Assembly (NCBI RefSeq): GCF_035989305.1
Contig: NZ_CP108514.1
Coordinates: forward strand, 1,302,001-1,366,000
DNA length: 64,000 nt
DNA from: Streptomyces sp. NBC_01233
Lineage (GTDB): Bacteria > Actinomycetota > Actinomycetes > Streptomycetales > Streptomycetaceae
Direction of reading: 5' to 3'
Below are positions 1 through 64,000 of the stretch, piece by piece (position 1 is the first letter of the stretch; each line of letters starts with the position of its first letter). The notes beneath the pieces were generated by a model. The model was not told the origin of the DNA. It saw nothing but the letters and a program-made list of their open reading frames with translations, and made no database searches. A program made the position numbers and the translations under genes.

Positions 1-402
1 GTCATCGCCATCATCCCGTTCCTCCCGGTCGTCGTCATCGCGTACTGCACCCGGCGACGTGTCGCTTCCGTGCTCCAGGCGTACCCCTGGCGCGAGCTGT
101 CCTGCCAGCACGTTGCGCAGCGTCCCTCGCTCATCGCGGTCGCGTTCACGCAGGACTTCTCGCCAGCGCTGCGCATGTTCCCCTTCCCCGTTCAACTCAC
201 AGACCGGGAGAACGGGGGAAGCGGAACGATCTGGTTCGCCGGGGACCCTCGCTTCGGGGGAGTCGCGTCGCCCGTGGGGGGACACCATCCGGTGCGGGTC
301 GTGCTCAACACCGTGTCCGGCGAGGCGTGGGTCGGGGGCGACGACGGACTGGCCCGGCGGGCCGGATTGATGGGGCGAAGCGGCAAGGGGACCCGGACCT
401 GA
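1..402 (+). CDS. C-terminal end of a membrane protein (partial)
   Basis: An open frame enters from the left edge and ends with TGA at 400-402. The visible part starts inside a hydrophobic stretch (roughly 14 residues, Ile/Val/Pro-rich) followed by a Cys-Thr-Arg-Arg-Arg stop-transfer signal. About 110 soluble residues follow, with a Trp-Phe-Ala-Gly-Asp segment and a basic C-terminus. This suggests a single- or few-pass membrane protein whose soluble tail faces the cytoplasm. The family cannot be named from the tail. The gene abuts the Wbl gene tail to tail with no spacer. Confidence 0.6.
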   Translation, partial: VIAIIPFLPVVVIAYCTRRRVASVLQAYPWRELSCQHVAQRPSLIAVAFTQDFSPALRMFPFPVQLTDRENGGSGTIWFAGDPRFGGVASPVGGHHPVRVVLNTVSGEAWVGGDDGLARRAGLMGRSGKGTRT

Positions 403-648
403 TCAGTGGCGGGGGCGGAGGGCGAGGCGTTCGGCTTCCGAGAGGCCGCCCCAGACGCCGAAGCGCTCGTCATTGGCCAGGGCGTACTCCAGGCACGCCG
501 CCCGCCCCTCGCACGCCCCGCACAGCCGCTTCGCGTCGCGCAGCGACGAGCCCGGCTCCGGGAAGAAGAAGCCAGGGCCCGTCTGGGCGCACAGGGCGAG
601 TTCGTACCAGGCGGTGTCCGTGGCTGCGGTAGTGGTGTTCATAGACAT
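403..648 (-). CDS. WhiB-like (Wbl) iron-sulfur transcription factor
   Basis: This 81-residue protein has the full Wbl signature: four cysteines at C20, C43, C46 and C52 (C-x22-CxxC-x5-C), which hold a [4Fe-4S] cluster, then the G-V-W-G-G turn at about residues 64-68 and a short basic C-terminus. Wbl proteins are actinobacterial regulators that bind the principal sigma factor region 4 and respond to redox or NO. The start is ATG at 648; a second in-frame ATG lies two codons in at 642. The closest paralogue class (WhiB, WblA, WblC, WblE) cannot be settled by eye; the short N-terminus argues against WblC. It is divergent from the TetR gene across a 200-bp spacer. Confidence 0.9.
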   Translation of the reverse strand: MSMNTTTAATDTAWYELALCAQTGPGFFFPEPGSSLRDAKRLCGACEGRAACLEYALANDERFGVWGGLSEAERLALRPRH

Positions 649-784
649 GCCGCAGATACTGGCGGCCCCCGATGGACGTCCGATCAACGCCTGATCAACA
701 CCGGTCACGGCCCCGCCGTCGGCAACCCGCCGGCCATGACCCGGACGAACATCTCTTCGCCGATCCGTTCGATCATCGCATCCC

Positions 785-834
785 CCACTGACAGTGGACC
801 TGTCCCTCGTCACTGAGTGAACGACCGTGCGTTC
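785..834. promoter_or_regulatory. Two dyads upstream of the TetR gene (candidate operators)
   Basis: Positions 785-797 form a perfect 13-bp palindrome (CCACTG-A-CAGTGG). Positions 819-834 form a second dyad, GAACG-N6-CGTTC, only 15 bp before the ATG of the TetR gene. TetR proteins usually repress themselves through dyads of this size near their own promoter, so the second is a plausible autoregulatory site. No convincing -35/-10 pair was found. Confidence 0.4.
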
Positions 835-848
835 GGCAAGATGGGGCC

Positions 849-1511
849 ATGGCTGACGGACGCGTGGAACGCGGCAACCAGACACGGCGGACCGTTCTGG
901 AGCGGACGATGAACGTCGCCTCCGTGGACGGCCTCGAAGGCCTGTCCCTGAGGAAGATCGCCGCGGATCTCGGCCTGAGCAAGAGTGGGGTCTTCGCCCT
1001 CTTCGGCTCCAAGGAGGACCTGCAGCTCGCCACCCTCCGCGCCGCCGTCGACGTGTTCGTCGACCAGGTCGTACGGCCCGTGCGCGCGGAACCCGCCGGT
1101 CTCGCCAAGGTATGGCGGATGTGTAAGGGCTGGCTCGACTACTCCGGGCGCCGCGTCTTCCCCGGTGGCTGCTTCTTCTACTCCGTCTCCGCGGAGTTCG
1201 ACGCACGCCCCGGCCCCGTACGTGACGAGATCGCCAAGGTGCGGTCCGACTGGACGCGTTACGTGGAGCGGGTCCTCGACGAGGCGCGGCTGGCCGGCGG
1301 GTTCCGGGACGCGGCAGATGCGTCGGACGTGCCGCAGCTCGCCTTCGAGTTGATCGCCCTGATGGAGCTCGCCAACGCGCATTCCGTCCTGCACGGGGAC
1401 CCGATGGCGTACGAACGGGCCGGCCGGGGGATCCTCGGCCGGCTGCGTGCGGTGGCGGCCGCTCCGGACGAACTCCCGGAACGGCCGCCTGCCTTCACCG
1501 CTCCTTCCTGA
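849..1511 (+). CDS. TetR-family transcriptional regulator
   Basis: A 220-residue protein. The N-terminal helix-turn-helix (about residues 10-58) carries the TetR pattern: a T-V-L-E-x-T-M-x-V-A helix, then G-L-S-L-R-K-I-A-A-D-L-G-L-S-K-S-G-V-F-A-L-F-G-S-K-E-D-L. The all-helical remainder (about 75-200) is a ligand-binding and dimerisation domain of the TetR_C type in which a Gly-Gly-Cys-Phe-Phe segment recurs. Length matches the family. Start ATG 849 follows the dyads at 785-834. The neighbouring truncated hydrolase faces it convergently (9-bp gap), so no target is implied downstream. Confidence 0.88.
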   Translation: MADGRVERGNQTRRTVLERTMNVASVDGLEGLSLRKIAADLGLSKSGVFALFGSKEDLQLATLRAAVDVFVDQVVRPVRAEPAGLAKVWRMCKGWLDYSGRRVFPGGCFFYSVSAEFDARPGPVRDEIAKVRSDWTRYVERVLDEARLAGGFRDAADASDVPQLAFELIALMELANAHSVLHGDPMAYERAGRGILGRLRAVAAAPDELPERPPAFTAPS

Positions 1512-1520
1512 CTCCGCTCC

Positions 1521-2147
1521 TCACTCGCGTCGCGCGGACGCAGACGCAGACGTCGACTCGGAGTCGGAGTCGGAGTCCAAGTCGGGCTCGGACCCCGCCT
1601 CGGACATCGCGAACTCGACGGCTTTCGCCATGACTTCGGGGTCGGCCAGGATGCGTCGATGGCCCAGGCCGGCGGTCTCGATCAGGCGAACCTGCGGGCC
1701 GTAGGCGTCGGCGATCGCCCGGGACCGGGAGAGGGCGGCCACGTCGTCGTCCGCGTCGTGGACGAGCAGGATCGGCGCCCGCATGTCCGCGGAACGGCGG
1801 GCGGCGTCGAGGCGATGCCGGATGTCGGGTTCGCCGGGGAACAGCCGGCGCTCGACGTGGATGCGCAGGGCGCGCCCGACCGACCCGCCCAGGCTCAGCC
1901 GTGCGCAGAACCGGTCCAGGAGGTAGTCGAAGTCCGCCACGCCTCCGATGCCGACGACGCGGTCGGCCCGTACGCCGTCCCGCAGCATGGAGAAGGTGGC
2001 GAGCACGCCGAAGGAGTGGGCCACGACGGCCGAGAAGTCGCCGTGCTCCGCGTGCAGTCGGCGGATGATGGCGCGGTAGTCGAGGATCGTGGAGGCGCGG
2101 CCGCCGGACTCCCCCAGCCCCCGTTCGTCATGGCCGTGCGTGGGCAA
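1521..2147 (-). pseudogene. 5'-truncated alpha/beta-hydrolase
   Basis: The frame keeps the middle and end of an alpha/beta hydrolase: nucleophile elbow A-H-S-F-G (Ser near residue 45), an acidic loop D-A-D-D-D (near 130) and a G-H-R-R-I histidine (near 160), then an odd Ser/Asp/Glu-rich tail. The first strands and the oxyanion-hole HG motif are missing. The only initiators are a TTG at 2147 or rare CTG codons upstream, and the frame closes at a stop near 2244 without ATG or GTG. Homologues are usually 260-300 residues; this one is at most 208. I read it as a decayed gene. An unusually short active enzyme starting at TTG cannot be excluded. Confidence 0.6.
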
Positions 2148-2376
2148 GTGGGCGGCCAGGGCGGCTGGTTGTGCGGCGATCAGCCGTGTCGCCGCCGCCA
2201 GCGGCGCTTGGGTTCGGGTGCCTGGGCAACGGGTCCGATCGTCTCAGCGGCCGACGCGGTGTCCGCCGGAAGGGCATGCAGGGCGGTGCGGATGCGGTCG
2301 AAGGTGGCGATGGGGTGGTGGCCGTCTCCACCGGGCAGCGCCACCCCGAGGCAGACCAGCGACGGAAGGGCGGACG

Positions 2377-3396
2377 TCAGTCCTCGTGCTTGGCGCGGCT
2401 GGGCTGGACGCGTTTGGGTTCGCCCGGCATCTTCGGATAGTCCGGCGGGTAGGGCATGTCGCCCAGGCCGTGCTCGTGTTCGTCGCGGTCCGCGAGTTCC
2501 AGTACGGGGTCCAGGGCGAAGGCGTGTTCGTCCATGTCGGCGTGCAGGTCGCCCAGTTCGGCGAAGCGGGCCGGCATCGTCACGATGTCGAAGTCGCGCG
2601 GCTCCGCGTCGTCCACCTCGTCCCAGCGCAGCGGCGCCGAGACCGGGGCGTGCGGGCGGGGGCGGATGGAGTAGGCGGAGGCGATCGTGCGGTCGCGGGC
2701 CGTCTGGTTGTAGTCGACGAAGATCCGCTCGCCGCGTTCCTCCTTCCACCAGGCCGTCGTGACCTTGCCCGGCATCCGGCGTTCGAGTTCCCGGCCGAGG
2801 GCGATGGCGCACCGGCGGACCTCGGTGAAGGTCCAGCGCGGGGCGATCGGCACGAAGACGTGCAGCCCGCGGCCGCCCGAGGTCTTGGGCCAGCCGCGCA
2901 GGCCCAGTTCCTCCAGCAGGGCGCGCAGCTCGTGGGCGGCCGCCACCGCGTGGTGGTAGTCGGTCCCCGGCTGCGGGTCCAGGTCGATGCGCAGTTCGTC
3001 GGGGCGGTCGGTGTCCTCGCGGCGTACCGGCCAGGGGTGGAAGGTGAGGCAGCCCAGGTTGGCGGCCCACAGGACGGCGGCCGGCTCGGTCGGGCAGATC
3101 TCGTCGGCCGAGCGGCCGCTCGGGAAGGAGATGTGGGCGGTCGGGATCCACTCGGGGAGGTTCTTCGGCGCCCTCTTCTGGAAGAAGGACTCGCCCTCCA
3201 CACCGTCCGGGAAGCGTTCCAGGGTCGTGGGCCGGTTGCGCAGGGCTCGCGTGATGCCGTCCGCGACGGCCAGGTAGTACTCGGCCACGTGCCGCTTGGT
3301 GAGGCCGCGCTCCGGGAAGTACACCTTGTCCGGGCTGGACAGCCGTACCGTCCGCCCGCCCGCGTCCAGCTCGATCGCATTACCGGCAGCACCCAT
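2377..3396 (-). CDS. ligD: LigD-type polymerase/primase domain protein (NHEJ)
   Basis: A 339-residue stand-alone version of the polymerase (PolDom) domain of LigD, an AEP-family primase-polymerase that fills gaps during Ku-dependent non-homologous end joining. Recognisable parts are the N-terminal L-S-S-P-D-K-V-Y-F-P, F-x-Q-K-R-x-P-K-N, the metal-binding E-L-R-I-D-L-D-P-Q-P (catalytic Asp pair), the K-T-S-G-G-R-G-L-H-V-F motif and R-T-I-A-S-A-Y-S-I-R-P. ATG 3396 was preferred over earlier starts because it lies just before the conserved region and outside the divergent gene. It is divergently paired (75-bp spacer) with a separate ATP-dependent ligase, so the two LigD activities are split into two genes. 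No Ku gene is in the window. Confidence 0.92.
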   Translation of the reverse strand: MGAAGNAIELDAGGRTVRLSSPDKVYFPERGLTKRHVAEYYLAVADGITRALRNRPTTLERFPDGVEGESFFQKRAPKNLPEWIPTAHISFPSGRSADEICPTEPAAVLWAANLGCLTFHPWPVRREDTDRPDELRIDLDPQPGTDYHHAVAAAHELRALLEELGLRGWPKTSGGRGLHVFVPIAPRWTFTEVRRCAIALGRELERRMPGKVTTAWWKEERGERIFVDYNQTARDRTIASAYSIRPRPHAPVSAPLRWDEVDDAEPRDFDIVTMPARFAELGDLHADMDEHAFALDPVLELADRDEHEHGLGDMPYPPDYPKMPGEPKRVQPSRAKHED

Positions 3397-3471
3397 GTGC
3401 GCCACGGTAGGCGGGCCCGGGCGAGGGCGCATACCGGGCGCGGCCGGACGTACCACCGCAGAATCGAAGGC

Positions 3472-4596
3472 ATGGATCTGCCAGTGATGCCGCCCGTGAA
3501 ACCGATGCTCGCCAAGTCCGTGGCGAAGATCCCGCCCGGCATGCAGTACGAGGCCAAGTGGGACGGCTTCCGGGCCATCGTCCATCGCGACGGCGACGAG
3601 ATCGAGATCGGCAGCCGTACGGGCAAGACGCTGACCCGGTACTTTCCCGAGCTGGCGCAGGCACTGAAGGACAATCTGCCGGACCGCTGCGTCGTCGACG
3701 GCGAGATCGTGATCGTTCACGGCGGGCGGCTCGATTTCGACCGGCTGACCGAGCGGATCCATCCCGCGCAGTCCCGTGTCGCCCTGCTGGCCGAGACCAC
3801 CCCCGCCAGCTTCGTCGCCTTCGACCTGCTCGCGCTGGGCGACGAGTCACTCCTCGACACGCCGCTCACCGGCCGCCGTGCCGCCCTGGTCCGGTCGCTC
3901 TCCACTGCTCGGCCCCCCGTCCACCTCGCGCCCGCGACCACCGATCCCGCGCTCGCGCAGGAGTGGTTCGAGCGGTTCGAGGGCGCCGGGCTCGACGGAG
4001 TGATCGCCAAACCGCTCGATCTCCTCTACCGGCCCGACGCCCGCCTCATGTTCAAGATCAAGCACGAACGTACCGCCGACGTCGTCGTCGCGGGTTTCCG
4101 TTTCCACAAGAGCGGTCCGATTGTCGGATCGCTGCTCCTCGGTCTGTACGACGCCCACGGCACCCTCCAGCACGTGGGCGTCTGCGCGGCCTTCCCCATG
4201 AAGCGCCGCGCAGAGCTGGTGGAGGAGCTCGAACCCCTGCGGATGCCGGACCCGGCCGGACATCCGTGGGCCGCCTGGGCAGAGGAGTCGGCCCACGAGA
4301 GCGCCCGGTTGCCGGGCGCGCAGAGCCGCTGGACCGGCAAGAAGGACCTGTCCTGGGTGCCGCTGCGCCCCGAGCGGGTCGTCGAGGTGAAGTACGACCA
4401 CATGGAGGGCGACCGCTTCCGGCACACCGCCCAGTTCCGCCGCTGGCGGGAGGACCGGACACCGGAGAGCTGCACCTACACCCAGCTGGAGGAGGTCGTC
4501 GGCTACGACCTCGCCGAAGTGCTCGGCCCGGCCGCCGGTACCGGCGGTGCTTCCGGTACGGCCGGCGCCTCCGGTACCGGAGGCGCCGCCGGCTGA
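3472..4596 (+). CDS. ATP-dependent DNA ligase (LigC/LigD ligase-domain type)
   Basis: A 374-residue ATP-dependent ligase. Motif I (E-A-K-W-D-G-F-R-A) puts the AMP-accepting lysine at K29. Also visible are S-R-T-G-K-T-L-T-R, D-G-E-I-V (motif III), E-G-A-G-L-D-G-V-I-A-K (motif IV) and M-F-K-I-K-H-E-R-T (motif V), then an OB-fold. It seals nicks using ATP and probably acts with the divergent polymerase in end joining. The C-terminus ends in a Gly/Ala/Ser/Thr run that overlaps the 3' end of the opposite-strand FAD gene by 94 bp. Start ATG 3472 has a GAAGG ribosome-binding site. Confidence 0.92.
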   Translation: MDLPVMPPVKPMLAKSVAKIPPGMQYEAKWDGFRAIVHRDGDEIEIGSRTGKTLTRYFPELAQALKDNLPDRCVVDGEIVIVHGGRLDFDRLTERIHPAQSRVALLAETTPASFVAFDLLALGDESLLDTPLTGRRAALVRSLSTARPPVHLAPATTDPALAQEWFERFEGAGLDGVIAKPLDLLYRPDARLMFKIKHERTADVVVAGFRFHKSGPIVGSLLLGLYDAHGTLQHVGVCAAFPMKRRAELVEELEPLRMPDPAGHPWAAWAEESAHESARLPGAQSRWTGKKDLSWVPLRPERVVEVKYDHMEGDRFRHTAQFRRWREDRTPESCTYTQLEEVVGYDLAEVLGPAAGTGGASGTAGASGTGGAAG

Positions 4597-6008
4597 GCGC
4601 CCCGCTCCGGCCCCGCCGTCAGCTTCTCCCACGCCGCCCGGTCCGGCCCCGCCTCGTGCGGGACGTAGTCCGGCCGCGCGGCGAGCCAGCGCGCCACCCG
4701 GGCCTTGATCTCCGGATCCGCGTACGCCCGCTCCGGCGGCTCGGCCAGGTGCCGGACCCTCGCCCGCGCCCGCATCACCGCGGGGTCCTCCAGTGCGCAG
4801 TCGAACAGCGCGGCCACCTCGCGCGCCGTGCCCGTACGCCCGGCCCGGGTCGCGAAGCGCTCCCCGATGGCCGCGTCGGCGACCACCTGGAAGTCGAACC
4901 ACGGCTTCAGCGTGCGCACCGCCCAGTCGTGGTGGCCGACGGCGAACCGGGCCGACCCCGGGTCCCGGTGCACCGTACGGGCCACCCTGCGCGCGGCCCA
5001 CAGCGCGAGCGAGGTGCCCTGCCCCAGGGTCGGATTGGTGTGCGTGATCGAGTCGCCGACCGGGACCAGCCCGGTCACCACCGGGCCCCGCTCGTCGACC
5101 AGCGCGCTCCACCGGTTGTCCAGGCTCGCCGTGGCCCGTACGTCGGACAGCGGCTCGGCGCCGCGGGCCAGCCAGGCCGCACCGGGCGGGAAGGCTCGGG
5201 CCGCGCGCTCGAAGACGGCGGGGTCGCGCAGCGCCGAGCGGGTGGCGTCCGAGGTGTGCACGAACAACGTCACCGCGAAGACCCGGTTGTCGGCCGGGAA
5301 CACCGCGCACCCGGCGAAGGCCCCGCCGGTCACCGCCCAGGGCCGGCGCGGCCCTTCGTCCGTGCCTTCGGGCAGCCTGTACCAGCGGCAGAAGTACGCG
5401 AGCCCCGTGCGGTGCCGTTCCACGACGGGCGGCCGGCAGCCCGCCTCGGCCAGCCTGCGCTCGACGCCCCCGCGCCGCCCGCCCGCGTCCACGACGAGGT
5501 CGCCCTCGTAACTCCCGGCCTCGGTGGCCACTCCCGTCACGTGGACCTCCAGGGCTTCGGTCGGCCCCGGGAGGGTGGTCAGTCCGGTGACCGGCTCCCC
5601 GTACCGGACGACGACACCCGCCTCCGCGCGCAGGGCCGTGGTCAGCGCGCTCTCCAGCACGATGCGCCGGGCCTGGAGCATGACGAGGTCCTCGTCGCCG
5701 GGGAGGGTGGGGGGCCGCACCTCGAACCAGTCCAGCTCGTGCCGCTCCCGGGCGCCGAGTGCGAGCATCTCCGCGTAGACGTCGGGCAGTTCGTCCCGCA
5801 GGACGGTGCGTGCGGCCCCGAGCAGCACGTGCGGCTGGACCGCCTGCGGTACGGTCGGCCGGCGCCAGCCGAAGAAGTCGCGGTCGAGGGCGGTGCCCGG
5901 AGCGCGAGTGTCGCGCTCGAAGAGTTCCGCCGTGTGTCCGTGCCGCGCGGCGAGCAGGGCCGTGGCCAGCCCTCCCACTCCTGCGCCGATGACCAGAACG
6001 TGTGCCAT
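4503..6008 (-). CDS. FAD-dependent oxidoreductase / monooxygenase-like protein
   Basis: A 501-residue flavoprotein. The N-terminus is a Rossmann FAD site (V-I-G-A-G-V-G-G-L-A, residues 6-15), and a D-S-I-T-H-T-N-P-T-L-G-Q-G segment near residue 320 matches the second FAD-binding motif of group A flavin monooxygenases and geranylgeranyl-reductase-like enzymes. Substrate unknown. The last 35 residues are a Pro/Ala/Glu repeat (P-E-A-P-x-V-P) encoded antisense to the low-complexity tail of the ligase gene, so one or both tails may be recent extensions. The gene is preceded by a 150-bp spacer from the thioredoxin-reductase-like gene on the same strand. Confidence 0.82.
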   Translation of the reverse strand: MAHVLVIGAGVGGLATALLAARHGHTAELFERDTRAPGTALDRDFFGWRRPTVPQAVQPHVLLGAARTVLRDELPDVYAEMLALGARERHELDWFEVRPPTLPGDEDLVMLQARRIVLESALTTALRAEAGVVVRYGEPVTGLTTLPGPTEALEVHVTGVATEAGSYEGDLVVDAGGRRGGVERRLAEAGCRPPVVERHRTGLAYFCRWYRLPEGTDEGPRRPWAVTGGAFAGCAVFPADNRVFAVTLFVHTSDATRSALRDPAVFERAARAFPPGAAWLARGAEPLSDVRATASLDNRWSALVDERGPVVTGLVPVGDSITHTNPTLGQGTSLALWAARRVARTVHRDPGSARFAVGHHDWAVRTLKPWFDFQVVADAAIGERFATRAGRTGTAREVAALFDCALEDPAVMRARARVRHLAEPPERAYADPEIKARVARWLAARPDYVPHEAGPDRAAWEKLTAGPERGAQPAAPPVPEAPAVPEAPPVPAAGPSTSARS

Positions 6009-6158
6009 GGAGCGTCCCCCCGAACCATTGGACCGTTGGACCGTACGACGATCACACCGCCCAGAGCCTGCGCGGACGGACGGCGACCGAAACCCGCACA
6101 GTTGTCCTATACGAGCCGTGCGTCGACCGGCCGTCCACCCGGCCGCGGGCCGGCCCGC

Positions 6159-7226
6159 TCAGCCGCGGACCCGTCCTGCCACCGGTCCTCCGGCACCGGC
6201 CCCGGCCGCACCCGCACCTGCACCCGCACCCGCACCCGCACGGTGGACCTCCACGGCCCGGCGGGCCTCCGCCTCGATCAGGTCGGCGTTCACGGAGACG
6301 GCCGCACGCACCCCCTGCGCGGCCGCGCCCGCGATCTGCTCCATCGGAGCGGTCACATTGCCCGCAGCCCATACCCCGCGCAGCGCGGTGGCACCGGTCG
6401 CCGGGTCGGACTCGACGCAGGTGCCTATCACGTGCCCGTCCCGCTCCACGACGGTGGTCGGCAGGCCCAGACCGGTCAGGACGCCCGAGCGAGCAGTGAA
6501 CCGAGGGGCCACCACCAGGGCTCCGCACTCCACGGCGGCGCCGTCGGCCAGGGTCACCCCGGTCAGCCGGTCCTCCTCGACCGCGAGTCCCGTCGCCTCT
6601 CCCTCGACGACCCGGACACCGAGGGCGGCCAGCAGTTCCCGGTCCGCGTCGGTGAGCCGCCAGGTGTGCGCCAGCAGGGTGGTCCGCTCGCTCCAGTGCC
6701 GCCAGAGCTGCGCCTGGTGCACCGCGAGGGGTCCGTCGGCCAGCACCGCGACCGGCAGGTCCCGGACCTCCCAGCCGTGGCAGTACGGGCAGTGCAGCAC
6801 GTCCCGGCCCCAGCGCGCCCGGAGGCCCGGCACCGCGGGAAGCTCGTCGACCAGACCGGTGGCGACCACCAGCCGCCGCGCCCGGACGGTGGAAGCGTCC
6901 CCGCAGCGGACCAGGAAGCCCCCGTCGGGCAGCCGGTCCGCGGCGATGGCCGTCCCCTGTCTGATCTCGCCGCCGTAGCCGGCCACCTCGGCGCGCCCCC
7001 TGGCCAGCAGCGCGGCCGGACTCTCCCCGTCCTGGCCGAGGTATCCGTGCAGGTGCGCGGCCGGGGCGTTGCGCGGGCTGCCCGAGTCGATCACCAGCAC
7101 CGACCGGCGGGCCCGGACCAGCGTCAGGGCCCCTGCGAGCCCGGCGGCCCCACCGCCCACGACCACCACGTCGAACACGTCGTCCCCCGAGTCGTCTGAG
7201 TTCCTTGAGCCCCGTGCGTCGTCCAT
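6159..7226 (-). CDS. Thioredoxin-reductase-like FAD/disulfide oxidoreductase (CPYC)
   Basis: A 355-residue protein with an N-terminal FAD site (V-V-G-G-G-A-A-G-L, 22-30), a redox-active C-P-Y-C at 146-149 followed by H-G-W-E-V, and a C-terminal FAD motif (G-V-W-A-A-G-N-V near residue 300). The place where thioredoxin reductases bind NADPH (GGGxSAxE) reads L-A-D-G-P-L-A-V-H-Q-A, so NADPH use is doubtful. The fold is shared with flavin dithiol oxidases, which is an alternative role. The C-terminus is a Gly-Ala repeat. It is divergent from an XRE-cupin regulator across a 66-bp spacer with a strong dyad, so the two are probably co-regulated. Confidence 0.85.
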   Translation of the reverse strand: MDDARGSRNSDDSGDDVFDVVVVGGGAAGLAGALTLVRARRSVLVIDSGSPRNAPAAHLHGYLGQDGESPAALLARGRAEVAGYGGEIRQGTAIAADRLPDGGFLVRCGDASTVRARRLVVATGLVDELPAVPGLRARWGRDVLHCPYCHGWEVRDLPVAVLADGPLAVHQAQLWRHWSERTTLLAHTWRLTDADRELLAALGVRVVEGEATGLAVEEDRLTGVTLADGAAVECGALVVAPRFTARSGVLTGLGLPTTVVERDGHVIGTCVESDPATGATALRGVWAAGNVTAPMEQIAGAAAQGVRAAVSVNADLIEAEARRAVEVHRAGAGAGAGAGAAGAGAGGPVAGRVRG

Positions 7227-7256
7227 GCCTCCGAGGGTCCACTCGCAGGTACCCGC

Positions 7257-7284
7257 TTGACAAATGTTCTTGCCGAAGCGGCAA
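7257..7284. promoter_or_regulatory. TTGACA box and TTGCCG-AAG-CGGCAA dyad (candidate operator)
   Basis: Within the 66-bp divergent spacer, TTGACA lies at 7257-7262 and a perfect 15-bp dyad (TTGCCG-AAG-CGGCAA) at 7270-7284, eight bases before the regulator ATG. The hexamer CAAATG occurs twice (7261-7266 and 7282-7287), flanking the dyad. The arrangement suits repression of both divergent genes by the XRE-cupin protein. No -10 hexamer is convincing. Confidence 0.5.
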
Positions 7285-7292
7285 ATGGATCC

Positions 7293-7910
7293 ATGGCCAC
7301 CGAGGAGCAGGACGAGGAACTCGCCGGCGTGCTCACCGCCGTGGGCCCGCGGCTGCGCGCCCTGCGCCGGCAGCGCGGCACCACGCTGGCCCAGCTCAGC
7401 GAGACCACGGGGATCTCCCTCTCCACCCTCTCCCGGCTGGAGTCCGGGCAGCGCAGGCCGACGCTGGAGCTGCTGCTCCCGCTGGCCAGGGCGCACCGGG
7501 TGGCGCTCGACGAGCTGGTCGGCGCCCCGGAGACCGGGGATCCCCGGGTCCGCCCGCGCCCCTTCGTCCGGCACGGCAGCACCTACGTGCCGCTGACCCG
7601 CAAGTTCAGCGGGGTGCACGCCTTCAAACAGATCCTCCCGCCCCTCGAAGGCCCGCCGCCCGAGCCCGAGCTCAAGGTCCACGAGGGCTACGAGTGGCTG
7701 TACGTGCTGTCCGGGCGCATCCGGCTGATGCTCGGGGAGCACGACCTCGTCCTCGGCCCCGGCGAGGCCGCCGAGTTCGACACGCGCACCCCGCACGCCT
7801 TCTTCAACGCGGGACCGCAGGCAGCGGAGTTCCTCAGCCTCTTCGGCCCCCAGGGCGAACGGATCCACGTCCGCGCCCGGCCCACCACTCCCCCGGAAGG
7901 ACGTCCATGA
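7293..7910 (+). CDS. XRE-family regulator with C-terminal cupin domain
   Basis: A 205-residue regulator counted from ATG 7293. An upstream in-frame ATG (7257) would run through the operator-like dyad and is less likely. The HTH_3 domain spans about residues 18-75 (R-L-R-A-L-R-R-Q-R-G-T-T-L-A-Q-L-S-E-T-T-G-I-S). The second half is a small-barrel cupin (H-E-G-Y-E-W-L-Y-V-L-S-G-R, then the P-G-E-A-A-E-F-D and P-H-A-F-F-N turns), which in this family senses small molecules. Its stop overlaps the Nudix start (ATGA), so the two are co-translated. Likely controls itself and the divergent disulfide oxidoreductase. Confidence 0.9.
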   Translation: MATEEQDEELAGVLTAVGPRLRALRRQRGTTLAQLSETTGISLSTLSRLESGQRRPTLELLLPLARAHRVALDELVGAPETGDPRVRPRPFVRHGSTYVPLTRKFSGVHAFKQILPPLEGPPPEPELKVHEGYEWLYVLSGRIRLMLGEHDLVLGPGEAAEFDTRTPHAFFNAGPQAAEFLSLFGPQGERIHVRARPTTPPEGRP

Positions 7911-8404
7911 CCACCAACCGCGAACGCCCCGAGCGGGCCGTACCGCAGCCCAACGCCGTCGTCGGCGTCGGGCTGGTCGTCATCGGCCCGGACGGCCGGG
8001 TGCTGCTCGGCCAGGCACACGACGGCCGCTGGGAGCTGCCCGGCGGGAAGGTCGACCCCGGGGAGGGCTTCGAGCAGGCCGCGGCCCGGGAACTCGCCGA
8101 GGAGACGGACCTGCGGGCTGCCCCCGAGGAGATCCGCGTCCTGTCCGTCCAGATCGACGCGAAATCCGGCCTGACCCGGCTGACGGCTGCCGCCGTCACC
8201 ACCACTGCGGAGGGCGTCCCCGCCGTCACCGAGCCCCACAAGATCACCCGCTGGCAGTGGTTCGCCCCGGCCGAGATCCCCTCGGCCCTGTACGCCCCGT
8301 CGGCGGCCGTGCTGCGCACCTGGCGCCCGGACCTCGCGACCCTGCCACACGTCCCTTCGTACGACTATCCGACCGTGAGCCCGGGCCCGACCGCGACGCC
8401 CTGA
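7907..8404 (+). CDS. Nudix hydrolase
   Basis: A 165-residue protein with a canonical Nudix box at about residues 46-68 (G-G-K-V-D-P-G-E-G-F-E-Q-A-A-A-R-E-L-A-E-E-T), giving the GX5EX7REUXEE metal-binding helix. It hydrolyses a nucleoside diphosphate linked to another moiety. The W-E-L-P-G-G-K start of the box and W-Q-W-F near the end recall MutT/NUDT15-like nucleotide pyrophosphohydrolases, but the substrate cannot be read from sequence. ATG 7907 overlaps the regulator stop by ATGA. Confidence 0.92.
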   Translation: MTTNRERPERAVPQPNAVVGVGLVVIGPDGRVLLGQAHDGRWELPGGKVDPGEGFEQAAARELAEETDLRAAPEEIRVLSVQIDAKSGLTRLTAAAVTTTAEGVPAVTEPHKITRWQWFAPAEIPSALYAPSAAVLRTWRPDLATLPHVPSYDYPTVSPGPTATP

Positions 8405-8459
8405 GGGCCGCGCACCGACCGCGACCGCCTGAGGCCTCGGGAAGGGTCCGGACCCGGCC

Positions 8460-9125
8460 TCACACCGTGAAGGTCGTCGCCACCGTCACGGCCGTCACCG
8501 CCGCCATCGCGGCCTGCACGTCGCGGACGGCCGTCCGGACGCTGTCGGCCGCCCACTGACCGGCGGCTATCTCCGCCGTCCTCGGGGCCACCGCCTCGCG
8601 GCGCCGGTCGGGGAAGGCCGACCGGTGCAGCCCGGCCGAGTGGATCAGTGCGATGAGGCCGACCGTGCGCTCGTCCGGCTCGGCGCCCTCGATGACGACG
8701 GCGCGCAGCCGCTCCCGCAGTGCGCGCTCGGCGGCGCCGTCGGTCTCGGGGTGGCGCCGCTGCGGGAACACCCCGAGCACCTTGTGCACTTCCGCCGTCA
8801 CCAGGCCGCGCTCGACCAGGCGCTCCAGCGCGGCGCCGACCGCCTTGGCCTGGTCCCTGGTCAGCCAGTCCGTCACCCGGCGCTTGGCGCGGCCGCGCAG
8901 CCAGGCCTCCATCGCCAGGATCCGGCCGTCGAGCAGTCCTTCCCCGGTGGGCGTGGTGTCCCGCAGCTCCAGGTACTTGCCGGCCACGGACACCCGCTCC
9001 GCCATGACCAGTTCGAGCAGGATCGCGCCCGCCGCCGCCCAGCCCGCCGCCTGGCGCTCGCGCGCCTGCCCGGACTGGTCGTCCAGGGACAGGAGCACGA
9101 TCTCCTCGGCCAGTGTGATTCCCAT
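8460..9125 (-). CDS. GPP34 family protein
   Basis: A 221-residue protein starting M-G-I-T-L-A-E-E-I-V-L-L-S-L-D-D, the usual opening of GPP34 (Golgi phosphoprotein 3-like) proteins, which are multiplied in Streptomyces. The A-A-G-A-I-L-L-E-L-V-M-A-E-R segment and the V-L-G-V-F-P-Q-R-R loop also fit. Eukaryotic relatives bind phosphatidylinositol-4-phosphate; the bacterial role is unknown. ATG 9125 was chosen because the family begins there; an in-frame start at 9203 would add 26 Pro/Arg-rich residues. The next gene upstream on this strand (MFS exporter) ends 103 bp away. A 12-bp palindrome (8444-8455) lies between its stop and the converging Nudix gene. Confidence 0.85.
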   Translation of the reverse strand: MGITLAEEIVLLSLDDQSGQARERQAAGWAAAGAILLELVMAERVSVAGKYLELRDTTPTGEGLLDGRILAMEAWLRGRAKRRVTDWLTRDQAKAVGAALERLVERGLVTAEVHKVLGVFPQRRHPETDGAAERALRERLRAVVIEGAEPDERTVGLIALIHSAGLHRSAFPDRRREAVAPRTAEIAAGQWAADSVRTAVRDVQAAMAAVTAVTVATTFTV

Positions 9126-9227
9126 GTCCACTCCCGTCCCCGTGCTCGACACGCGTCGACGGGGAGGATGGCCGGCGGCTGGCGGAGGTTCCGATTCCGG
9201 CACGAACTCGCCACGGCGCCCGCCCCG

Positions 9228-11288
9228 CTACGTCCGCACCACCACCCGCGGCGCGAAGTTGCCCTCGCCCAGGTCCTCGGCCAGCAGCCGCCTCGCGATC
9301 GCGTCCGACGCCACCCGCAGTTCGGCGCTCCGGGGCCGCCCCCGGTCCTTCTCCAGCTGGTCGCCGAGCCACCGGGCCCAGGCCGCCGAGATGACGGCGG
9401 CCTCCCGCTCGCCGGCCTGGGTGAGGGAGAAGTAGCTGCCCTCGCGGCTGAGGTAGCCCTCCTCCGTCATCCGGTCGAAGACCGGGAGCAGCACCTCCGG
9501 CGGCAGCGACCGGCGCGCGGCGATCAGCCCGATGCTGGCGGTGCCGACCGTCCGGGTCATGAGTTCCACCTGCATCACCGTCCAGGCGCCCGCGATGTCC
9601 AGCCGGGTGTCGGATCCCGCGACGATCCCGCGTGCCGTGTCCCGCCCCATGTTCCGGACGAGTTTGCCGACCGCCAGCTCCAGCAGCTTGGCCGAATCCC
9701 CACTGGCCGTGGCCGGAGAGCCGAACCCGTCGCCCATGTCCGTGGAGCCGGCCCGGGCGGTGTCGCGCAGCTTGACCTGTTTGAGGAAGAGCCCGGCGAC
9801 GAACCCGAAGACCGCCACCGGCACGGTCCAGAGGAACACCGTGTGCAGGGCCTCCGCGTAGGCATCGATGATGGGAGCCGCGGCCTCGGGGCTCAGCCGG
9901 TGCACCCCTTCCGGGGTCGACGCGGCCTCGGCCAGCTGCGCCGGGTCCTGCCCGGTGACCCGCGCCGCCTCCGCGACCGCCGCCTCCAGTCCGGGCCCCA
10001 GGTGGTTCGCGTAGATCGTGCCGAAGACCGCCGTCCCGAAGGCGCTGCCGAGCGTACGGAAGAAGGTGACCCCGGAGGTGGCGGTGCCGAGGTCGGCGTA
10101 GTCGACGGTGTTCTGCACGGCGATCGTCAGCACCTGCATGGACAGGCCGATGCCCGTGCCGAGCACGAACATGTACAGCGATTCCAGCAGGGTGCCGGTC
10201 CCCGGTTGCATCCGCGACAGCAGGTACAGGCCGACGCCCATGACCGCGTTGCCGACGATCGGGAAGATCCGGTACCGGCCGGTCTTGCTGGTGACGTTGC
10301 CGCTGAAGACGGAGGCGATCAGCAGCCCGAAGACCATGGGCAGGGTCCGGACGCCCGAGACCGTGGCCGAGTCCCCGTCGACGTACTGGAGGTAGGTCGG
10401 CAGGAACGTCATCGCGCCGAGCATCGCGAACCCGACGACGAAGCTCAGTACGGAGCACACGGCGAAGACCGGATTGCGGAAGAGCCGCATCGGCAGCATC
10501 GGTTCCGCGGCGCGCGTCTCGACCAGGCAGAACAGGGCCAGCGCGACCGCGCCGCCCGCGAACAGGCCGATGATCGTCGGCGAGGTCCAGGCGTACTCGT
10601 TCCCGCCCCAGCTGGTGGCCAGGATCAGCGCGCTCGCGCCGACCGCGACGAGGGCGATGCCCAGGTAGTCGATGACCGGCTTGCCCGAGGCCCGTACCAC
10701 CGGGATCGTCTTGGCGGCCGCGACGACCACGAGGACGGCGATCGGGACGTTGACGTAGAAGCACCACCGCCAGCTCAGTTGGTCGGTGAAGAATCCGCCG
10801 AGCAGCGGTCCGATGACGGTGGCGACGCCGAAGACGGCGCCGATCATGCCCTGGTACTTGCCGCGTTCGCGCAGGGGCACCACGTCGGCGATCAGTGCCA
10901 TGGCGGTGACCATCAGGCCGCCGGCTCCGATGCCCTGGACTCCGCGCCACACGATCAGGAACGTCATGTTGCTGGACAGGCCGCACAGGAAGGAGCCGCT
11001 GATGAAGATGATCGCGGAGATCTGGAAGATCAATTTTCGGCCGTACAGGTCGCCGAACTTCCCCACCAGCACCGTCGACACGGTCTCCGCGAGCAGGTAG
11101 GAGGTCACCACCCACGACATGTGGTCCCCGCCGCCGAGGTCCCCCACGATCGTGGGCAGGGCGGTGCCGACGATCGTCTGGTCGAGTGCCGCGAGCAGCA
11201 CGCCCAGCATGATCGTGCCGAAGATGATGTTGCGCTGCCGCCGGTCGAGCACGGGTGGCGCGGCGGCTACGGCGGGAGCAGTGGTCAC
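9228..11288 (-). CDS. DHA2-type MFS drug exporter with C-terminal winged-helix-like domain
   Basis: A 686-residue protein. Residues 1-520 are a 14-helix MFS exporter: [13 protein letters not shown] (motif D1), [10 protein letters not shown] (motif A), G-x8-G-P-x-L-G-G (motif C). Residues about 540-680 are soluble and look like a MarR-type winged helix ([11 protein letters not shown], then [22 protein letters not shown]). GTG 11288 opens the V-T-T-A-P sequence and was preferred to 11318. The exporter is predicted to pump hydrophobic compounds using the proton gradient. The fused domain may sense substrate or bind DNA. Confidence 0.9.
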
Positions 11289-11371
11289 CCTCGCACTCTC
11301 ACAGCGCCCCCGCCCCACCGCATGCGGCGCTGCGCCGTGCGAGGGACCCGCCGGCGCTCGGCGCAGGCGGG

Positions 11372-12727
11372 TCAGCGCAGGTAGGCGAGCCCCGGGTGCT
11401 CCGCCGCGTACCCGTCGAGCAGCCGCCGCGCCACGGCCACGGAGTCCACCAGCGGGTGGAGCGCGAAGGCCTTGACGGCGGCCGCCCGGGATCCGCTTGC
11501 CGCGGCCTCCAGAACCTCCCGTTCGACGGCCTTGACGGCCGTCACAAGCCCCACCGCGTGCAGCGGCAGCGGTTCGACGCCGACCGGGTGGGCTCCGTTC
11601 GCGTCGACCAGGCAGGGCACCTCGATGACCGCCCCGGCGTCCAGGACCGACAGCGTCGAGCCGTTGCGGACGTTCAGGATCAGCGTGGCCCGCTCGTCCC
11701 GGGCGATGGCCCGCATCAGCGCGAGCGCGACCTTCTCGTAGCCGCCGGACTCCAGGTCGCTCTCGTCGCGCTCGCCGACGCCGGCCGCCTCGCGGTTCTC
11801 GGCCATGTACGTGGCCTCGCGCTCGGCCCGGGTCCGGTCCCAGGCGGCCAGCGCCGCCCCGGCCGGCCGGCCGGCCAGGCCGGCTTCGGCGTAGAAGCCG
11901 CGCTGCTGGTCGCGCAGGAATGCCCCGCGGGTCTGCCCGGCCTCCTGGTACGCCCGTACGGTGTCACGGTTGAAGTAGTAGTAGTGCAGGTACTCGTTGG
12001 GGATCGCGCCGAGCGAGCGCAGCCACTCGGCTCCGAAGAGCCGGCCCTCCTCGAAGGACTCCAGGGCCTTGGTGTCGGCCAGCAGCCGGGGCAGCTCGTC
12101 GCGGCCGCCGATGCGCAGCCCGCGCACCCAGCCCAGGTGGTTGAGGCCGACGTAGTCGATCCAGGCGTCCTGCGGCCGGGCCCCGAGCAGCCGGGCGATC
12201 CGCCGGCCGAGGCCCACGGGGGAATCGCAGATGCCGATCACCCGCCCGCCGAGCTCCTCGGCCATGGCCTCGGTGACCAGCCCCGCCGGGTTGGTGAAGT
12301 TGATGACCCACGCCTCGGGGGCGGTACGGGCGATCCTGCGCGCGATCGCGCGGGCCACCGGCACGGTCCGCAGGCCGTACGCGATGCCGCCCGCACCCAC
12401 CGTCTCCTGGCCCAGCACTCCCTCGGCCAGGGCGATCCGCTCGTCCGCGGCGCGCCCGTCCAGGCCGCCGACGCGGATGGCCGAAAAGATGAAGTCCGCC
12501 CCGCGCAGGGCCTCGTCGAGGTCCCCGGTGGCGGTGACGGCCGGGGCGTCCGGTACGCCGGCGGCCGCGGCCTGGTCGTCGAGGACGCGGGCCATGGCGG
12601 TGAGCCGCGCCGGGTCCTCGTCGTACAGCGTCACATGGGATACCCGGCCCTCGGCGTGGTCGCCGAGCAGCGCTCCGTAGACGAGCGGTACCCGGAAACC
12701 GCCTCCGCCGAGGATCGTCAGCCGCAC
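11372..12727 (-). CDS. GH4 family 6-phospho-beta-glucosidase-like enzyme
   Basis: A 451-residue glycosidase of family GH4, which uses NAD+ and a divalent metal for a redox-elimination mechanism. The N-terminal Rossmann loop reads L-G-G-G-G-F-R. The metal site is represented by C-D-S-P near residue 170 and G-L-N-H-L-G-W near 197. The N-F-T-N-P-A-G-L motif also matches. Likely cleaves 6-phospho-glycosides or related sugars. No sugar permease is adjacent. Upstream lies a 194-bp spacer with three CCACGATCG repeats, which may be its regulatory region. Confidence 0.9.
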
Positions 12728-12810
12728 GCCCTACCGCCCTTCGCCCGTGCCGGTGCGCCTGCCACGGCAGGTGCCGGTGACAGTGGCAGCTCCCGCGGCC
12801 GTTCCACGGA

Positions 12811-12870
12811 CCACGATCGTGCCGGCGGCGGCTCCGGGGGCTCCAGTGCCACGATCGTTGCCACGATCGG
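12811..12870. repeat. Three CCACGATCG sites upstream of the GH4 gene
   Basis: CCACGATCGT occurs at 12811-12820 and 12849-12858, and CCACGATCGG at 12861-12870. The last two start 12 bp apart, about one helical turn. Each contains ACGATCG, and the first two contain the palindrome ACGATCGT. The sites sit 84-143 bp before the GH4 start codon in a 194-bp non-coding spacer, which suggests operators for a sugar-responsive repressor. No other gene was found in the spacer. Confidence 0.45.
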
Positions 12871-12921
12871 TGACACGGAATCCGAGGCGCGCGCCCGCCG
12901 GCACCAGTCTGCCCCGGCCGG

Positions 12922-13911
12922 TCACTCCCCCAGCGACGGCACGGCGCGCAGCCGGGCACCCTGCTGGTGCATGACCCCGGCGCCGCCCCGTACGGGACCC
13001 ACCGGCGCGCCCGGCGGGGCCGACAGGACCAGGGTGATCCGCGTCAGCCCCATCGCCTCCAGCATCCGGCTGGTCTCGGCCACCATCCGGCAGCGCACCA
13101 GCCCCCACCGCGGGTCGGGGTGGCGCACGGTCCGCACCGCCCCGTCCATCTCGGCGGCCTCGGCCCCGCGCATGCTCAGCCAGTGCGGCACCCCGTACCG
13201 GTAGGCGGCCTCCATGAACGGGTCACGGGCCACCTCCTGGCGGATGCTGCGCAGCCCCTCGTCCTCCGGAGCCGCGGCCAGGGCGGCCGCGAACTGGGCC
13301 AGCAGCGGTACGCACCAGGCCGGTTCGTGGTCCTCCAGCACGCCCGCCGCGTCCGGATGGAACAGCACGAAGCGCAGGAAGTTGTCGTCCGGCAGGGCCG
13401 TCGGGTGCGGCCGTACGGTCTGGAAGAGCTGGTCGAAGGCCGAGTTGGTGAGCGCGACGTCCCAGCGGTGGTCCACCAGGAAGCTCGGGTAGGGCACGGA
13501 CTCCATGAGGGCCGCGTAGTCGCACAAGTAGTCGCGCTGCGCGGGGTCCTCGGGCAGTCTGTTCTCCTCGGCGGCCCGCCACGTGGGCGGCGGGTCGCGG
13601 TCGACCATGACGCGGAACAGCCAGAAGCACTGCCGCTCGCTCATCTCCAAGGCCTCTGCCAGGGCGAGCAGTTTGCGGTCCGTCCACTCCTTGACGAGGC
13701 CGCGTTCCCAGTTCCCGTACGCACGCACGCTGATGCGCAGCCGGGCGGCGAGGTCCTCCTGGCTCAGCCCCAGCTCCTCGCGGCGTTGGCGCAAAATCTC
13801 CTTGCGTCGCTCCGACCGCACGGCGCCCCGTGCGGACTCCTCGCCCGCCAGGCGCTCCTCACCGGCTCGGGCGAGGCCATCGGACGGGCCCACCGCTGCG
13901 AGATGTGGCAC
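12922..13911 (-). CDS. MmyB-type XRE regulator
   Basis: A 329-residue regulator: an HTH_3-like domain at about residues 36-90 (R-R-E-E-L-G-L-S-Q-E-D-L-A-A-R-L, then Y-G-N-W-E-R-G) followed by an MmyB-like ligand-binding domain (P-S-F-L-V-D-H-R-W-D-V-A-L-T-N-S-A-F-D-Q-L-F, and later the W-G-L-V-R-C-R stretch). Related proteins bind fatty-acid-like ligands and control secondary or lipid metabolism. GTG 13911 is supported by a strong GGAGGAGGGGGAG ribosome-binding site. The gene lies upstream of GH4 on the same strand and is divergent from cassette 1. Confidence 0.88.
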   Translation of the reverse strand: MPHLAAVGPSDGLARAGEERLAGEESARGAVRSERRKEILRQRREELGLSQEDLAARLRISVRAYGNWERGLVKEWTDRKLLALAEALEMSERQCFWLFRVMVDRDPPPTWRAAEENRLPEDPAQRDYLCDYAALMESVPYPSFLVDHRWDVALTNSAFDQLFQTVRPHPTALPDDNFLRFVLFHPDAAGVLEDHEPAWCVPLLAQFAAALAAAPEDEGLRSIRQEVARDPFMEAAYRYGVPHWLSMRGAEAAEMDGAVRTVRHPDPRWGLVRCRMVAETSRMLEAMGLTRITLVLSAPPGAPVGPVRGGAGVMHQQGARLRAVPSLGE

Positions 13912-13991
13912 CGAGAGCTCCCCCTCCTCCGGTCTGGATCTTCATTTCCGTGTGGCGATCCTGCTACCGACTTCATTCGAGTGTCAACTAT

Positions 13992-14040
13992 TGTGGCAAT
14001 TCCAGCCTCTTGACAGCTCATTCCCGCCACAGCTGTGGCA
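13992..14040. promoter_or_regulatory. TGTGGCA sites and 14-bp palindrome in divergent spacer
   Basis: The heptamer TGTGGCA occurs at 13904-13910 (over the MmyB start), 13992-13998 and 14034-14040. The last overlaps a perfect 14-bp palindrome GCCACAGCTGTGGC at 14026-14039. The middle one sits in ATTG-TGG-CAAT. The sites lie between the MmyB-type regulator and the cassette 1 XRE gene, so either protein could bind them. A TAGATT -10-like hexamer is at 14069-14074, but I see no matching -35. Confidence 0.4.
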
Positions 14041-14127
14041 CGTTCTAGCCCTTCCGCGCGAGAGCGGCTAGATTCCAGAAGCCGACCATGTGCCGTACCG
14101 ACTTCGCGCGATCTAGGAGAACCACTG

Positions 14128-14796
14128 GTGACAGACGGCTTCCCGGCTCCCGTCGCGGTGGCCAACGCACCCCTGGCAGCCACCATCACGCGCGTCGCCG
14201 AACTCGCGGGCAAGATGGGCCGCAACCTGAACCACGTCTTCGACCTGCGGCGGCTCTCGGAGGCCTCCGGCGTGCCCACGGACGTGGTCAAGACCCTCCT
14301 CGACGGCAGGCCGGCCGGCGAACCCGATCTGCAGACCCGGTTCCTCCAGCGGCTCGACCTGCTGCGGCGCACCCGAGTCAAACCCAACGGCCGCCGCTAC
14401 ACGCAGCAGGAGATCGCGGACGGCGCCGGCATGTCACGGCAGCAGGCCGGGGCGCTGATCAACGGCGACCGCCGCCCCACCATGGAGCACTGCGACGCGA
14501 TCCAGCGCTTCTTCGGGGTGCACGCCGGGTTCCTCACGGCACACGACTCCGACGCCCTCACCGACGCGCTCCAGCGGACCGAGCAACAGCTGCTGCAGGA
14601 CTTCGCGGGGCGCGCGCGGGAAACCGTACCGGCCGCGGCCGCATCGGCGGGCGATCCGCTGGCAAGACTCCTCCAGAACCACGGCGTGCGGGGCATCGCA
14701 TGGCGCGCCGCCCAACTGCCCAGCGACAAGCACCGGGACAAGGTGACCGAATGGCTGGACATGCTCCTCGAAAGCGTAAAACCGAACGAGTCCTGA
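14128..14796 (+). CDS. XRE-like DNA-binding protein of cassette 1
   Basis: A 222-residue protein starting at GTG 14128 behind an AGGAGA ribosome-binding site. An early helical region (about 25-60: L-R-R-L-S-E-A-S-G-V-P-T-D-V-V-K-T-L-L-D-G) is followed by a clear XRE helix-turn-helix at about 80-130 (Y-T-Q-Q-E-I-A-D-G-A-G-M-S-R-Q-Q-A-G-A-L-I-N-G). Next come F-F-G-V-H-A-G-F-L and a C-terminal helical region. The same layout recurs in cassette 2. It is followed after 64 bp by a HELWH peptidase gene, so it is probably the repressor and substrate of that peptidase, by analogy with ImmR/ImmA and DdrO/IrrE. The substrate relation is inference. Confidence 0.85.
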   Translation: MTDGFPAPVAVANAPLAATITRVAELAGKMGRNLNHVFDLRRLSEASGVPTDVVKTLLDGRPAGEPDLQTRFLQRLDLLRRTRVKPNGRRYTQQEIADGAGMSRQQAGALINGDRRPTMEHCDAIQRFFGVHAGFLTAHDSDALTDALQRTEQQLLQDFAGRARETVPAAAASAGDPLARLLQNHGVRGIAWRAAQLPSDKHRDKVTEWLDMLLESVKPNES

Positions 14797-14816
14797 CCCA
14801 GTCGAAAGTCTGGGTC
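14795..14816 (+). promoter_or_regulatory. Stem-loop at the XRE/peptidase junction
   Basis: GACCCAG (14795-14801) and CTGGGTC (14810-14816) can pair around an 8-nt loop, beginning inside the XRE stop codon. There is no U-tract. It could tune message stability or the ratio of the two proteins, or act as a DNA operator. Confidence 0.4.
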
Positions 14817-14860
14817 TGATCCTTGAGTCCTGATCCGGATCCGCGCCGACGGGGAGAACG

Positions 14861-15418
14861 GTGAGCATAGGCAGAGAGCAGCGGCGGTTGTGCGGGGAGC
14901 TGGTGGCCGGCATCCGGCTGACCGCACCCGTGGAACCCGTGGACCTCTACGCTGCCCTCTGCGAGGGCATGAGCAGACACCGCGGCCGACGGGTGGACTT
15001 CCGGATGGCCTCGTTCCCCCCGCGGACGGCCAGCGGCCTCTGGCTCGACATGGCGGACCGCGATCTCGTGGTCATCGAGGAACGCACCGCTCCCGACCAC
15101 CAACTGGTCATCCTGGGCCACGAGCTGTGGCACATGAAGGCCGGCCACTGCAGCCACCACGTCGACGGCGCCGCCGTCGCGGCGCGGCTGCTGACCGACG
15201 AGGCGGACATCGGAGAGACCGTCCGCCGCGTCGCGGCGCGCACGCGCGCGGACGTACAGGAGGAGACCGAGGCCGAAACCTTCGGCTTACTGCTGGGCAG
15301 TCGGTGCCGGAACTGGCTGGCCGGATCGGCCGGCCACCGGGCTCCGGTCCAGCGCGACCAACTGGCGGGCCGCATCGAGGCATCGCTGGGCTACCGGGGG
15401 CACAGGAACGACCGTTGA
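14861..15418 (+). CDS. ImmA/IrrE-like zinc metallopeptidase of cassette 1
   Basis: A 185-residue protein from GTG 14861. The zinc motif is H87-E-L-W-H91 with the downstream acidic ligand in A138-E139-T-F141, as in ImmA/IrrE (COG2856) peptidases that cleave XRE repressors. The conserved core V-D-F-R-x-A-S-F-P-P-x-T-A-S-G-L-W-L is shared with the cassette 2 peptidase. Streptomyces genomes often label such genes as a toxin component. Codon 143 is TTA (15287-15289), unusual in this high-GC genome and a sign of possible bldA dependence. The stop overlaps the TTG start of the membrane protein (TTGA). Confidence 0.85.
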   Translation: MSIGREQRRLCGELVAGIRLTAPVEPVDLYAALCEGMSRHRGRRVDFRMASFPPRTASGLWLDMADRDLVVIEERTAPDHQLVILGHELWHMKAGHCSHHVDGAAVAARLLTDEADIGETVRRVAARTRADVQEETEAETFGLLLGSRCRNWLAGSAGHRAPVQRDQLAGRIEASLGYRGHRNDR

Positions 15419-16584
15419 ACGGCGAGGACTACTACATACCGGCGGCCGCCATGGCGATCTCACTCGCCTTCAAGCTGCCGGCCCTGCGGCACAACTGGCG
15501 CGACCCGCTCCTGCGTTCGGTCGTCGCCCTGCTGACTCTTGCGGGAGCGGTGTTCTTCTTCGCGGCCCCGCCCACCATCGCGGCGGTCAACCGCTGGACC
15601 GGGATCGTCAACGTCTCGGCCCCCCTGGTGTACTGCCTGATCACCGCCTTCAGCGCCTCCTGCCTGGTCCTGATGGTCAACTGGCGGGGCGGACCGCCCG
15701 AACAGACCCGACGCGTCTCGCGCCGCTGGATCACGGGCTACAGCCTCGTGATCGTGGCCCTGATCGTGCTGTTCGCCCTCGGTGACACCCCGGTGGAGCG
15801 GCTGCGCGACTTCGACACCTTCTACGCGAACACCCCGTACATCGGGATGATGATCGCCCTCTACCTGCTGGCCCACCACGTGGCCGCGGTGGTGATGGTG
15901 GTCCTGTGCTGGCGCTGGTCCCTGCAGGTGCGCGGCTGGCTGCGGGTCGGCCTGATGATCATCGTCTCCGGCTACATCTTCAACCTCACCTACGACGCCA
16001 CCAAGATCTCCTCGGTGGTCGCCCGCTGGCTGGGCCACGACCTCGACGACCTGAGCACCTACGTCGCCCCGCCGCTCGCCGCCCTGGGCGCGCTGATCAG
16101 CGCGATGGGCTTCGTGGTCCCGCTCGTCTGCCAGCGGCTGTCGGACCACTGGCAGACCTGGGCGACGTACCGCCGGCTCGGCGCGCTGTGGCAGGAGGTG
16201 CAGATCTCCGCGCCCAGCGGCACGCCCTCCGTGCAGATGGCCTGGTGGTCCGCGGCGGAACTGCGGGTCATCCAGCGGGAGTCGGACATCCACGACGGCT
16301 TCCTGCACCTGGGCCCGTACTTCGACAAGGGCCTGCGCGACGGCGCCTACGAGAACGCCGTCGCCGCAGGGGCCGACGAGGAGACCGCCCGCGCGGTCGC
16401 CGACGCCGCCATGGTCGCGGCCGCCGTGCGGGCCCGCTCCGCGGACCCCGAGGGCAAGATCATCGGCGAGGACGAGGAGACCCGGCTCGACACCGCCGAC
16501 GTACCGCGCGACCTGCTGCGGATCTCCCACGCCCTGCGGCATTCACCGGTCGTGCAGGCGGTCCGTCAGCACGTCGCGGTCTAG
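15415..16584 (+). CDS. Seven-TM DUF6545 / MAB_1171c-type membrane protein of cassette 1
   Basis: A 389-residue protein if TTG 15415 is used. That start overlaps the peptidase stop and gives the N-terminus N-G-E-D-Y-Y-I-P-A-A; ATG 15451 is the alternative. About seven hydrophobic helices cover residues 5-245. The loop motifs A-A-P-P-T-I-A-A-V-N-R and G-D-T-P-V-E-R-L-R-D-F-D-T-F-Y-A identify the MAB_1171c/DUF6545 group. A soluble C-terminal part of about 140 residues (W-W-S-A-A-E-L-R-V-I-Q-R-E-S-x-I-x-D-G) faces one side of the membrane. Called a putative transporter in databases, but its position beside a repressor and peptidase suggests a sensor or effector. Function unproven. Confidence 0.82.
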   Translation: MNGEDYYIPAAAMAISLAFKLPALRHNWRDPLLRSVVALLTLAGAVFFFAAPPTIAAVNRWTGIVNVSAPLVYCLITAFSASCLVLMVNWRGGPPEQTRRVSRRWITGYSLVIVALIVLFALGDTPVERLRDFDTFYANTPYIGMMIALYLLAHHVAAVVMVVLCWRWSLQVRGWLRVGLMIIVSGYIFNLTYDATKISSVVARWLGHDLDDLSTYVAPPLAALGALISAMGFVVPLVCQRLSDHWQTWATYRRLGALWQEVQISAPSGTPSVQMAWWSAAELRVIQRESDIHDGFLHLGPYFDKGLRDGAYENAVAAGADEETARAVADAAMVAAAVRARSADPEGKIIGEDEETRLDTADVPRDLLRISHALRHSPVVQAVRQHVAV

Positions 16585-16602
16585 CGGGCGCCCCCTGCGG
16601 GC

Positions 16603-17379
16603 TCAGCGGGCCGCGGCCACCGCCGTCTTCGGGAACAGGTCCTGGAACGGCCCCGCGGAGTCGATCCCGTCCCGCCCGTAGGGCGCGTCGAAGCTCCACA
16701 CCATGAACAGCAGGAACACGATCAGCGCGCTGAACAGACCGGCGAGCAGCAACTCCCGCCCGGAGCGGCGGATCTGCAGGGTGAAGATCAGCCCGACGGT
16801 CACCACCCCGCCGACCAGCAGCCCGAACCACACCACGCTCGGCAGCGTGGACTCGGAGCTCTGCGTCCGCGAGTGGCGTGCGTCGTCGGCGGCCGCGATG
16901 TGGTCCAGCAGCGGCTGGTAGGCCTGTGCCTGGAGCTCGGTGGCCGGGCTCTGGTGGGTGACGTCGCTGCGCAGCTTGCCCAGCAGCTGGGCGCCCTCGG
17001 CCGACGCGCCCTCGCCGGAGGTCAGCAGCGGCCAGTCCACGGCGACGGTGTGGGAGACGTACGCGTCCACCTCGCCGCGGATCCGGTCGCGGACCGCGGA
17101 CGGGTAGACGTCGGCGCGCTGGGTGACCTCGTACAGCGCCTGGGCCTCGCGGCGCACGCTGTCCTCCGCGGCGCCGCGCGCCTCCCAGACGCCCGCGATG
17201 GCCAGGCCCAGCACGATGGCGTAGACCACGCCCACCATCATCGTCATATACTCGATGACGTCGGGGGTTTCGCTGGTGTCCTCGTCGTCCGCGGCCCGGC
17301 GGTGCCGGATCGTGGTGATGGCGAGGACGACGGCGCAGACGAGCGCCATGGCGATGGCCAGGACCAGCCATTCGGACAC
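16603..17379 (-). CDS. DUF4239-family membrane protein
   Basis: A 258-residue protein with two hydrophobic segments near the N-terminus (residues 4-22 and about 45-65) and two near the C-terminus (about 180-200 and 208-228), separated by a soluble helical region. This matches DUF4239 (bestrophin-like) proteins. Bestrophins are anion channels, but transport by this family is not established. ATG 17379 is clear. It ends convergently 18 bp from cassette 1 and lies downstream of the Pro-rich membrane protein on the same strand, 77 bp away. Confidence 0.8.
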   Translation of the reverse strand: MSEWLVLAIAMALVCAVVLAITTIRHRRAADDEDTSETPDVIEYMTMMVGVVYAIVLGLAIAGVWEARGAAEDSVRREAQALYEVTQRADVYPSAVRDRIRGEVDAYVSHTVAVDWPLLTSGEGASAEGAQLLGKLRSDVTHQSPATELQAQAYQPLLDHIAAADDARHSRTQSSESTLPSVVWFGLLVGGVVTVGLIFTLQIRRSGRELLLAGLFSALIVFLLFMVWSFDAPYGRDGIDSAGPFQDLFPKTAVAAAR

Positions 17380-17456
17380 GTGGATTCTCCCGGTGTGGGT
17401 GGGGTGGGTGAGGTCGACGGGGCGCGGCGTGCGGCTGCGGCTCCCGGAACAGGCGG

Positions 17457-18074
17457 TCAGCCGCGGCTCTTGGAACGCGGACGCAGAGCGGCCGCGGCGA
17501 GTACGGCCGGGGTGGTGACGACGACCATGAGCATCACGGTGGACATTCCCTCAGGGCCGCGCCGCTCCAGGGCCACCGCGCGGTACGGACGCACGTGGAA
17601 GGCACTGACGCGCGACGCGGCGGCAGCTCTGGGCCGGGGCGGGGCGGGTGCGTCGGCGGGCGCCCCTGCGGTGCCGCCCCCGGGATCCGGTACGGGCACC
17701 GGCGGCTCCGCCTCCCCGGCCCCGGCCTCCGCGGAGGGCGCCGCCGGAGCCGGCACGACCTGCGGCACCACCGGCGGCGCCGCCGGCTCCGGTGGTCCGG
17801 GGCGCGTCGGCCGTCCCGGCTCGGCGACGGCCGGCGCGGGCATCCGCCCCGGGTGGTGCACGGTGAGCCGGTCGGCGCCGGGCACGGCCGCCCGCACCGG
17901 GGGCCGCCCGGAAGGCCGGTCGACGGGCCCCCTCGGCTGCGGCCCCTTCATCGGCACGCACAGGTCGACGCTGGCGCCGCGGCCGTGGCCGTCGCCCGCG
18001 ACCGCCACGTGGCCGTGCAGCGGGCAGAGCGCCGCCACCAGCCCCGCCCCGGCGAAGTACTGCCAAGCGGTCAC
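17457..18074 (-). CDS. Pro/Ala-rich putative membrane protein
   Basis: A 205-residue protein from GTG 18074 (V-T-A-W-Q-Y-F-A-G-A-G-L-V-A-A-L). It has a short hydrophobic N-terminus containing C-P-L-H-G-H, a long central Pro/Ala/Gly-rich stretch without a recognisable domain, and a C-terminal transmembrane helix (M-x-V-V-V-T-T-P-A-V-L-A-A-A-A-L) ending in Arg/Lys. I do not recognise a family. It may be transcribed with the DUF4239 gene downstream. Confidence 0.55.
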   Translation of the reverse strand: MTAWQYFAGAGLVAALCPLHGHVAVAGDGHGRGASVDLCVPMKGPQPRGPVDRPSGRPPVRAAVPGADRLTVHHPGRMPAPAVAEPGRPTRPGPPEPAAPPVVPQVVPAPAAPSAEAGAGEAEPPVPVPDPGGGTAGAPADAPAPPRPRAAAASRVSAFHVRPYRAVALERRGPEGMSTVMLMVVVTTPAVLAAAALRPRSKSRG

Positions 18075-18216
18075 GCGCGTCCTCCCGAATTCCGCAGCAG
18101 ATGCATGGGTCACCGGTGAAGAAACGATCAAGGCCCGTATTCGACACGCCGCGGACGGATCGGGAACCCTGACGCGGGGGACACGTCACCCGGTCGTGCG
18201 TCCGGTCGTCACCGGT

Positions 18217-18276
18217 CGTGCGTCCGCTCGTGCCTGCGCTCGTGCCTGCGTTCGTGCCTGCGCTCGTGCGTGCGCC
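18217..18276. repeat. Five tandem 12-bp repeats before the kinase gene
   Basis: Five imperfect copies of CGTGCCTGCGCT run from 18217 to 18276 and end 39 bp before the kinase ATG. The three central copies differ at one base; the outer two differ at one to three bases. The kinase frame is open through them (an Ala-Arg-Ala-Cys periodic peptide), but no start upstream is favoured. Possible roles are slippage-prone spacing of the promoter or a protein-binding array. Confidence 0.6.
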
Positions 18277-18315
18277 CGGCCCCGGCCCGCGGCGGCGATG
18301 CGGCATGATGTCGCC

Positions 18316-20061
18316 ATGGGGACCCAGGGGGAGAACGCCCGACTGATCGCCGGGCGTTACCGGCTGGATGCCAAGCTCGGCCGCGGCGGCATGGGCATCG
18401 TGTGGCGCGCCACCGATCAGCTGCTCGGCCGGTGCGTCGCCGTCAAGGAGGTGGCCCTCGATCCCGCACTGTCCGAGGACGAGGCCCGGCTCCAGCGCGA
18501 GCGCACGCTCCGCGAGGCCCGCGCGGCGGCTCAGCTCAAGCACCCGCACATCATCGTGGTGCACGACATCGTCGAGGACGACGAACGCCCGTACATCGTC
18601 ATGGAGCTGGTCGAGGGCGGCTCCCTCGCCGACCGGCTCTCCCGGACCGGACCCGTGGACCCCGCGGAGGGCGCCCGGATCGGGATCGCCCTGCTCGGCG
18701 CCCTGCGCACGGCGCACGCGGCGGGCGTGCTGCACCGGGACATCAAGCCGGCGAACGTCCTGCTCGAGGCACCGGGCGGCCGGCCCGTCCTCACGGACTT
18801 CGGGATCGCGCAGGTGGCGGGCGCGACGACGCTGACCTCGACCGGGGCCTTCGTCGGATCCCCGGAGTACACCGCGCCCGAACGGATGTCCGCGCAGACG
18901 CCGGTGGGGCCCGCGTCCGACCTGTGGTCGCTGGGCGCCCTGCTCTGCGCGGCGGTGAGCGGCGCGTCCCCGTTCCGGCGGGACTCGCTCGGCGGGGTGC
19001 TGCACGCGGTGGTCTACGACGAGATCCGGCCGCCCGCCGCGTGCGGGCCGCTGCTGCCGGTGGTGCAGGGGCTGCTGGAGCGGGATCCCGCCGAACGGCT
19101 CGGCGCGCGGGAGGCGGAGCGACTGCTGCGGGCGTACGCGGCGGCGGCACCCGAGTACACGCCGACGCAGGACGTGGCCAGGCCCGCCGTACCCGCACCG
19201 GCGCCGGTACCGCCACCGGCACCTCCGCAGGCGCCGACGCCGAATCCCGTGCCGGCGACGGCGCCCGTGACCGCCCCCGCGGCTGCGGCCCCGGCCTCCC
19301 CTGCCCCCGCCGCCCCCGGGAAGCGGCGGCCGGGTGCCGCGCTGATCGCCGGCCTGCTGGTGGCCGCGATCGCCGGGGCGGGCGTCTCCGCCGCCGCGCT
19401 GCTCATGAACGACGACGAGCGCCGGGGACAGGCCTCCACGAGCGGAGCGGCCGGCGGCCACAGCTCGGCCCCGGACACGGCCACCTCCCCGGCCCCCGCA
19501 CCCACGACCCTCACGCCCACACCCCCCATGCCCTCCCCCGACGGCCCCGGCGAGCGGACCGGCACGGTGACCCCGCCGGCGCCGCAGCCGGTTCCCCCGC
19601 CCTCCGACGACAAGGGCGCCCCGGCCGGCTACCGGGTCGCCGAGGACCCCGAGGGCTTCTCGCTCGCCGTCCCCCTCGGCTTCACGCGCAAGGTCGACGG
19701 TCCCCGGATCTTCTACGTGTCCCCCGGTGAGACCTTCCGCATCGGCATCAAGGTGGCCGATCCGGAGTCGGGCGGGCCGCTCGCCGTGCATCAACGCGCC
19801 CACGCCAAGGGGCCGTCCAACAACCCCGGCTACCGGGACGCCGAGGTCGCGGCCAGCACGCACAACGGCCACGAGGCCGCCCTGTGGCTGTTCACCTGGA
19901 ACGGCTTCTCGGCGGCCGAAGGCCCCCGGCACACCCGCGACCTGTGCTGGGAGGAGGGCGGCCGGCTGTACGACGTGTGGGTCTCGTCGCCGGTCGGACG
20001 TTCCGGCGAGGCGCGGGGCTACTTCGACACGGCGGTGCGGACCTTCGTGCGGACCGGCTGA
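18316..20061 (+). CDS. Membrane-anchored Ser/Thr protein kinase (PknB-like)
   Basis: A 581-residue Hanks-type kinase. The cytosolic kinase domain (about 12-275) has the glycine loop G22-R-G-G-M-G27, catalytic Lys44, H140-R-D142-I-K-P-A-N and D161-F-G, so it should be active. A Pro/Ala-rich linker follows, then one transmembrane helix at about 341-362 and a Ser/Thr/Pro-rich external stalk. The external domain (about 435-581) has no PASTA repeats; it starts Y-R-V-A-E-D-P-E-G-F-S-L-A-V-P and looks like the ligand-binding end seen in many Streptomyces kinases. ATG 18316. Confidence 0.93.
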   Translation: MGTQGENARLIAGRYRLDAKLGRGGMGIVWRATDQLLGRCVAVKEVALDPALSEDEARLQRERTLREARAAAQLKHPHIIVVHDIVEDDERPYIVMELVEGGSLADRLSRTGPVDPAEGARIGIALLGALRTAHAAGVLHRDIKPANVLLEAPGGRPVLTDFGIAQVAGATTLTSTGAFVGSPEYTAPERMSAQTPVGPASDLWSLGALLCAAVSGASPFRRDSLGGVLHAVVYDEIRPPAACGPLLPVVQGLLERDPAERLGAREAERLLRAYAAAAPEYTPTQDVARPAVPAPAPVPPPAPPQAPTPNPVPATAPVTAPAAAAPASPAPAAPGKRRPGAALIAGLLVAAIAGAGVSAAALLMNDDERRGQASTSGAAGGHSSAPDTATSPAPAPTTLTPTPPMPSPDGPGERTGTVTPPAPQPVPPPSDDKGAPAGYRVAEDPEGFSLAVPLGFTRKVDGPRIFYVSPGETFRIGIKVADPESGGPLAVHQRAHAKGPSNNPGYRDAEVAASTHNGHEAALWLFTWNGFSAAEGPRHTRDLCWEEGGRLYDVWVSSPVGRSGEARGYFDTAVRTFVRTG

Positions 20062-20202
20062 GCAACGGACCGGGACGACACCGGAACCGGGACGACGCCG
20101 GACCGGCTGCACTGATCTGCAGCTTCCCGGCCCTGGGCGCGACGATGTGACGGAGTGACGGGTCCGGCGGCGTGCGGCCGGCACCTTCTAGACTGGGGTC
20201 AC

Positions 20203-20574
20203 ATGTCCGACTCCCTCCCCCTCGCCGAAGCGGCCGCCGAACCACCCGCGGGCGAACCACCTGCCGAGCCACCGGTCGCCGTCCTGGCGGCGATGCACCG
20301 GCCGCTGCGCTTCCTGGGCTCGTGGTGGCCCTGGCGGTGCTGGGCGTACGCGGGCAGCGGGTTCCTCATCGGCTATCCGGTCCTGGTCCTCCTGGGACTG
20401 CTCGTCCCTTTCGGATCCGGCTCCCCCGGCTACCGCTGGGAGGGGCCCCCGGGACCGCGCACGACCGACGGGAGGATCCTCGGCCGCCGGGAGCGCGCCA
20501 CGACGCGGGTGGGGCGCGGGGGCGCGGCGACCGTGCGGGACCAGAGGGCCAGCAGCACCGGGAGCGCCAGGTAG
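20203..20574 (+). pseudogene. Truncated sensor protein / histidine kinase N-terminus
   Basis: From ATG 20203 the frame begins with an acidic Pro/Ala-rich leader, then R-P-L-R-F-L-G-S-W-W-P-W-R-C-W-A-Y and a hydrophobic helix (F-L-I-G-Y-P-V-L-V-L-L-G-L-L-V). This resembles the opening of Streptomyces sensor-domain histidine kinases. After about 75 residues it becomes Arg-rich and runs into the 3' end of the opposite-strand membrane gene (overlap 20430-20574) with no sensor, HisKA or ATPase domain. Most likely a remnant whose body was deleted. Family assignment is by eye. Confidence 0.5.
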
Positions 20575-21638
20575 CCGAAGCGGCCCGCAGGGGCCAGCAG
20601 GAAGGCCGTGGTGAGGCCGATCGCCAGCCGGTCCGCCGCCGCGACCAGCGTGCGCGGGGGCCGGAGCAGCAGCGAGAGGGCCACGGCCAGGCCGCCCAGC
20701 ACGAGCAGGGCCGTCGTCAGGTACCAACCCCAGGAGCCCAGTTCGGCCAGCACGTGGCCGGGGAGCGGACTGCCGGCCGGGGTCGCGACCTCCGCCCGCC
20801 CGGTGGGGAAGACGAAGACCTGCCGCCACAGCTCGCCCGGCTGGAGCAGCGCACCGGGCAGCACCAGCAGGGCCGTGCCGCCTGCCGCCGTCAGTCCGCA
20901 GCGCACCGCCGACCGCCCGCCCCGGCAGACGGCGAGCAGGGCCACCGCCACGGCCACCGCGGGCAGCGCCGTCCACTTCAGCGCGCACGCCCCGGCGAGG
21001 GCCGCGCCCGCCACCACCGGCCGGCTCGCCGCCGCGGCGGCGAGCGCAAGGCAGCACAGCCCGGCCAGCGGCAGGTCCACCCCGCTCACGGCGAGGGGCA
21101 TGGCCACCAGCGGCGAGGCCACCAGCACGGGAAGCAGCGGCGACCGGGCCGCGCCGAGCAGCCTCCGCCCGGCCCACAGGCCGGCGAACAGGGCCGCCGC
21201 GCACCAGATCCGGGCATCGCCCAGCAGCCGGACGGCCCAGCCGTCCCCGCCGCCGAGCAGGGCCCTCGGGATGCCGAGCAGGGCCGTGCCCGGCAGGTAC
21301 GGCGTGTACTCCTCGACGGCCGCGGGCCGGTCGACGTAGAGCCGGCCGGACTCCAGCAGGAGCCGCCCGGACCGTTCGATGACCATCACTTCCGACTGAC
21401 CCCGGCCGGTCAGGACCAGCCACAGCAGCGGTACGGCGACGGCGCCGAGCAGTGCGGCGGCGAGGGCGGTGCGGCGGCGGCCCAGGGCGGTGGCCACGGC
21501 GGCGACGAGGTACCCGCAGGCCGCGCACCAGCCCCACAACCGGTGGGGCTCCAGCGCGGACAGGAGCGGAAAGGACAGCGCCCAGGCAGCAGCGAGCAGC
21601 CAGCCCGCGGTCCAACGGGCGGTACGGGAAAGGGTCAT
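20430..21638 (-). CDS. Polytopic membrane protein, GT87/DUF2029-like glycosyltransferase
   Basis: A 402-residue protein with about 9-10 hydrophobic helices. The first extracytoplasmic loop carries acidic and aromatic residues (E-V-M-V-I-E-R-S-G, V-E-E-Y-T-P-Y-L-P-G-T-A-L-L), like the catalytic loop of polyprenol-phosphate-sugar-dependent GT-C glycosyltransferases (GT87/DUF2029), although the usual D-F-x-V-Y start is not clear. It may add a sugar to a lipid or cell-wall glycan outside the membrane. ATG 21638 gives M-T-L-S-R-T-A-R-W. Its 3' end overlaps the truncated sensor remnant. Confidence 0.65.
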   Translation of the reverse strand: MTLSRTARWTAGWLLAAAWALSFPLLSALEPHRLWGWCAACGYLVAAVATALGRRRTALAAALLGAVAVPLLWLVLTGRGQSEVMVIERSGRLLLESGRLYVDRPAAVEEYTPYLPGTALLGIPRALLGGGDGWAVRLLGDARIWCAAALFAGLWAGRRLLGAARSPLLPVLVASPLVAMPLAVSGVDLPLAGLCCLALAAAAASRPVVAGAALAGACALKWTALPAVAVAVALLAVCRGGRSAVRCGLTAAGGTALLVLPGALLQPGELWRQVFVFPTGRAEVATPAGSPLPGHVLAELGSWGWYLTTALLVLGGLAVALSLLLRPPRTLVAAADRLAIGLTTAFLLAPAGRFGYLALPVLLALWSRTVAAPPRPTRVVARSRRPRILPSVVRGPGGPSQR

Positions 21639-21739
21639 GGCCCCATTCCAGCCGCGCGGCCCCCACCGGGTCTGCACGCCCAGGTGGACACTTCGCGGTG
21701 GGGTTTTCCCTACCGTCCCCGCCCGGCGGGCACGCGAAA

Positions 21740-21767
21740 GGGGCGCGGCCCCAAATGGCCGCGCCCC
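21740..21767 (-). terminator. Rho-independent-like terminator after metG
   Basis: A perfect 11-bp stem (GGGGCGCGGCC at 21740-21750 with GGCCGCGCCCC at 21757-21767, loop of 6) lies 23 bp beyond the metG stop. On the minus strand it is followed by TTTC, a weak U-tract typical of Streptomyces terminators. Confidence 0.75.
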
Positions 21768-21790
21768 TCACGGAGTCGTCACTCGAAGGC

Positions 21791-23506
21791 TCAGGCCTCC
21801 GGGGAACCGCCGAAGCGCTCGCGGTAGGACTCCAGGTCCTCCTCGGTGACCCGCGCGAAGAGCACCGGCGGCACGGTGAACGGCGTACCGGCCGGGACCG
21901 CGTCCAGGGACCTGGCCTGCTCCGGGGTGACCCAGGCGGCCGTGTCGCCGGCGAGCTCGAAGGAGGAGCGCATGGCGCGCGCCGAGGCCGGGATGAACGG
22001 CTCGGAGACCACCGAGTAGAGGTGGATCAGGTTCATCGCGGTGCGCAGGGTGAGCGCCGCGCCCTCCAGGTCGGTCTTGACCTCCAGCCAGGGGGCCTTC
22101 TCGTCCAGGTAGGCGTTGCCGGCCGACCACAGGGCGCGCAGCGCGGCCGCCGCCTTGCGGTACTGGAGGGACTCCATGTGTCCCTCGTACTCGGCCAGCA
22201 GCTCGGCGATCTGCTCGCCCAGCTTGGCCTCGACCTCGCCGGCGGGGCTGCCGGCGGGGACCTCGTCGCCGAACTTCTTGCGGGAGAAGGTCAGTACGCG
22301 GTTGACGAAGTTGCCGAGCGTGCCGCCGAGGTCCTTGTTGACCGTGGCCGCGAAGTGCTCCCACGTGAACGAGGAGTCGTCGGACTCGGGCGCGTTGGCG
22401 ATGAGGAAGTAGCGCCAGAAGTCGGCCGGGAGGGTCTCCAGCGCCTGGTCGGTGAAGACGCCGCGCTTCTGCGAGGTGGAGAACTTGCCGCCGTAGTACG
22501 TCAGCCAGTTGAAGGCCTTGACGTAGTCGACCTTCTTCCACGGTTCGCGGGTGGCCAGTTCGGTGGCGGGGAACATCACCGTGTGGAACGGGACGTTGTC
22601 CTTGGCCATGAACTGCGTGTAGCGGACGTCCTCGGCCTCGTACCACCACGACTTGTAGTCGCGGTTCGCCGGGTCCAGGTCCGACCACTCCTTGGTGGAC
22701 CCGATGTACTCGATCGGGGCGTCGAACCAGACGTAGAAGACCTTGCCCTCGGCGGCCAGGTCGGGCCAGGTGTCGGCCGGGACCGGGACGCCCCAGTCGA
22801 GGTCACGGGTGATGGCGCGGTCGTGCAGGCCCTCGGTCAGCCACTTGCGGGCGATGGAGGAGGCGAGCTGCGGCCACTCCTCCTCGTGCTCGGAGACCCA
22901 GGCCTCGACCTCGTGCTGGAGCTTGGACTGCAGGAGGAAGAGGTGCTTGGTCTCGCGGACCTCCAGCTCGGTGGAGCCGGAGATGGCCGAGCGGGGCTCG
23001 ATCAGGTCCGTGGGGTCCAGGACGCGGGTGCAGTTCTCGCACTGGTCGCCGCGGGCCTTGTCGTAGCCGCAGTGCGGGCAGGTGCCCTCGACGTAGCGGT
23101 CCGGCAGGAAGCGGCCGTCGACCGGCGAGTAGACCTGCCGGATCGCGCGCTCCTCGATGAAGCCGTTCTCCTGGAGCCTGCGCGCGAAATGCTGGGTGAT
23201 CTCGCGGTTCTGCGCGGAAGAGCTGCGGCCGAAGTAGTCGAAGGACAGCTCGAAGCCGTCGTAGACCGCCTTCTGGGCGTCGTGGGCCTGCGCGCAGAAC
23301 TCGGCGACCGAGATGCCGGCCTCCTTGGCGGCGAGCTCGGCGGGGGTGCCGTGCTCGTCGGTGGCGCAGATGTAGAGGACGTCGTGGCCGCGCTGGCGGA
23401 GGTACCGGGAGTACACATCCGCCGGAAGCATCGACCCGACCATGTTGCCCAGGTGCTTGATCCCGTTGATGTACGGAAGCGCGCTGGTGATCAGGTGTCG
23501 AGCCAT
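21791..23506 (-). CDS. metG: Methionyl-tRNA synthetase
   Basis: A 571-residue class I synthetase that charges tRNA-Met with methionine. Residues 18-21 H-L-G-N are the HIGH motif (after S-A-L-P-Y-I-N-G). The zinc knuckle [17 protein letters not shown] is near 145-165, and K-F-S-T-S-Q near 340 replaces KMSKS, as in other MetRS of this type. There is no C-terminal tRNA-binding extension. ATG 23506 matches the family start M-A-R-H; an upstream ATG at 23521 would add five residues. A 375-bp divergent spacer separates it from the sigma factor gene and contains a terminator-like leader hairpin. Confidence 0.97.
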
Positions 23507-23629
23507 CCTCGGATGCTCCATTTCCTCTGTGCGGTACCACGTGACGTGACGGATTGTGAGTGCGGTTCATCGTATCGAACCGCCGAAAGGCCACGCGCCG
23601 CATTTGTTCATGGGGGACATAACGCAAAA

Positions 23630-23663
23630 GCGAGGGCAGTGACCTCTCCGTCACGGCCCTCGC
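23630..23663 (-). promoter_or_regulatory. Terminator-like hairpin in the metG leader
   Basis: On the minus strand GCGAGGGC (23663-23656) and GCCCTCGC (23637-23630) form an 8-bp stem, extended by an inner GTGAC/GTCAC stem, and are followed directly by TTTTGCG. It lies about 124 nt before the metG start. No minus-strand gene lies upstream in this divergent spacer, so it would act within the metG leader, suggesting attenuation. A second small dyad, CCGGACC-GGA-GGTCCGG, is at 23698-23714. The remaining spacer up to 23881 shows only GATCGA repeats near 23763-23785. Confidence 0.5.
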
Positions 23664-23881
23664 GATCGGGCCCATGCTACAGGCGGGCGGCAGGGCACCG
23701 GACCGGAGGTCCGGCGGCACCGGCAGCGGGCATATGCATACGTGCTGGCTGGAGCCCCGCGCGATCGAGATCGATCACGGTTCGATCATCACCGACGCAA
23801 TGCTTCCAGCTTTCTTCTCTGCGCCCTCCGAGTGCGCCCGCGCTGCTTTCCTGTTCTGCGCACAGGGGATGAGGTGGAGCG

Positions 23882-24502
23882 GTGAGCGATGGCGGACCGG
23901 AGGAGTCCGGTGGGGCCGTGGGACTGCCGAGCCGGCGTCGGCGGCCGACTCCCATGAGCCGGTGGGATCCGACGGCGCGCCTGTCGTACTGGGCCTTCCA
24001 CGCCAATCGGCGGCCCGCGTACATGCGCTTCGCGTATCTGCAGCTGGGTTCCGACGCGGCGGCGGAGGAGGCGGTGGACGCCACCTTCGACTCGATCATG
24101 GGCGAGTGGCTCCGGATGCTCCACATGGACCGCCTCGACGCGTACGCCTGGACCGTGCTCAAGCAGTGCCTGGTCGACCGGCAGCACCGGCGCCACCCCT
24201 GGCAGCAGCAGCCCGAGCCGATGGACATCAGCGCCTTCGAGGCCGCCCTCAGGGAGGCCCACGCCGACCAGTACGAGGTGCTGACCGACACCATCCGCTT
24301 CTACTCCGCCGTCTCCCGGCTCGCCGAACGGCAGCGCGACGCCGTCCTCCTGAGGTACGGGCTCCAGTGCACCCCCGGGGAGGCCGCCGCGGTGATGGGT
24401 GTCGACGAGGCCACGGTCCGCTCCCACCTCGGCCAGGCCCACCGGCGGCTCGCCCGCCTCCTCGACACGTCCGCCGAACCAGCCGAATCAGCCGGCTCAT
24501 GA
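23882..24502 (+). CDS. Sigma-70 family (ECF-like) RNA polymerase sigma factor
   Basis: A 206-residue protein from GTG 23882. Residues about 35-105 correspond to region 2 (Y-M-R-F-A-Y-L-Q-L-G-S-D-A-A-A-E-E-A-V-D-A-T-F, then A-Y-A-W-T-V-L-K-Q-C-L-V-D). Residues about 145-195 are region 4 with a helix-turn-helix (R-L-A-E-R-Q-R-D-A-V-L-L-R-Y-G, G-E-A-A-A-V-M-G-V-D-E-A-T-V-R-S-H-L). No anti-sigma factor is adjacent. The stop overlaps the ATG of a large IclR-domain protein (ATGA), so the two are co-translated and that protein may control the sigma factor or act alongside it. Confidence 0.85.
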   Translation: MSDGGPEESGGAVGLPSRRRRPTPMSRWDPTARLSYWAFHANRRPAYMRFAYLQLGSDAAAEEAVDATFDSIMGEWLRMLHMDRLDAYAWTVLKQCLVDRQHRRHPWQQQPEPMDISAFEAALREAHADQYEVLTDTIRFYSAVSRLAERQRDAVLLRYGLQCTPGEAAAVMGVDEATVRSHLGQAHRRLARLLDTSAEPAESAGS

Positions 24503-26355
24503 AGCGGTACGAGCCCCAGGAGCGGCAGGACGGCGACCCCACCCCACGTTCGCTCGCCGATTTCCTCGCCCGGGCTGGCGTCCGCGACCGCTACCGGTAC
24601 TACGACCTCGGCGCGGCCGAGGCCCGGCTGCTGCGCGCGACACCGCACGGGCCGGTCCCCGGGCACCGGGCCCGGCGCCGGTCGGCCTACGGCTGGAGCG
24701 ACCCGGCCCGGGACTGCCCGCTCGACGCCGAACGGGCGCGGCGCGACCTCAAGGCCGTCTGCCTGGCGTCCGTGTGCGCACCGAAGGCCGGGGCGCACCT
24801 CGACTCCTTCCGCCTCGGCGGGCACACCGACCTGGCCGGCGCGGTCGTCTTCGGCTGCCTGCTGCACCTCGCCGGGCTGCGCGAAGGCGCCCGCTTCTGG
24901 TGGCAGTTCGCCGCCGGTTCCGGGAGCCCGCCGACCGCCGCGGCCGCGTACTGCCTCTTCCTCGACCACTCCCGGCGCGGTGAGCACCACGACGCCCGGC
25001 ACTGGGCGCGCGAGCTGGGCCGCCGCGGCTTCCGGCCGGGCGGCCGGCGGGACCTGCGGGAGGTCCGGCTGTGCGCGCAGGCGGCCGTCCTGCGCCACGT
25101 CGACCAGTTCGAGGACCCCGACCTGGGCGCGGTGCCCCTGCCGCGGCCCGGGCTGTCCGCGGTGCTGACCGCCTTCCTGGCGCCGCCCGTCTCCGTGACC
25201 GCGACCGTCCCGGCGCCGGTGGCCCCGGTCCGGCCGTCCGCAGGACCGATGCGCCACCCGGCACTGACGGCGGCGGCCCGCGGGACCGTCGTCCAGGACG
25301 GGACGGGCGAGGCCCTGGCGGAGGCCCGCCGCGCGCTGGCCGTCGTACGCGTCCTGGAGCAGCACCCCCTGGGGGTGCGGGCCGCCCGGCTGGCACGGGA
25401 GTCGGGCCTCGCCGAGGCGGAGCTGCGCCGGCTCCTGTCGATGCTGTGCGAGGAGGAGTACGCGTACCGCGCGGGCGCGGGGGTGTACGGGCGCGGACCC
25501 GCCCTGGACCGGCTCGCCGCGCCCGGCGGCCACGGCCTGGCCGGCCAGCTCCAGCGCACCCTGGCCCTGGCCCGGGACAGCGCGGGCGCCGCGGTGTACC
25601 TCAGCCGGTACGCCGACGGGGAGGTCCGGATCACGCAGATGGCGGACGGGCCCGCGACCCCGCCGGTGCGGGAGTGGGTCGACTTCCGGGCCGCCGCGCA
25701 CGCCAGCGCGGTCGGCAAGTGCCTGCTCACCCAGCTCGACCACGACCGCCGCGCCGACCACGTGGCCCGGCACCGGCCCGCCCGGCTCACCCCGCAGACC
25801 ATCACCGACAGCCGGGCCCTGTTCTCCGCCCTGGACGCGGTCGCTCCGGGCGCGCCCGTCTTCGACCTGCTCGAATACTCCCCCGGAGTCGTCTGCTCGG
25901 CGGTCCCGATCGCCACCGGCGACGCGGCCGGGAGCCTCGCGCTCTCCCTGCCCGCGACCCACGCCCGCCGACTGCCCGAGGCCACCGCGGCCCTGCGCCG
26001 CAAGGCCGTCCCGGTGCTCCTCGCACTGCTCCTGACCGGCGCGATCCCCCCGGACACCCCGGCCCCCGCGGACGCTCCCGCCGCAGAGCCCCCGGCACAG
26101 CCCCCGCCGATGAGGGCCCCGGTCACCCCGGAGACCCTCCGCCACCTCCGGCGCCTCTTCCGCACCCCGCTGACCGGAGCCACGGCCGCCGCGGCCGGCC
26201 CCCACCTGGTCAGCGACACCACGACCGCGGCGGCCTACCTCTTCGACGCCGCCCCGCACACCGACCGGCCCCGCCTCTCCCTCCCCCACACGTTCACCTC
26301 GGTCACCCCGGGCAGCCTGACCACCCCGACGGGCCTGGTGGTCCTGGGCACGTGA
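24499..26355 (+). CDS. Large regulator with C-terminal IclR-type domain
   Basis: A 618-residue protein. Residues 1-250 contain an unassigned helical region with a conserved-looking L-D-S-F-R-L-G-G-H-T-D-L-A-G-A-V-V-F-G and F-W-W-Q-F-A-A-G-S-G. A winged helix similar to IclR lies at about 270-335 (A-L-A-V-V-R-V-L-E-Q-H-P-L-G-V-R-A-A-R-L-A). An IclR effector-binding domain lies at about 340-520 (A-V-Y-L-S-R-Y, A-H-A-S-A-V-G-K-C-L-L, Y-S-P-G-V-V-C-S-A-V-P-I). A Pro-rich linker and a short C-terminal domain follow. It overlaps the sigma gene by 4 bp. IclR effector domains bind small acids; here the ligand is unknown. Confidence 0.8.
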   Translation: MKRYEPQERQDGDPTPRSLADFLARAGVRDRYRYYDLGAAEARLLRATPHGPVPGHRARRRSAYGWSDPARDCPLDAERARRDLKAVCLASVCAPKAGAHLDSFRLGGHTDLAGAVVFGCLLHLAGLREGARFWWQFAAGSGSPPTAAAAYCLFLDHSRRGEHHDARHWARELGRRGFRPGGRRDLREVRLCAQAAVLRHVDQFEDPDLGAVPLPRPGLSAVLTAFLAPPVSVTATVPAPVAPVRPSAGPMRHPALTAAARGTVVQDGTGEALAEARRALAVVRVLEQHPLGVRAARLARESGLAEAELRRLLSMLCEEEYAYRAGAGVYGRGPALDRLAAPGGHGLAGQLQRTLALARDSAGAAVYLSRYADGEVRITQMADGPATPPVREWVDFRAAAHASAVGKCLLTQLDHDRRADHVARHRPARLTPQTITDSRALFSALDAVAPGAPVFDLLEYSPGVVCSAVPIATGDAAGSLALSLPATHARRLPEATAALRRKAVPVLLALLLTGAIPPDTPAPADAPAAEPPAQPPPMRAPVTPETLRHLRRLFRTPLTGATAAAAGPHLVSDTTTAAAYLFDAAPHTDRPRLSLPHTFTSVTPGSLTTPTGLVVLGT

Positions 26356-26377
26356 ACGGTCCGGAGCCGGCCTCGGC

Positions 26378-26643
26378 TCAATGCCCGGGAGCGGCGTGGT
26401 GCGTGGATTCGCGCAGCCTGGTGAACGCGTCGCGGACCATCGAGGCGATCAGAGTGCGGCGGGCCGAGAGGAACGCGTCGTACGGCAGGTGCTCCCAGTC
26501 GTCCGGGAGCGCGTGCCGGTAGCGCTGCCGGGCCGACCGGTCGCCGCGTCGGTGACGGCGAACGTGGCGTCGGTGGGCCGGAAGGCGAGGCGGATCCGGC
26601 GCGTGGTGGAGTCGTCCCGGAGTACGGCGGCACCGGTGTTCAC
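26378..26643 (-). pseudogene. Frameshifted small gene of unknown function
   Basis: Two minus-strand frames fit together: from GTG 26643 the first reads V-N-T-G-A-A-V-L-R-D-D-S-T-T-R-R-I-R-L-A-F-R-P-T-D, and from about 26530 another frame continues R-Y-R-H-A-L-P-D-D-W-E-H-L-P-Y-D-A-F-L-S-A-R-R-T-L to a stop at 26378. Together they would make a protein of about 88 residues that looks like one domain, broken by a shift near 26528-26535. I do not know the family. The rest of the region 26356-26766 shows no other gene. Confidence 0.5.
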
Positions 26644-26766
26644 GGCAGCCCGGCCATGGCGTGCGGTTCCTCCATGGAACGGGCGACGGCGGGCACCCGG
26701 AGGCTGTCCGACCCTTCCGTCGCACCGAGCGGCCTTCAGCTCGGCGCATCACTCCCCAGAACGACG

Positions 26767-26788
26767 AAAACCCCACCGAAGTGGGGTT
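26767..26788 (-). terminator. Terminator of the tRNA-Leu gene
   Basis: On the minus strand AACCCCAC-TTCG-GTGGGGTT is an 8-bp stem closed by a stable TTCG tetraloop (26788-26769), followed by TT and then CG. It starts 10 nt after the mature 3' end of the tRNA. Confidence 0.85.
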
Positions 26789-26797
26789 CTCGCTTTG

Positions 26798-26882
26798 TGT
26801 CCGAGGGGGGACTTGAACCCCCACGCCCGATAAAGGGCACTAGCACCTCAAGCTAGCGCGTCTGCCATTCCGCCACCCGGAC
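26798..26882 (-). tRNA. tRNA-Leu (anticodon GAG)
   Basis: An 85-nt class II tRNA. The acceptor stem GTCCGGG pairs with CTCGGAC, the D-loop region is TGGCGGAATGGCAGACG, and the anticodon stem CTAGC/GCTAG encloses TTGAGGT (anticodon GAG, reading CUC/CUU Leu codons). A long variable arm (TGCCC-TTTA-TCGGGCG) and a T-arm GGGGGTTCAAGTCCCCC follow. CCA is not encoded. The discriminator is A. Confidence 0.96.
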
Positions 26883-27150
26883 CAGGTGGTCGGCCCCGGT
26901 TTCCCGCGGCGACATGGACAACAATAGCAAAGGATCGGCGGGGCTCCGACCACTTATCCGCGCGGCGGGCGTCCGCCACGCCGGGCTGACCTGCAGGCAT
27001 GCACCTACGGCCCTAGCGAGACGGAGTGTCTCGCTGGGGTCGGGCGGGGTGGGGCCGCGGCGCTCCGGGACTTCCGGATGCCGATACCGGCTGGACATCG
27101 GGAATGCCGGGCGGTCGGATGACTGCGCACACATCCGGGGGGAGCCGCGC

Positions 27151-28346
27151 ATGGAAACCGAGCACCGCGTCAGCACGCTGGAGCTGTTCTTCGACCTCGT
27201 CTTCGTCTTCACCATCACGCAGTTGACGGTGCTGCTGGCGGACGACCTGACCCTGCGGGGCGCGGGGCAGGTGGTGCTGATCTTCACCGTGCTGTTCTGG
27301 ATGTACGGGGGCTACGCGCACCTGACCAACCAGGTGCCGCCGGACCGGACCGTCCGGCGGATCCTGCTCATGCTGGCCATGGGGGCGTTCCTGGTGTGCG
27401 CGCTGGCCGTGCCCACCGCTTTCGGGGCGGGCGGCGTGGCCTTCGGACTCGGGTACCTGCTGGTCGTCCTGGTGCACAGCGCGCTGTACACGCAGGCGCA
27501 CGGGCGGGGGGGGTGCTGTGGTTCGCGCTGCCCAACGCGCTGTGCGCGCTGTCGGTGACCGCGGCCGGGTTCTTCGACGGTGTACCGGCCTGGGGGCTGT
27601 GGATGCTGGCGCTGCTGCTGCAGTTCGCGACGCCGGTGGTCGTACAGCGGGTCGCGGCGAGCGGCTCGGCGGGGGCCGAGGCGGAGCCGGAGGCGCCCGA
27701 GCAGACGGTCGGCGACCAGCTCGGCGGGATGAATGCGGCGCACCTGGTGGAGCGGCACGGCCTGCTGCTGATCATCGTCTTCGGCGAATCCGTGATCGCG
27801 ATCGGCATCGGCGTGGGCTCGCTGCCCCTGTCCCCCGGGATCGCCGGGGGCGCCTTCCTGGCCCTGACCGTCGCGTCCGCGATGTGGTGGATGTACTTCG
27901 TACGCGACGAGGGGCGGGCCGAGGAGGTCTTCGAGCGGACTCCGCCCGAGCGGCGTTTCAAGCTGGCGATGGTCGCGTACTACTACGCCTTCCTGCCCAT
28001 GCTCCTGGGCATCGCCGTCTTCGCGGCGGGCGTGAAGAAGACGATCGGCCACCTGGGCGAGCACCTGCACACGGGTCCGGCGGTCGCGCTGGCGGGCGGG
28101 GTCGCCCTGTACCTGGCCGGGGACCTGGCCTTCCGGGCGGCGCTGGGCATCGGGTCGGCCCGTTACCGTGCGGCGGCCCTGGTGCTCTCGCTGGCCACCG
28201 TCCCCGTGGGCACGGGGTGGGCGGGAGCGGGCCAGCTGGTGGCGCTGGCGGTCGTCCTGGTCGGCGCGCTGGCAGCCGAGGGCCGCCGCTCCCCCGCCGG
28301 GCCGGCACAGGGAACGGCGGCGGAAGCCGTCACGGGCAGTGGATGA
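27151..28346 (+). pseudogene. ltrA: Low-temperature-requirement A (LtrA) family protein, frameshifted
   Basis: From ATG 27151 (GGGGGGAG ribosome-binding site) the frame starts H-R-V-S-T-L-E-L-F-F-D-L-V-F-V-F-T-I-T-Q, the LtrA signature, and covers about four helices until Q-A-H-G-R-G-G. A run of eight G at 27506-27513 then throws it out of frame (stop after 27555). The neighbouring frame continues exactly as expected, V-L-W-F-A-L-P-N-A-L-C-A-L, through A-H-L-V-E-R-H-G-L-L-L-I-I-V-F-G-E-S to 28346. One extra G would restore a protein of about 398 residues. It may be a real lesion, a phase-variable tract or a sequencing error. The 3' end overlaps the KAS III gene by 17 bp. Confidence 0.85.
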
Positions 28347-29271
28347 CCTGGCCCGCGTAGGAGAGGTTGCCGCCGAAGCCGAAGAGGAGGACCGGGGCGC
28401 CGGAGGGGATCTCGCCGCGCTGGACCAGCTTGGACAGGGCCATGGGGATGCTGGCGGCCGAGGTGTTGCCGGAGTCGACGACGTCGCGGGCGACGACGGC
28501 GTTGACGGCGCCGATCTTGGCGGCGAGCGGCTCGATGATCCGCAGGTTCGCCTGGTGGAGGACGACCGCGGCCAGGTCCTCCGGGGTGATCCCGGCCTTC
28601 TCGCACACCTTGCGGGCGAGCGGAGGGAGCTGGCTGGTGGTCCAGCGGTAGACGGACTGGCCCTCCTGGGCGAAGACCGGCGGCGAGCCCTCGATCCGGA
28701 CCGCGTTGCCCATCTCCGGAACCGAACCCCACAGCACCGGGCCGATGCCCGGCTCCTCGCAGGCTTCGACGACGGCCGCGCCCGCGCCGTCGCCGGTGAG
28801 CACGCAGGTGGTGCGGTCGCTCCAGTCGGTGATCTCGGTCATCTTGTCGGCGCCGATGACCAGGGCGCGGGTGGCGGAGCCCGCGCGGATGGCGTGGTCG
28901 GCGGTGGCCAGGGCGTGGGTGAAGCCCGAGCAGACGACGTTGATGTCCATCACGGCGGGGCCGCCGCCCATGCCCAGCTTGGCTGCGACGCGCGCGGCCA
29001 TGTTGGGCGAACGGTCGATCGCGGTCGACGTGGCGACCAGGACGAGGTCGATGTCGTCCGGGGTCAGGCCGGCGCCGGCCAGCGCCTTGCCCGCAGCCTG
29101 GTAGGCCAGCTCGTCCACCGGTTCGTCCGGGCCCGCCATGTGGCGGGTGCGGATGCCGACGCGGGACCGGATCCACTCGTCGGTGGTGTCGACCATGGCC
29201 GCGAGGTCCTCGTTGGTGAGCACTTTCGCGGGCTGGTAGTGCCCTAGCGCCACCACGCGTGAACCGGTCAT
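28330..29271 (-). CDS. Beta-ketoacyl-ACP synthase III (FabH-like)
   Basis: A 313-residue thiolase-fold enzyme with the KAS III triad: Cys114 in N-V-V-C-S-G-F-T, His near 240 in L-H-Q-A-N-L-R-I and Asn near 270 in D-S-G-N-T-S-A-A-S. The C-terminus G-F-G-G-N-L-S-Y-A-G-Q corresponds to the G-F-G-G-G-L-x-x-A motif with Asn in place of the last Gly. KAS III condenses an acyl-CoA with malonyl-ACP. No other fab gene is nearby, so this is a stand-alone paralogue, perhaps for a specialised starter unit. ATG 29271 has a GGGGG ribosome-binding site. Confidence 0.9.
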   Translation of the reverse strand: MTGSRVVALGHYQPAKVLTNEDLAAMVDTTDEWIRSRVGIRTRHMAGPDEPVDELAYQAAGKALAGAGLTPDDIDLVLVATSTAIDRSPNMAARVAAKLGMGGGPAVMDINVVCSGFTHALATADHAIRAGSATRALVIGADKMTEITDWSDRTTCVLTGDGAGAAVVEACEEPGIGPVLWGSVPEMGNAVRIEGSPPVFAQEGQSVYRWTTSQLPPLARKVCEKAGITPEDLAAVVLHQANLRIIEPLAAKIGAVNAVVARDVVDSGNTSAASIPMALSKLVQRGEIPSGAPVLLFGFGGNLSYAGQVIHCP

Positions 29272-29478
29272 GGGCGGGGTCCCCCCTTGTACGGAAGTCA
29301 GGATCACCCAGCTTTGCCTGCTACTGGTGGGTACGTGTGCGTGTGACCCGACAGGATTCCGGCCCCGGATTTTGGAGCTTCCCGAGGATCCACCTGCCGG
29401 GGGCGTCGCGGGAAGCGGAACCGGGAGAATGAGGTTCGTCGGATACCGGCGAGAAACTGAAGGGGAGGGCTGATCACC

Positions 29479-30318
29479 ATGGGACGGGTCACCGAACGCC
29501 GTCGCGTCGTCCGGATCCGGAACGGCAAGGCGGGTGTCCGCCCGGACACGCTGGTGGCCGAGGAGCCACTGGAGATACGGCTGAACGGCAAGCCGCTGGC
29601 CATCACGATGCGTACGCCGGGCGATGATTTCGCGCTGGCGGTGGGCTTCCTGGTCAGCGAGGGAGTACTGGGAGCCGCATCGGACGTCCAGGCCGTCACC
29701 TACTGCGAGGGGGCGACGGAGGACGGCTCGAACACGTACAACGTGGTCAGCGTGCAGCTGGCCGCCGGGGTCCCCGTGCCGGACATCACGCTGGAGCGGA
29801 ACGTCTACACCACGTCCTCCTGCGGTCTGTGCGGCAAGGCCAGCCTGGACGCGGTCCGCACGGCGACCAGGTTCCCGGGGATCGCCGCCGACCGGGTACG
29901 GATTCCCGCGGAGGTGCTCTGCGCGCTCCCGGACCGGCTGCGCGCGGCCCAGAAGGTCTTCGACCGTACGGGCGGACTGCACGCGGCCGGGCTGTTCACG
30001 GCTCAGGGCGAGCTGCTGGACCTGCGGGAGGACGTGGGCCGGCACAATGCGGTCGACAAGATCATCGGCCGGGCGTTCCAGGCCGGCCGGCTCCCCCTGA
30101 CGGGCGCGGTCCTGCTGGTGTCGGGCCGGGCCTCCTTCGAACTCGCGCAGAAGGCCGTGATGGCGGGCATACCGGTACTGGCGGCCGTCTCCGCGCCGTC
30201 CTCGCTGGCGGTGGACCTGGCGCTGGAGTCGGGCATGACCCTGGTCGGCTTCCTGCGCGGGCCGGACATGAACATCTACGCGGGCGAGGAGCGGATCGCC
30301 CTCCAGCGGGTGCCCTGA
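29479..30318 (+). CDS. fdhD: FdhD formate dehydrogenase accessory sulfurtransferase
   Basis: A 279-residue FdhD. It carries sulfur from the cysteine desulfurase to the molybdenum cofactor of formate dehydrogenase. The active cysteines are in S-S-C115-G-L-C118-G-K. Also typical are [34 protein letters not shown] and [11 protein letters not shown] 29479. No formate dehydrogenase genes are in the window. The divergent spacer to KAS III is 207 bp and shows no clear operator. Confidence 0.95.
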
Positions 30319-30352
30319 CGCCGCGAGCCCGGCCTGATCGGCACGACACCGC

Positions 30353-30796
30353 TCAGCGCTTGCGGCGGCCGCGGCGGGCGGAGGCGACGGACGGCGAAGG
30401 CTCCTTGGGGGCCGGGGGGTCGATGCGGTGGAGGTCCAGGGTGGCCGGGAGCGGGGTCGTGCCCGGGCCGCCGGACTCCGCCCAGGCGATGATCTCGTCG
30501 GTCGCGGTGTCGTCCAGGGCCCAGCCGAACCAGGTCGCGCGTGCGCCGCGGCGCCGGGCTTCGGTGGTGGGCTGGACGACGATCACGTTGGCCTGGGCGC
30601 AGGGGCCGAGGCAGTCGCTCGTACGGACGGCCAGGCGGCCCCCGGAGGCGGCGGCGGCCTCGCGCAGCCGGGCGAGTTGACCGGCGTGGTCGGAGCCGGG
30701 GTTCTTGCGGGGATCGCCGCAGCAGCAGCCGCGGCAGACCACCAGGGTGCAGGGGCGTTCGGCGTGGGCGGCGAGCGGGCGTATCCAGGTCACCAC
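30353..30796 (-). CDS. Thioredoxin-like [2Fe-2S] ferredoxin domain protein
   Basis: A 147-residue protein with two cysteine clusters: V-V-C-R-G-C-C-C-G-D-P-R-K-N-P near residue 20 and S-D-C-L-G-P-C-A-Q-A-N-V near residue 62. The spacing matches thioredoxin-like 2Fe-2S ferredoxins. Likely an electron carrier. The C-terminus ends in an Arg/Lys tail. GTG 30796 gives V-V-T-W-I-R-P. It follows the SBF transporter with 6 bp between them, so they form an operon, and it converges on fdhD. Confidence 0.85.
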   Translation of the reverse strand: MVTWIRPLAAHAERPCTLVVCRGCCCGDPRKNPGSDHAGQLARLREAAAASGGRLAVRTSDCLGPCAQANVIVVQPTTEARRRGARATWFGWALDDTATDEIIAWAESGGPGTTPLPATLDLHRIDPPAPKEPSPSVASARRGRRKR

Positions 30797-30802
30797 CGCA
30801 CG

Positions 30803-31873
30803 TTATCGGGCCTGGCCGGTGGGCTGTTGGGCTGCGGGCGAGACCTCCGCCACACGGTCGGCGGCGGCCTCGGGCTCCCCGTGCTCGATGGGCGCGGTCC
30901 GGGCGCGGCGGCGGGCGAGGACCGCGCAGACCATCAGCTGCATCTGGTGGAAGAGCATCAGCGGGAGCACGGCGAGGCCGGCCTGCGCCCCGAACAGCAC
31001 GCTGGCCATGGGGAGTCCGGCGGCCAGGCTCTTCTTCGACCCGGCGAACTGGATGGCGATGCGGTCCGCGCGGCCGAAGCCGAGGCGCGCCGACCCGTAC
31101 CACGTGACGAGCAGCATGACGGCGAGGAGTACGGCCTCCACCAGCAGCAGGGCGCCCAGCCGCGGGAGGCTGACGCGGTGCCAGATGCCCGCGGCCACGC
31201 CCGCGCTGAAGGCGGCGTAGACGACGAGCAGGATCGAGCCGCGGTCGACGTGGCCGAGGACCTGCTTGTGGCGGACGAGGAAGCCGCCGGCCCAGGGGCG
31301 CAGGGCCTGCCCGAGGAGGAAGGGCAGCAGCAGCTGGAGGGTGATCTTGAGCAGGGAACCTGGGGAGAAGCCGCCCGCGTGGCTGCCGAGGAGGCCGGCG
31401 GCGAGGAGGGGGGTGAGGACGATGCCGGCCAGGCTGGAGAAGGAGCCGGCGCAGATCGCGGCGGGCACGTTGCCGCGGGCGATCGAGGTGAAGGCGATGG
31501 AGGACTGAACGGTCGAGGGGACGAGGCAGAGGAAGAGCAGGCCGCCGTAGAGCGGCTGGGTCAGGACGCCGGGTACGAGGACGCGGGCGGCCAGGCCGAG
31601 GAGCGGGAAGAGCAGGAAGGTGCAGGCGAGCACGGTGAGGTGCAGCCGCCAGTGGCGCAGTCCCCCGAGGGCCTCGCGGGTGGAGAGCCGGGCGCCGTAG
31701 AGGAAGAAGAGCAGGGCCACGGCGGCGGTGGAGGCGCCGTCGGCGACGGAGGCGGCCGCGCCGCGGGCGGGGAGCAGGGCGGCGAGGCCGACAGTGCCGA
31801 GCAGCGCCAGGACGTACGGGTCCAGGGGCAGCCGGGCGGGGAGGTGCGGGCGGCGCATGCGCGGGGTGCTCAC
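30803..31873 (-). CDS. Bile acid:sodium symporter (SBF-like) family transporter
   Basis: A 356-residue membrane protein with about ten hydrophobic helices. The segments F-F-L-Y-G-A-R-L-S, L-V-P-S-T-V-Q-S-S-I-A-F-T-S-I-A-R-G-N and F-A-G-S-K-K-S-L-A-A-G-L-P match the YfeH/SBF-like branch. Probably a sodium- or proton-linked organic anion transporter; substrate unknown. GTG 31873. First gene of the two-gene unit with the ferredoxin-like protein. Confidence 0.87.
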   Translation of the reverse strand: MSTPRMRRPHLPARLPLDPYVLALLGTVGLAALLPARGAAASVADGASTAAVALLFFLYGARLSTREALGGLRHWRLHLTVLACTFLLFPLLGLAARVLVPGVLTQPLYGGLLFLCLVPSTVQSSIAFTSIARGNVPAAICAGSFSSLAGIVLTPLLAAGLLGSHAGGFSPGSLLKITLQLLLPFLLGQALRPWAGGFLVRHKQVLGHVDRGSILLVVYAAFSAGVAAGIWHRVSLPRLGALLLVEAVLLAVMLLVTWYGSARLGFGRADRIAIQFAGSKKSLAAGLPMASVLFGAQAGLAVLPLMLFHQMQLMVCAVLARRRARTAPIEHGEPEAAADRVAEVSPAAQQPTGQAR

Positions 31874-31891
31874 TTGCTGTCGGGGCGGGTG

Positions 31892-31917
31892 GCGCCCGGG
31901 CCGACGGACCCGGGCGC
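31892..31917 (-). terminator. GC-rich hairpin between two minus-strand genes
   Basis: GCGCCCGGG (31892-31900) and CCCGGGCGC (31909-31917) form a perfect 9-bp stem with an 8-nt loop. It lies 91 bp beyond the stop of the membrane protein gene at 32009 and 19 bp before the SBF gene. No U-tract is present, so termination is likely but not proven. Confidence 0.5.
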
Positions 31918-32008
31918 GGTGCTGCCCCCATCGTCGACGGTGGAGCGGTCATCGGGAAACCCGTACACCGCACTCACTGTCATCACGCCCTGCGATGGCA
32001 GGTGGGTG

Positions 32009-33133
32009 TCACACCTCGTCGGCCGCCGCGGGGGGCGCGGGCGCCGGGGCGGGCGCGGGGGTGACGGCGGCGATCAGGACCGGCGCGAGGTTCTCCTTGC
32101 GCATCCGCTGGTCGACGTAGAGCAGGGTGATGACCAGCTGGGGGAAGCCGTACTGGAACACCGCGCTGATCAGGCCGCCGACCAGCGAGGCGATCGTGTA
32201 CACGACGAGCCCGAAGATCAGCTGGCTCACATCCACGTCGGACCCGTCCCCCGCCATCAGGGTCGGGAAGAGCGGGATCATGCCGACCGTGCTGAAGGGC
32301 ATCTGGATGATGTAGCCGACGGCGCCGGCCACGAGGTACCCGAGCATCGTGATGCCGAACACGCGCCACCAGTCACCGCTGACCAGCCGGGAGGAGCGCC
32401 GCAGGGCCGCGACGGGGCGGAGTTCCTCGCACACGGCGGCGGCGGACGCGAAGCTGAACCGCGTCATGAGCCAGACCGCGACGGGCATGTAGAGGAAGAC
32501 GCCCAGGAACAGCAGGGAGAGCGCGACGGCCGGCGGCTCGGAATCGTCGACGGACATGACGATCAGCGGCACGCAGATCGCGTAGAGGACGAGGAGCGGA
32601 CCGCCCACGATCAGCCCCGTGAGCAGCACGGTTCCGAGCACCGACGGCAGCCGGGACCGGCTGCGGCGCCACATCGCGCCGAAGGTCGTGGGCCGGCCGA
32701 GCACGGCCTCCTGCGTCACCGCGGGACACAGGGCGCTGATCATCCCGGCGCAGAGCGTGACCACGACCAGCAGGAGCACGACGACCGGTACGAAGGAGAG
32801 GAACAGGCCCGCCACGTCCGCGCCGTCCGGGCGGTCCCCCGGCGGGAGGTCGAAGACGGCGGCGAACCGGTCCTGCACGGCGGCCACGGTGGCGCCGATC
32901 CCGGCGAGCACGACCAGGATTCCGATGCCCTGGACCGCGAGCATGACGCCGATCAGGGGCTTCGCGTACCGGCGGAAGACGGCGAAGCCGCCGTTGAATA
33001 TCTCGCCCATGGTGAGCGGGTGCAGGGGTATGACGCCGGGCTGTGGTGGCGGCGGGAGCGGCGGCTGCCAGCCGCCTCCCCACTGCGGATTCGGCTGTCC
33101 CGGGTACGGTCCCGGCCCCATGTGGTGCGACAT
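32009..33133 (-). CDS. Polytopic membrane protein with Pro-rich N-terminus
   Basis: A 374-residue protein. The first 45 residues are Pro/Gly/Gln/Trp-rich. Then come P-L-T-M-G-E-I-F-N-G-G-F-A-V-F-R-R-Y-A-K-P and about six to seven hydrophobic helices, and a Pro/Ala C-terminus. The P-L-x-x-G-E-I-F-x-G-A/G-F sequence is the usual start of the membrane domain found in glycerophosphodiester-phosphodiesterase-associated proteins and many Streptomyces integral membrane proteins. No catalytic domain is attached. ATG 33133 was chosen over 33184. Function unknown. Confidence 0.75.
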   Translation of the reverse strand: MSHHMGPGPYPGQPNPQWGGGWQPPLPPPPQPGVIPLHPLTMGEIFNGGFAVFRRYAKPLIGVMLAVQGIGILVVLAGIGATVAAVQDRFAAVFDLPPGDRPDGADVAGLFLSFVPVVVLLLVVVTLCAGMISALCPAVTQEAVLGRPTTFGAMWRRSRSRLPSVLGTVLLTGLIVGGPLLVLYAICVPLIVMSVDDSEPPAVALSLLFLGVFLYMPVAVWLMTRFSFASAAAVCEELRPVAALRRSSRLVSGDWWRVFGITMLGYLVAGAVGYIIQMPFSTVGMIPLFPTLMAGDGSDVDVSQLIFGLVVYTIASLVGGLISAVFQYGFPQLVITLLYVDQRMRKENLAPVLIAAVTPAPAPAPAPPAAADEV

Positions 33134-33289
33134 CAGTTGTCCCCCTCGAAATGAAGGGACACGGTAACCCGGCGCACCACGCACGGCGCAGCCGCCCCCC
33201 GGCTCCGTGGACGGCTCGTGCGCAGGTCAACGGCCGTGACGGGGAACGGCGTCCGCGGGAACGGCCGAGACACCCCTGGCATCGGCGGT

Positions 33290-33766
33290 ATGTACGACCC
33301 CGTCCAGCTGCGTACGTTCCTCACGGTGGCCCAGACGCTCAGCTTCACGCAGGCCGCGGGGCGGCTCGGCGTACGGCAGTCCACGGTCAGCCAGCACGTG
33401 CGGCGGCTGGAGGAGGCGACGGGACGGCCGCTGTTCGTCCGGGACACGCACAGCGTGGAGCTGACGGAGGACGGCGAGGCGCTGCTCGGCTTCGCGCGGA
33501 CGATCCTGGAGGCGCACGAGCGGGCGGCGGCCTTCTTCGCGGGGACGCGGCTGCGGGGGCGACTGCGGTTCGGGGCCTCGGAGGACTTCGTGCTGACGCG
33601 GCTTCCGGAATTCCTGGAGGGCTTCCGTCACGAGCATCCCGAGGTGGATCTGGACCAACCCTGCGGCGACCCCGGCGGCAACCCGGACGGCACCGCCGAT
33701 GTCGCACGTCAGAGGCATGGGGAGCATGGTCACTGGGGAGGTGTTGTGGAGGTATCCGATTGCTGA
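33290..33766 (+). pseudogene. Truncated LysR-family regulator
   Basis: From ATG 33290 the first 60 residues are a good LysR winged helix (M-Y-D-P-V-Q-L-R-T-F-L-T-V-A-Q-T-L-S-F-T-Q-A-A). The linker helix and the first strand of the effector domain follow (L-R-F-G-A-S-E-D-F, F-R-H-E-H-P-E-V-D-L). Near 33656 the family sequence stops abruptly and 36 unrelated residues lead to a stop. Full-length LysR proteins have about 300 residues; this has 158. The effector domain is lost, probably by deletion. An active DNA-binding-only regulator is possible but unlikely. Confidence 0.7.
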
Positions 33767-33823
33767 TCAACCCCCCTTGACCGTGAGGTACGTTCGCCGC
33801 GGCGCGCGGAGAGGAGCGGGGCC

Positions 33824-35647
33824 TTGCGCGAGATCACCGTCCCACCGGTCGTCACGGCCGCGCCCGTCGGCGGACTGGCCGACGTCGTCTTCCGGCACGC
33901 CCACGAGGAGCCGGACCGGGTGGTGCTCGGCCGCAAGACCGACGGAGTCTGGCGGGACGTCACCTCCGGGGAGCTGGCCGCCGAGGTGCTGGCGCTCGCC
34001 AAGGGGCTGCTGGCCCAGGGCGTGCGCTTCGGGGACCGGGTCGCCGTCATGTCCCGTACCCGGTACGAGTGGACCCTCTTCGACTTCGCCCTGTGGGCGA
34101 TCGGCGCCCAGCCGGTCCCCGTCTATCCGACGTCCTCCGCCGATCAGGTGCACTGGATCCTGTACGACACCGACTGCACGGCCTGCGTCGTCGAGGACGA
34201 GGACCAGGCGATGACGGTGGGCTCGGTCATCGACCGGCTCCCCCACCTGCAGCGGCTGTGGCAGCTCGACGCCGGGGCCGTGGAGTCCCTCGTCGCCGAC
34301 GGCCGCGGGGTCGCCGAGGACGTCGTGCACCGCCATCGCCGCGCCGTGACGCCGGACGCGACGGCCACCGTCATCTACACCTCCGGGACCACCGGCCGGC
34401 CCAAGGGGTGCGTGCTGACGCACGCCAACTTCATGTACGAGGCGGACACCCTGGTGACCAGCTGGGAGTCCGTGTTCCAGGGCAGGCAGGGCGAGCAGCC
34501 GTCCACCCTGCTCTTCCTGCCGCTGGCCCACGTCTTCGGGCGGATGGTGGAGGTGGCCGCCGTCCGGGCACGGGTCAAGCTCGGTCACCAGCCCGTGCTG
34601 GCGGCGGCCGAGCTGCTGCCGGATCTGGCCGCGTTCCGGCCGACCTTCGTGCTCGGCGTCCCGCACGTCTTCGAGAAGGTCTTCGCGGCGGCCCGCCGCA
34701 AGGCGGAGGCGGAGGGGCGCTCGGGTCCCTTCGACCGGGCGGTGGAGACGGCCGTACGGTACGCGGAGGCGCGCGAGCGGAAGGCCTTCGGCATCGGGCC
34801 GGGGCCCTCGGCCGGGCTGCGGATGGAGCACCAGCTCTTCGAGAAGCTCGTCTACGGGAAGGTCCGCGAGGCGATGGGCGGCCGGGTGCGGCACGCCATG
34901 TCGGGCGGGTCTGCGATGTCGCGCCGCCTCGGGCTGTTCTTCGACGGCGCCGGGATCACGGTGTTCGAGGGGTACGGCCTGACCGAGTCGTGCGCGGCGG
35001 CCACCGCGAACCCGCCGGGGGCGACGAAGTACGGCACGGTGGGCCGGCCGATCCCGGGCAGCGCGGTGCACATCGCGGACGACGGAGAGGTGTGGCTGCA
35101 CGGCCGCCACGTATTCGCCGGGTACCTCAACGACCCCCGCGCCACGGAGGCGGTGCTGCACGGCGGCTGGCTGGCGACCGGGGACCTGGGGCGGCTGGAC
35201 GAGAGCGGCTACCTCACGATCACCGGGCGCAAGAAGGACATCCTGGTGACCTCCAACGGCAAGAGCGTCGCGCCGGCCGCGCTGGAGGAGCGGGTCCGCT
35301 CGCATCCGCTGGTGTCGCAGTGCGTGCTGGTGGGCAACGACCGCCCGTACATCGCGGCCCTGCTCACGCTGGACATGGACGGGATCGCGCACTGGCTGTC
35401 GATGCGCGGCCGGCCGCAGCTGCCGGCCGCGGACCTGGTGAACGACCCCGAGCTGGCGGCGGAGGTCCGCCGGGCGGTGGTGGCCGCCAACACCCTCGTG
35501 TCGCAGGCGGAGGCGATCCGCACCTTCCGGGTGCTGGGCGAGCAGTTCACGGAGGAGCGGGGACTGCTGACCCCCTCGCTGAAGCTGAAGCGCCGGGCGA
35601 TCGAGAAGGCGTACGCGAAGGAGGTCGCGGCCCTCTACGCGTCCTGA
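33824..35647 (+). CDS. Long-chain acyl-CoA synthetase (AMP-forming, FadD15-like)
   Basis: A 607-residue adenylate-forming enzyme. It has the P-loop Y-T-S-G-T-T-G-R-P-K-G near 184-194, F-L-P-L-A-H-V-F-G-R near 230, G-Y-G-L-T-E-S near 385, T-G-D-L-G and the hinge G-R-K-K-D near 465. The C-terminal lysine region L-L-T-P-S-L-K-L-K-R holds the catalytic Lys. It activates fatty acids with ATP and CoA. TTG 33824 is preferred because a GGAGAGGAGCGG ribosome-binding site precedes it and the family begins there. A TTGACC box at 33777-33782 may be its -35. Confidence 0.93.
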   Translation: MREITVPPVVTAAPVGGLADVVFRHAHEEPDRVVLGRKTDGVWRDVTSGELAAEVLALAKGLLAQGVRFGDRVAVMSRTRYEWTLFDFALWAIGAQPVPVYPTSSADQVHWILYDTDCTACVVEDEDQAMTVGSVIDRLPHLQRLWQLDAGAVESLVADGRGVAEDVVHRHRRAVTPDATATVIYTSGTTGRPKGCVLTHANFMYEADTLVTSWESVFQGRQGEQPSTLLFLPLAHVFGRMVEVAAVRARVKLGHQPVLAAAELLPDLAAFRPTFVLGVPHVFEKVFAAARRKAEAEGRSGPFDRAVETAVRYAEARERKAFGIGPGPSAGLRMEHQLFEKLVYGKVREAMGGRVRHAMSGGSAMSRRLGLFFDGAGITVFEGYGLTESCAAATANPPGATKYGTVGRPIPGSAVHIADDGEVWLHGRHVFAGYLNDPRATEAVLHGGWLATGDLGRLDESGYLTITGRKKDILVTSNGKSVAPAALEERVRSHPLVSQCVLVGNDRPYIAALLTLDMDGIAHWLSMRGRPQLPAADLVNDPELAAEVRRAVVAANTLVSQAEAIRTFRVLGEQFTEERGLLTPSLKLKRRAIEKAYAKEVAALYAS

Positions 35648-35687
35648 GCGGGGCCGGGGGCACGGCGCGTCCGTCCACGCCCGGCGT

Positions 35688-36308
35688 TCACCCCGGACGG
35701 GGCGTGGGCTTGGGTGTCATCCGGCGGGCGGCGGAGCGCAGCGAGAAGGCCATCACCACCTCGAAGACGCCGAGCAGGACCAGCCACAGTCCCAGCAGCC
35801 GCGTCAGGGCGACCGCGGAGTCCACCGGGAAGCAGAGCACGACGATTCCGGCGACGACGCCGAGGGCGCCCAGGCCGAAGGTCAGGCCGCGGTGCACGAG
35901 CGAGCGGTCGGCGATGGCCACGTATGCCGTGAGCACTCCGGACATCAGCCAGAACACCCCGACGATCAGGGACAGCGCGCCGATCGTCTGCATCGGATGC
36001 CGCAGGACCAGGACGCCGGCCAGGAACGCCAGCAGGGCGACCAGGACGCCGGCCAGTCTGCTGCCGCCGTCGTCACGGCTGTGGGAGAAGGCGGAGACGA
36101 AGCGGAAGCCGCCCGCCACCAGGAGCTGCAGACCGATGATCACGGCCAGGATGTGCAGCGTCTCGTCGGGCCAGACGAGCACCAGAATGCCCGGGATCAG
36201 GGTCGCGAGGGCGAAGCCGAGTGCCCAGTGCCACGAGTTTCCGAGCTGCCCGAGGACGTCCTCTGGGTCGCTCTGCGGGTGCTGCGCCGCGTCGGAGGGT
36301 ACGGTCAT
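35688..36308 (-). CDS. HdeD-family (DUF308) membrane protein
   Basis: A 206-residue protein with six hydrophobic helices in three pairs, typical of HdeD/DUF308 proteins (G-I-L-V-L-V-W-P-D-E-T-L, V-L-V-L-R-H-P-M-Q-T, G-I-V-V-L-C-F-P-V-D-S: the repeated G-I-x-x-L-x-x-P turn). HdeD in E. coli is linked to acid resistance; the role here is unknown. ATG 36308 is preferred to the adjacent GTG at 36311. It converges on the acyl-CoA synthetase (40 bp) and is divergent from the ABC operon. Confidence 0.85.
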   Translation of the reverse strand: MTVPSDAAQHPQSDPEDVLGQLGNSWHWALGFALATLIPGILVLVWPDETLHILAVIIGLQLLVAGGFRFVSAFSHSRDDGGSRLAGVLVALLAFLAGVLVLRHPMQTIGALSLIVGVFWLMSGVLTAYVAIADRSLVHRGLTFGLGALGVVAGIVVLCFPVDSAVALTRLLGLWLVLLGVFEVVMAFSLRSAARRMTPKPTPRPG

Positions 36309-36546
36309 CACGCCTCCCGGGACAGCCGGACGGCACGCAGGGGTACCACGAGCCGCCGGACATGCTTGTTACCTTTCCGATCCACCTTAGTCGGATATGT
36401 CAGGTTTTGCCGCGCCGAAGGCGGGTCCACACACCGAGGCCGGGGACCGGGGTGGAGCACCTCGTCGGCACCCCTTGGCCGCGATCACCCCGTCATCACG
36501 GTCACCGCAGGTCTGGACACCTTCCCGACCGCCCCTTCATCGAAAC

Positions 36547-36607
36547 TGACGGTCCGTCACTTCTCTTTGCCGCTGATATTGACGGTGCGTCAGGTCACGC
36601 ACAGAAT
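36547..36607 (+). promoter_or_regulatory. Promoter with twin TGACGGTxCGTCA operators
   Basis: Two 13-bp dyads, TGACGGTCCGTCA (36547-36559) and TGACGGTGCGTCA (36580-36592), have centres exactly 33 bp apart (three helical turns). The second overlaps a -35-like TTGACG (36579-36584), which is followed after 17 bp by CAGAAT (36602-36607). The start codon of the binding-protein gene is 32 bp further on. The layout suggests a dimeric repressor controlling the ABC operon cooperatively. In the rest of the 330-bp divergent spacer (36309-36638) I see nothing else defined. Confidence 0.6.
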
Positions 36608-36638
36608 GCGGGGATTCCGACCGGAGGGGATCCCCGAC

Positions 36639-37907
36639 ATGTTGCGACCGATCCGCACCCTGGCCGCCGCGGCGGCGGCCCTCGCGCTCGTCTCCGCCTG
36701 CAACTCCGCCTCCACGAACGGCGCCAGCCCCGGCAAGCCCGGCGACGGCCCGGGGAACTCCCGCGGGGTCACCGCCGACTCGATCAAGGTCGGCGGCATC
36801 GTGTCGATGACCAGCGCCAGCGGTTACAGCAAGAAGGACACCGATCTCGGCGCCAGGGCCCGCTACATGAGGGCCAACGCCGAGGGGGGTGTCAACGGCC
36901 GCGAGATCGACTACCTCGGCGCGGAGGACGACGGCCAGGACCCGGCCAAGAACATGGCGGCCGCCCGCAAACTCATCCAGCAGGACAAGGTCTTCGCCGT
37001 CTCCCCCATGAGTTCGGTGACCTTCTCCGGCGCCGACTTCCTGGAGCAGGAGAAGGTCCCCACCTTCGGCTGGGGCACCCTGCCCTCCTTCTGCGGGCCC
37101 AAGTACATCTACGGGTTCAACGGCTGCCTGGTCCCCACCCCCGGCGGCACCCTGAACCAGACCTGGCCCGAGGGCATCGCCGCGATCCTCGGCGGAGCCC
37201 GGGGCAGGTCGGTCGCGGTCATCGCCAACGACAGCGACGCCGGGAAGTTCGGCATCCGGACCTTCCAGCAGGGCTTCACCAGCGCCGGGTTCACGGTCTC
37301 CTACGCCAAGGCCTCCGTACCCGCCACCGCCGTCCCGAGCGACTGGTCCGCGTACGTGAAGGAGATCCTGGAGAGCAACGGCGGCAAGGCCCCGGACGCC
37401 GTGGTCTCCGTGATGCAGACCCCCAACAACATCGGGCTGTTCACCGCGCTCAAGCGCAGCGGGTACAAGGGGCTGCTCTCCGACCCGACCGACTACGACC
37501 CGGGCCTGCTCGCGAAGGACGCCACGAAGCAGGCGCTCGACGGAGTGCACGTACTGCTGCAGTTCCAGCCCTTCGAGTCGGCGGATCCGAAGATGGCTCA
37601 GTTCAAGGCCGACATCAAGGCGGCCGCGGGCGGCCAGGACGTGCCGCTCAACATGCACATGTTGACCGGGTACATGTCGGCCGACCTGTTCGTCTCCATC
37701 GCGCAGAAGGCGGGCAAGGAGCTGACCGTCGAGTCCTTCCAGAGCGCCGCGCAGGGCTTCTCCGACACCGGCACGCTCGTCGGCGACCGGGCGGAGCCCA
37801 AGGGGCAGAAGGACAGCTTCGGCTGCGGAGCGCTCGTACAGCTGAAGAACGGTGCGTACGAGGTCTCCGTCCCGTTCAAGTGCCACGAGCCCATCCCCTT
37901 CAAGTAG
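36639..37907 (+). CDS. ABC transporter substrate-binding lipoprotein (branched-chain amino acid type)
   Basis: A 422-residue type I periplasmic-binding-fold protein. The signal peptide ends in the lipobox L-V-S-A-C21, so it is anchored by lipid outside the membrane. The first domain begins S-I-K-V-G-G-I-V-S-M-T-S-A-S-G-Y and contains A-R-A-R-Y-M-R-A-N-A-E-G-G-V-N-G-R. Residues C-G-P-K-Y-I-Y-G-F-N-G-C probably form a disulfide loop. It delivers an amino acid or similar amide to the downstream permease. GGAGGGG ribosome-binding site before ATG 36639. Only 9 bp separate it from the next gene. Confidence 0.92.
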   Translation: MLRPIRTLAAAAAALALVSACNSASTNGASPGKPGDGPGNSRGVTADSIKVGGIVSMTSASGYSKKDTDLGARARYMRANAEGGVNGREIDYLGAEDDGQDPAKNMAAARKLIQQDKVFAVSPMSSVTFSGADFLEQEKVPTFGWGTLPSFCGPKYIYGFNGCLVPTPGGTLNQTWPEGIAAILGGARGRSVAVIANDSDAGKFGIRTFQQGFTSAGFTVSYAKASVPATAVPSDWSAYVKEILESNGGKAPDAVVSVMQTPNNIGLFTALKRSGYKGLLSDPTDYDPGLLAKDATKQALDGVHVLLQFQPFESADPKMAQFKADIKAAAGGQDVPLNMHMLTGYMSADLFVSIAQKAGKELTVESFQSAAQGFSDTGTLVGDRAEPKGQKDSFGCGALVQLKNGAYEVSVPFKCHEPIPFK

Positions 37908-37916
37908 GGCTGCGGC

Positions 37917-40766
37917 ATGGGAGATCTGCTCGTCTTCGTGCTGAGCGGTCTGGTCTCCGGCGCCCTGTACGCACTGCTCGCCACCGGGCTGGTGCTGTCG
38001 TACTCGGCGTCCGGACTGTTCAACTTCGCGCACGGGGCCACCGCCTACCTGTGTGCGCTCACCTTCTACGAGCTGCACTCGGGCCTGGGCTGGCCGGCGG
38101 TCCCGGCGGCGCTGCTGGTGGTGCTCGTCCTGGCCCCCGGTCTCGGCTGGGGGCTGGACCGGCTGATGTTCCGGCGTCTCGCGCGGGTCGGCGAGACGGC
38201 CCAGATCGTGGCGACCATCGGACTGCTGGTGGCGCTCCCGGCCGCCGGACTGTGGGCGGTGGACCTGCTCGCGGACGCGGGCGCGCCGGTGAAACCGGCG
38301 GAGAACCAGTTCGGGCTGCCGGGGGTGGGGCCGAGCCCCGCCCGGTCCTGGCAGCTCGCGGAGGGCGTCGGCATCGACTCCGACCAGCTGATCACCTGGG
38401 TGGTGACGGCTCTGGTGGCGGTCGCCCTGTGGGTGCTGATGCGGCACACGCGCCTCGGGCTGCAGCTGCGGGCCGCCGTCGACAACCGCTCGCTGACCGA
38501 GCTGCGGGGCATCAGCGCCGACCGGCTGTCGTCGGTGGCGTGGATGATCGCGTCGGGGCTGGCCGGGCTGGCGGGCGTGCTGGCGACGCCGCTGCTGGGC
38601 CTTTCGGCGCACGACTTCACGCTGTTCCTGTTCGTGTCGGCGACGGCGGCGGTCATCGGGCGCTTCGCGTCCGTGCCGCTCGCCTTCGCGGGCGGGCTCG
38701 GGCTGGGGGTCCTGCAGAACCTGGTGGCCGGGTACGCGTCCTTCGCCGAGGGCATCACGGGCTTCCGCACGGCGGTGCCCTTCCTGATCCTCTTCGGCGG
38801 GCTGCTGGTGCTGACCCGCAGGGCCCGGACGGCGGGAGTCGCCGCCGTGGACGCGCCGCCCGTCGACCACCTGGCGGGAGCCTCGTGGGGACGGCGGTGG
38901 GGGGTGTGGGCGGCGGGCGCCGGGCTGCTGTGCGTGGCGTTCTACACCGTGACCACCCCCTTCTGGAGCGGGCTGCTGGCGCAAGGGCTGGCCATCGCGC
39001 TGGTGTTCATGTCCTTCACGGTGGTGACCGGGCTGGGCGCGATGGTGTCCCTGGCACAGGGCACCTTCGTGACCGGAGCCGCGCTCGTCGCCGGGCTGCT
39101 CATGAGCCGGGTCTGGCCCTTCGTGGCGGCGCTGGCGGTGGGCACGTGCGTGGCAGCCCTGCTGGGGGCGCTCGTCGCGCTGCCGGCACTGCGGCTCGGG
39201 GGCAGATCTCTGGCCCTGGCCACGCTGGCGCTGGCGTTCCTCGCCGACCAGGTGCTCTTCCAGCTGAGGTGGCTGCGCAACGGCGACTCGGGGTGGTCGG
39301 TCCCGCGGCCGGTGTTCGGGCCGGTGGACCTCTCCGACGACCGGGCGCTGGGGGCGGCCCTGGTGGTACTGGTCGCGGTGGTCGCCGCCGGGCTGAGCGC
39401 GCTGCGGAACTCCCCGTCGGGGCGGGCGATGCTGGCCGTAAGGTCGGCCCCGGCGGCCGCGGTGGCTTCGGGGGTGTCCGTGCTGCGGACGAAGCTGCTG
39501 CTCTTCACCCTGTCGGCGGGGCTGGCCGGGTTCGGCGGCGTGATGTACGCCTCGTACAACACCCGGATCACGGCGACGGACTTCACGGCGCTGACGGGGC
39601 TGGTATGGCTGGCGGTCGTGGTGGCGGCGGGCGTGCGGAGGCCGCAGTACGCGGTGGTGGCCGGGCTGGTGTTCGCGGTGGCCCCGCGGCTGCTGTCCGA
39701 CTACGTGACGGAGTCCGCGCACCTGCCGGTGATCCTCTTCGGGCTGGCGGGGCTGGCCCTGGCCAATGACCCGGACGGGTATTGCGCGGCGGTGCCGGTG
39801 CGGCTGGCGAAGCGGCGGGCGGTGGGCCCTGCGGGCGGCTCGTCCCCCACCCCGCCCCTTCCCGAAACCGGGGGCTCCGCCCCCGGCCCCCCGCCGGACG
39901 CTGCGCGCCCGGTGCCCTCAAACGCCGGGCGGGCTGGAATTGCCGCGCAGGAGCGGGGTCCGGGGCGGAGCCCCGGGGAACGGAGGAAGGGCGGGGTGGG
40001 GGAAAGCCCCGCAGGGCCCGCCCTGGAGCTGCGCGGCGTCACGGCCGGGTACGACGGGGGGCTGGTCCTGCACAGGGTCGACCTGGAAGTCCGCAAGGGG
40101 GAGATCCTCGCCGTGCTCGGGCCCAACGGGGCCGGGAAGAGCACCGCGTGCCGGGTGGCCGCCGGGCTGCTGCCGGTCACGGGCGGCGCCGTGTTCGTCC
40201 GCGGGCGGGACGCCACCCGCGACGGCCCCGTGCGGCGGTCGCGGGCCGGGGTGCTGCTGGCCCCCGAGGGCCGGGGGATCTTCCCCTCCCTCACCATCGA
40301 GGAGAACCTGGCCCTGTACCTCGGGGAGGCCGACGCCCGGGCCGCCGTCTACGCACGCTTCCCCCGGCTCGCGGAGCGCCGCACGGTGGCCGCCGGAGCG
40401 CTGTCCGGCGGGGAGCAGCAGATGCTGGCCCTGGCCCCGCTGCTGCAGCGGCCGCCCGAGGTGCTGATCGCCGACGAGCCCTCGCTCGGGCTCGCCCCGC
40501 GCGTGGTGGAGGAGGTCTACGCGCTGCTCGCGGAACTCCGCGACGCCGGGACCGCGCTGCTCCTGGTGGAGGAGAAGGCGGCCGGGATCCTCGGGATCGC
40601 CGACACCGTGGCCTGCCTCTCCCAGGGCCGGGTCTCCTGGTGCGGCCCCCGGGCCGAGGTGGAGGCGGACCGGCTCACCGAGGCCTACCTGGGAATCGGG
40701 ACGCGCGGAATCGGGACGCGCGGGGTGGGGACGAGCGGGGTCGGGACGAGCGGGGTGGGGACATGA
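37917..40766 (+). CDS. LivH-LivM-LivF fused permease/ATPase (single open frame)
   Basis: A 949-residue open frame. Residues 1-310 are a LivH-type permease (S-G-L-V-S-G-A-L-Y-A-L-L-A-T-G-L-V-L). Residues about 320-625 are a LivM-type permease (A-L-V-F-M-S-F-T-V-V-T-G-L-G-A-M-V-S-L-A-Q-G). A low-complexity linker (about 640-693) follows, then a LivF-type ATPase (about 694-949) with Walker A G-P-N-G-A-G-K-S-T, signature L-S-G-G-E-Q-Q and Walker B L-I-A-D-E-P-S. The ATPase has its own possible GTG start at 39996 with GGAGG at 39982-39986, so it may also be made separately. The tail is five repeats of G-x-G-T-x. ATGA overlap with the next ATPase gene. Confidence 0.88.
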   Translation: MGDLLVFVLSGLVSGALYALLATGLVLSYSASGLFNFAHGATAYLCALTFYELHSGLGWPAVPAALLVVLVLAPGLGWGLDRLMFRRLARVGETAQIVATIGLLVALPAAGLWAVDLLADAGAPVKPAENQFGLPGVGPSPARSWQLAEGVGIDSDQLITWVVTALVAVALWVLMRHTRLGLQLRAAVDNRSLTELRGISADRLSSVAWMIASGLAGLAGVLATPLLGLSAHDFTLFLFVSATAAVIGRFASVPLAFAGGLGLGVLQNLVAGYASFAEGITGFRTAVPFLILFGGLLVLTRRARTAGVAAVDAPPVDHLAGASWGRRWGVWAAGAGLLCVAFYTVTTPFWSGLLAQGLAIALVFMSFTVVTGLGAMVSLAQGTFVTGAALVAGLLMSRVWPFVAALAVGTCVAALLGALVALPALRLGGRSLALATLALAFLADQVLFQLRWLRNGDSGWSVPRPVFGPVDLSDDRALGAALVVLVAVVAAGLSALRNSPSGRAMLAVRSAPAAAVASGVSVLRTKLLLFTLSAGLAGFGGVMYASYNTRITATDFTALTGLVWLAVVVAAGVRRPQYAVVAGLVFAVAPRLLSDYVTESAHLPVILFGLAGLALANDPDGYCAAVPVRLAKRRAVGPAGGSSPTPPLPETGGSAPGPPPDAARPVPSNAGRAGIAAQERGPGRSPGERRKGGVGESPAGPALELRGVTAGYDGGLVLHRVDLEVRKGEILAVLGPNGAGKSTACRVAAGLLPVTGGAVFVRGRDATRDGPVRRSRAGVLLAPEGRGIFPSLTIEENLALYLGEADARAAVYARFPRLAERRTVAAGALSGGEQQMLALAPLLQRPPEVLIADEPSLGLAPRVVEEVYALLAELRDAGTALLLVEEKAAGILGIADTVACLSQGRVSWCGPRAEVEADRLTEAYLGIGTRGIGTRGVGTSGVGTSGVGT
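39841..39995. repeat. GC-rich dispersed-repeat-like element inside the ABC gene linker
   Basis: This segment holds two strong dyads, CCGGGGG-CTCCG-CCCCCGG (39868-39886) and CCGGGGC-GGA-GCCCCGG (39960-39976), flanking CTCAAACGCCGGGCGGGCTGG. From general knowledge, this composition and the ACGCCGGGCGGGCTG core resemble repeats usually found between genes in Streptomyces. Here it is open in the reading frame and encodes the Pro/Gly/Arg-rich linker between permease and ATPase. Confidence 0.6.
40692..40766 (+). repeat. Five tandem 15-bp repeats ending at the ATGA junction
   Basis: Five units of the form GG(A/G)(A/G)T(C/G)GGGACG(C/A)GC cover 40692-40766 exactly and encode G-I/V-G-T-R/S. The last unit reads GGGGTGGGGACATGA, so it supplies both the stop codon and the start of the next gene. 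Confidence 0.8.
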
Positions 40767-41533
40767 GCGGCTACGTGCTGGAAGCCAGTGGTGTCAGCGT
40801 CCGCTTCGGCGGGGTCAGGGCGCTGACCGGGGTGGACCTCGGCGTCCGGGCGGGCGAGGTGTGCGGGCTGATCGGGCCGAACGGGGCCGGGAAGACCACG
40901 CTGTTCGACGTCCTGTCCGGGATCCGCCGGCCCGACCAGGGGCGGATGCTGCTGGACGGCGCGGACATCACCCGCCGCTCCCCCGTCTGGCGGGCCCGGC
41001 ACGGGATGCGCCGGACCTTCCAGCGCCAGCAGTTGTTCGGGCAGCTCAGCGTGGCCGACAACGTGCTGGTGGCGCAGGAGTGGCGGGGCGGCGGGGGCGG
41101 GCTGGCCGCCGATCTGCTCGCCCTGCCGGCCCGGAGGGCCCGGGAGCTGGCCCGCCGGGCCCGCGGCAAGCGGGTGCTGGCCGACTGCGGGATCGGCGCG
41201 CTCGGGACCTCGTACGCCGGCGGGCTGCCCGTCGGGCAGGCCCGGATGGTCGAGCTGGCCCGCGCGGTGGCCGATCCGCCGCGGGTGCTGCTGCTGGACG
41301 AGCCCGCGTCCGGCATGTCGGCGCCCGAGCGCGAGCGGCTCGCGACGGTCGTGCGGCGGCTGGCGGCCGAGGAGGGCTGTGCGGTGCTGCTGGTCGAGCA
41401 CAACGTCGCCTTCGTGATGGACCTCTGCACGCGGGTGGTCGTACTGGACCTCGGGGCGGTGCTGGCCGAGGGCACGGCGGCCGAGGTGCGGGCGAACCCG
41501 CTGGTGCGGGAGGCGTATCTGGGGGCCGCGTGA
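40763..41533 (+). CDS. LivG-type ABC transporter ATP-binding protein
   Basis: A 256-residue ATPase: Walker A G-P-N-G-A-G-K-T-T at 38-46, F-Q-R-Q-Q-L-F Q-loop, Walker B V-L-L-L-D-E-P near 175, V-E-H-N-V-A-F-V-M switch. The signature is L-P-V-G-Q-A-R, a drift from the L-P-Y-G-x-Q-R usual in LivG. It completes the transporter with the fused permease/LivF and the lipoprotein. ATG 40763 overlaps the preceding stop. The operon ends here; a 14-bp inverted repeat 57 bp downstream may terminate it. Confidence 0.92.
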   Translation: MSGYVLEASGVSVRFGGVRALTGVDLGVRAGEVCGLIGPNGAGKTTLFDVLSGIRRPDQGRMLLDGADITRRSPVWRARHGMRRTFQRQQLFGQLSVADNVLVAQEWRGGGGGLAADLLALPARRARELARRARGKRVLADCGIGALGTSYAGGLPVGQARMVELARAVADPPRVLLLDEPASGMSAPERERLATVVRRLAAEEGCAVLLVEHNVAFVMDLCTRVVVLDLGAVLAEGTAAEVRANPLVREAYLGAA

Positions 41534-41590
41534 GGGCTGCGCGAGGGCCGTGTGCGGGGCCGCGCGAGGGGCTCCGCCGATGGCGGGAAT

Positions 41591-41630
41591 ACGTCGTACG
41601 AGGGCCCGGTTGTCGCCCCTCGTACGACGT
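41591..41630. promoter_or_regulatory. 14-bp perfect inverted repeat
   Basis: ACGTCGTACGAGGG (41591-41604) and CCCTCGTACGACGT (41617-41630) are perfect inverted repeats separated by 12 bp. The element lies between livG and the aldo/keto reductase, ending 32 bp before the latter's start. Each arm contains CGTACG, itself a palindrome. It could be a terminator for the ABC operon, an operator for the reductase, or both. No U-tract follows. Confidence 0.6.
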
Positions 41631-41662
41631 TGTACCGCCGCCGACGCGAGGAACCACCAGAC

Positions 41663-42514
41663 GTGAACCAGCAGGTCCCCACCATTCAGCTCAACAACGG
41701 CAGCCTCATGCCCCAGCTCGGCTTCGGCGTCTGGCAGGTGCCCGACGCGGAGGCGGAGCACGCCGTCGGGACCGCTCTGGAGGCGGGTTACCGCAGCATC
41801 GACACGGCCGCCGTCTACGGCAACGAGAAGGGCACCGGCAAGGCCGTCGCCGCCTCCGGGGTGCCGCGCGAGGAGCTGTTCGTCACCACCAAGCTGTGGA
41901 ACGGCCGGAAGCAGCGGTGGGGCCGGGACGAGGTGCTGCGCGCCTTCGACGACTCCCTCGGCAAGCTGGGCCTGGACCACATCGACCTGTACCTCATCCA
42001 CTGGCCGCGCCCAATGCGCGACGACTTCGTCGCCATCTGGAAGACCTTCGAGGAGATCGCGGCGAGCGGCCGCGCCAAGGCGGTCGGCGTGTCGAACTTC
42101 CGCCCGGAGGACCTGGAGCGGCTCGCCGCCGAGAGCGCGCTGGTGCCGGCCGTGAACCAGGTCGAGCTGCACCCGCTCTTCCCGCAGGCCGAGCTGCGCG
42201 CCGTGCACGCCGCGCGCGGGATCGCCACCGAGGCCTGGTCCCCGCTCGGCCAGGGCAAGGAGCTCCTCACCCTCCCGGCGGTCGCCGCGCTCGCCGACAC
42301 GTACGGCCGCAGCCCCGCCCAGGTGGTGCTGCGCTGGCACCTCCAGCACGGGAACATCGTGATCCCGAAGTCCGTGACCCCGGCGCGCATCCGGGAGAAC
42401 CTGGACGTCTTCGACTTCGAGCTGGAGGCCGCCGACGTCGCCGCACTGGACGCGCTGGGCGCGGGCGCGGCGGGCCGACGGATCGGGCCGGACCCGGCCG
42501 AGTTCGACGTCTGA
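41663..42514 (+). CDS. Aldo/keto reductase
   Basis: A 283-residue AKR with the catalytic tetrad D47, Y52, K77 and H113 (S-I-D-T-A-A-V-Y-G-N-E, T-T-K-L-W-N, Y-L-I-H-W-P). The C-terminal NADPH-binding I-P-K-S-V-T-P-x-R-I-R-E-N is present. It reduces aldehydes or ketones such as 2,5-diketo-gluconate-type substrates or methylglyoxal with NADPH. GTG 41663 follows a GAGGAAC sequence. The lectin-like gene starts 13 bp after its stop. Confidence 0.93.
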   Translation: MNQQVPTIQLNNGSLMPQLGFGVWQVPDAEAEHAVGTALEAGYRSIDTAAVYGNEKGTGKAVAASGVPREELFVTTKLWNGRKQRWGRDEVLRAFDDSLGKLGLDHIDLYLIHWPRPMRDDFVAIWKTFEEIAASGRAKAVGVSNFRPEDLERLAAESALVPAVNQVELHPLFPQAELRAVHAARGIATEAWSPLGQGKELLTLPAVAALADTYGRSPAQVVLRWHLQHGNIVIPKSVTPARIRENLDVFDFELEAADVAALDALGAGAAGRRIGPDPAEFDV

Positions 42515-42527
42515 GGGCGAGGTCCAG

Positions 42528-42953
42528 GTGAACCTTCCCGAAGGGCTCTACCGGATCCGCAACGTGGACAGCGGGCTGGTGCTCCAGCTGGAGGGCGCCT
42601 CCCGGGTGCGGGTCGGCCCGGACGGGCCGCCCGCGCCGGAGGCCGCCCGCCGGTGGCGGATCTCGCCGGTGCACAGCGGCGGCGGGATCTTCCACGTGGT
42701 GAGCGAGGACAACGAGCGGCGCCTCGACGTCGCGAACGCGTCGACGGACAGCGGCGCGCGGGTGCAGGTGTGGCGGGCCAACGCCTTCGGCGCGCAGGAG
42801 TGGATCGTCGAGGAGCACCTCGACGATCCCGGGGTGGTGTCCCTGATCGCCTGCATCAGCGGCCTGCCGCTGGAGTCGGACGGGGCGGGGCGCGTCCGGC
42901 AGGGCGAGGACACCGACTCCCCGACGCAGTGGTGGCGCCTGGAGCCGGTGTAG
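42528..42953 (+). CDS. Ricin-type beta-trefoil (RICIN) domain protein
   Basis: A 141-residue protein without signal peptide. It has the pattern Y-R-I-R-N-V-D-S-G-L-V-L, R-R-L-D-V-A-N-A-S-T-D-S-G-A-R-V-Q-V-W and Q-E-W, typical of one beta-trefoil with carbohydrate-binding QxW repeats. Intracellular ricin-like domains of this size are common in Streptomyces; ligand unknown. GTG 42528 and the 13-bp gap suggest co-transcription with the aldo/keto reductase. Confidence 0.75.
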   Translation: MNLPEGLYRIRNVDSGLVLQLEGASRVRVGPDGPPAPEAARRWRISPVHSGGGIFHVVSEDNERRLDVANASTDSGARVQVWRANAFGAQEWIVEEHLDDPGVVSLIACISGLPLESDGAGRVRQGEDTDSPTQWWRLEPV

Positions 42954-42981
42954 CCCGGCGGCGCGGAGCCGCGCGCGCCCG

Positions 42982-43746
42982 TCAGACGCGTACGAAGCCG
43001 CGTACGCGGTACGTCGGCTCCGCGCGCGGCACGTCCTGGTCGGGCAGCAGCTCCAGCCGCGCCGCCAGCTCCTGCGGGGTGATGCCGCGCGGCGCTATGC
43101 GGGAGGCGTACCGGCCCGCGAGCAGGGCCTCGGCGGAGGCGCGCGGGCTGCGGCCCTGACCGTGGCCGGTGAAGCGGGCCTCGCCGGCCGGGCGCAGGCC
43201 CGCCCGGGCCGCGTACGCCTCGACGTCCCCGGAGGCGTCGGCGGGGGTCGGCGCCAGGTGTGCGGCGAACACGGCGTCGACGTCGCTGCCCACGTCGTGC
43301 GCGGAGTCCTTGTCCACGGTGGTGAGGAAGACCCCGCCGGGCCGCAGGACCCGTCCGGCCTCGGCGATCACGGCGGGTACCAGTTCCGGCTGCCGCAGCA
43401 GGTGCAGCAGCCACACCGCGCTCACCGCGTCCAGCGAGCCCGACCGCACCGGCAGCCGGGCCGCGTCGGCGAGGGTCACGGGGACGCCCCGCCGCAGGGC
43501 CACGGAGGCCATGCCGTGGGAGGCGTCCGCGCCCAGGACGCGCAGTCCGGGGCGGGTCAGCCGGCTGGTGACGATGCCCGTGCCGCAGCCGAGGTCGAGG
43601 AGCGTACCCACGTCGGCCGGGAGCAGCTGCAGGACCGCCGCGGCCGCGGCCTCGGCGCGTGGGGCGCCGCCGCGGCTCGCGTCGTAGGCCGCGGCCTCGG
43701 CGTCGTAGTCCAGCAGGGGTGTGCCGGTCTGTATGTGCGTGGTCAT
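42982..43746 (-). CDS. Class I SAM-dependent methyltransferase
   Basis: A 254-residue methyltransferase. Motif I L-L-D-L-G-C-G-T-G-I-V-T is near residues 49-60, the acidic SAM ribose contact is in G-A-D-A-S, and the post-motif L-R-P-G-G-V-F-L-T-T is near 135-145. Substrate unknown (UbiE/COQ5-like). Its ATG overlaps the stop of the pterin dehydratase gene by one base (TGATG), so the two are translationally coupled. Confidence 0.88.
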   Translation of the reverse strand: MTTHIQTGTPLLDYDAEAAAYDASRGGAPRAEAAAAAVLQLLPADVGTLLDLGCGTGIVTSRLTRPGLRVLGADASHGMASVALRRGVPVTLADAARLPVRSGSLDAVSAVWLLHLLRQPELVPAVIAEAGRVLRPGGVFLTTVDKDSAHDVGSDVDAVFAAHLAPTPADASGDVEAYAARAGLRPAGEARFTGHGQGRSPRASAEALLAGRYASRIAPRGITPQELAARLELLPDQDVPRAEPTYRVRGFVRV

Positions 43747-44051
43747 CAGCTCGCGCCGTGGGCCGGGGCGAGGGCCTCGACGCGTTCGGCGAGCGCGAAG
43801 TCGGTCTCGGTGACGGCCCCGCCCGCGTCGTGGCTGTTCACGGAGAGCCGGACCGTGTTGTAGCCGAGGGTCAGGTCCGAGTGGTGGTTCAACTCCTCCT
43901 GGACCGAGGCGATGTGGGCGACGAGGGCGCTCGCGGCGAAGTGCGTGCCCAGCCGGTAGGTGCGGATGATCCGGTCGTCCTCGAAGGCCCAGCCGGGAAG
44001 CTCCCGCAACCGGTCCTCGATCTCCTTCTGTGACAGCGGCTCACTCGGCAT
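43746..44051 (-). CDS. Pterin-4a-carbinolamine dehydratase
   Basis: A 101-residue protein of the PCD/DCoH family. The active-site stretch E-E-L-N-H-H-S-D-L-T-L-G-Y-N-T-V near residues 52-67 and N-S-H-D-A-G-G-A-V-T-E-T-D-F match the family, which recycles 4a-hydroxy-tetrahydropterin after aromatic hydroxylases. No phenylalanine hydroxylase is nearby. ATG 44051. First gene of a pair with the methyltransferase. Confidence 0.92.
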   Translation of the reverse strand: MPSEPLSQKEIEDRLRELPGWAFEDDRIIRTYRLGTHFAASALVAHIASVQEELNHHSDLTLGYNTVRLSVNSHDAGGAVTETDFALAERVEALAPAHGAS

Positions 44052-44196
44052 GCACCGGCTCCTTTTCCCCGTGACGTGTAGTCAAGGTTCCCACAGTGCA
44101 CGCCGGAGCGAACCTTTCGCGCCATAGTGCGCTCGGGTACTTCTGCGCCTTCCGCGTCCCTCGCGCCCCCCATAGGCTCCTGCGCCGGACATGACT

Positions 44197-44211
44197 GTTA
44201 CCAACGGTAAC
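44197..44211. promoter_or_regulatory. GTTACC-AAC-GGTAAC dyad before the flavoprotein gene
   Basis: A perfect 15-bp dyad lies 15 bp upstream of ATG 44227. It would be inside the coding region if the ATG at 44191 were used. Its spacing and symmetry suggest an operator, which supports the later start. Confidence 0.45.
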
Positions 44212-44226
44212 CAGGGGGCATTCACC

Positions 44227-46029
44227 ATGACCAGCACAGGGAGTTCCAGGCGTACGTTCATCGCGGGTGCGGGTGCGGGCGCCGTGGCCACCGCCGGCGC
44301 GCTGGCGGCCGGGATCGCGACCGCCCCGGCGGCCGCGGCGTCTTCGGCGGCCGCCCCGGCACAGCCGGACGGCCGCCGCGTCGCCGTCCTCGGGGGCGGG
44401 GTGGCCGGCCTGACCGCGGCGCACGAACTCGCCGAGCGCGGCTACGCCGTCACGGTGTACGAGCGCCGGGCGCTCGGCGGCAAGGCGCGCAGCATGGACG
44501 TGCCGGGCAGCGCCCGCGGCGGGCGCCGGCCGCTGCCCGCCGAGCACGGCTTCCGTTTCATCCCCGGCATCTACCACAACCTGCCCGACACCATGCGGCG
44601 CATCCCCTTCCCCGGGAACGCGAACGGGGTGTGGGACAACCTCGTCGCCCCGCGCGAGATGATGTTCGCCCGGGCGGGTGGCCGCGAGGACCTGCGCGGA
44701 CCCATCCCCTGGCCGGACCACTCCCCCGCCGAGCTGACGCCCGACGAGCTCCGGCGGGCCCTCACCGCCATCCTGCAGACGCTGCTCCGGCTCCCGCTGC
44801 ACGAGACGGCGTACTTCGTGGACCGTGTGCTCGTCTTCCTCACCAGCTGCGACGAGCGGCGCAACGAGGTCTGGGAACGGACCCCGTGGTGGGACTTCGT
44901 GCGCGCGGCGCGGATGTCGTCCGAGTACCAGCGCATCCTCGCCGTCGGCATCACCCGCAACATCGTCGCGACCAAGGCCGAGGAGGCCTCCACCCGTACG
45001 GTCGGCACCCTCGGCGAGGCCTTCGTCTTCAATGTGCTGGGGCGCGGGGCGGACGGCCCGCCGGACCGGATCCTCAACCTGCCGACCAACGAGGCGTGGA
45101 TCGACCCGTGGGAGGCCCATCTGCGGTCGCTCGGAGTGGAGTTCAGGATCGGGTGGACCGTACGGGAGGTGCAGTACGGGAACGGCCGGGTCAGCGGGGT
45201 CTGCGTCGAGGGCCCGGACGGCGCCCGGCAGACAATCACGGCCGACCACTACGTGAGCGCGCTGCCCGTCGAGCACGCCCGCCGCACCTGGAGCGCCGGC
45301 CTGCGGGCGGCCGACCCGATGCTGGGGCGCTGCGACAAGCTGGAGACCGACTGGATGACCGGTATCCAGTTCTATCTGACCGAGCGGGCACCGCTGGTGC
45401 ACGGGCACCTCAACTGCATCGACTCGCCGTGGTCGTTGACGGCGATCCAGCAGGCCGAGCACTGGCCCGCACGGAACTTCCCGGCCGACTACGGCGACGG
45501 TACCGCGGTCGACTGCCTGTCGGTGGACATCTCCGAGTGGGACAAGCCGGGGATCCTGTACGGGAAGACGGCCAAGCAGTGCACCCGCGAGGAGGTGGCG
45601 CGCGAGGTGTGGGCGCAGCTGAAGGCCTCCCTCAACGACACCGGGAAGACGCTGCTGAGCGACTCCGGGCTGCACTCCTGGTTCCTGGACCCGGGGGTGG
45701 ACGGGCTCGGCACCCCGCACCCCACCAACCAGGACGAGCTGCTGATCCACCCGGTGGGCACCCTCCACAACCGGCCGAGCGCGGGGACCCGCGTCCCGAA
45801 CTTCTTCCTCAGCGGGGACTACGTCGCGGTGGACATCGACCTGGCGACGATGGAGGGCGCGAACGCCTCGGCCCGTGCGGCCGTCAACAGCCTGCTGGAC
45901 CGGGACGGTTCGCAGGCGGAGCGGTGCACGGTCCGGCCCATGTACCGGGCGCCGGAGCTGGAGTCCGCCAAGCGGCACGACCTGTGGCGCCACCGCCTCG
46001 GCCTGCGCAACATCTTCGACCTGGGGTGA
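44227..46029 (+). CDS. Tat-exported FAD-dependent amine-oxidase/phytoene-desaturase-like protein
   Basis: A 600-residue flavoprotein. A twin-arginine signal opens it (S-S-R-R-T-F-I-A-G-A-G-A-G, residues 6-18), so it is probably exported folded. The FAD dinucleotide site V-L-G-G-G-V-A-G-L (54-62) and G-x-x-x-K-A-R-S form the amine-oxidase/hydroxysqualene-dehydroxylase pattern. The end contains N-F-F-L-S-G-D-Y-V and M-E-G-A-N-A-S-A-R-A-A-V-N. Substrate may be an isoprenoid or hydroxysqualene-like lipid. ATG 44227 is preferred over 44191 because the Tat motif then sits close to the N-terminus. Confidence 0.85.
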   Translation: MTSTGSSRRTFIAGAGAGAVATAGALAAGIATAPAAAASSAAAPAQPDGRRVAVLGGGVAGLTAAHELAERGYAVTVYERRALGGKARSMDVPGSARGGRRPLPAEHGFRFIPGIYHNLPDTMRRIPFPGNANGVWDNLVAPREMMFARAGGREDLRGPIPWPDHSPAELTPDELRRALTAILQTLLRLPLHETAYFVDRVLVFLTSCDERRNEVWERTPWWDFVRAARMSSEYQRILAVGITRNIVATKAEEASTRTVGTLGEAFVFNVLGRGADGPPDRILNLPTNEAWIDPWEAHLRSLGVEFRIGWTVREVQYGNGRVSGVCVEGPDGARQTITADHYVSALPVEHARRTWSAGLRAADPMLGRCDKLETDWMTGIQFYLTERAPLVHGHLNCIDSPWSLTAIQQAEHWPARNFPADYGDGTAVDCLSVDISEWDKPGILYGKTAKQCTREEVAREVWAQLKASLNDTGKTLLSDSGLHSWFLDPGVDGLGTPHPTNQDELLIHPVGTLHNRPSAGTRVPNFFLSGDYVAVDIDLATMEGANASARAAVNSLLDRDGSQAERCTVRPMYRAPELESAKRHDLWRHRLGLRNIFDLG

Positions 46030-46072
46030 CGCGGGCCGGCCCGGGGCGAGGGGCTCGGCTACCGTCGTCCGC

Positions 46073-46906
46073 ATGACCCCGACGCCCCCCGCACCGGCAC
46101 CCGCGCCGGCTCCCGCCCCGACGGTCGGCGCCCTGCTCCGCGCATGGCGGGAGCGGCGCGGCATCAGCCAGCTGGAGCTGGCGGGCCGCGCCGGCTCCTC
46201 GTCCCGGCACATCAGCTTCATCGAGACGGGCCGGTCCCGGCCGAGCGAGGAGATGGTGCTGAGGCTCGCCGACCGCCTCGACGTGCCGGTACGGGAGCGC
46301 AACGCCCTGCTGCTGGCGGCGGGTTACGCCCCGCGCTACGCCCAGACCGCGCTGGACGACCCGTCGATGGAGACACTGCGCGAGGGCATCCGGCAGCTGC
46401 TGACCGGGTACGAGCCCTACCCGGCGCTCGTCGTCGACGCCACCTACAACGTCGTCGCCGCCAACCGGGGCATCGCGATGCTGCTGGACGGGCTGCCGGA
46501 GCACCTGCTGACCCCGCCGCTGAACGCCATGCGGATCACCCTGCACCCCGAGGGCCTCGCCCCGAGGATCCACAACCTCGGGGAGTGGCGCGGGCACCTG
46601 CTGGCCCAGATGGAGCGCCAGATCGCGCTGGCCCGCTCCGAGCCGCTGCGCGCGCTGTACGAGGAGGTGTCCGCGTACCCGGTGCCGCCGGCCGCGGAGC
46701 GCCCGGGGGACGGGGAACCGGCAGAGCCCGTCCCGTACATCGCACTGCCGCTCGTCATCGAGCACGACGGCCACCTGCTGTCCTTCGTGTCGTCGATCGC
46801 GACCTTCAACACGCCGATGGACGTGACCGTCGCCGAGCTGGCCATCGAGACCATGCTCCCGGCCGACCCGGCGACGGTGAAGTACCTGCGCTCACTTGCC
46901 GACTGA
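46073..46906 (+). CDS. MmyB-type XRE regulator (second copy)
   Basis: A 277-residue regulator: XRE HTH at about 20-75 (L-L-R-A-W-R-E-R-R-G-I-S-Q-L-E-L-A-G-R-A-G-S-S-S-R-H-I-S-F-I-E-T-G-R-S) and an MmyB-like ligand domain (Y-P-A-L-V-V-D-A-T-Y-N-V-V-A-A-N-R-G-I-A, T-P-P-L-N-A-M-R-I-T-L-H-P-E-G-L-A-P). The ending T-F-N-T-P-M-D-V-T-V-A-E-L-A-I-E fits the subgroup often linked to short-chain dehydrogenases or oxidoreductases. It lies just downstream of the Tat flavoprotein, its likely neighbour in regulation. It overlaps the converging membrane gene by 15 bp. Confidence 0.9.
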   Translation: MTPTPPAPAPAPAPAPTVGALLRAWRERRGISQLELAGRAGSSSRHISFIETGRSRPSEEMVLRLADRLDVPVRERNALLLAAGYAPRYAQTALDDPSMETLREGIRQLLTGYEPYPALVVDATYNVVAANRGIAMLLDGLPEHLLTPPLNAMRITLHPEGLAPRIHNLGEWRGHLLAQMERQIALARSEPLRALYEEVSAYPVPPAAERPGDGEPAEPVPYIALPLVIEHDGHLLSFVSSIATFNTPMDVTVAELAIETMLPADPATVKYLRSLAD

Positions 46907-47308
46907 GCGCAGCGCGAGCTGCTGGAGCAGGGCGAAGCCGGCGACGGTGAGGCCCTGCGCCGCAATCCACACGGCCCCGGCGGCCGTGGGCGTGAACCAC
47001 ACGGCCAGGGAGACGAGACTCAGCGCCGCCCAGGCGTAGTTGGTCTCGATCACGAGCTTCACCGGGAACGCCGGGGGCTGCCGCCGCGAGGCCGGCCAGC
47101 CGACCGCGGCGCCGTACAGCACCAGCAGGATCCCGAGTTCGAGCAACAGGACCTGCCCGACCCCGAGCAACCGCCCGAGCGGCGCGGAGAAGGCGACGTA
47201 CGCGAGCCCGTTGCCGGTGGTGACGACGGAGTCGAGCGCGAGGAAGCGCCGCAGCATGACGTGCGGGACGCCGGTACGGGCAATGCTGCCGAGCAGGGTC
47301 GCGGACAT
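46892..47308 (-). CDS. Small four-helix membrane protein
   Basis: A 138-residue protein with four hydrophobic segments (about 18-38, 45-65, 80-102 and 108-130), with L-x-S-V-V-T-T-G-N-G-L-A-Y and V-I-E-T-N-Y-A-W-A-A-L-S. I do not recognise a characterised function; similar small integral membrane proteins often sit beside regulators in Streptomyces. ATG 47308 has an A-rich GGGGGAT ribosome-binding site. Divergent from the WYL regulator (169-bp spacer), which may control it. Confidence 0.7.
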   Translation of the reverse strand: MSATLLGSIARTGVPHVMLRRFLALDSVVTTGNGLAYVAFSAPLGRLLGVGQVLLLELGILLVLYGAAVGWPASRRQPPAFPVKLVIETNYAWAALSLVSLAVWFTPTAAGAVWIAAQGLTVAGFALLQQLALRSVGK

Positions 47309-47477
47309 GCGAAATCCCCCTCCATCGAGGTCGAACGGCCAGGTGGGACACGGCTTCCGGGACCGAGTGCGCGGCCCCGGAACCCGATGACCCCACTGTG
47401 CCCGGCGACCCGGAGCGGGTCGATTACCTCGCAGGTAACGGGCCCGCTGGCCCGGGCATCGGCTACGGTCCTTGGCT

Positions 47478-48185
47478 GTGAACCGTACCGAGCGTCTGTA
47501 CGCCCTGGTGGAGGAGTTACGTGCGGTCTCGCCCCGGCCGCGCAGCGCCCGGTGGCTCGCCGAGCGCTTCGGCGTCAGCACCCGCACGATCGAGCGCGAC
47601 CTCAGCGCCCTGCAGCAGTCCGGTGTGCCGCTCTACGCCGAACCGGGCCGCAGCGGCGGGTACGTGGTGGACAAGGAGCACACCCTGCCGCCCCTGGCCA
47701 TCACCCCGGCCGAGGCCGCGGCGCTGGCCGTCGCGCTGCACGGGCTGGCCGGGACACCGTTCGCCGCGGACGCCCGCTCGGCGCTGTACAAGGTGTTCGC
47801 CGTCATGCCGCAGCGCGATCGTCAGGCCGCGCGCGAGCTCGCCGCTCGGGTACGGCTCGCCGTGAACCCCGTTCGGCCGTCCGCGCTCCCGCACACCCTG
47901 CGCGAGGCGCTCTCGACCCGCCGGCTGCTGCACCTGTCCTACGCCGACGGGGAGGACGAGGTCACCGCACGCACCGTCGAGCCCCTGGGCTTCCTCGGAG
48001 GCGACCACTGGTACCTCATCGGCTGGTGCCGGCTGCGCTCCGCCGTGCGGGGCTTCCGCCTCGACCGCATCCGCGAGGCGCGGGCACTGGAGGAGACGGC
48101 GGAGCCCCGTCCGGTGGACCTGTCCGAACTGGACACCCCCGGATGGGATTTCGTCGCACTTGACGAGCTCTATGGTTTCGCTTGA
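47478..48185 (+). CDS. HTH-WYL (YafY-type) regulator with a TTA codon
   Basis: A 235-residue protein from GTG 47478. HTH_11 domain at 3-60 (R-S-A-R-W-L-A-E-R-F-G-V-S-T-R-T-I-E-R-D-L), then a WYL domain at about 135-215 (R-L-L-H-L-S-Y-A-D-G, E-P-L-G-F-L-G-G-D-H-W-Y-L-I-G-W-C-R-L-R-S-A-V-R-G-F-R-L-D-R-I). WYL domains bind ligands such as nucleic acids. Codon 14 is TTA (47517-47519), so translation may depend on bldA tRNA. Probably represses or activates the divergent membrane gene and the downstream SnoaL-like gene. Confidence 0.9.
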   Translation: MNRTERLYALVEELRAVSPRPRSARWLAERFGVSTRTIERDLSALQQSGVPLYAEPGRSGGYVVDKEHTLPPLAITPAEAAALAVALHGLAGTPFAADARSALYKVFAVMPQRDRQAARELAARVRLAVNPVRPSALPHTLREALSTRRLLHLSYADGEDEVTARTVEPLGFLGGDHWYLIGWCRLRSAVRGFRLDRIREARALEETAEPRPVDLSELDTPGWDFVALDELYGFA

Positions 48186-48274
48186 GCCGCCGCCCGGAGG
48201 GCTAATCACCGACAGGGGGTTGTCGCGCACGGCCCGGAGGCTGGGTGACCACGAACCGACCTTGGAAGGCACCC

Positions 48275-48706
48275 ATGTCTGTGAAGACGACCCCCCTCAC
48301 CGACTCCGCACCGCTGACCCGGGAGGCCGGCACCCGGCTGGTGGAGGGCTGGACGGCGCTCTGGAACGGTGACGTCGCCCTCGCCGAGCAGATCCTCGCC
48401 CCCGGCTTCCGGCTGCACTTCGCGGACGACTTCGACGGCACCGGCTCCGCCCACACCTTCGGCCCGGACGAACTGACGGCGTTCATCTCGGCCAACAGCC
48501 TCGCCCTCACCGGCCTGACGTTCGCCGCCGACGCCGCACCGCTGGTCGACACCGAGCGCGGTGAGATGGCCTGCCGGTGGATCGAGAGCAGCGACGGCGG
48601 CGACGGAGACGTCGTGGTCAAGAGCGGCATCGACATGTTCGCGGTCACGGACGGCCGGATCTCCGCCGTGTGGTCGCTCACCGGCAACCGCCGCTTCGAC
48701 GCCTGA
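48275..48706 (+). CDS. SnoaL/NTF2-like protein
   Basis: A 143-residue alpha+beta-barrel protein of NTF2-like type: an N-terminal helix with L-V-E-G-W-T-A-L-W-N-G-D, I-L-A-P-G-F-R-L-H-F-A-D-D-F, F-A-V-T-D-G-R-I-S-A-V-W-S-L. Members are polyketide cyclases, isomerases or ligand binders. ATG 48275; 89 bp after the WYL regulator. Confidence 0.75.
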   Translation: MSVKTTPLTDSAPLTREAGTRLVEGWTALWNGDVALAEQILAPGFRLHFADDFDGTGSAHTFGPDELTAFISANSLALTGLTFAADAAPLVDTERGEMACRWIESSDGGDGDVVVKSGIDMFAVTDGRISAVWSLTGNRRFDA

Positions 48707-48871
48707 CCGTTCGCGGCATCCCGCTGCGCTTGCCTCGGAGGTCATGCCAACCCTTTTTGAGTCGTACGGCAGGAAACGTTGGGGTTCCCCTGGTTCGGGC
48801 AGGAGCGGGGGGCTAGGCTTCACGGAGCCCGATTCACTCGAACGTCTTGTCGACATATGGAGAATCCGCCG

Positions 48872-49906
48872 GTGCGAGCCGCCGCCCGACCCGATCTCGC
48901 CGTGATCTGGCGGCGCGTCGAGGCGCTGTCGGTGCGGCGTGGTCAGGATCCGGCCGGGGTGCTGGGCCTGGGGCGGCTGAGTCATCTGTCCGGGGTCGAA
49001 CCCGGGCGCATAGCGCAGGTGGTGGCGGGCACGGCGGCCGAGGTGCCGCTGGAGCAGCGCGTGCACCAGCGGTTCCTGCGGCTGCGCGCCACCCGCCGGG
49101 ACAAGCACGGCCGGGAGTGGCCGCTCGCCGCCATCGCCGACGACTTCGACGCACCCGGAGCCTCCCTCGGGCCGCTCAACGCGGGGACCGGGCTGCCGCG
49201 GATGGGGCACGCGGCAGGCGTGCAGCGGTTCTTCGGGGTCTACGCCGGCTTCCTGCTGGCCGACAGCAAGAGCGCGGTGGAGCGGGCCCTCGCCCTCTCG
49301 GCCACCGCCGCCGCCACCACCACCGCCAACGCCAACGCCACCGCCGTCCCGGACGGCCGGGACGACCTGGAACACCTGTCGTACCTCACCGGCATGAGCC
49401 CGCAGGCCATCCGGCTCACCCTCGACGGCGAGCCGCCCCGGCTCCCCCTCAAGGAGCAGGTGCACCACCGGTTCGAGCACCTGCGCCGGACCCGCGTACG
49501 GGAGGACGGCCAGCCCCATTCGCTCGCGGCCATCGCCAAGTCCTTCGACGCGTCGGGCCAGTCGCTGACCCGCGTCGCCCAGGGCGAGGGCCTGCCGAAC
49601 CTCGCCGCGGCCGCCGGGATCCAGCGGTTCTACGGGGTCGAGGGCGGTTTCCTGCTGGCCGACGACACCGAGGCGCTCGCCACCGCACTCTCCCTGATCG
49701 AGGCCGAACTGGAGTCCGGGGAGCGGGAGCAGGAGAACCCGATGCTGGCCGTGCTGCGGGCGCACGACGTACGGAGCATCGTGACGCGGGCCGGCCGGCT
49801 CTCCCCGCGGGGCTGGAAGTCGCTCGCCGACCACTTGGACGACCTGCTCGCGCGGGAGGGCCAGCTCGGCCGTCCGGCGGAGCCCGACGAGGGGGGAGCG
49901 CCATGA
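48872..49906 (+). CDS. XRE-like DNA-binding protein of cassette 2 (tandem module)
   Basis: A 344-residue protein from GTG 48872, which has GGAG nine bases upstream; ATG 48857 is an alternative. It contains two copies of a module that appears once in cassette 1: R-F-L-R-L-R-A-T-R-x6-W-P-L-A-A-I-A-D-D-F-D...Q-R-F-F-G-V-Y-A-G-F-L-L-A-D (about 65-140) and H-L-R-R-T-R-V-x5-H-S-L-A-A-I-A-K-S-F-D...Q-R-F-Y-G-V-E-G-G-F-L-L-A-D (about 195-275). An Ala/Thr/Asn linker separates them. The C-terminus (V-R-S-I-V-T-R-A-G-R-L-S) matches that of the cassette 1 protein. ATGA overlap with the peptidase gene. Confidence 0.8.
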   Translation: MRAAARPDLAVIWRRVEALSVRRGQDPAGVLGLGRLSHLSGVEPGRIAQVVAGTAAEVPLEQRVHQRFLRLRATRRDKHGREWPLAAIADDFDAPGASLGPLNAGTGLPRMGHAAGVQRFFGVYAGFLLADSKSAVERALALSATAAATTTANANATAVPDGRDDLEHLSYLTGMSPQAIRLTLDGEPPRLPLKEQVHHRFEHLRRTRVREDGQPHSLAAIAKSFDASGQSLTRVAQGEGLPNLAAAAGIQRFYGVEGGFLLADDTEALATALSLIEAELESGEREQENPMLAVLRAHDVRSIVTRAGRLSPRGWKSLADHLDDLLAREGQLGRPAEPDEGGAP

Positions 49907-50487
49907 GGACCACACGGGCGATGCGCAGGCTCGGCGGGGATCTGCTCGCCGACGCGCGGCTGACGCCGCCAGCCTGCGCCGCCGATATCATCGGCGCGCT
50001 GTGCACCGCGTACGGCCGGCGGCGCGGCGGTCGGAAGGTCGACTTCCGCTTCGCCTCCTTCCCGCCCGACACGGCCAGCGGGCTGTGGCTGGAGATGGAC
50101 GCGCGCGATCTCCTCGTCATCGAGGAACACACCCGCCCCGAGCACCAGCTCGTCATCGCCTGCCACGAGTTGTGGCACGTGTACGAGGGCACCTGCGACA
50201 GCCACGGACCGGGCATGGCGGTGGCCGCCCGGCTGACGGGCGACGCGGACGGCGCGGACGGCCGCCGGGGCGGCCTCACGGAGCTGCTGCAGTCGGACAC
50301 CGGTCTGGGCACGGTGGTCCGGCAGGCCGCCGCCCGCGCGGACCGGGAGGACCCAGCGGAGATCCGGGCCGAGATCTTCGGCCTGTACCTCGGCAAACTC
50401 CTGAAGCCCTACCTGCCGCCTCCCCGGGAAGAACAGGTCCCCGAGGCGATCGAGCGCATCAAGACCTCGCTCGGCTGGGGGCGTTGA
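49903..50487 (+). CDS. ImmA/IrrE-like zinc metallopeptidase of cassette 2
   Basis: A 194-residue paralogue of the cassette 1 peptidase. Zinc motif H88-E-L-W-H92 and acidic ligand in A156-E157-I-F159; the core V-D-F-R-F-A-S-F-P-P-D-T-A-S-G-L-W-L-E-M is nearly identical. Unlike cassette 1 it has no TTA codon. The likely role is proteolytic inactivation of the adjacent XRE protein (inference from ImmA and IrrE/PprI). An 86-bp spacer precedes the monooxygenase gene. Confidence 0.85.
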   Translation: MRTTRAMRRLGGDLLADARLTPPACAADIIGALCTAYGRRRGGRKVDFRFASFPPDTASGLWLEMDARDLLVIEEHTRPEHQLVIACHELWHVYEGTCDSHGPGMAVAARLTGDADGADGRRGGLTELLQSDTGLGTVVRQAAARADREDPAEIRAEIFGLYLGKLLKPYLPPPREEQVPEAIERIKTSLGWGR

Positions 50488-50573
50488 GCGTCACGCCGGT
50501 GACCTGCACGCCGCCCCCGCCGCACCCCTTGCGCCGATGCCCTCAGCACGGCCCTGACAGAGAGCACGACACG

Positions 50574-52007
50574 ATGACCCAGTCTTCCCCGCCCCGCCAC
50601 GCCGTCGTCATCGGCGGCAGCATGGCCGGCCTGCTCGCGGCCGCCGTCCTGGCCGAGCACGCCACGGTCACGATCATCGACGCGGACACCCTCCCGGACA
50701 GCCCGGCGCCGCGCCGCGGACTGCCCCAGGCCCGGCACGTCCACGTCATGTGGTCCGGCGGGGCGCGTGCGATCGAGGACATCCTGCCCGGCATCACCGA
50801 GGACTGGACGGCGGCGGGCGCGATCCGCCGCAGCCTGCCCACCGACCTGGTCACCAAGACCGCCGAGGGCTGGATCCCGCGCTGCGCCGAGATGCAGTTC
50901 AACATCTCCTGCAGCCGCGACCTCCTCGACTCGGTCGTCCGGGCCCGGGTGACCGCCCTGGAAGGGGTCTCCACCCTCCAGCAGAGCCGCGTCCGCGGCC
51001 TGGAGGGCACGGCGGCCCGGATCACCGGCGTCCGCGTCGACACCCCGGAGGAGGAGGGCAGGTTCGTGCCCGCCGACCTCGTGGTCGACGCGAGCGGACG
51101 CGGCTCCCGCGCCCGCACCTGGCTGCAGGAGCTCGGCGTCGGCGGCATCCGGCAGGCCGAGGTCGACTCCGGCCTCGTCTACGCGACCCGCATCTTCGAG
51201 GCGCCCGCCGGAGCCCACGAGTCCGGCTTCCCGATAGTCAACGTGCAGTCCGACCCCCGCGTGCCCGTCCCGGGCCAGACGGCCACGATCGTGCCCATCG
51301 AGAACGGCCAGTGGCAGGCCACCCTCTCCGGCACCCGCGGCGGCCAGCCGACCGGCGACCCCGACGCGTTCATCCCGTTCGCCAAGGGCATCCGGGACCC
51401 GATCGTCGGCGAGCTCCTGGAGGGCCGCAAGCCCCTCACCGACGTCGCCGTCACCAAGGGCACCGCGAACCGGCGGATCTTCTTCGAGAAGGTCGAGCTG
51501 CCCGACGGCTTCTTCGCCGTCGGCGACTCGGTCGCCACCTTCAACCCGCTGTACGGGCAGGGCATGACCGTCGCCGCCCAGGGGCTGCTGGCCGTACGCT
51601 CCCTGCTCCGGGCCAGGGGGCTCGCCCACCCGGCCTTCGGACGCGAGGCGCAGCGCGCGATCGCCCCGCAGGTGGCCACCGCCTGGGACCTCGCCACCTC
51701 GCAGGACATCCTCTACCCCGGCGCCACCGGCATGAAGCCGCGGACCGGAGCCGGGCTGCTCAACGCGTACGTCAGCCGGCTGATGACGGGGGCCACCACC
51801 CGGGAGGCGCTGACCGCCGCCTTCCTCCAGGTCATCACCATGAGCAGCACACCCACCCACTGGCTCAAGCCGTCGGTGGTCTGGAACGTCCTGCGCGCCT
51901 CCGACCGCGGCGCGCTGAAGGCTCCGCCGCTCACCTCCGCCGAGCGGACGGTCGCCGGGCTCGACCAGCGGGCCGATCCGGCCGACCCCGTCGGCCGGGC
52001 CCGGTGA
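50574..52007 (+). CDS. FAD-dependent monooxygenase of cassette 2
   Basis: A 477-residue group A flavoprotein: V-V-I-G-G-S-M-A-G-L-L-A-A at 11-23 (FAD), D-L-V-V-D-A-S-G-R-G-S near 170 and A-V-G-D-S-V-A-T-F-N-P-L-Y-G-Q-G-M near 315 (second FAD motif). Q-A-R-H-V-H-V-M-W-S-G-G resembles a subgroup annotated as FAD-dependent monooxygenase beside MAB_1171c-type proteins. It hydroxylates or epoxidises an unknown lipophilic substrate. The stop overlaps the GTG of the membrane protein (GTGA), so the two are coupled. Confidence 0.87.
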   Translation: MTQSSPPRHAVVIGGSMAGLLAAAVLAEHATVTIIDADTLPDSPAPRRGLPQARHVHVMWSGGARAIEDILPGITEDWTAAGAIRRSLPTDLVTKTAEGWIPRCAEMQFNISCSRDLLDSVVRARVTALEGVSTLQQSRVRGLEGTAARITGVRVDTPEEEGRFVPADLVVDASGRGSRARTWLQELGVGGIRQAEVDSGLVYATRIFEAPAGAHESGFPIVNVQSDPRVPVPGQTATIVPIENGQWQATLSGTRGGQPTGDPDAFIPFAKGIRDPIVGELLEGRKPLTDVAVTKGTANRRIFFEKVELPDGFFAVGDSVATFNPLYGQGMTVAAQGLLAVRSLLRARGLAHPAFGREAQRAIAPQVATAWDLATSQDILYPGATGMKPRTGAGLLNAYVSRLMTGATTREALTAAFLQVITMSSTPTHWLKPSVVWNVLRASDRGALKAPPLTSAERTVAGLDQRADPADPVGRAR

Positions 52008-53239
52008 AGAGCGGCCTGATCCTCTACGTGCCCGGGGCGCTCCTGGTCCTGATCCTGCTGGTCAAGGCGCCCACCCTGCGGAGGAGGTGGGACCAGCCGC
52101 CGATGCGGGCCGTCTGCGCGCTGCTGGTCATGGGCTGCCTCGTGCTGATCCTGGCGGCGCCACCGACGATCGCGGCCGTCAACCGCTTCACCGGGGTGGC
52201 CAACTTCTCGGCCCCGCTGGTGTTCGGCCTGATCACCGCGTTCTCCGGGTCGTGCGTCGTGCTGGTCCTGCAGTGGGGCGGCGGCCCGCCGGCCGTGGTC
52301 CGCCGGGCCACCCGGCTGACGGTGGCCGTGTACGGCGGGGTCACGGTGGCGATCGTCGTCCTCTTCGCGATGGGCGACGCGCCGGTGGAACGCCTGCGGG
52401 ACCTGGACACGTACTACGCCGGCACCCCGTGGATCCGGGAGATGATCGTCTGCTATCTGCTGGCGCACACCGTCGGCAGCTCGGCACTGACCGTGCTGAC
52501 CGGGCGGTGGCTGCGCCGCACCCACCCCTCCCTGCGGCCGCTGCGCACCGGGCTGGCCCTGATCATGACCGGCGGGCTGCTGGACCTCGGCTACCTCGTC
52601 GCCAAGTGGACCGCGCTGGGCGCGCGCTGGAGAGGCCGCGACTGGGACGGCCTGTCCACGGACGCGGCGCCGCCGCTGGCCGCGGGGGCGGCCCTGATGG
52701 TGGCGACCGGCTTCATCGTGCCGCTGGTCGGCGGGTCGGCGACCTGGCGGGACTTCTGCGAGTACCGGGGGCTGCACCCTCTGTGGAAGGCGCTGCGGGG
52801 CTTCGCCGCGTCCAGCGTGCGGACGGTTCCGCTCACCTGGTGGTCACCGGTCGGGATCCGGCTGATCCACCGCGAGTCCGTCATCGACGACGGGATCCTG
52901 GCCCTCACCCGATGGTTCGACCCGGCCGTACACCGGACCGCGTACGAGGCCGCGCGCGGGCAGGGCATGAGCGAGGCCCGGTCCGAGGTCGTCGCCGACG
53001 CCGCCATGCTCGCCGCCGCGTGCGGCCGCAGGACCGCGGCCGCCGCCCCTGCCGCCGATGCGGATGTGCATGCCCACGCCGTCACCACCGGAACGGATGC
53101 CGGCACCGGCACCGGCTCCGTACCGCTCCGGCACTCCGAGCCGCCCCGCCTGTCCGGCCAGCCCCTGACCGCCCTGGCCCGCGAGTTCCGCGCCTCCCCC
53201 ATCGTCGCCGCCGCCCGGGCCGCCGCCGTACGGGCCTAG
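52004..53239 (+). CDS. Seven-TM DUF6545 / MAB_1171c-type membrane protein of cassette 2
   Basis: A 411-residue paralogue of the cassette 1 membrane protein: the same L-A-A-P-P-T-I-A-A-V-N-R, F-S-A-P-L-V-F-G-L-I-T-A-F-S and G-D-A-P-V-E-R-L-R-D-L-D-T-Y-Y-A motifs, about seven helices, and a soluble tail with W-W-S-P-V-G-I-R-L-I-H-R-E-S-V-I-D-D-G. The tail has an extra Ala/Asp/His/Thr-rich insertion before the end (A-R-E-F-R-A-S-P-I-V-A-A-A). GTG 52004 overlaps the monooxygenase stop. Transport, sensing or effector function is not known. Confidence 0.83.
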   Translation: MKSGLILYVPGALLVLILLVKAPTLRRRWDQPPMRAVCALLVMGCLVLILAAPPTIAAVNRFTGVANFSAPLVFGLITAFSGSCVVLVLQWGGGPPAVVRRATRLTVAVYGGVTVAIVVLFAMGDAPVERLRDLDTYYAGTPWIREMIVCYLLAHTVGSSALTVLTGRWLRRTHPSLRPLRTGLALIMTGGLLDLGYLVAKWTALGARWRGRDWDGLSTDAAPPLAAGAALMVATGFIVPLVGGSATWRDFCEYRGLHPLWKALRGFAASSVRTVPLTWWSPVGIRLIHRESVIDDGILALTRWFDPAVHRTAYEAARGQGMSEARSEVVADAAMLAAACGRRTAAAAPAADADVHAHAVTTGTDAGTGTGSVPLRHSEPPRLSGQPLTALAREFRASPIVAAARAAAVRA

Positions 53240-53275
53240 GGACCGCCGGGGAGGCCCCCCACCCCCGGAAAAGCA

Positions 53276-53307
53276 GGACGCCCCGGCCCCGAGGGCCCGG
53301 GGCGTCC
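53276..53307. terminator. Bidirectional terminator between cassette 2 and folD
   Basis: GGACGCCCCGG (53276-53286) pairs with CCGGGGCGTCC (53297-53307), an 11-bp perfect stem with a 10-nt loop, in the 88-bp gap between two converging genes. No long U-tract, as usual in Streptomyces. Confidence 0.75.
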
Positions 53308-53327
53308 GTCGTACGCGTGCGGCGCGG

Positions 53328-54230
53328 TCAGAGCTCCGCGAGGTCCAGGCCGGCCTGCGCGGCGGCCGCCTGGACGGTCTGCTCCAGCAGGACGGCGATG
53401 GTCATCGGGCCGACACCGCCCGGGACCGGGGTGATCAGCGAGGCGCGCGCGGCGGCGGACTCGAAGTGGACGTCGCCGACGTTGCCCTCGTTGTACCCGG
53501 CGTCCAGGACCACCGCGCCCGGCTTGATGTCCTCGCCCCGGATGAACTCGGCCTTGCCGACGGCCGCGACCAGCACGTCCGCCTGGCGCACGATCGACGG
53601 GAGGTCCCGGGTGCGGGAGTGACAGTAGGTGACGGTGGCGTTCTGCTCCAGCAGCAGCATTCCGGCCGGCTTGCCCAGGATGGCGCTGCGGCCGACGACG
53701 ACGGCGTGCTTGCCGGTCAGGTCCACGTCGTAGGCGGCGAGCAGGCGCATGATGCCGCCGGGGGTGCACGAGACGAAGCCCGGCAGCCCGAAGCCCATCG
53801 CGGCGAAGGAGTGCATGGTGACCCCGTCGACGTCCTTGCCCGGGGCGATGGCCTCGAAGGCGGCGCGCTCGTCGATGTGGTGCGGAACGGGGTGCTGCAG
53901 CAGGATGCCGCTGATCTCGGGGTCCTCGGAGAGCGCCGTGAGGGTGGCCACCAGCTCCTCGGTGGTGGTCTCGGCCGGCAGCTCGACGTGGCGCGAGGTG
54001 ATCCCGGCCTTGGCGCAGCGGTTCTGCTTCATGCGCACGTAGGTGACGGACGCGGGGTCCTCGCCGACCAGTACGGTCGCGAGGCAGGGCGCGGTGCCGG
54101 TGCGCTCGGTGATCTTCGCCGCGTACGCGGCGGTCTGCTCCGAGATGCGGCGGGCGAGGGCGGTGCCGTCCATCAGCCGAGCGGTGTCGGTGGCGGCCTG
54201 GGCAGGCTGAGCAGTCTGGGCAGTCGTCAC
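53328..54230 (-). CDS. folD: Methylenetetrahydrofolate dehydrogenase/cyclohydrolase
   Basis: A 300-residue bifunctional FolD that interconverts methylene- and formyl-tetrahydrofolate with NADP. The catalytic Tyr64 and Lys68 lie in S-V-T-Y-V-R-M-K-Q. Also seen are L-L-Q-H-P-V-P, P-G-K-D-V-D-G-V, V-V-G-R-S-A-I-L-G-K-P (cofactor loop; usually S-x-x-V-G) and P-V-P-G-G-V-G-P-M-T. GTG 54230 with GGAG nine bases upstream; it adds a 20-residue Thr/Ala/Gln leader before the L-M-D-G core. Confidence 0.96.
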   Translation of the reverse strand: MTTAQTAQPAQAATDTARLMDGTALARRISEQTAAYAAKITERTGTAPCLATVLVGEDPASVTYVRMKQNRCAKAGITSRHVELPAETTTEELVATLTALSEDPEISGILLQHPVPHHIDERAAFEAIAPGKDVDGVTMHSFAAMGFGLPGFVSCTPGGIMRLLAAYDVDLTGKHAVVVGRSAILGKPAGMLLLEQNATVTYCHSRTRDLPSIVRQADVLVAAVGKAEFIRGEDIKPGAVVLDAGYNEGNVGDVHFESAAARASLITPVPGGVGPMTIAVLLEQTVQAAAAQAGLDLAEL

Positions 54231-54441
54231 GGGGTCTCCTGAACGTCGCTGCGGATCGCGGTTCGCCCAGGCGCGCGGCAGTCGACGTACCGGAAGGTCC
54301 CGAGATCCGCAGGTCCGGGGGTCCGCAGGTACGCCGGGCCGCTCCCCGGTGGTGATCCACCCGAACGCCAGTCACGGCCCGCGTCCACTCTAGTCGACAT
54401 ATCCGGTGGATGACCGGCGCCCGACCTGGGACGATCGATAC

Positions 54442-55203
54442 ATGACGCGCACTTTCGACCACCTTGTCGCCGAGGCCGAATCCGTCTCCGTGGACGGCTG
54501 GGACTTCTCCTGGCTCGACGGCCGGGCCACCGAGCAGCGCCCCTCCTGGGGGTACCAGCGGCTGCTGGCCGAGCGCCTGTCCCAGGTCCGGTCGGCACTG
54601 GACGTCCAGACCGGCGGCGGCGAGGTCCTCGCCGGGTCCGGGCCCCTGCCCCCGCTGATGGCCGCCACCGAGTCCTGGCCGCCCAACATCGAGAAGGCGA
54701 CCCGGCTGCTGCACCCGCTGGGCGCGGTGGTGGTCGCCGACTCCGACGAGCCGCCGCTGCCCTTCGGCGACGAGGCCTTCGAGCTGGTGACCAGCCGGCA
54801 CCCGGTGACCATCTGGTGGGAGGAGATCGCGCGGGTGCTGACGCCGGGCGGCACCTACCTCTCGCAGCAGGTCGGTCCGGCGAGCGTCTTCGAGCTCGTC
54901 GAGTACTTCCTCGGCCCGCAGCCGGAGGAGGTCCGGCGCGGCCGGCACCCCGACGACGCGGTCGCCGCGGCCGCCGGGGCCGGCCTCGAAGTCGTCGATC
55001 TGCGGTCCGAACGTCTGCGCACGGAGTTCCACGACGTCGGAGCCGTGATCTACTTTCTGAGGAAGGTGATCTGGATGGTGCCCGGCTTCACGGTCGGGCA
55101 GTACCGGGACCGGTTGCGCGAGCTGCACGAACAGATCGAACGCGAAGGTCCGTTCGTCGCGCACACCGCCCGCTTCCTCATCGAGGCCCGCAAAAAGGGC
55201 TGA
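54442..55203 (+). CDS. SAM-dependent methyltransferase-like protein
   Basis: A 253-residue protein with a methyltransferase core: a motif I that has drifted (L-D-V-Q-T-G-G-G-E-V-L near residues 50-60), L-P-F-G-D-E-A-F-E-L-V-T-S-R-H, and R-V-L-T-P-G-G-T-Y-L-S-Q-Q-V near 135. The D-x-G-x-G-x-G pattern is reduced to Q-T-G-G-G-E. Substrate unknown. ATG 54442 was chosen because M-T-R-T-F-D-H-L matches the family start. Divergent from folD and 214 bp upstream of the sigma factor gene. Confidence 0.82.
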   Translation: MTRTFDHLVAEAESVSVDGWDFSWLDGRATEQRPSWGYQRLLAERLSQVRSALDVQTGGGEVLAGSGPLPPLMAATESWPPNIEKATRLLHPLGAVVVADSDEPPLPFGDEAFELVTSRHPVTIWWEEIARVLTPGGTYLSQQVGPASVFELVEYFLGPQPEEVRRGRHPDDAVAAAAGAGLEVVDLRSERLRTEFHDVGAVIYFLRKVIWMVPGFTVGQYRDRLRELHEQIEREGPFVAHTARFLIEARKKG

Positions 55204-55334
55204 AAGGAGGGTGGACGGAATCACGCCAGATCAGGTTGCGCGGCCACAGCGTGGCGCAGGTCACTCAATTCAGCGCGTAACGAATCGACTCGGGCATGCG
55301 ATGAACCGACAGGTGTCCTCGCGCGGCCCGGAAT

Positions 55335-55355
55335 ACAGACCCCCCTCGGGTCTGT
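55335..55355 (+). promoter_or_regulatory. Hairpin in the leader of the principal sigma gene
   Basis: ACAGACCC (55335-55342) and GGGTCTGT (55348-55355) form an 8-bp stem with a 5-nt loop, followed by TTCCC. It lies 62 bp before the sigma GTG and 131 bp after the methyltransferase stop. It may terminate readthrough or act in the sigma leader. No definite -35/-10 could be placed. Confidence 0.5.
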
Positions 55356-55417
55356 TTCCCGAGTTCGCGCGATGATGTCCCGTCCACCCCATATCTGTTC
55401 GCAACGAGAGGCTCCTT

Positions 55418-57004
55418 GTGTCGCTCAGCCCGTCCCGTACGTTCCCTCCGGAGATCGCCGAATCGGAGGCCCTCGTCGCGCTCGTCGAGCGCGGCCGCGA
55501 GCAGGGTCACATCAACGGTGACGACGTGCGCCAGGCCTTCGAGGCCGGCCGCATCCCGGTGGACCAGTGGAAGCGGGTCCTGCGCAGCCTGAACCAGGTC
55601 CTGGACGAGGAGGGTGTCGCCCTCCACGTCAGCGCGGCCCCCGCCACCAAGGCTGCCGCGAAGAAGCCCCGCAAGGCTGCCGCCGCCCCGGCCCGCACCG
55701 TGGCCAAGAAGGCCGCCGCCGCGCCGCGCCCCATCGGCGCGCGCAAGACCTCGGCCGCCAGCACCGCCACGGCCACGGCCACGGCGATATCCGCTTCGCC
55801 GACCGCCGCCGCGGACGAGGCATCGGCCGAGGCCGCCGCCGAGCCGAAGAAGCGCACGGTCAAGAAGACCGCCGTCAAGAAGACCGCCGTGAAGAAGACC
55901 GCCGCGGCGAAGAAGACCAGCGCCAAGGACGCCGACGAGGGCGAGACCCCCGCGGCGGAGGGCGAGGACTGGGCAGCCGAGGACCTGGCCGACGAGGCCG
56001 AGGAAGAGGCCCCCAAGGCCGGCGGCACCCAGGGCTTCGTCCTGTCCGACGACGACGAGGACGACGCTCCGGCGCAGACGGTCATGGTGGCCGGCGCCAC
56101 CGCCGACCCCGTCAAGGACTACCTCAAGCTGATCGGCAAGGTGCCGCTCCTCAACGCCGAGCAGGAGGTGGAGCTCGCCAAGCGCATCGAGGCGGGTCTC
56201 TTCTCCGAGTACAAGCTCGAAGAGGAGGAGGACCACAAGCCCGCCTTCAAGCGCGAGCTGGAGATCCTCGTCGAGGACGGCCGCCGTGCGAAGAACCACC
56301 TGCTGGAGGCCAACCTCCGTCTCGTGGTCTCCCTCGCCAAGCGCTACACCGGCCGCGGCATGCTCTTCCTGGACCTGATCCAGGAGGGCAACGTCGGTCT
56401 GATCCGCGCCGTGGAGAAGTTCGACTACACCAAGGGCTTCAAGTTCTCCACGTACGCGACCTGGTGGATCCGGCAGGCGATCACGCGTGCCATGGCCGAC
56501 CAGTCGCGCACCATCCGCATCCCCGTCCACATGGTCGAGATCATCAACAAGCTCGCCCGGGTGCAGCGCCAGATGCTGCAGGACCTCGGCCGGGAGCCCA
56601 CTCCGGAGGAGCTGGGCAAGGAACTCGACATGACCCCCGAGAAGGTCATCGAGGTCCAGAAGTACGGCCGCGAGCCGATCTCCCTGCACACCCCCCTGGG
56701 TGAGGAGGGCGACAGCGAGTTCGGTGACCTCATCGAGGACTCCGAGGCGGTCGTGCCGGCGGACGCGGTCTCGTTCACCTTCCTCCAGGAGCAGCTCCAG
56801 TCGATCCTGGGCACGCTCTCGGAGCGCGAGGCGGGCGTGGTCTCCATGCGCTACGGCCTCAACGACGGCCAGCCGAAGACCCTGGACGAGATCGGCCGCG
56901 TGTACGGGGTCACCCGTGAGCGCATCCGCCAGATCGAGTCCAAGACCATGTCGAAGCTCCGCCACCCGTCGCGTTCGCAGGTGCTGCGCGACTACCTCGA
57001 CTAA
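55418..57004 (+). CDS. hrdB: Principal-type RNA polymerase sigma factor (HrdB/RpoD-like)
   Basis: A 528-residue primary sigma factor. It begins P-P-E-I-A-E-S with the HrdB-type region 1.1. A long Lys/Ala/Thr-rich segment follows (about 70-190, with K-K-T-A-V repeated), then an acidic stretch, [16 protein letters not shown] (1.2), the core-binding and -10 regions ([13 protein letters not shown] near 318, [11 protein letters not shown]) and the region 4 HTH ([20 protein letters not shown] near 488-507). It directs housekeeping transcription. GTG 55418. HrdA/C/D paralogues are shorter and lack the long Lys-rich arm. I am fairly sure of HrdB. Confidence 0.9.
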
Positions 57005-57008
57005 GCCC

Positions 57009-58832
57009 TCAGGCCAGTCGGAAGACCGGCCCTCGTGGTGTGAACGGCAGGGAGGCACCCTGCGGGATCAGGAAGGCGTGTTCGCGCCGGATCCGCAGGG
57101 TGTCGCACCAGCCGTCCGTGATCACGAGGACCGGGGCTCCGGGCGGGAAGTCCTCCGCCCGCTGCAGCAGGTCGATGCCCGGCTGCAGCACGGTCCCGCC
57201 GCGCCCCCGCACCCGTACCCGGCCCGCGATCTCGGCGGGCGGCAGATAGCCCGCGTCGTACGGCGCCGCGTCGCAGAAGACGACGCGTGCCGCCGGTACG
57301 TCGCGGGCTTCCGCGTACGAGGCGATGGCGCCCAGCGCCTTGCCGAGCAGGGCGGTGTCCATCGACCCCGAGGTGTCGAGCACCACCCCGAAGGTGCAGC
57401 GGGCGATCTCCTGCGGCGGGAAGTACCGGCCCGCGCGGGGGATGTCCGGGGTGGAGGCCTGGCGGCGCGCCGGGCGCGCGTAGGACCGTACGGCCTCCGG
57501 CCGCGGCACGTACGCGTCGAACCACCGGGCGAGCCGTGCGTCCCAGGGGACGGGCGGGTGGGCGAGCGCCCGGATCTCCTCGACGAGGCCCGCGGGCAGC
57601 AGCCCGCGCTCCCCGTATCCGTGCAGGTCGAAGCCCTGGACCAGGCCGCGCCGGTAGAACTCGTCCAGGTCCGTGTACGGGCCGCTGCCCGGGTGGGCCA
57701 GCGGCTCGCCCAGGATGTCCCCGAGGCCCTTGCCGCGCAGCGTGGCGAGGCGGCGCATCCGGCGCAGGTCGGTGGTGATGCGGTCGTAGACCTCCTCGAC
57801 GGACAGGTCCCGCAGCGCGGGGTCGTGGAGCAGCCCTGCGGGCATCGTGCCGACGCCCATCTCCACGAGCCAGCCGTTGACCACGTAGTCGGCGGCGACG
57901 TTGTGCAGGTACGGGTCGCGGGCGCCGCAGCGTTCGCCGTGGCGCAGGGCGGCGTGCAGCATCTCGTGGGCGAGGACGAACCGCCATTCCTCGTCCTCGA
58001 AGGTGCGCAGCGGGTTGATGTAGATCTCCCCGGCGGTGGCGCTGACCGCGGCGATGGAGATGTTGCGGTCACGTGCCAGTTCGGCGTCCGCGACGACGGT
58101 CAGTCCGGCGGCCAGCCCGCCGAGCAGCGGGTACGAGGAGACGAACCAGTTCAGCGCCCGGTCCCACGGGCGTGGGCGGACCCGCTCTCCCGTGACCCGG
58201 TCGCGGCGGCCGCCGGCGGCGTCCATGGCGGCGGAGACGCTGCGGGTCAGGGCGTGCGCGAAGGCGGTCTCCCAGTCGGGGACCGCCGTGCTCTGCCCTG
58301 CGTTCCAGGACTCCAGGACCTGGTCGGGGTGGTCCCCGGCGGTGCCGCAGTGCTCGTAGGCGGCAGGGATGCCGTCGCGGCGCCAGCGGGCGGCGAGCAG
58401 TTCCTCGTCACCGCCGGGGTACTCGGCGGGCAGGTGGTCCGGGGCCCGGCCGACGGGGAAGGTCAGCAGGAAGCGGTTGACGACGGCGCAGCGGGCGGCG
58501 ATCTCGAAGCGGTCGGGCTGGGGGCGGTGCCGGTCGTCGGCGGCGGGTACGTGACCGAAGCCGAGGTGGAGCAGGGCGTGGGCGATCGTCCAGGCCCATT
58601 GCGCGGGTTCGGCGCGCTGGGTGGGGTGGACGTGGATCCTGCCGTTGGAGGTCACGACGGCCAGTCCCCCGGCCGGGTTGTCCGGGCACGTGGCCTGGCG
58701 GCAGATCTTGGCGTCGACCGCGCCTAGGGCCGGGTTCCGCCTGACCAGGGTCAGGCCTTCGGTGAAGGCCCGGGTGGCGGGGTCGGCCTTGGCCTCTTTG
58801 CCGTTCCTGCTGCGCGGGGCGGTCCGGCTCAC
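57009..58832 (-). CDS. VWA-like domain putative metallopeptidase
   Basis: A 607-residue protein of the DUF2201/VWA-like type. The N-terminal half contains A-H-A-L-L-H-L-G-F-G-H near 84-94 and a true zincin motif A-H-E-M-L-H-A-A-L-R-H near 282-292. The C-terminal third is a von Willebrand-like domain with the MIDAS D-T-S-G-S-M-D near residue 486 and V-I-T-D-G-W. Together with the adjacent MoxR-type ATPase it forms the usual AAA-VWA chaperone pair, thought to remodel or mature a protein complex. GTG 58832; 61 bp downstream of the ATPase gene. It ends only 4 bp from the sigma gene stop. Confidence 0.85.
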   Translation of the reverse strand: MSRTAPRSRNGKEAKADPATRAFTEGLTLVRRNPALGAVDAKICRQATCPDNPAGGLAVVTSNGRIHVHPTQRAEPAQWAWTIAHALLHLGFGHVPAADDRHRPQPDRFEIAARCAVVNRFLLTFPVGRAPDHLPAEYPGGDEELLAARWRRDGIPAAYEHCGTAGDHPDQVLESWNAGQSTAVPDWETAFAHALTRSVSAAMDAAGGRRDRVTGERVRPRPWDRALNWFVSSYPLLGGLAAGLTVVADAELARDRNISIAAVSATAGEIYINPLRTFEDEEWRFVLAHEMLHAALRHGERCGARDPYLHNVAADYVVNGWLVEMGVGTMPAGLLHDPALRDLSVEEVYDRITTDLRRMRRLATLRGKGLGDILGEPLAHPGSGPYTDLDEFYRRGLVQGFDLHGYGERGLLPAGLVEEIRALAHPPVPWDARLARWFDAYVPRPEAVRSYARPARRQASTPDIPRAGRYFPPQEIARCTFGVVLDTSGSMDTALLGKALGAIASYAEARDVPAARVVFCDAAPYDAGYLPPAEIAGRVRVRGRGGTVLQPGIDLLQRAEDFPPGAPVLVITDGWCDTLRIRREHAFLIPQGASLPFTPRGPVFRLA

Positions 58833-58893
58833 GCGTCGGCCCCCTTTCGGCGGGTCGGGGTGGTCCGGTCGCCCACGCCGGGGCGGGGCCCGC

Positions 58894-59955
58894 TCACCGG
58901 CGGGCCTCGACCAGCCGGGGCATGTCCCGGGCGGCCTCGACCAGGAACCAGGCGGGCAGTACGGGCAGGCCGTGGGCGTCGTCGGCGATGACGGTCTGGG
59001 CCACCTCGACGGAGATCTCGGCGAGCTGGACGAGCAGCGACTTGAAGCGGTGCGCGGACTGCCGCACGGCGGGCGAGACGTGTTCCTTCTGCGCCGGGAG
59101 TTCCTTGAGCAGCCGCCCGCGGAAGGACTCGGCGAGGTAGTAGAGGAGATCGCGGTCGGCGGGGCGGGTGGGCCAGGAGGCGTCGCCCTTCATGATCGCC
59201 TCGATGCCGAAGGTGTGCCGGACGATCTTGGCGTAGCCGCAGAAGGAGACGGCGTGGGCGGGGGTGAGGGTGCCGTGGGCGATCACCTTCAGGGTCTGCT
59301 CGTCCAGCTCCGGCCCGAAGGAGTGCAGGGCGTCGGAGAGCATGTGCCAGGAGCGCGGGGTGGAGAAGGGCTCCTCGGTCTTGGGCGGCTGCGACCACAG
59401 GTGGTCGGGGCGGTCGGTGAGGTGGTCGGTGATCCAGGGGTGGATGCCGTTCTCCCCCGCCCAGACGAGCCAGTCCGCGGCCGAGGCCCGCAGGTGGACG
59501 TGCGTCAGCCGGTTCACGAGCGCGGAGGCGATGGGCCGGGCGAGCGCGTTGTCCGTGGCCCGGTTGCCGGCGCCGATGACGATGGAGCCGGCGGGCAGCT
59601 CGTAGGAGCCGATCCGGCGGTCGAGGATCAGCGAGTAGAAGGCCTTCTGGACGTCGGGGCTCGCGGCGTTGAGCTCGTCGAGGAAGAGGCAGTACGGCTC
59701 GTCGCGGGCGATGGACTCGGGCGGGCAGAAGACGGAGCGGCCGTCACGGATCTGCGGTACGCCGATCAGGTCCTCGGGGGCGAGCTGGGTGCCGAGCAGG
59801 CTGACGCACTCCAGGCCCAGCGAATCGGCGAACTTCCGTACGAGCGAGGACTTCCCGATGCCCGGCGCCCCCCACAGGAACACCGGCCGGACGGTGGCGA
59901 GACCGAGGAGCAGTTCGGGGATCTGGGCGGGAGTGACGGTGACGGCAGCCTGCAC
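58894..59955 (-). CDS. MoxR-type AAA ATPase
   Basis: A 353-residue AAA protein: Walker A G-A-P-G-I-G-K-S (29-36), Walker B C-L-F-L-D-E-L-N near 95, sensor-like V-I-G-A-G-N-R, and S-T-P-R-S-W-H-M-L near 200. This subgroup works with VWA proteins. GTG 59955 gives V-Q-A-A-V-T-V-T; the frame is open to 60012, so an earlier start is possible. First gene of the pair with the VWA metallopeptidase. Confidence 0.87.
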   Translation of the reverse strand: MQAAVTVTPAQIPELLLGLATVRPVFLWGAPGIGKSSLVRKFADSLGLECVSLLGTQLAPEDLIGVPQIRDGRSVFCPPESIARDEPYCLFLDELNAASPDVQKAFYSLILDRRIGSYELPAGSIVIGAGNRATDNALARPIASALVNRLTHVHLRASAADWLVWAGENGIHPWITDHLTDRPDHLWSQPPKTEEPFSTPRSWHMLSDALHSFGPELDEQTLKVIAHGTLTPAHAVSFCGYAKIVRHTFGIEAIMKGDASWPTRPADRDLLYYLAESFRGRLLKELPAQKEHVSPAVRQSAHRFKSLLVQLAEISVEVAQTVIADDAHGLPVLPAWFLVEAARDMPRLVEARR

Positions 59956-60057
59956 GGGCGTGGTTGTCCTCGGGAGTTCGGGTGCGTGGTGCGCCCAGTG
60001 TGGGCACACCACGCTCTCCCGGGCACCCGGTTTTCGGGCCGGCGCTCCCTGTGGCGG

Positions 60058-60507
60058 TCAGCGCGCGGAGTGCTCCAGCAGGTGCTTCAGCTTCTCCTCG
60101 CCGCGCGGCATCTCCTTGCGGACCATGGGCTTGACCACGAGGGGGACGAGGGCCCTGCCCACACCGTGGCCCTCGAAGTCGACGGAGAGGGTGACTCGCG
60201 AGCGGGCCCCGCCGTCGAGGGGTTCGATCCTGCCGCGCACGTCCGGCCGGACCGGCCCTTCGACGCCGTGGAGGTGCCAGCTCCGCGGCGGGTCCATGGA
60301 CGTGTACTCCATCTTCGTGGGAATCCTCCGCCTGCCGATCTGTTGGGTGACGAGGACCTGGGAACCGACGTGGACGGGGAGGTCCCCCATGGGAAGGGCG
60401 GACACGGCACTGTCCTGCCACTCCGGCAGGTGCGTGGGGTCCGTGATGTAGGAGTAGACGTCCTCGGGCGTGCGGTCGATGTCGATGCTCTTGCTGATCG
60501 CGGACAT
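60058..60507 (-). CDS. SRPBCC (START-like) family protein
   Basis: A 149-residue helix-grip protein: D-I-D-R-T-P-E-D-V-Y-S-Y-I-T-D-P-T-H-L-P-E-W at 8-30, then P-P-R-S-W-H-L-H-G-V-E-G-P and a long C-terminal helix. It matches the polyketide-cyclase/dehydrase SRPBCC type, which binds hydrophobic ligands. ATG 60507. The gap to the permease stop is 42 bp, so the two may be co-transcribed. Confidence 0.82.
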   Translation of the reverse strand: MSAISKSIDIDRTPEDVYSYITDPTHLPEWQDSAVSALPMGDLPVHVGSQVLVTQQIGRRRIPTKMEYTSMDPPRSWHLHGVEGPVRPDVRGRIEPLDGGARSRVTLSVDFEGHGVGRALVPLVVKPMVRKEMPRGEEKLKHLLEHSAR

Positions 60508-60549
60508 GGCGACCCCTTGGAGCCCCCCTGACTGGCCCCTCCTTCCAAA

Positions 60550-61974
60550 TTACTCCGCGGGCGAATCGGTGGCGCGCTGCCTGCGGGCGGCCATCACGGC
60601 GTACACGAGGACGCCCGCGAAGAGGAAGAGCACGCCCTGGTAGACGGCCGCGTAGCCGGAGCCGGCGACCAGCCACATCGAGAAGGCGAAGGCCAGGCAG
60701 GCGAGGACGGCGTCGCGGACCAGGCGGCCGGGCCGGACCAGGCGGCCGGGCCGGACCCGCTCGGAGCGGCCCGAGGCCAGGAAGTAGATCTGCGCGGCGG
60801 TGGAGAGCAGGTACGGGACGGTCGCGGTGAAGGTGGTGACGAGGACCAGGACCTCGAAGACGCGCTGCGAGCCGGCCGTGTGGTTGTAGACGGTCAGCGC
60901 CGAGGCGAGGGCGACCGTGATGAGGACGCCGGCCACGGGGACTCCGCGCTTCTTCGTCTCGAAGACCTTCGGGAAGAGTCCGTCCTTCGCGGCGGCGTAC
61001 GGGGTCTGCGCGCTGAGCAGGGTCCAGCCGTTGAGCGCGCCGGCCATCGAGATCACGGCGGCGCCGGCGACGACCGTGCCGCCCCACGTGCCGCCGAACA
61101 TGGCGTTGACGGCGTCGCTGAAGGGGGCCTCGGAGGAGACCAGCTTCTCGTGCGCGACCAGCCCGAAGACGGCGAGGGTGCCGAGCAGGTAGACGGTGGC
61201 GGCGCCGACGGTGCCGAGGATCGTGGCCCGGCCGACGTTGCGGGCCGGGTCGCGGACCTCGCCCGCGCTGACGGCGGCGGACTCGACGCCCAGGTAGCTG
61301 AAGAGCAGGATCGCGGCGGAGGCGGAGACCGCGCCGACCGCGCTCTGGCCGGTGGCCTGGAAGGGGCCGAGGTTGGCGGGGTCGAAGAAGAACAGCCCGC
61401 CCACGGCGACGAGCAGCAGCGGGGCGAACTTCAACACGGTCGAGACCAGTTGGACGGCGCCGACGTACCGGGTGCCGGCCAGGTTGGCGAGCGCCGGGAG
61501 CCACTGCACGCAGAGGGCGGCCAGGCACATGGACCACTTGTGCGCGCCGACGGCGGGGAAGAGCACGCCGAGGTAGCCGACGGCCGCCACCGCGAGCGCG
61601 GCGTTGGAGACCCAGGTGGTGATCCAGTAGCTCCAGCCGGCGAGGAAGCCGGCGAAGTCGCCGAAGGCGGCGCGGGCGTAGACGTACGGGCCGCCGGTCT
61701 GGGGGTGCCGGTGGGCGAGGCGGCCGAAGACGAGGGCGAGGGCGATTGCGCCGAGGGTGAGCACGGCGAAGGCCACGAGGCTGATGGTGCCGAAGGGGGC
61801 CACCGAGGCGGGGAGGAGGAAGATCCCGCCGCCGATGATGTTGCCCATGACCAGGCAGGTCGCGACGGGAAGGCCGAAGCGGCGCTCGCCCTGCGGGCGG
61901 GGCTCGGAGGTCCCGGGGGCGGGAACCGGGGCCGGGGCCTGGGCCGGTGCCGCGGTGGTCATGGTGCTGGTCAT
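60550..61974 (-). CDS. APC-family amino acid permease
   Basis: A 474-residue transporter with about 12 helices. N-terminal F-G-L-P-V-A-T-C-L-V-M-G-N-I-I-G-G-G-I-F-L-L-P-A-S-V-A (TM1 unwound G-x-G-x-G motif), G-G-P-Y-V-Y-A-R-A-A-F-G-D-F-A-G-F, S-Y-L-G-V-E-S-A-A-V. It resembles arginine/agmatine antiporter AdiC and PotE-type permeases; substrate unproven. ATG 61974 starts M-T-S-T-M-T-T. A short direct repeat encodes R-P-G-R-L-V twice near residue 410. Confidence 0.9.
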   Translation of the reverse strand: MTSTMTTAAPAQAPAPVPAPGTSEPRPQGERRFGLPVATCLVMGNIIGGGIFLLPASVAPFGTISLVAFAVLTLGAIALALVFGRLAHRHPQTGGPYVYARAAFGDFAGFLAGWSYWITTWVSNAALAVAAVGYLGVLFPAVGAHKWSMCLAALCVQWLPALANLAGTRYVGAVQLVSTVLKFAPLLLVAVGGLFFFDPANLGPFQATGQSAVGAVSASAAILLFSYLGVESAAVSAGEVRDPARNVGRATILGTVGAATVYLLGTLAVFGLVAHEKLVSSEAPFSDAVNAMFGGTWGGTVVAGAAVISMAGALNGWTLLSAQTPYAAAKDGLFPKVFETKKRGVPVAGVLITVALASALTVYNHTAGSQRVFEVLVLVTTFTATVPYLLSTAAQIYFLASGRSERVRPGRLVRPGRLVRDAVLACLAFAFSMWLVAGSGYAAVYQGVLFLFAGVLVYAVMAARRQRATDSPAE

Positions 61975-62049
61975 CGGTGGTGCGCCTCTGGGTGTCTCAC
62001 ATGCTGGGCAGGTCGACACATGCTCGGCCACCGCGCGGGCGGTACCAAA

Positions 62050-64000
62050 TCAGCGCGTTTCGTCCGGTGCGGGCACCTCGACGGAGGGAAGGATTCCGCT
62101 GTTGGCCGCTTCCGGCCGGGGATCTTCCACCGGCCCCGGCCGCAGGCCGAGGGGGACCTGCGGGCCGTCCGTCTCCCGCAGCCAGCGCCGCAGTACGCCG
62201 TGCACCGCCTCCGCGCCCACCGGTTCCTCCCCCGGGTCCGACAGCTCCGTGGGCCACATCAGGAACGGGTGCCCCTGCTCCCCGCCCAGCCCGCCGTGCG
62301 ATCCGATCTGCTCCTCGAAGGCGTGCACCGCGCCCGTGTCCGGGTCGTACGCCGAATTCACCATGATGTCGGCCACGTGCGGGAAGGCATCGGTCCGGCG
62401 GACGGCCTGCGCCGCGCCGGGGCCGAAGGGGGACAGCAGCTCCTCCGCCTCGCCGGGCACGTCGAGGCGGGCCACCGCCCCGCCCGGGCCCAGCAGCACC
62501 CCGTCCACCAGCAGGAAGCCCACGCCCGGGTGGTTCGCCAGCGTCGCCAGCAGGGCGGGGTGCGCGCGTTCGACGCGCTCGCGCGAGGCCCGGCCGGGGA
62601 CGTCCGGGAAGGAGATCAGGGCAAGGTTGCCCGACGCGAGCACCACCGGGTCGGAGCCCGGCCCGGGACGGGCCTCCTCCCCCTCTTCCACCGGCCGGTG
62701 CAGGGCCGCGAGCACGGCCGCCCGGGCCTCGGCCCCGCTGCGGGTGCGGCCGGCCCGGCGGGAGACCGGCAGCCCGCAGCCCGCCCGGACGAGGTCCTTC
62801 AAGGTCAGTCCGTAGCGGCTCAGGAAGGTCTCGCCCGGGCTCTGGCCGTGGTCGGAGAGCAGCACGATCCGGTACTCCCGCGGGGCGTGCTCGGCGACCC
62901 TGGCGATGAGCGCGAGGCTCCGGTCGAGGCGCGCCAGCACCCTGTCGGTGTCCCGGCCGCGCGGGCCCGAGTGGTGCGCGACCTCGTCGTAGGCGACCAG
63001 GTCGGCGTAGACCGCGGCGCGGCCGGCGAGCATGTCGCCGATCACCGCCGCGACCACCACGTCCCGTTCGACCACGGTCGCGAAGGCCCGGATCAGCGGG
63101 TACAGCCCGCCGCGCGCCACCCGCGGCCGGTCCCCGCGGATCCGCGCCCGCAGCGACTGCCCGATCTCCCGGACCACCTCGGCGACGAAGGACACGGCCG
63201 TGCGGACGGCGTTGGCCGGATCGGAGAAGTACGCGAAGTAGCCCGCGCGGGACCGGTTCGCCCGGCCCCGCCGGGCCGAGACCGAGAGCACGAGCGCCAG
63301 TTGGTCGGCGCCCCCGCTGAACAGGTTGCCCCGGCTGGCCCCGTCGAGCGTGAGCAGTCCGCCGTTCCCGGTGCGCGCGACGGCCCGCCGCTGCAGCTCG
63401 GCGGCGCTGGTGGGCCGGTTGCAGACCATCACCTCCCCGGTGTCCTTCTCGTACCAGCGGAAGGCGGGCACGTCGAAGTTGGAGCCGTGCAGGATGCCGA
63501 GCTGACTGGCGCCGGTCTGGCTCGACCAGTCCGTGCGCCAGGGCGTGATCCGGTGGCTGCGGTCCAGCCAGTCGGCGACGGTGGGCATCAGCCCGCTGCC
63601 GCAGGCGCCGTGCAGCACCTCGTACCCGACGCCGTCGAGCTGGAGGAAGACCAGGCCGGGTGCTGCCTCGCCGGCCCCGGGCGCGCGCGCCCTGCTCCCC
63701 CAGCTACCGCTGGGAGGTACCCCCAGCCTGCGTCGGCGGCGGTCGGCGAGCCGGTAGAGGCGGCGCCGGTACGCCTCGTCGTCACGCACCGCGAGTGCGG
63801 TGGAGGTCGCGGACGCCACCGCGGACATCACGGCGGCCACGACCACCGCGGTCTCGGGAGCCGCCTCGCCCCGCCAGGCGGGGATCAGGCTGAGCGCTAT
63901 GAGCAGGAGCGAGCCGTTCAGGAAGAAGACGAGCAGGCCGAGGACGAGGGCGGGCACCAACAGCAGGGCCCGTACGAGCACGGGCCAGACGACCGCGCTC
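62050..64000 (-). CDS. Membrane phosphodiesterase/nucleotide pyrophosphatase-like protein (partial)
   Basis: The frame runs off the right edge; the visible part is about 650 residues. It opens inside hydrophobic helices (L-V-R-A-L-L-L-V-P-A-L-V-L-G-L-L-V-F-F). An alkaline-phosphatase-superfamily domain follows: L-Q-L-D-G-V-G-Y (metal and nucleophile region), W-S-S-Q-T-G-A-S-Q-L-G, D-L-V-A-Y-D-E-V-A-H-H-S-G and L-L-S-D-H-G-Q-S. It resembles Streptomyces proteins with a holin-like membrane part fused to a type I phosphodiesterase. The gene contains an in-frame copy of a dispersed palindromic repeat. Confidence 0.8.
   Translation of the reverse strand, partial: SAVVWPVLVRALLLVPALVLGLLVFFLNGSLLLIALSLIPAWRGEAAPETAVVVAAVMSAVASATSTALAVRDDEAYRRRLYRLADRRRRRLGVPPSGSWGSRARAPGAGEAAPGLVFLQLDGVGYEVLHGACGSGLMPTVADWLDRSHRITPWRTDWSSQTGASQLGILHGSNFDVPAFRWYEKDTGEVMVCNRPTSAAELQRRAVARTGNGGLLTLDGASRGNLFSGGADQLALVLSVSARRGRANRSRAGYFAYFSDPANAVRTAVSFVAEVVREIGQSLRARIRGDRPRVARGGLYPLIRAFATVVERDVVVAAVIGDMLAGRAAVYADLVAYDEVAHHSGPRGRDTDRVLARLDRSLALIARVAEHAPREYRIVLLSDHGQSPGETFLSRYGLTLKDLVRAGCGLPVSRRAGRTRSGAEARAAVLAALHRPVEEGEEARPGPGSDPVVLASGNLALISFPDVPGRASRERVERAHPALLATLANHPGVGFLLVDGVLLGPGGAVARLDVPGEAEELLSPFGPGAAQAVRRTDAFPHVADIMVNSAYDPDTGAVHAFEEQIGSHGGLGGEQGHPFLMWPTELSDPGEEPVGAEAVHGVLRRWLRETDGPQVPLGLRPGPVEDPRPEAANSGILPSVEVPAPDETR
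63696..63726. repeat. Streptomyces-type dispersed palindromic repeat inside a gene
   Basis: The segment contains CCCAGC-TACC-GCTGGG followed by AGGTACCCCCAG. From general knowledge, this GGTACC(T/C)CCCAGCGGTAGCTGGGGG-like sequence is one of the commonest small palindromic repeats in Streptomyces chromosomes, usually intergenic. Here it is read in frame on the minus strand as G-V-P-P-S-G-S-W-G, between the membrane part and the catalytic domain. Confidence 0.65.

Follow-up and report, generated by a model that had tools for sequence, protein, structure and literature searches.

A recurrent Streptomyces cassette of repressor, zinc peptidase and membrane partner, probably a switch acting mainly on its own genes

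BlaR1-BlaI combines a membrane sensor, a zinc protease and a repressor, and in Streptomyces the conservons are repeated multi-gene signalling cassettes, some of them ending in a P450. Peptidases of the M78/COG2856 type (ImmA/IrrE) carry their third zinc ligand in a downstream ExxAxxF motif. IrrE, PprI and CapP are described as cleaving their repressors (PMC7907104, PMC10904395), and cleavage of the repressor DdrO falls between L106 and R107 (PMC7907104). In the IrrE/PprI-DdrO system of Deinococcus, IrrE carries a GAF-like domain in addition and governs a regulon of DNA repair; the activation of M78 peptidases other than IrrE was considered unclear in 2021 (PMC7907104).

Here we analysed a stretch of 64,000 nucleotides (the window) from the 10.3-Mb genome of Streptomyces sp. 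NBC_01233, in which the genes of an XRE regulator, a zinc peptidase and a membrane protein follow one another (cassette 1, Table 1). A preliminary description of this DNA had placed the three genes in this order, and we found them all on the plus strand at the coordinates it gave, with the peptidase stop overlapping the start of the membrane gene in a TTGA. Its assignment of the membrane protein to DUF6545/MAB_1171c also stood, as the protein matched both PF20182 (E 2.3e-14; 54.4 bits, curated cut-off 24.4) and the NCBIfam family NF042915 (146.7 bits, curated cut-off 100). By Pfam, the DUF6545 domain forms the end of this protein, and the HTH lies in the middle of XRE (HTH_3 at residues 91-134, E 4.1e-9). 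The seven transmembrane helices claimed for DUF6545 appeared in the predicted structure, a GPCR-like bundle of seven helices with a tail in the cytosol, but a simple hydropathy count gave five. The cytosolic part is somewhat better conserved, and a DUF6545 profile searched against the PDB gave nothing below E 0.43.

Table 1. Features of cassette 1, its upstream region and the second cassette in the window
Feature	Position	Strand	Remarks
Two overlapping O1-like sites	12847-12875	-	2 mismatches each; upstream of GH4 gene 11372-12727
Divergent MmyB-like gene	12922-13911	-	HTH + MLTR_LBD ligand domain (PF17765, 43.8 bits)
Promoter-like element of divergent gene	13958-13987	-	TTGACA (inside O1), 18 nt, CAGGAT
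O1, operator-like site	13982-13998	+	TGTCAACTATTGTGGCA; minus-strand TTGACA inside (13982-13987)
TTGACA, possible -35 of XRE operon	14010-14015	+	between O1 and O2; no good -10 seen
O2, operator-like perfect palindrome	14026-14039	.	GCCACAGCTGTGGC; start 44 bp from O1 start
XRE regulator	14128-14796	+	222 aa; GTG start; RBS-like GGAG; HTH placed within residues 77-134, N-terminal segment extra
M78/IrrE-like zinc peptidase	14861-15418	+	185 aa; HELWH at residues 87-91
DUF6545/MAB_1171c-family membrane protein	15415-16584	+	389 aa; TTG start; 7 long helices (predicted) + cytosolic helical DUF6545 domain (246-375)
Second cassette	48872-53239	+	
Cassette 2, XRE-like	48872-49906	+	own profiles only; no Pfam match
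Cassette 2, peptidase	49921-50487	+	own profiles only; no Pfam match
Cassette 2, FAD oxidoreductase	50484-52007	+	
Cassette 2, DUF6545	52004-53239	+	

The HELWH reported for the peptidase was confirmed in the translation. HExxH is present in 53 of 53 non-redundant copies, and H87, E88 and H91 are invariant in 44 aligned diverse peptidases. Downstream of HExxH, the acidic residue that never varies in the same 44 sequences is E135, and not E139 as previously proposed; E135 is therefore the more likely third zinc ligand on the alignment. It opens the motif E135-x-x-A138-x-x-F141, the third-ligand signature of the M78 family, with A138 kept at 90% or more in the peptidase alignment A1. As a single sequence the peptidase had no Pfam or NCBIfam match, PF06114 included, while 10 of the 44 relatives matched PF06114 at E <= 0.01 (best 1.5e-4), and for this reason we call it M78-like instead of filing it as an M78 member. 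Its profile and predicted fold resemble M78, the nearest folds being IrrE, PprI and CapP, whereas the profile searched against the PDB gave nothing below E 0.067. On profile and predicted fold, the peptidase is thus a divergent relative of ImmA, IrrE and CapP, which bears out the ImmA/IrrE-like nature proposed for it. The C-termini of the XRE proteins share a VRxxAxR motif. Of 33 aligned sequences, 32 keep R193, and in 26 the residue before it is L, M, A or F; in the window it is W. By analogy with DdrO, this hydrophobic-Arg pair at 192/193 is a lead to a putative cut site and not a proof of cutting.

The preliminary description had proposed conserved synteny as a check of the unit. Among 41 genomes of relatives, DUF6545 was found at 97 places in 36 genomes and the peptidase, searched with a profile built from 44 sequences, at 107 places in 36; 35 genomes carry both and four neither, G008 has DUF6545 only, at a contig end, and G040 a weak peptidase match only. 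A peptidase lies upstream (same strand, within 4.5 kb) at 89 of the 97 DUF6545 places, and the other eight are four contig ends, three places with a peptidase nearby in another arrangement and one with none. DUF6545 follows within 4.5 kb at 82 of the 107 peptidase places. The 25 places where it is absent comprise eight cassette-1 orthologs, the three unusual arrangements mentioned above, five short-contig starts or contig ends, one ortholog of cassette 2 whose DUF6545 gene was called short (L119), four weak matches (E 8e-5 to 5e-4, or 1.9e-5) and four others (G024:C3, G039:C190, G029:C9, G032:C422). With our own XRE profile only, an XRE gene was found upstream of 48 of the 92 DUF6545 genes that have 1.2 kb of upstream sequence. 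Genes of the relatives were called by our own simple caller, which missed 7 of 96 DUF6545 genes, and these were handled at the ORF level. In a phylum sample of 149 genomes, DUF6545 occurs in five and the peptidase in 12; all five carry the peptidase, which is upstream at 11 of 13 DUF6545 places. XRE, peptidase and DUF6545 thus form a common Streptomycetaceae cassette whose gene order is far from chance.

The proteins also vary together. Tree distances of peptidase and DUF6545 correlated with a Spearman coefficient of 0.69 (69 pairs, 32 genomes), while shuffles of partners within genomes averaged 0.34 and went no higher than 0.54, none of 999 reaching 0.69; therefore the co-variation holds among paralogs of one genome. 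For the 45 full triples, pairwise correlations were 0.74, 0.78 and 0.67, while no permutation reached 0.2, in a comparison that ignores species relatedness. The three-gene unit of the preliminary description is therefore conserved and co-varying, but its membrane gene is not fixed. We defined 23 orthologous loci, namely the window, 12 named loci found with the window DUF6545 protein (L016-L027, all Streptomyces), L047, L080 and L108-L115. XRE and peptidase genes are adjacent and co-oriented in the window and in the 22 others, and the eight loci L108-L115 have no DUF6545 while retaining XRE, peptidase, the operator-like sites described below and the divergent gene. No recognisable DUF6545 remnant was found in these eight (best tblastn E 4.3). 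In a tree of concatenated XRE and peptidase, they lie within a group that includes the DUF6545-bearing L026 and L080, seven of them grouping together and L114 apart, with weak support (ultrafast bootstrap 66 to 80), and all six outgroup cassettes carry DUF6545. As the eight loci nest among DUF6545-bearing ones in this weakly supported tree, DUF6545 was probably lost from them, perhaps twice. The repressor-protease-operator core persists without the membrane gene, and therefore the idea of a fixed unit is weakened.

Two operator-like sites, O1 and O2, new here, lie between XRE and the divergent gene, with their starts exactly 44 bp apart (about four helical turns) in all 23 orthologous loci. 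The O1 consensus is kept in 23 of 23 and O2 is exact in 22, with one mismatch in L027. Intergenic identity between the window and 10 distant loci (L027 omitted, as misplaced by the alignment) was 0.94 for O1 and O2 together, against 0.57 between the sites and 0.45 for the rest. The promoter-like element of the divergent gene has its TTGACA in 23 of 23 loci and its CAGGAT in 19, and a TTGAC lies between O1 and O2 in 21; a sigma-70 scan predicted no promoter at this locus, not even the divergent TTGACA-18-CAGGAT. The divergent MLTR_LBD-type gene is present at all 23 loci as judged from the sequences, with Pfam run on the window, L108 and L110. In L026, L027, L080 and L108-L115 its protein was called as 189-236 aa, starting in or just before the ligand domain, and Pfam found the ligand domain only in L108 and L110. 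Because both sites are also present at loci where no HTH is seen in the divergent protein, XRE is their likely binder. The divergent gene is thus a constant fourth part of the locus; the preliminary description overlooked it, as well as the double operator that the two genes share.

We also looked at how often these sites occur elsewhere. In 12 genomes picked for carrying the cassette, O1 without mismatch was found once per genome, at the cassette; allowing up to two mismatches still left a single place in 10 of the 12. The extra matches, at two mismatches, were one in G024 and two overlapping ones in the window's own genome, upstream of a GH4 gene (Table 1). A reversed-O1 control matched twice across these genomes, with a single match in G014, another in G024 and none in the window's own genome, so the extra site of G024 is at chance level. 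The exact O2 is single-copy in the 10.3-Mb genome. Genome searches for O2 with up to one mismatch gave 5 and 5 matches against 47 and 50 for the reversed control, and at two mismatches in the window shuffles often equalled its count; as O2 by itself is weak in view of these controls, the evidence for an operator comes from O1 and the constant pairing of the two sites. O1 being single-copy at the cassette, the switch looks local within the reach of a two-mismatch search, and O1 had no clear second target in the 12 genomes that would speak for a wider regulon. The GH4 gene, which adjoins the cassette in 11 of the 22 other orthologous loci, is an unproven candidate: its O1-like sites are weak because they sit in a fast-changing micro-repeat that differs between species, and three of the 11 other GH4-bearing loci (L019, L024, L047) had no O1 match there at up to three mismatches. 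An operator shared among other cassettes was not found either, since of 65 XRE upstream regions only those of cassette 1, L047 and L080 had the O1/O2 pair; O1-like sites with three and four mismatches occurred in L036 and L087, and a looser O2 pattern matched L054 and L076.

No same-strand enzyme gene lies directly behind cassette 1 in the window, while in cassette 2 a FAD enzyme sits between peptidase and DUF6545. We clustered the 74 same-strand gene calls that follow DUF6545 with gaps of up to 250 bases. Clusters comprised 19 FAD-type oxidoreductases (two scanned, with weak flavoprotein Pfam matches), 11 P450s (one scanned), seven small membrane proteins (one scanned, with a sub-threshold PAP2 match), seven NlpC/P60 proteins, each after a P450 (one scanned), three amidohydrolases, three SDRs, two pairs and singletons. 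DUF6545 and peptidase were each matched in 25 plasmid records, all Streptomyces. The three copies inspected (Streptomyces sp. NBC_01276, S. violaceusniger pSTRVI01 and Streptomyces sp. NBC_00158) have the order HTH, peptidase, one or two MAB_1171c proteins and FAD enzyme; the peptidase is named toxin component or hypothetical, and one of the three plasmids is typed as mobilizable. As for a defence role, PADLOC gave weak matches for XRE and nothing for the peptidase and the DUF6545 protein.

Taken together, the gene set is found repeatedly in Streptomyces and is probably a switch whose main target is the set itself. By considering that (i) the operator-like sites are conserved and rare, (ii) HExxH and E135 are invariant and (iii) the predicted fold is nearest to repressor-cleaving IrrE, PprI and CapP, we propose that XRE binds O1 and O2 and that the peptidase acts on XRE. 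XRE would shut off both the operon it belongs to and the divergent MLTR_LBD gene, occupancy of O1 covering the -35 of the latter; the M78-like peptidase would inactivate XRE, most likely by a cut in its C-terminal domain near the 192/193 pair, and both promoters would open. Where present, DUF6545 would be a receptor-like membrane subunit whose cytosolic domain couples a signal from outside or from the membrane to the peptidase, while elsewhere an oxidoreductase adjoining the cassette (FAD enzyme or P450) or another enzyme would be the output. Autorepression by XRE is very likely from the site pattern, and action of the peptidase on XRE, judged from its relatives, is fairly likely. The membrane protein as sensor is a tentative suggestion with slightly less than an even chance, and for the complete local derepression switch, in which the membrane protein supplies the signal, we see the chances as balanced.

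Other readings, not all mutually exclusive, have to be weighed against this switch. XRE and peptidase could already be all of it, with DUF6545 as an output (a transporter or membrane enzyme) and no sensor, which we hold to be possible though well below an even chance. This would agree with DUF6545 being last in the operon of the window, with the eight loci that keep XRE, peptidase and operator without it, and with the enzymes that fill the downstream position in other cassettes. Also, NCBI names DUF6545 relatives 'MAB_1171c family putative transporter' among the matches listed (120 of 556), and a knockout of MAB_1171c in Mycobacterium abscessus had about half the biofilm in a study that labels the protein a transporter (PMC8707978). 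Enzymes vary, however, whereas DUF6545 is rarely found without the peptidase and co-varies with it, and its predicted topology is GPCR-like, with the better conservation on the cytosolic side. The signal might instead enter through the MLTR_LBD protein, which would bind a fatty-acid-like or furan-type ligand and act on XRE or the peptidase, leaving DUF6545 as an accessory. We consider this unlikely, yet worth keeping in mind, as the divergent gene accompanies all 23 loci with or without DUF6545, and in MltR this domain was found to bind a fatty acid (PMC3406030). The short form moreover resembles SLCG_7083 of S. lincolnensis, an MLTR_LBD-only protein of 223 aa that alters growth, sporulation and glucose use (PMC10717218), in a likeness of length and Pfam span alone (residues 30-131 against 31-125 in L110), and SLCG_7082 and SLCG_7084 do not occur in the main text of that paper. 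The loci examined for the divergent gene, however, all belong to this cassette subfamily.

A toxin-antitoxin pair, with XRE as antitoxin and peptidase as toxin, seems improbable to us. The name 'toxin-antitoxin system, toxin component' is frequent among the peptidase's relatives in the matches listed (120 of 1010) and is also given to plasmid copies, but this is annotation only; occurrence in the 25 plasmid records for each gene would fit, and COG2856-XRE pairs were listed among toxin-antitoxin candidates (Biol Direct 2009 4:19; PMC2701414). The same paper also proposes cleavage of the XRE repressor, with the pair possibly a generic regulator, the closest folds are regulators that cleave repressors, and neighbours such as the GH4 gene are kept in the window's clade. 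This conservation of neighbours also speaks against a control module of a mobile element like ImmR/ImmA of ICEBs1, a very remote reading in our judgement. The protein pair is of the same type and one inspected plasmid copy is mobilizable, but O1 has no clear second target in 12 genomes and the peptidase had no match at E <= 1e-5 among 50,697 phage records.

Starting from the local derepression switch, a bolder and rather unlikely model would see DUF6545 proteins as GPCR-like receptors of bacteria, with regulated proteolysis as their way of signalling. An outside ligand would shift the seven-helix bundle, the cytosolic domain would release or activate the M78-like peptidase, and the XRE repressor, which would control its own locus only, would be destroyed, while a swappable enzyme (FAD monooxygenase, P450, PAP2-like, SDR or amidohydrolase) would make or act on the ligand, so that several private circuits could run in parallel in one Streptomyces cell. 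For the question of M78 activation, a co-varying membrane partner of the peptidase and sister loci without DUF6545 offer a natural comparison, and the rare, strongly conserved double operator is a ready reporter. The locus also places a PAS-type family of growth and sporulation regulators (SLCG_7083-like) beside a protease switch.

No mention of DUF6545 was found in open-licence PMC papers, MAB_1171c occurred in one of them and, among the matches listed, no open-licence PMC title or abstract start dealt with such a unit, in keeping with the earlier statement that the three-part arrangement has no described function. The parts resemble known repressor-and-protease switches, and it is the membrane partner and its role that are undescribed. 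ImmA/ImmR of ICEBs1 is likewise a two-gene pair of XRE and M78 proteins (PMC2701414), to which cassette 1 adds extra partners. It differs from IrrE/PprI-DdrO in that the peptidase is short, a membrane protein is encoded alongside and there is one local operator, and compared with CapP/CapH of CBASS, it has DUF6545 and MLTR_LBD genes alongside. The conservons are built of different proteins, no kinase or GTPase being among the three genes of cassette 1, while BlaR1-BlaI provides an analogy only, in which a membrane protein (here a putative sensor), a zinc protease and a repressor are likewise brought together.

Several loci carry one peptidase gene followed by two tandem DUF6545 genes (L029, L030, L036, L041, L043, L073 and L079), as do the plasmid loci L142 and L144, and the tandem proteins behind a single peptidase might be receptor pairs. 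Gene order also varied elsewhere: at L007, in the strain's own genome, the XRE-peptidase genes lie downstream of the DUF6545 gene instead of upstream, and further odd arrangements were found at L088 (G029:C12) and L101 (G037:C108). The second, divergent cassette of the window resembles that of L119 in another genome, where the DUF6545 gene call is shortened (162 aa).

Features in and beyond the window
Feature	Coordinates	Observation
Micro-repeat	12840-12880	GATCGTGTCACC-type units, fast-changing; upstream of family 4 glycosyl hydrolase gene
MmyB-like gene	12922-13911	
Bestrophin-like gene (PF14023)	16603-17379	convergent; directly adjoins end of cassette-1 DUF6545 gene
Second cassette	48872-53239	FAD oxidoreductase gene flanked by the peptidase gene and the DUF6545 gene
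L007	G000:C1 8171641-8173397	

Sequences like O1, the operator-like site between the XRE and MmyB-like genes, were found inside the micro-repeat. Across the window and its 22 orthologous loci, the MmyB-like gene, which is divergent to the XRE gene, possesses the HTH in the window clade and has a short call without it at 11 loci; in length and Pfam match, the short version is similar to SLCG_7083, a 223-aa MLTR_LBD-only protein from S. lincolnensis (PMC10717218).
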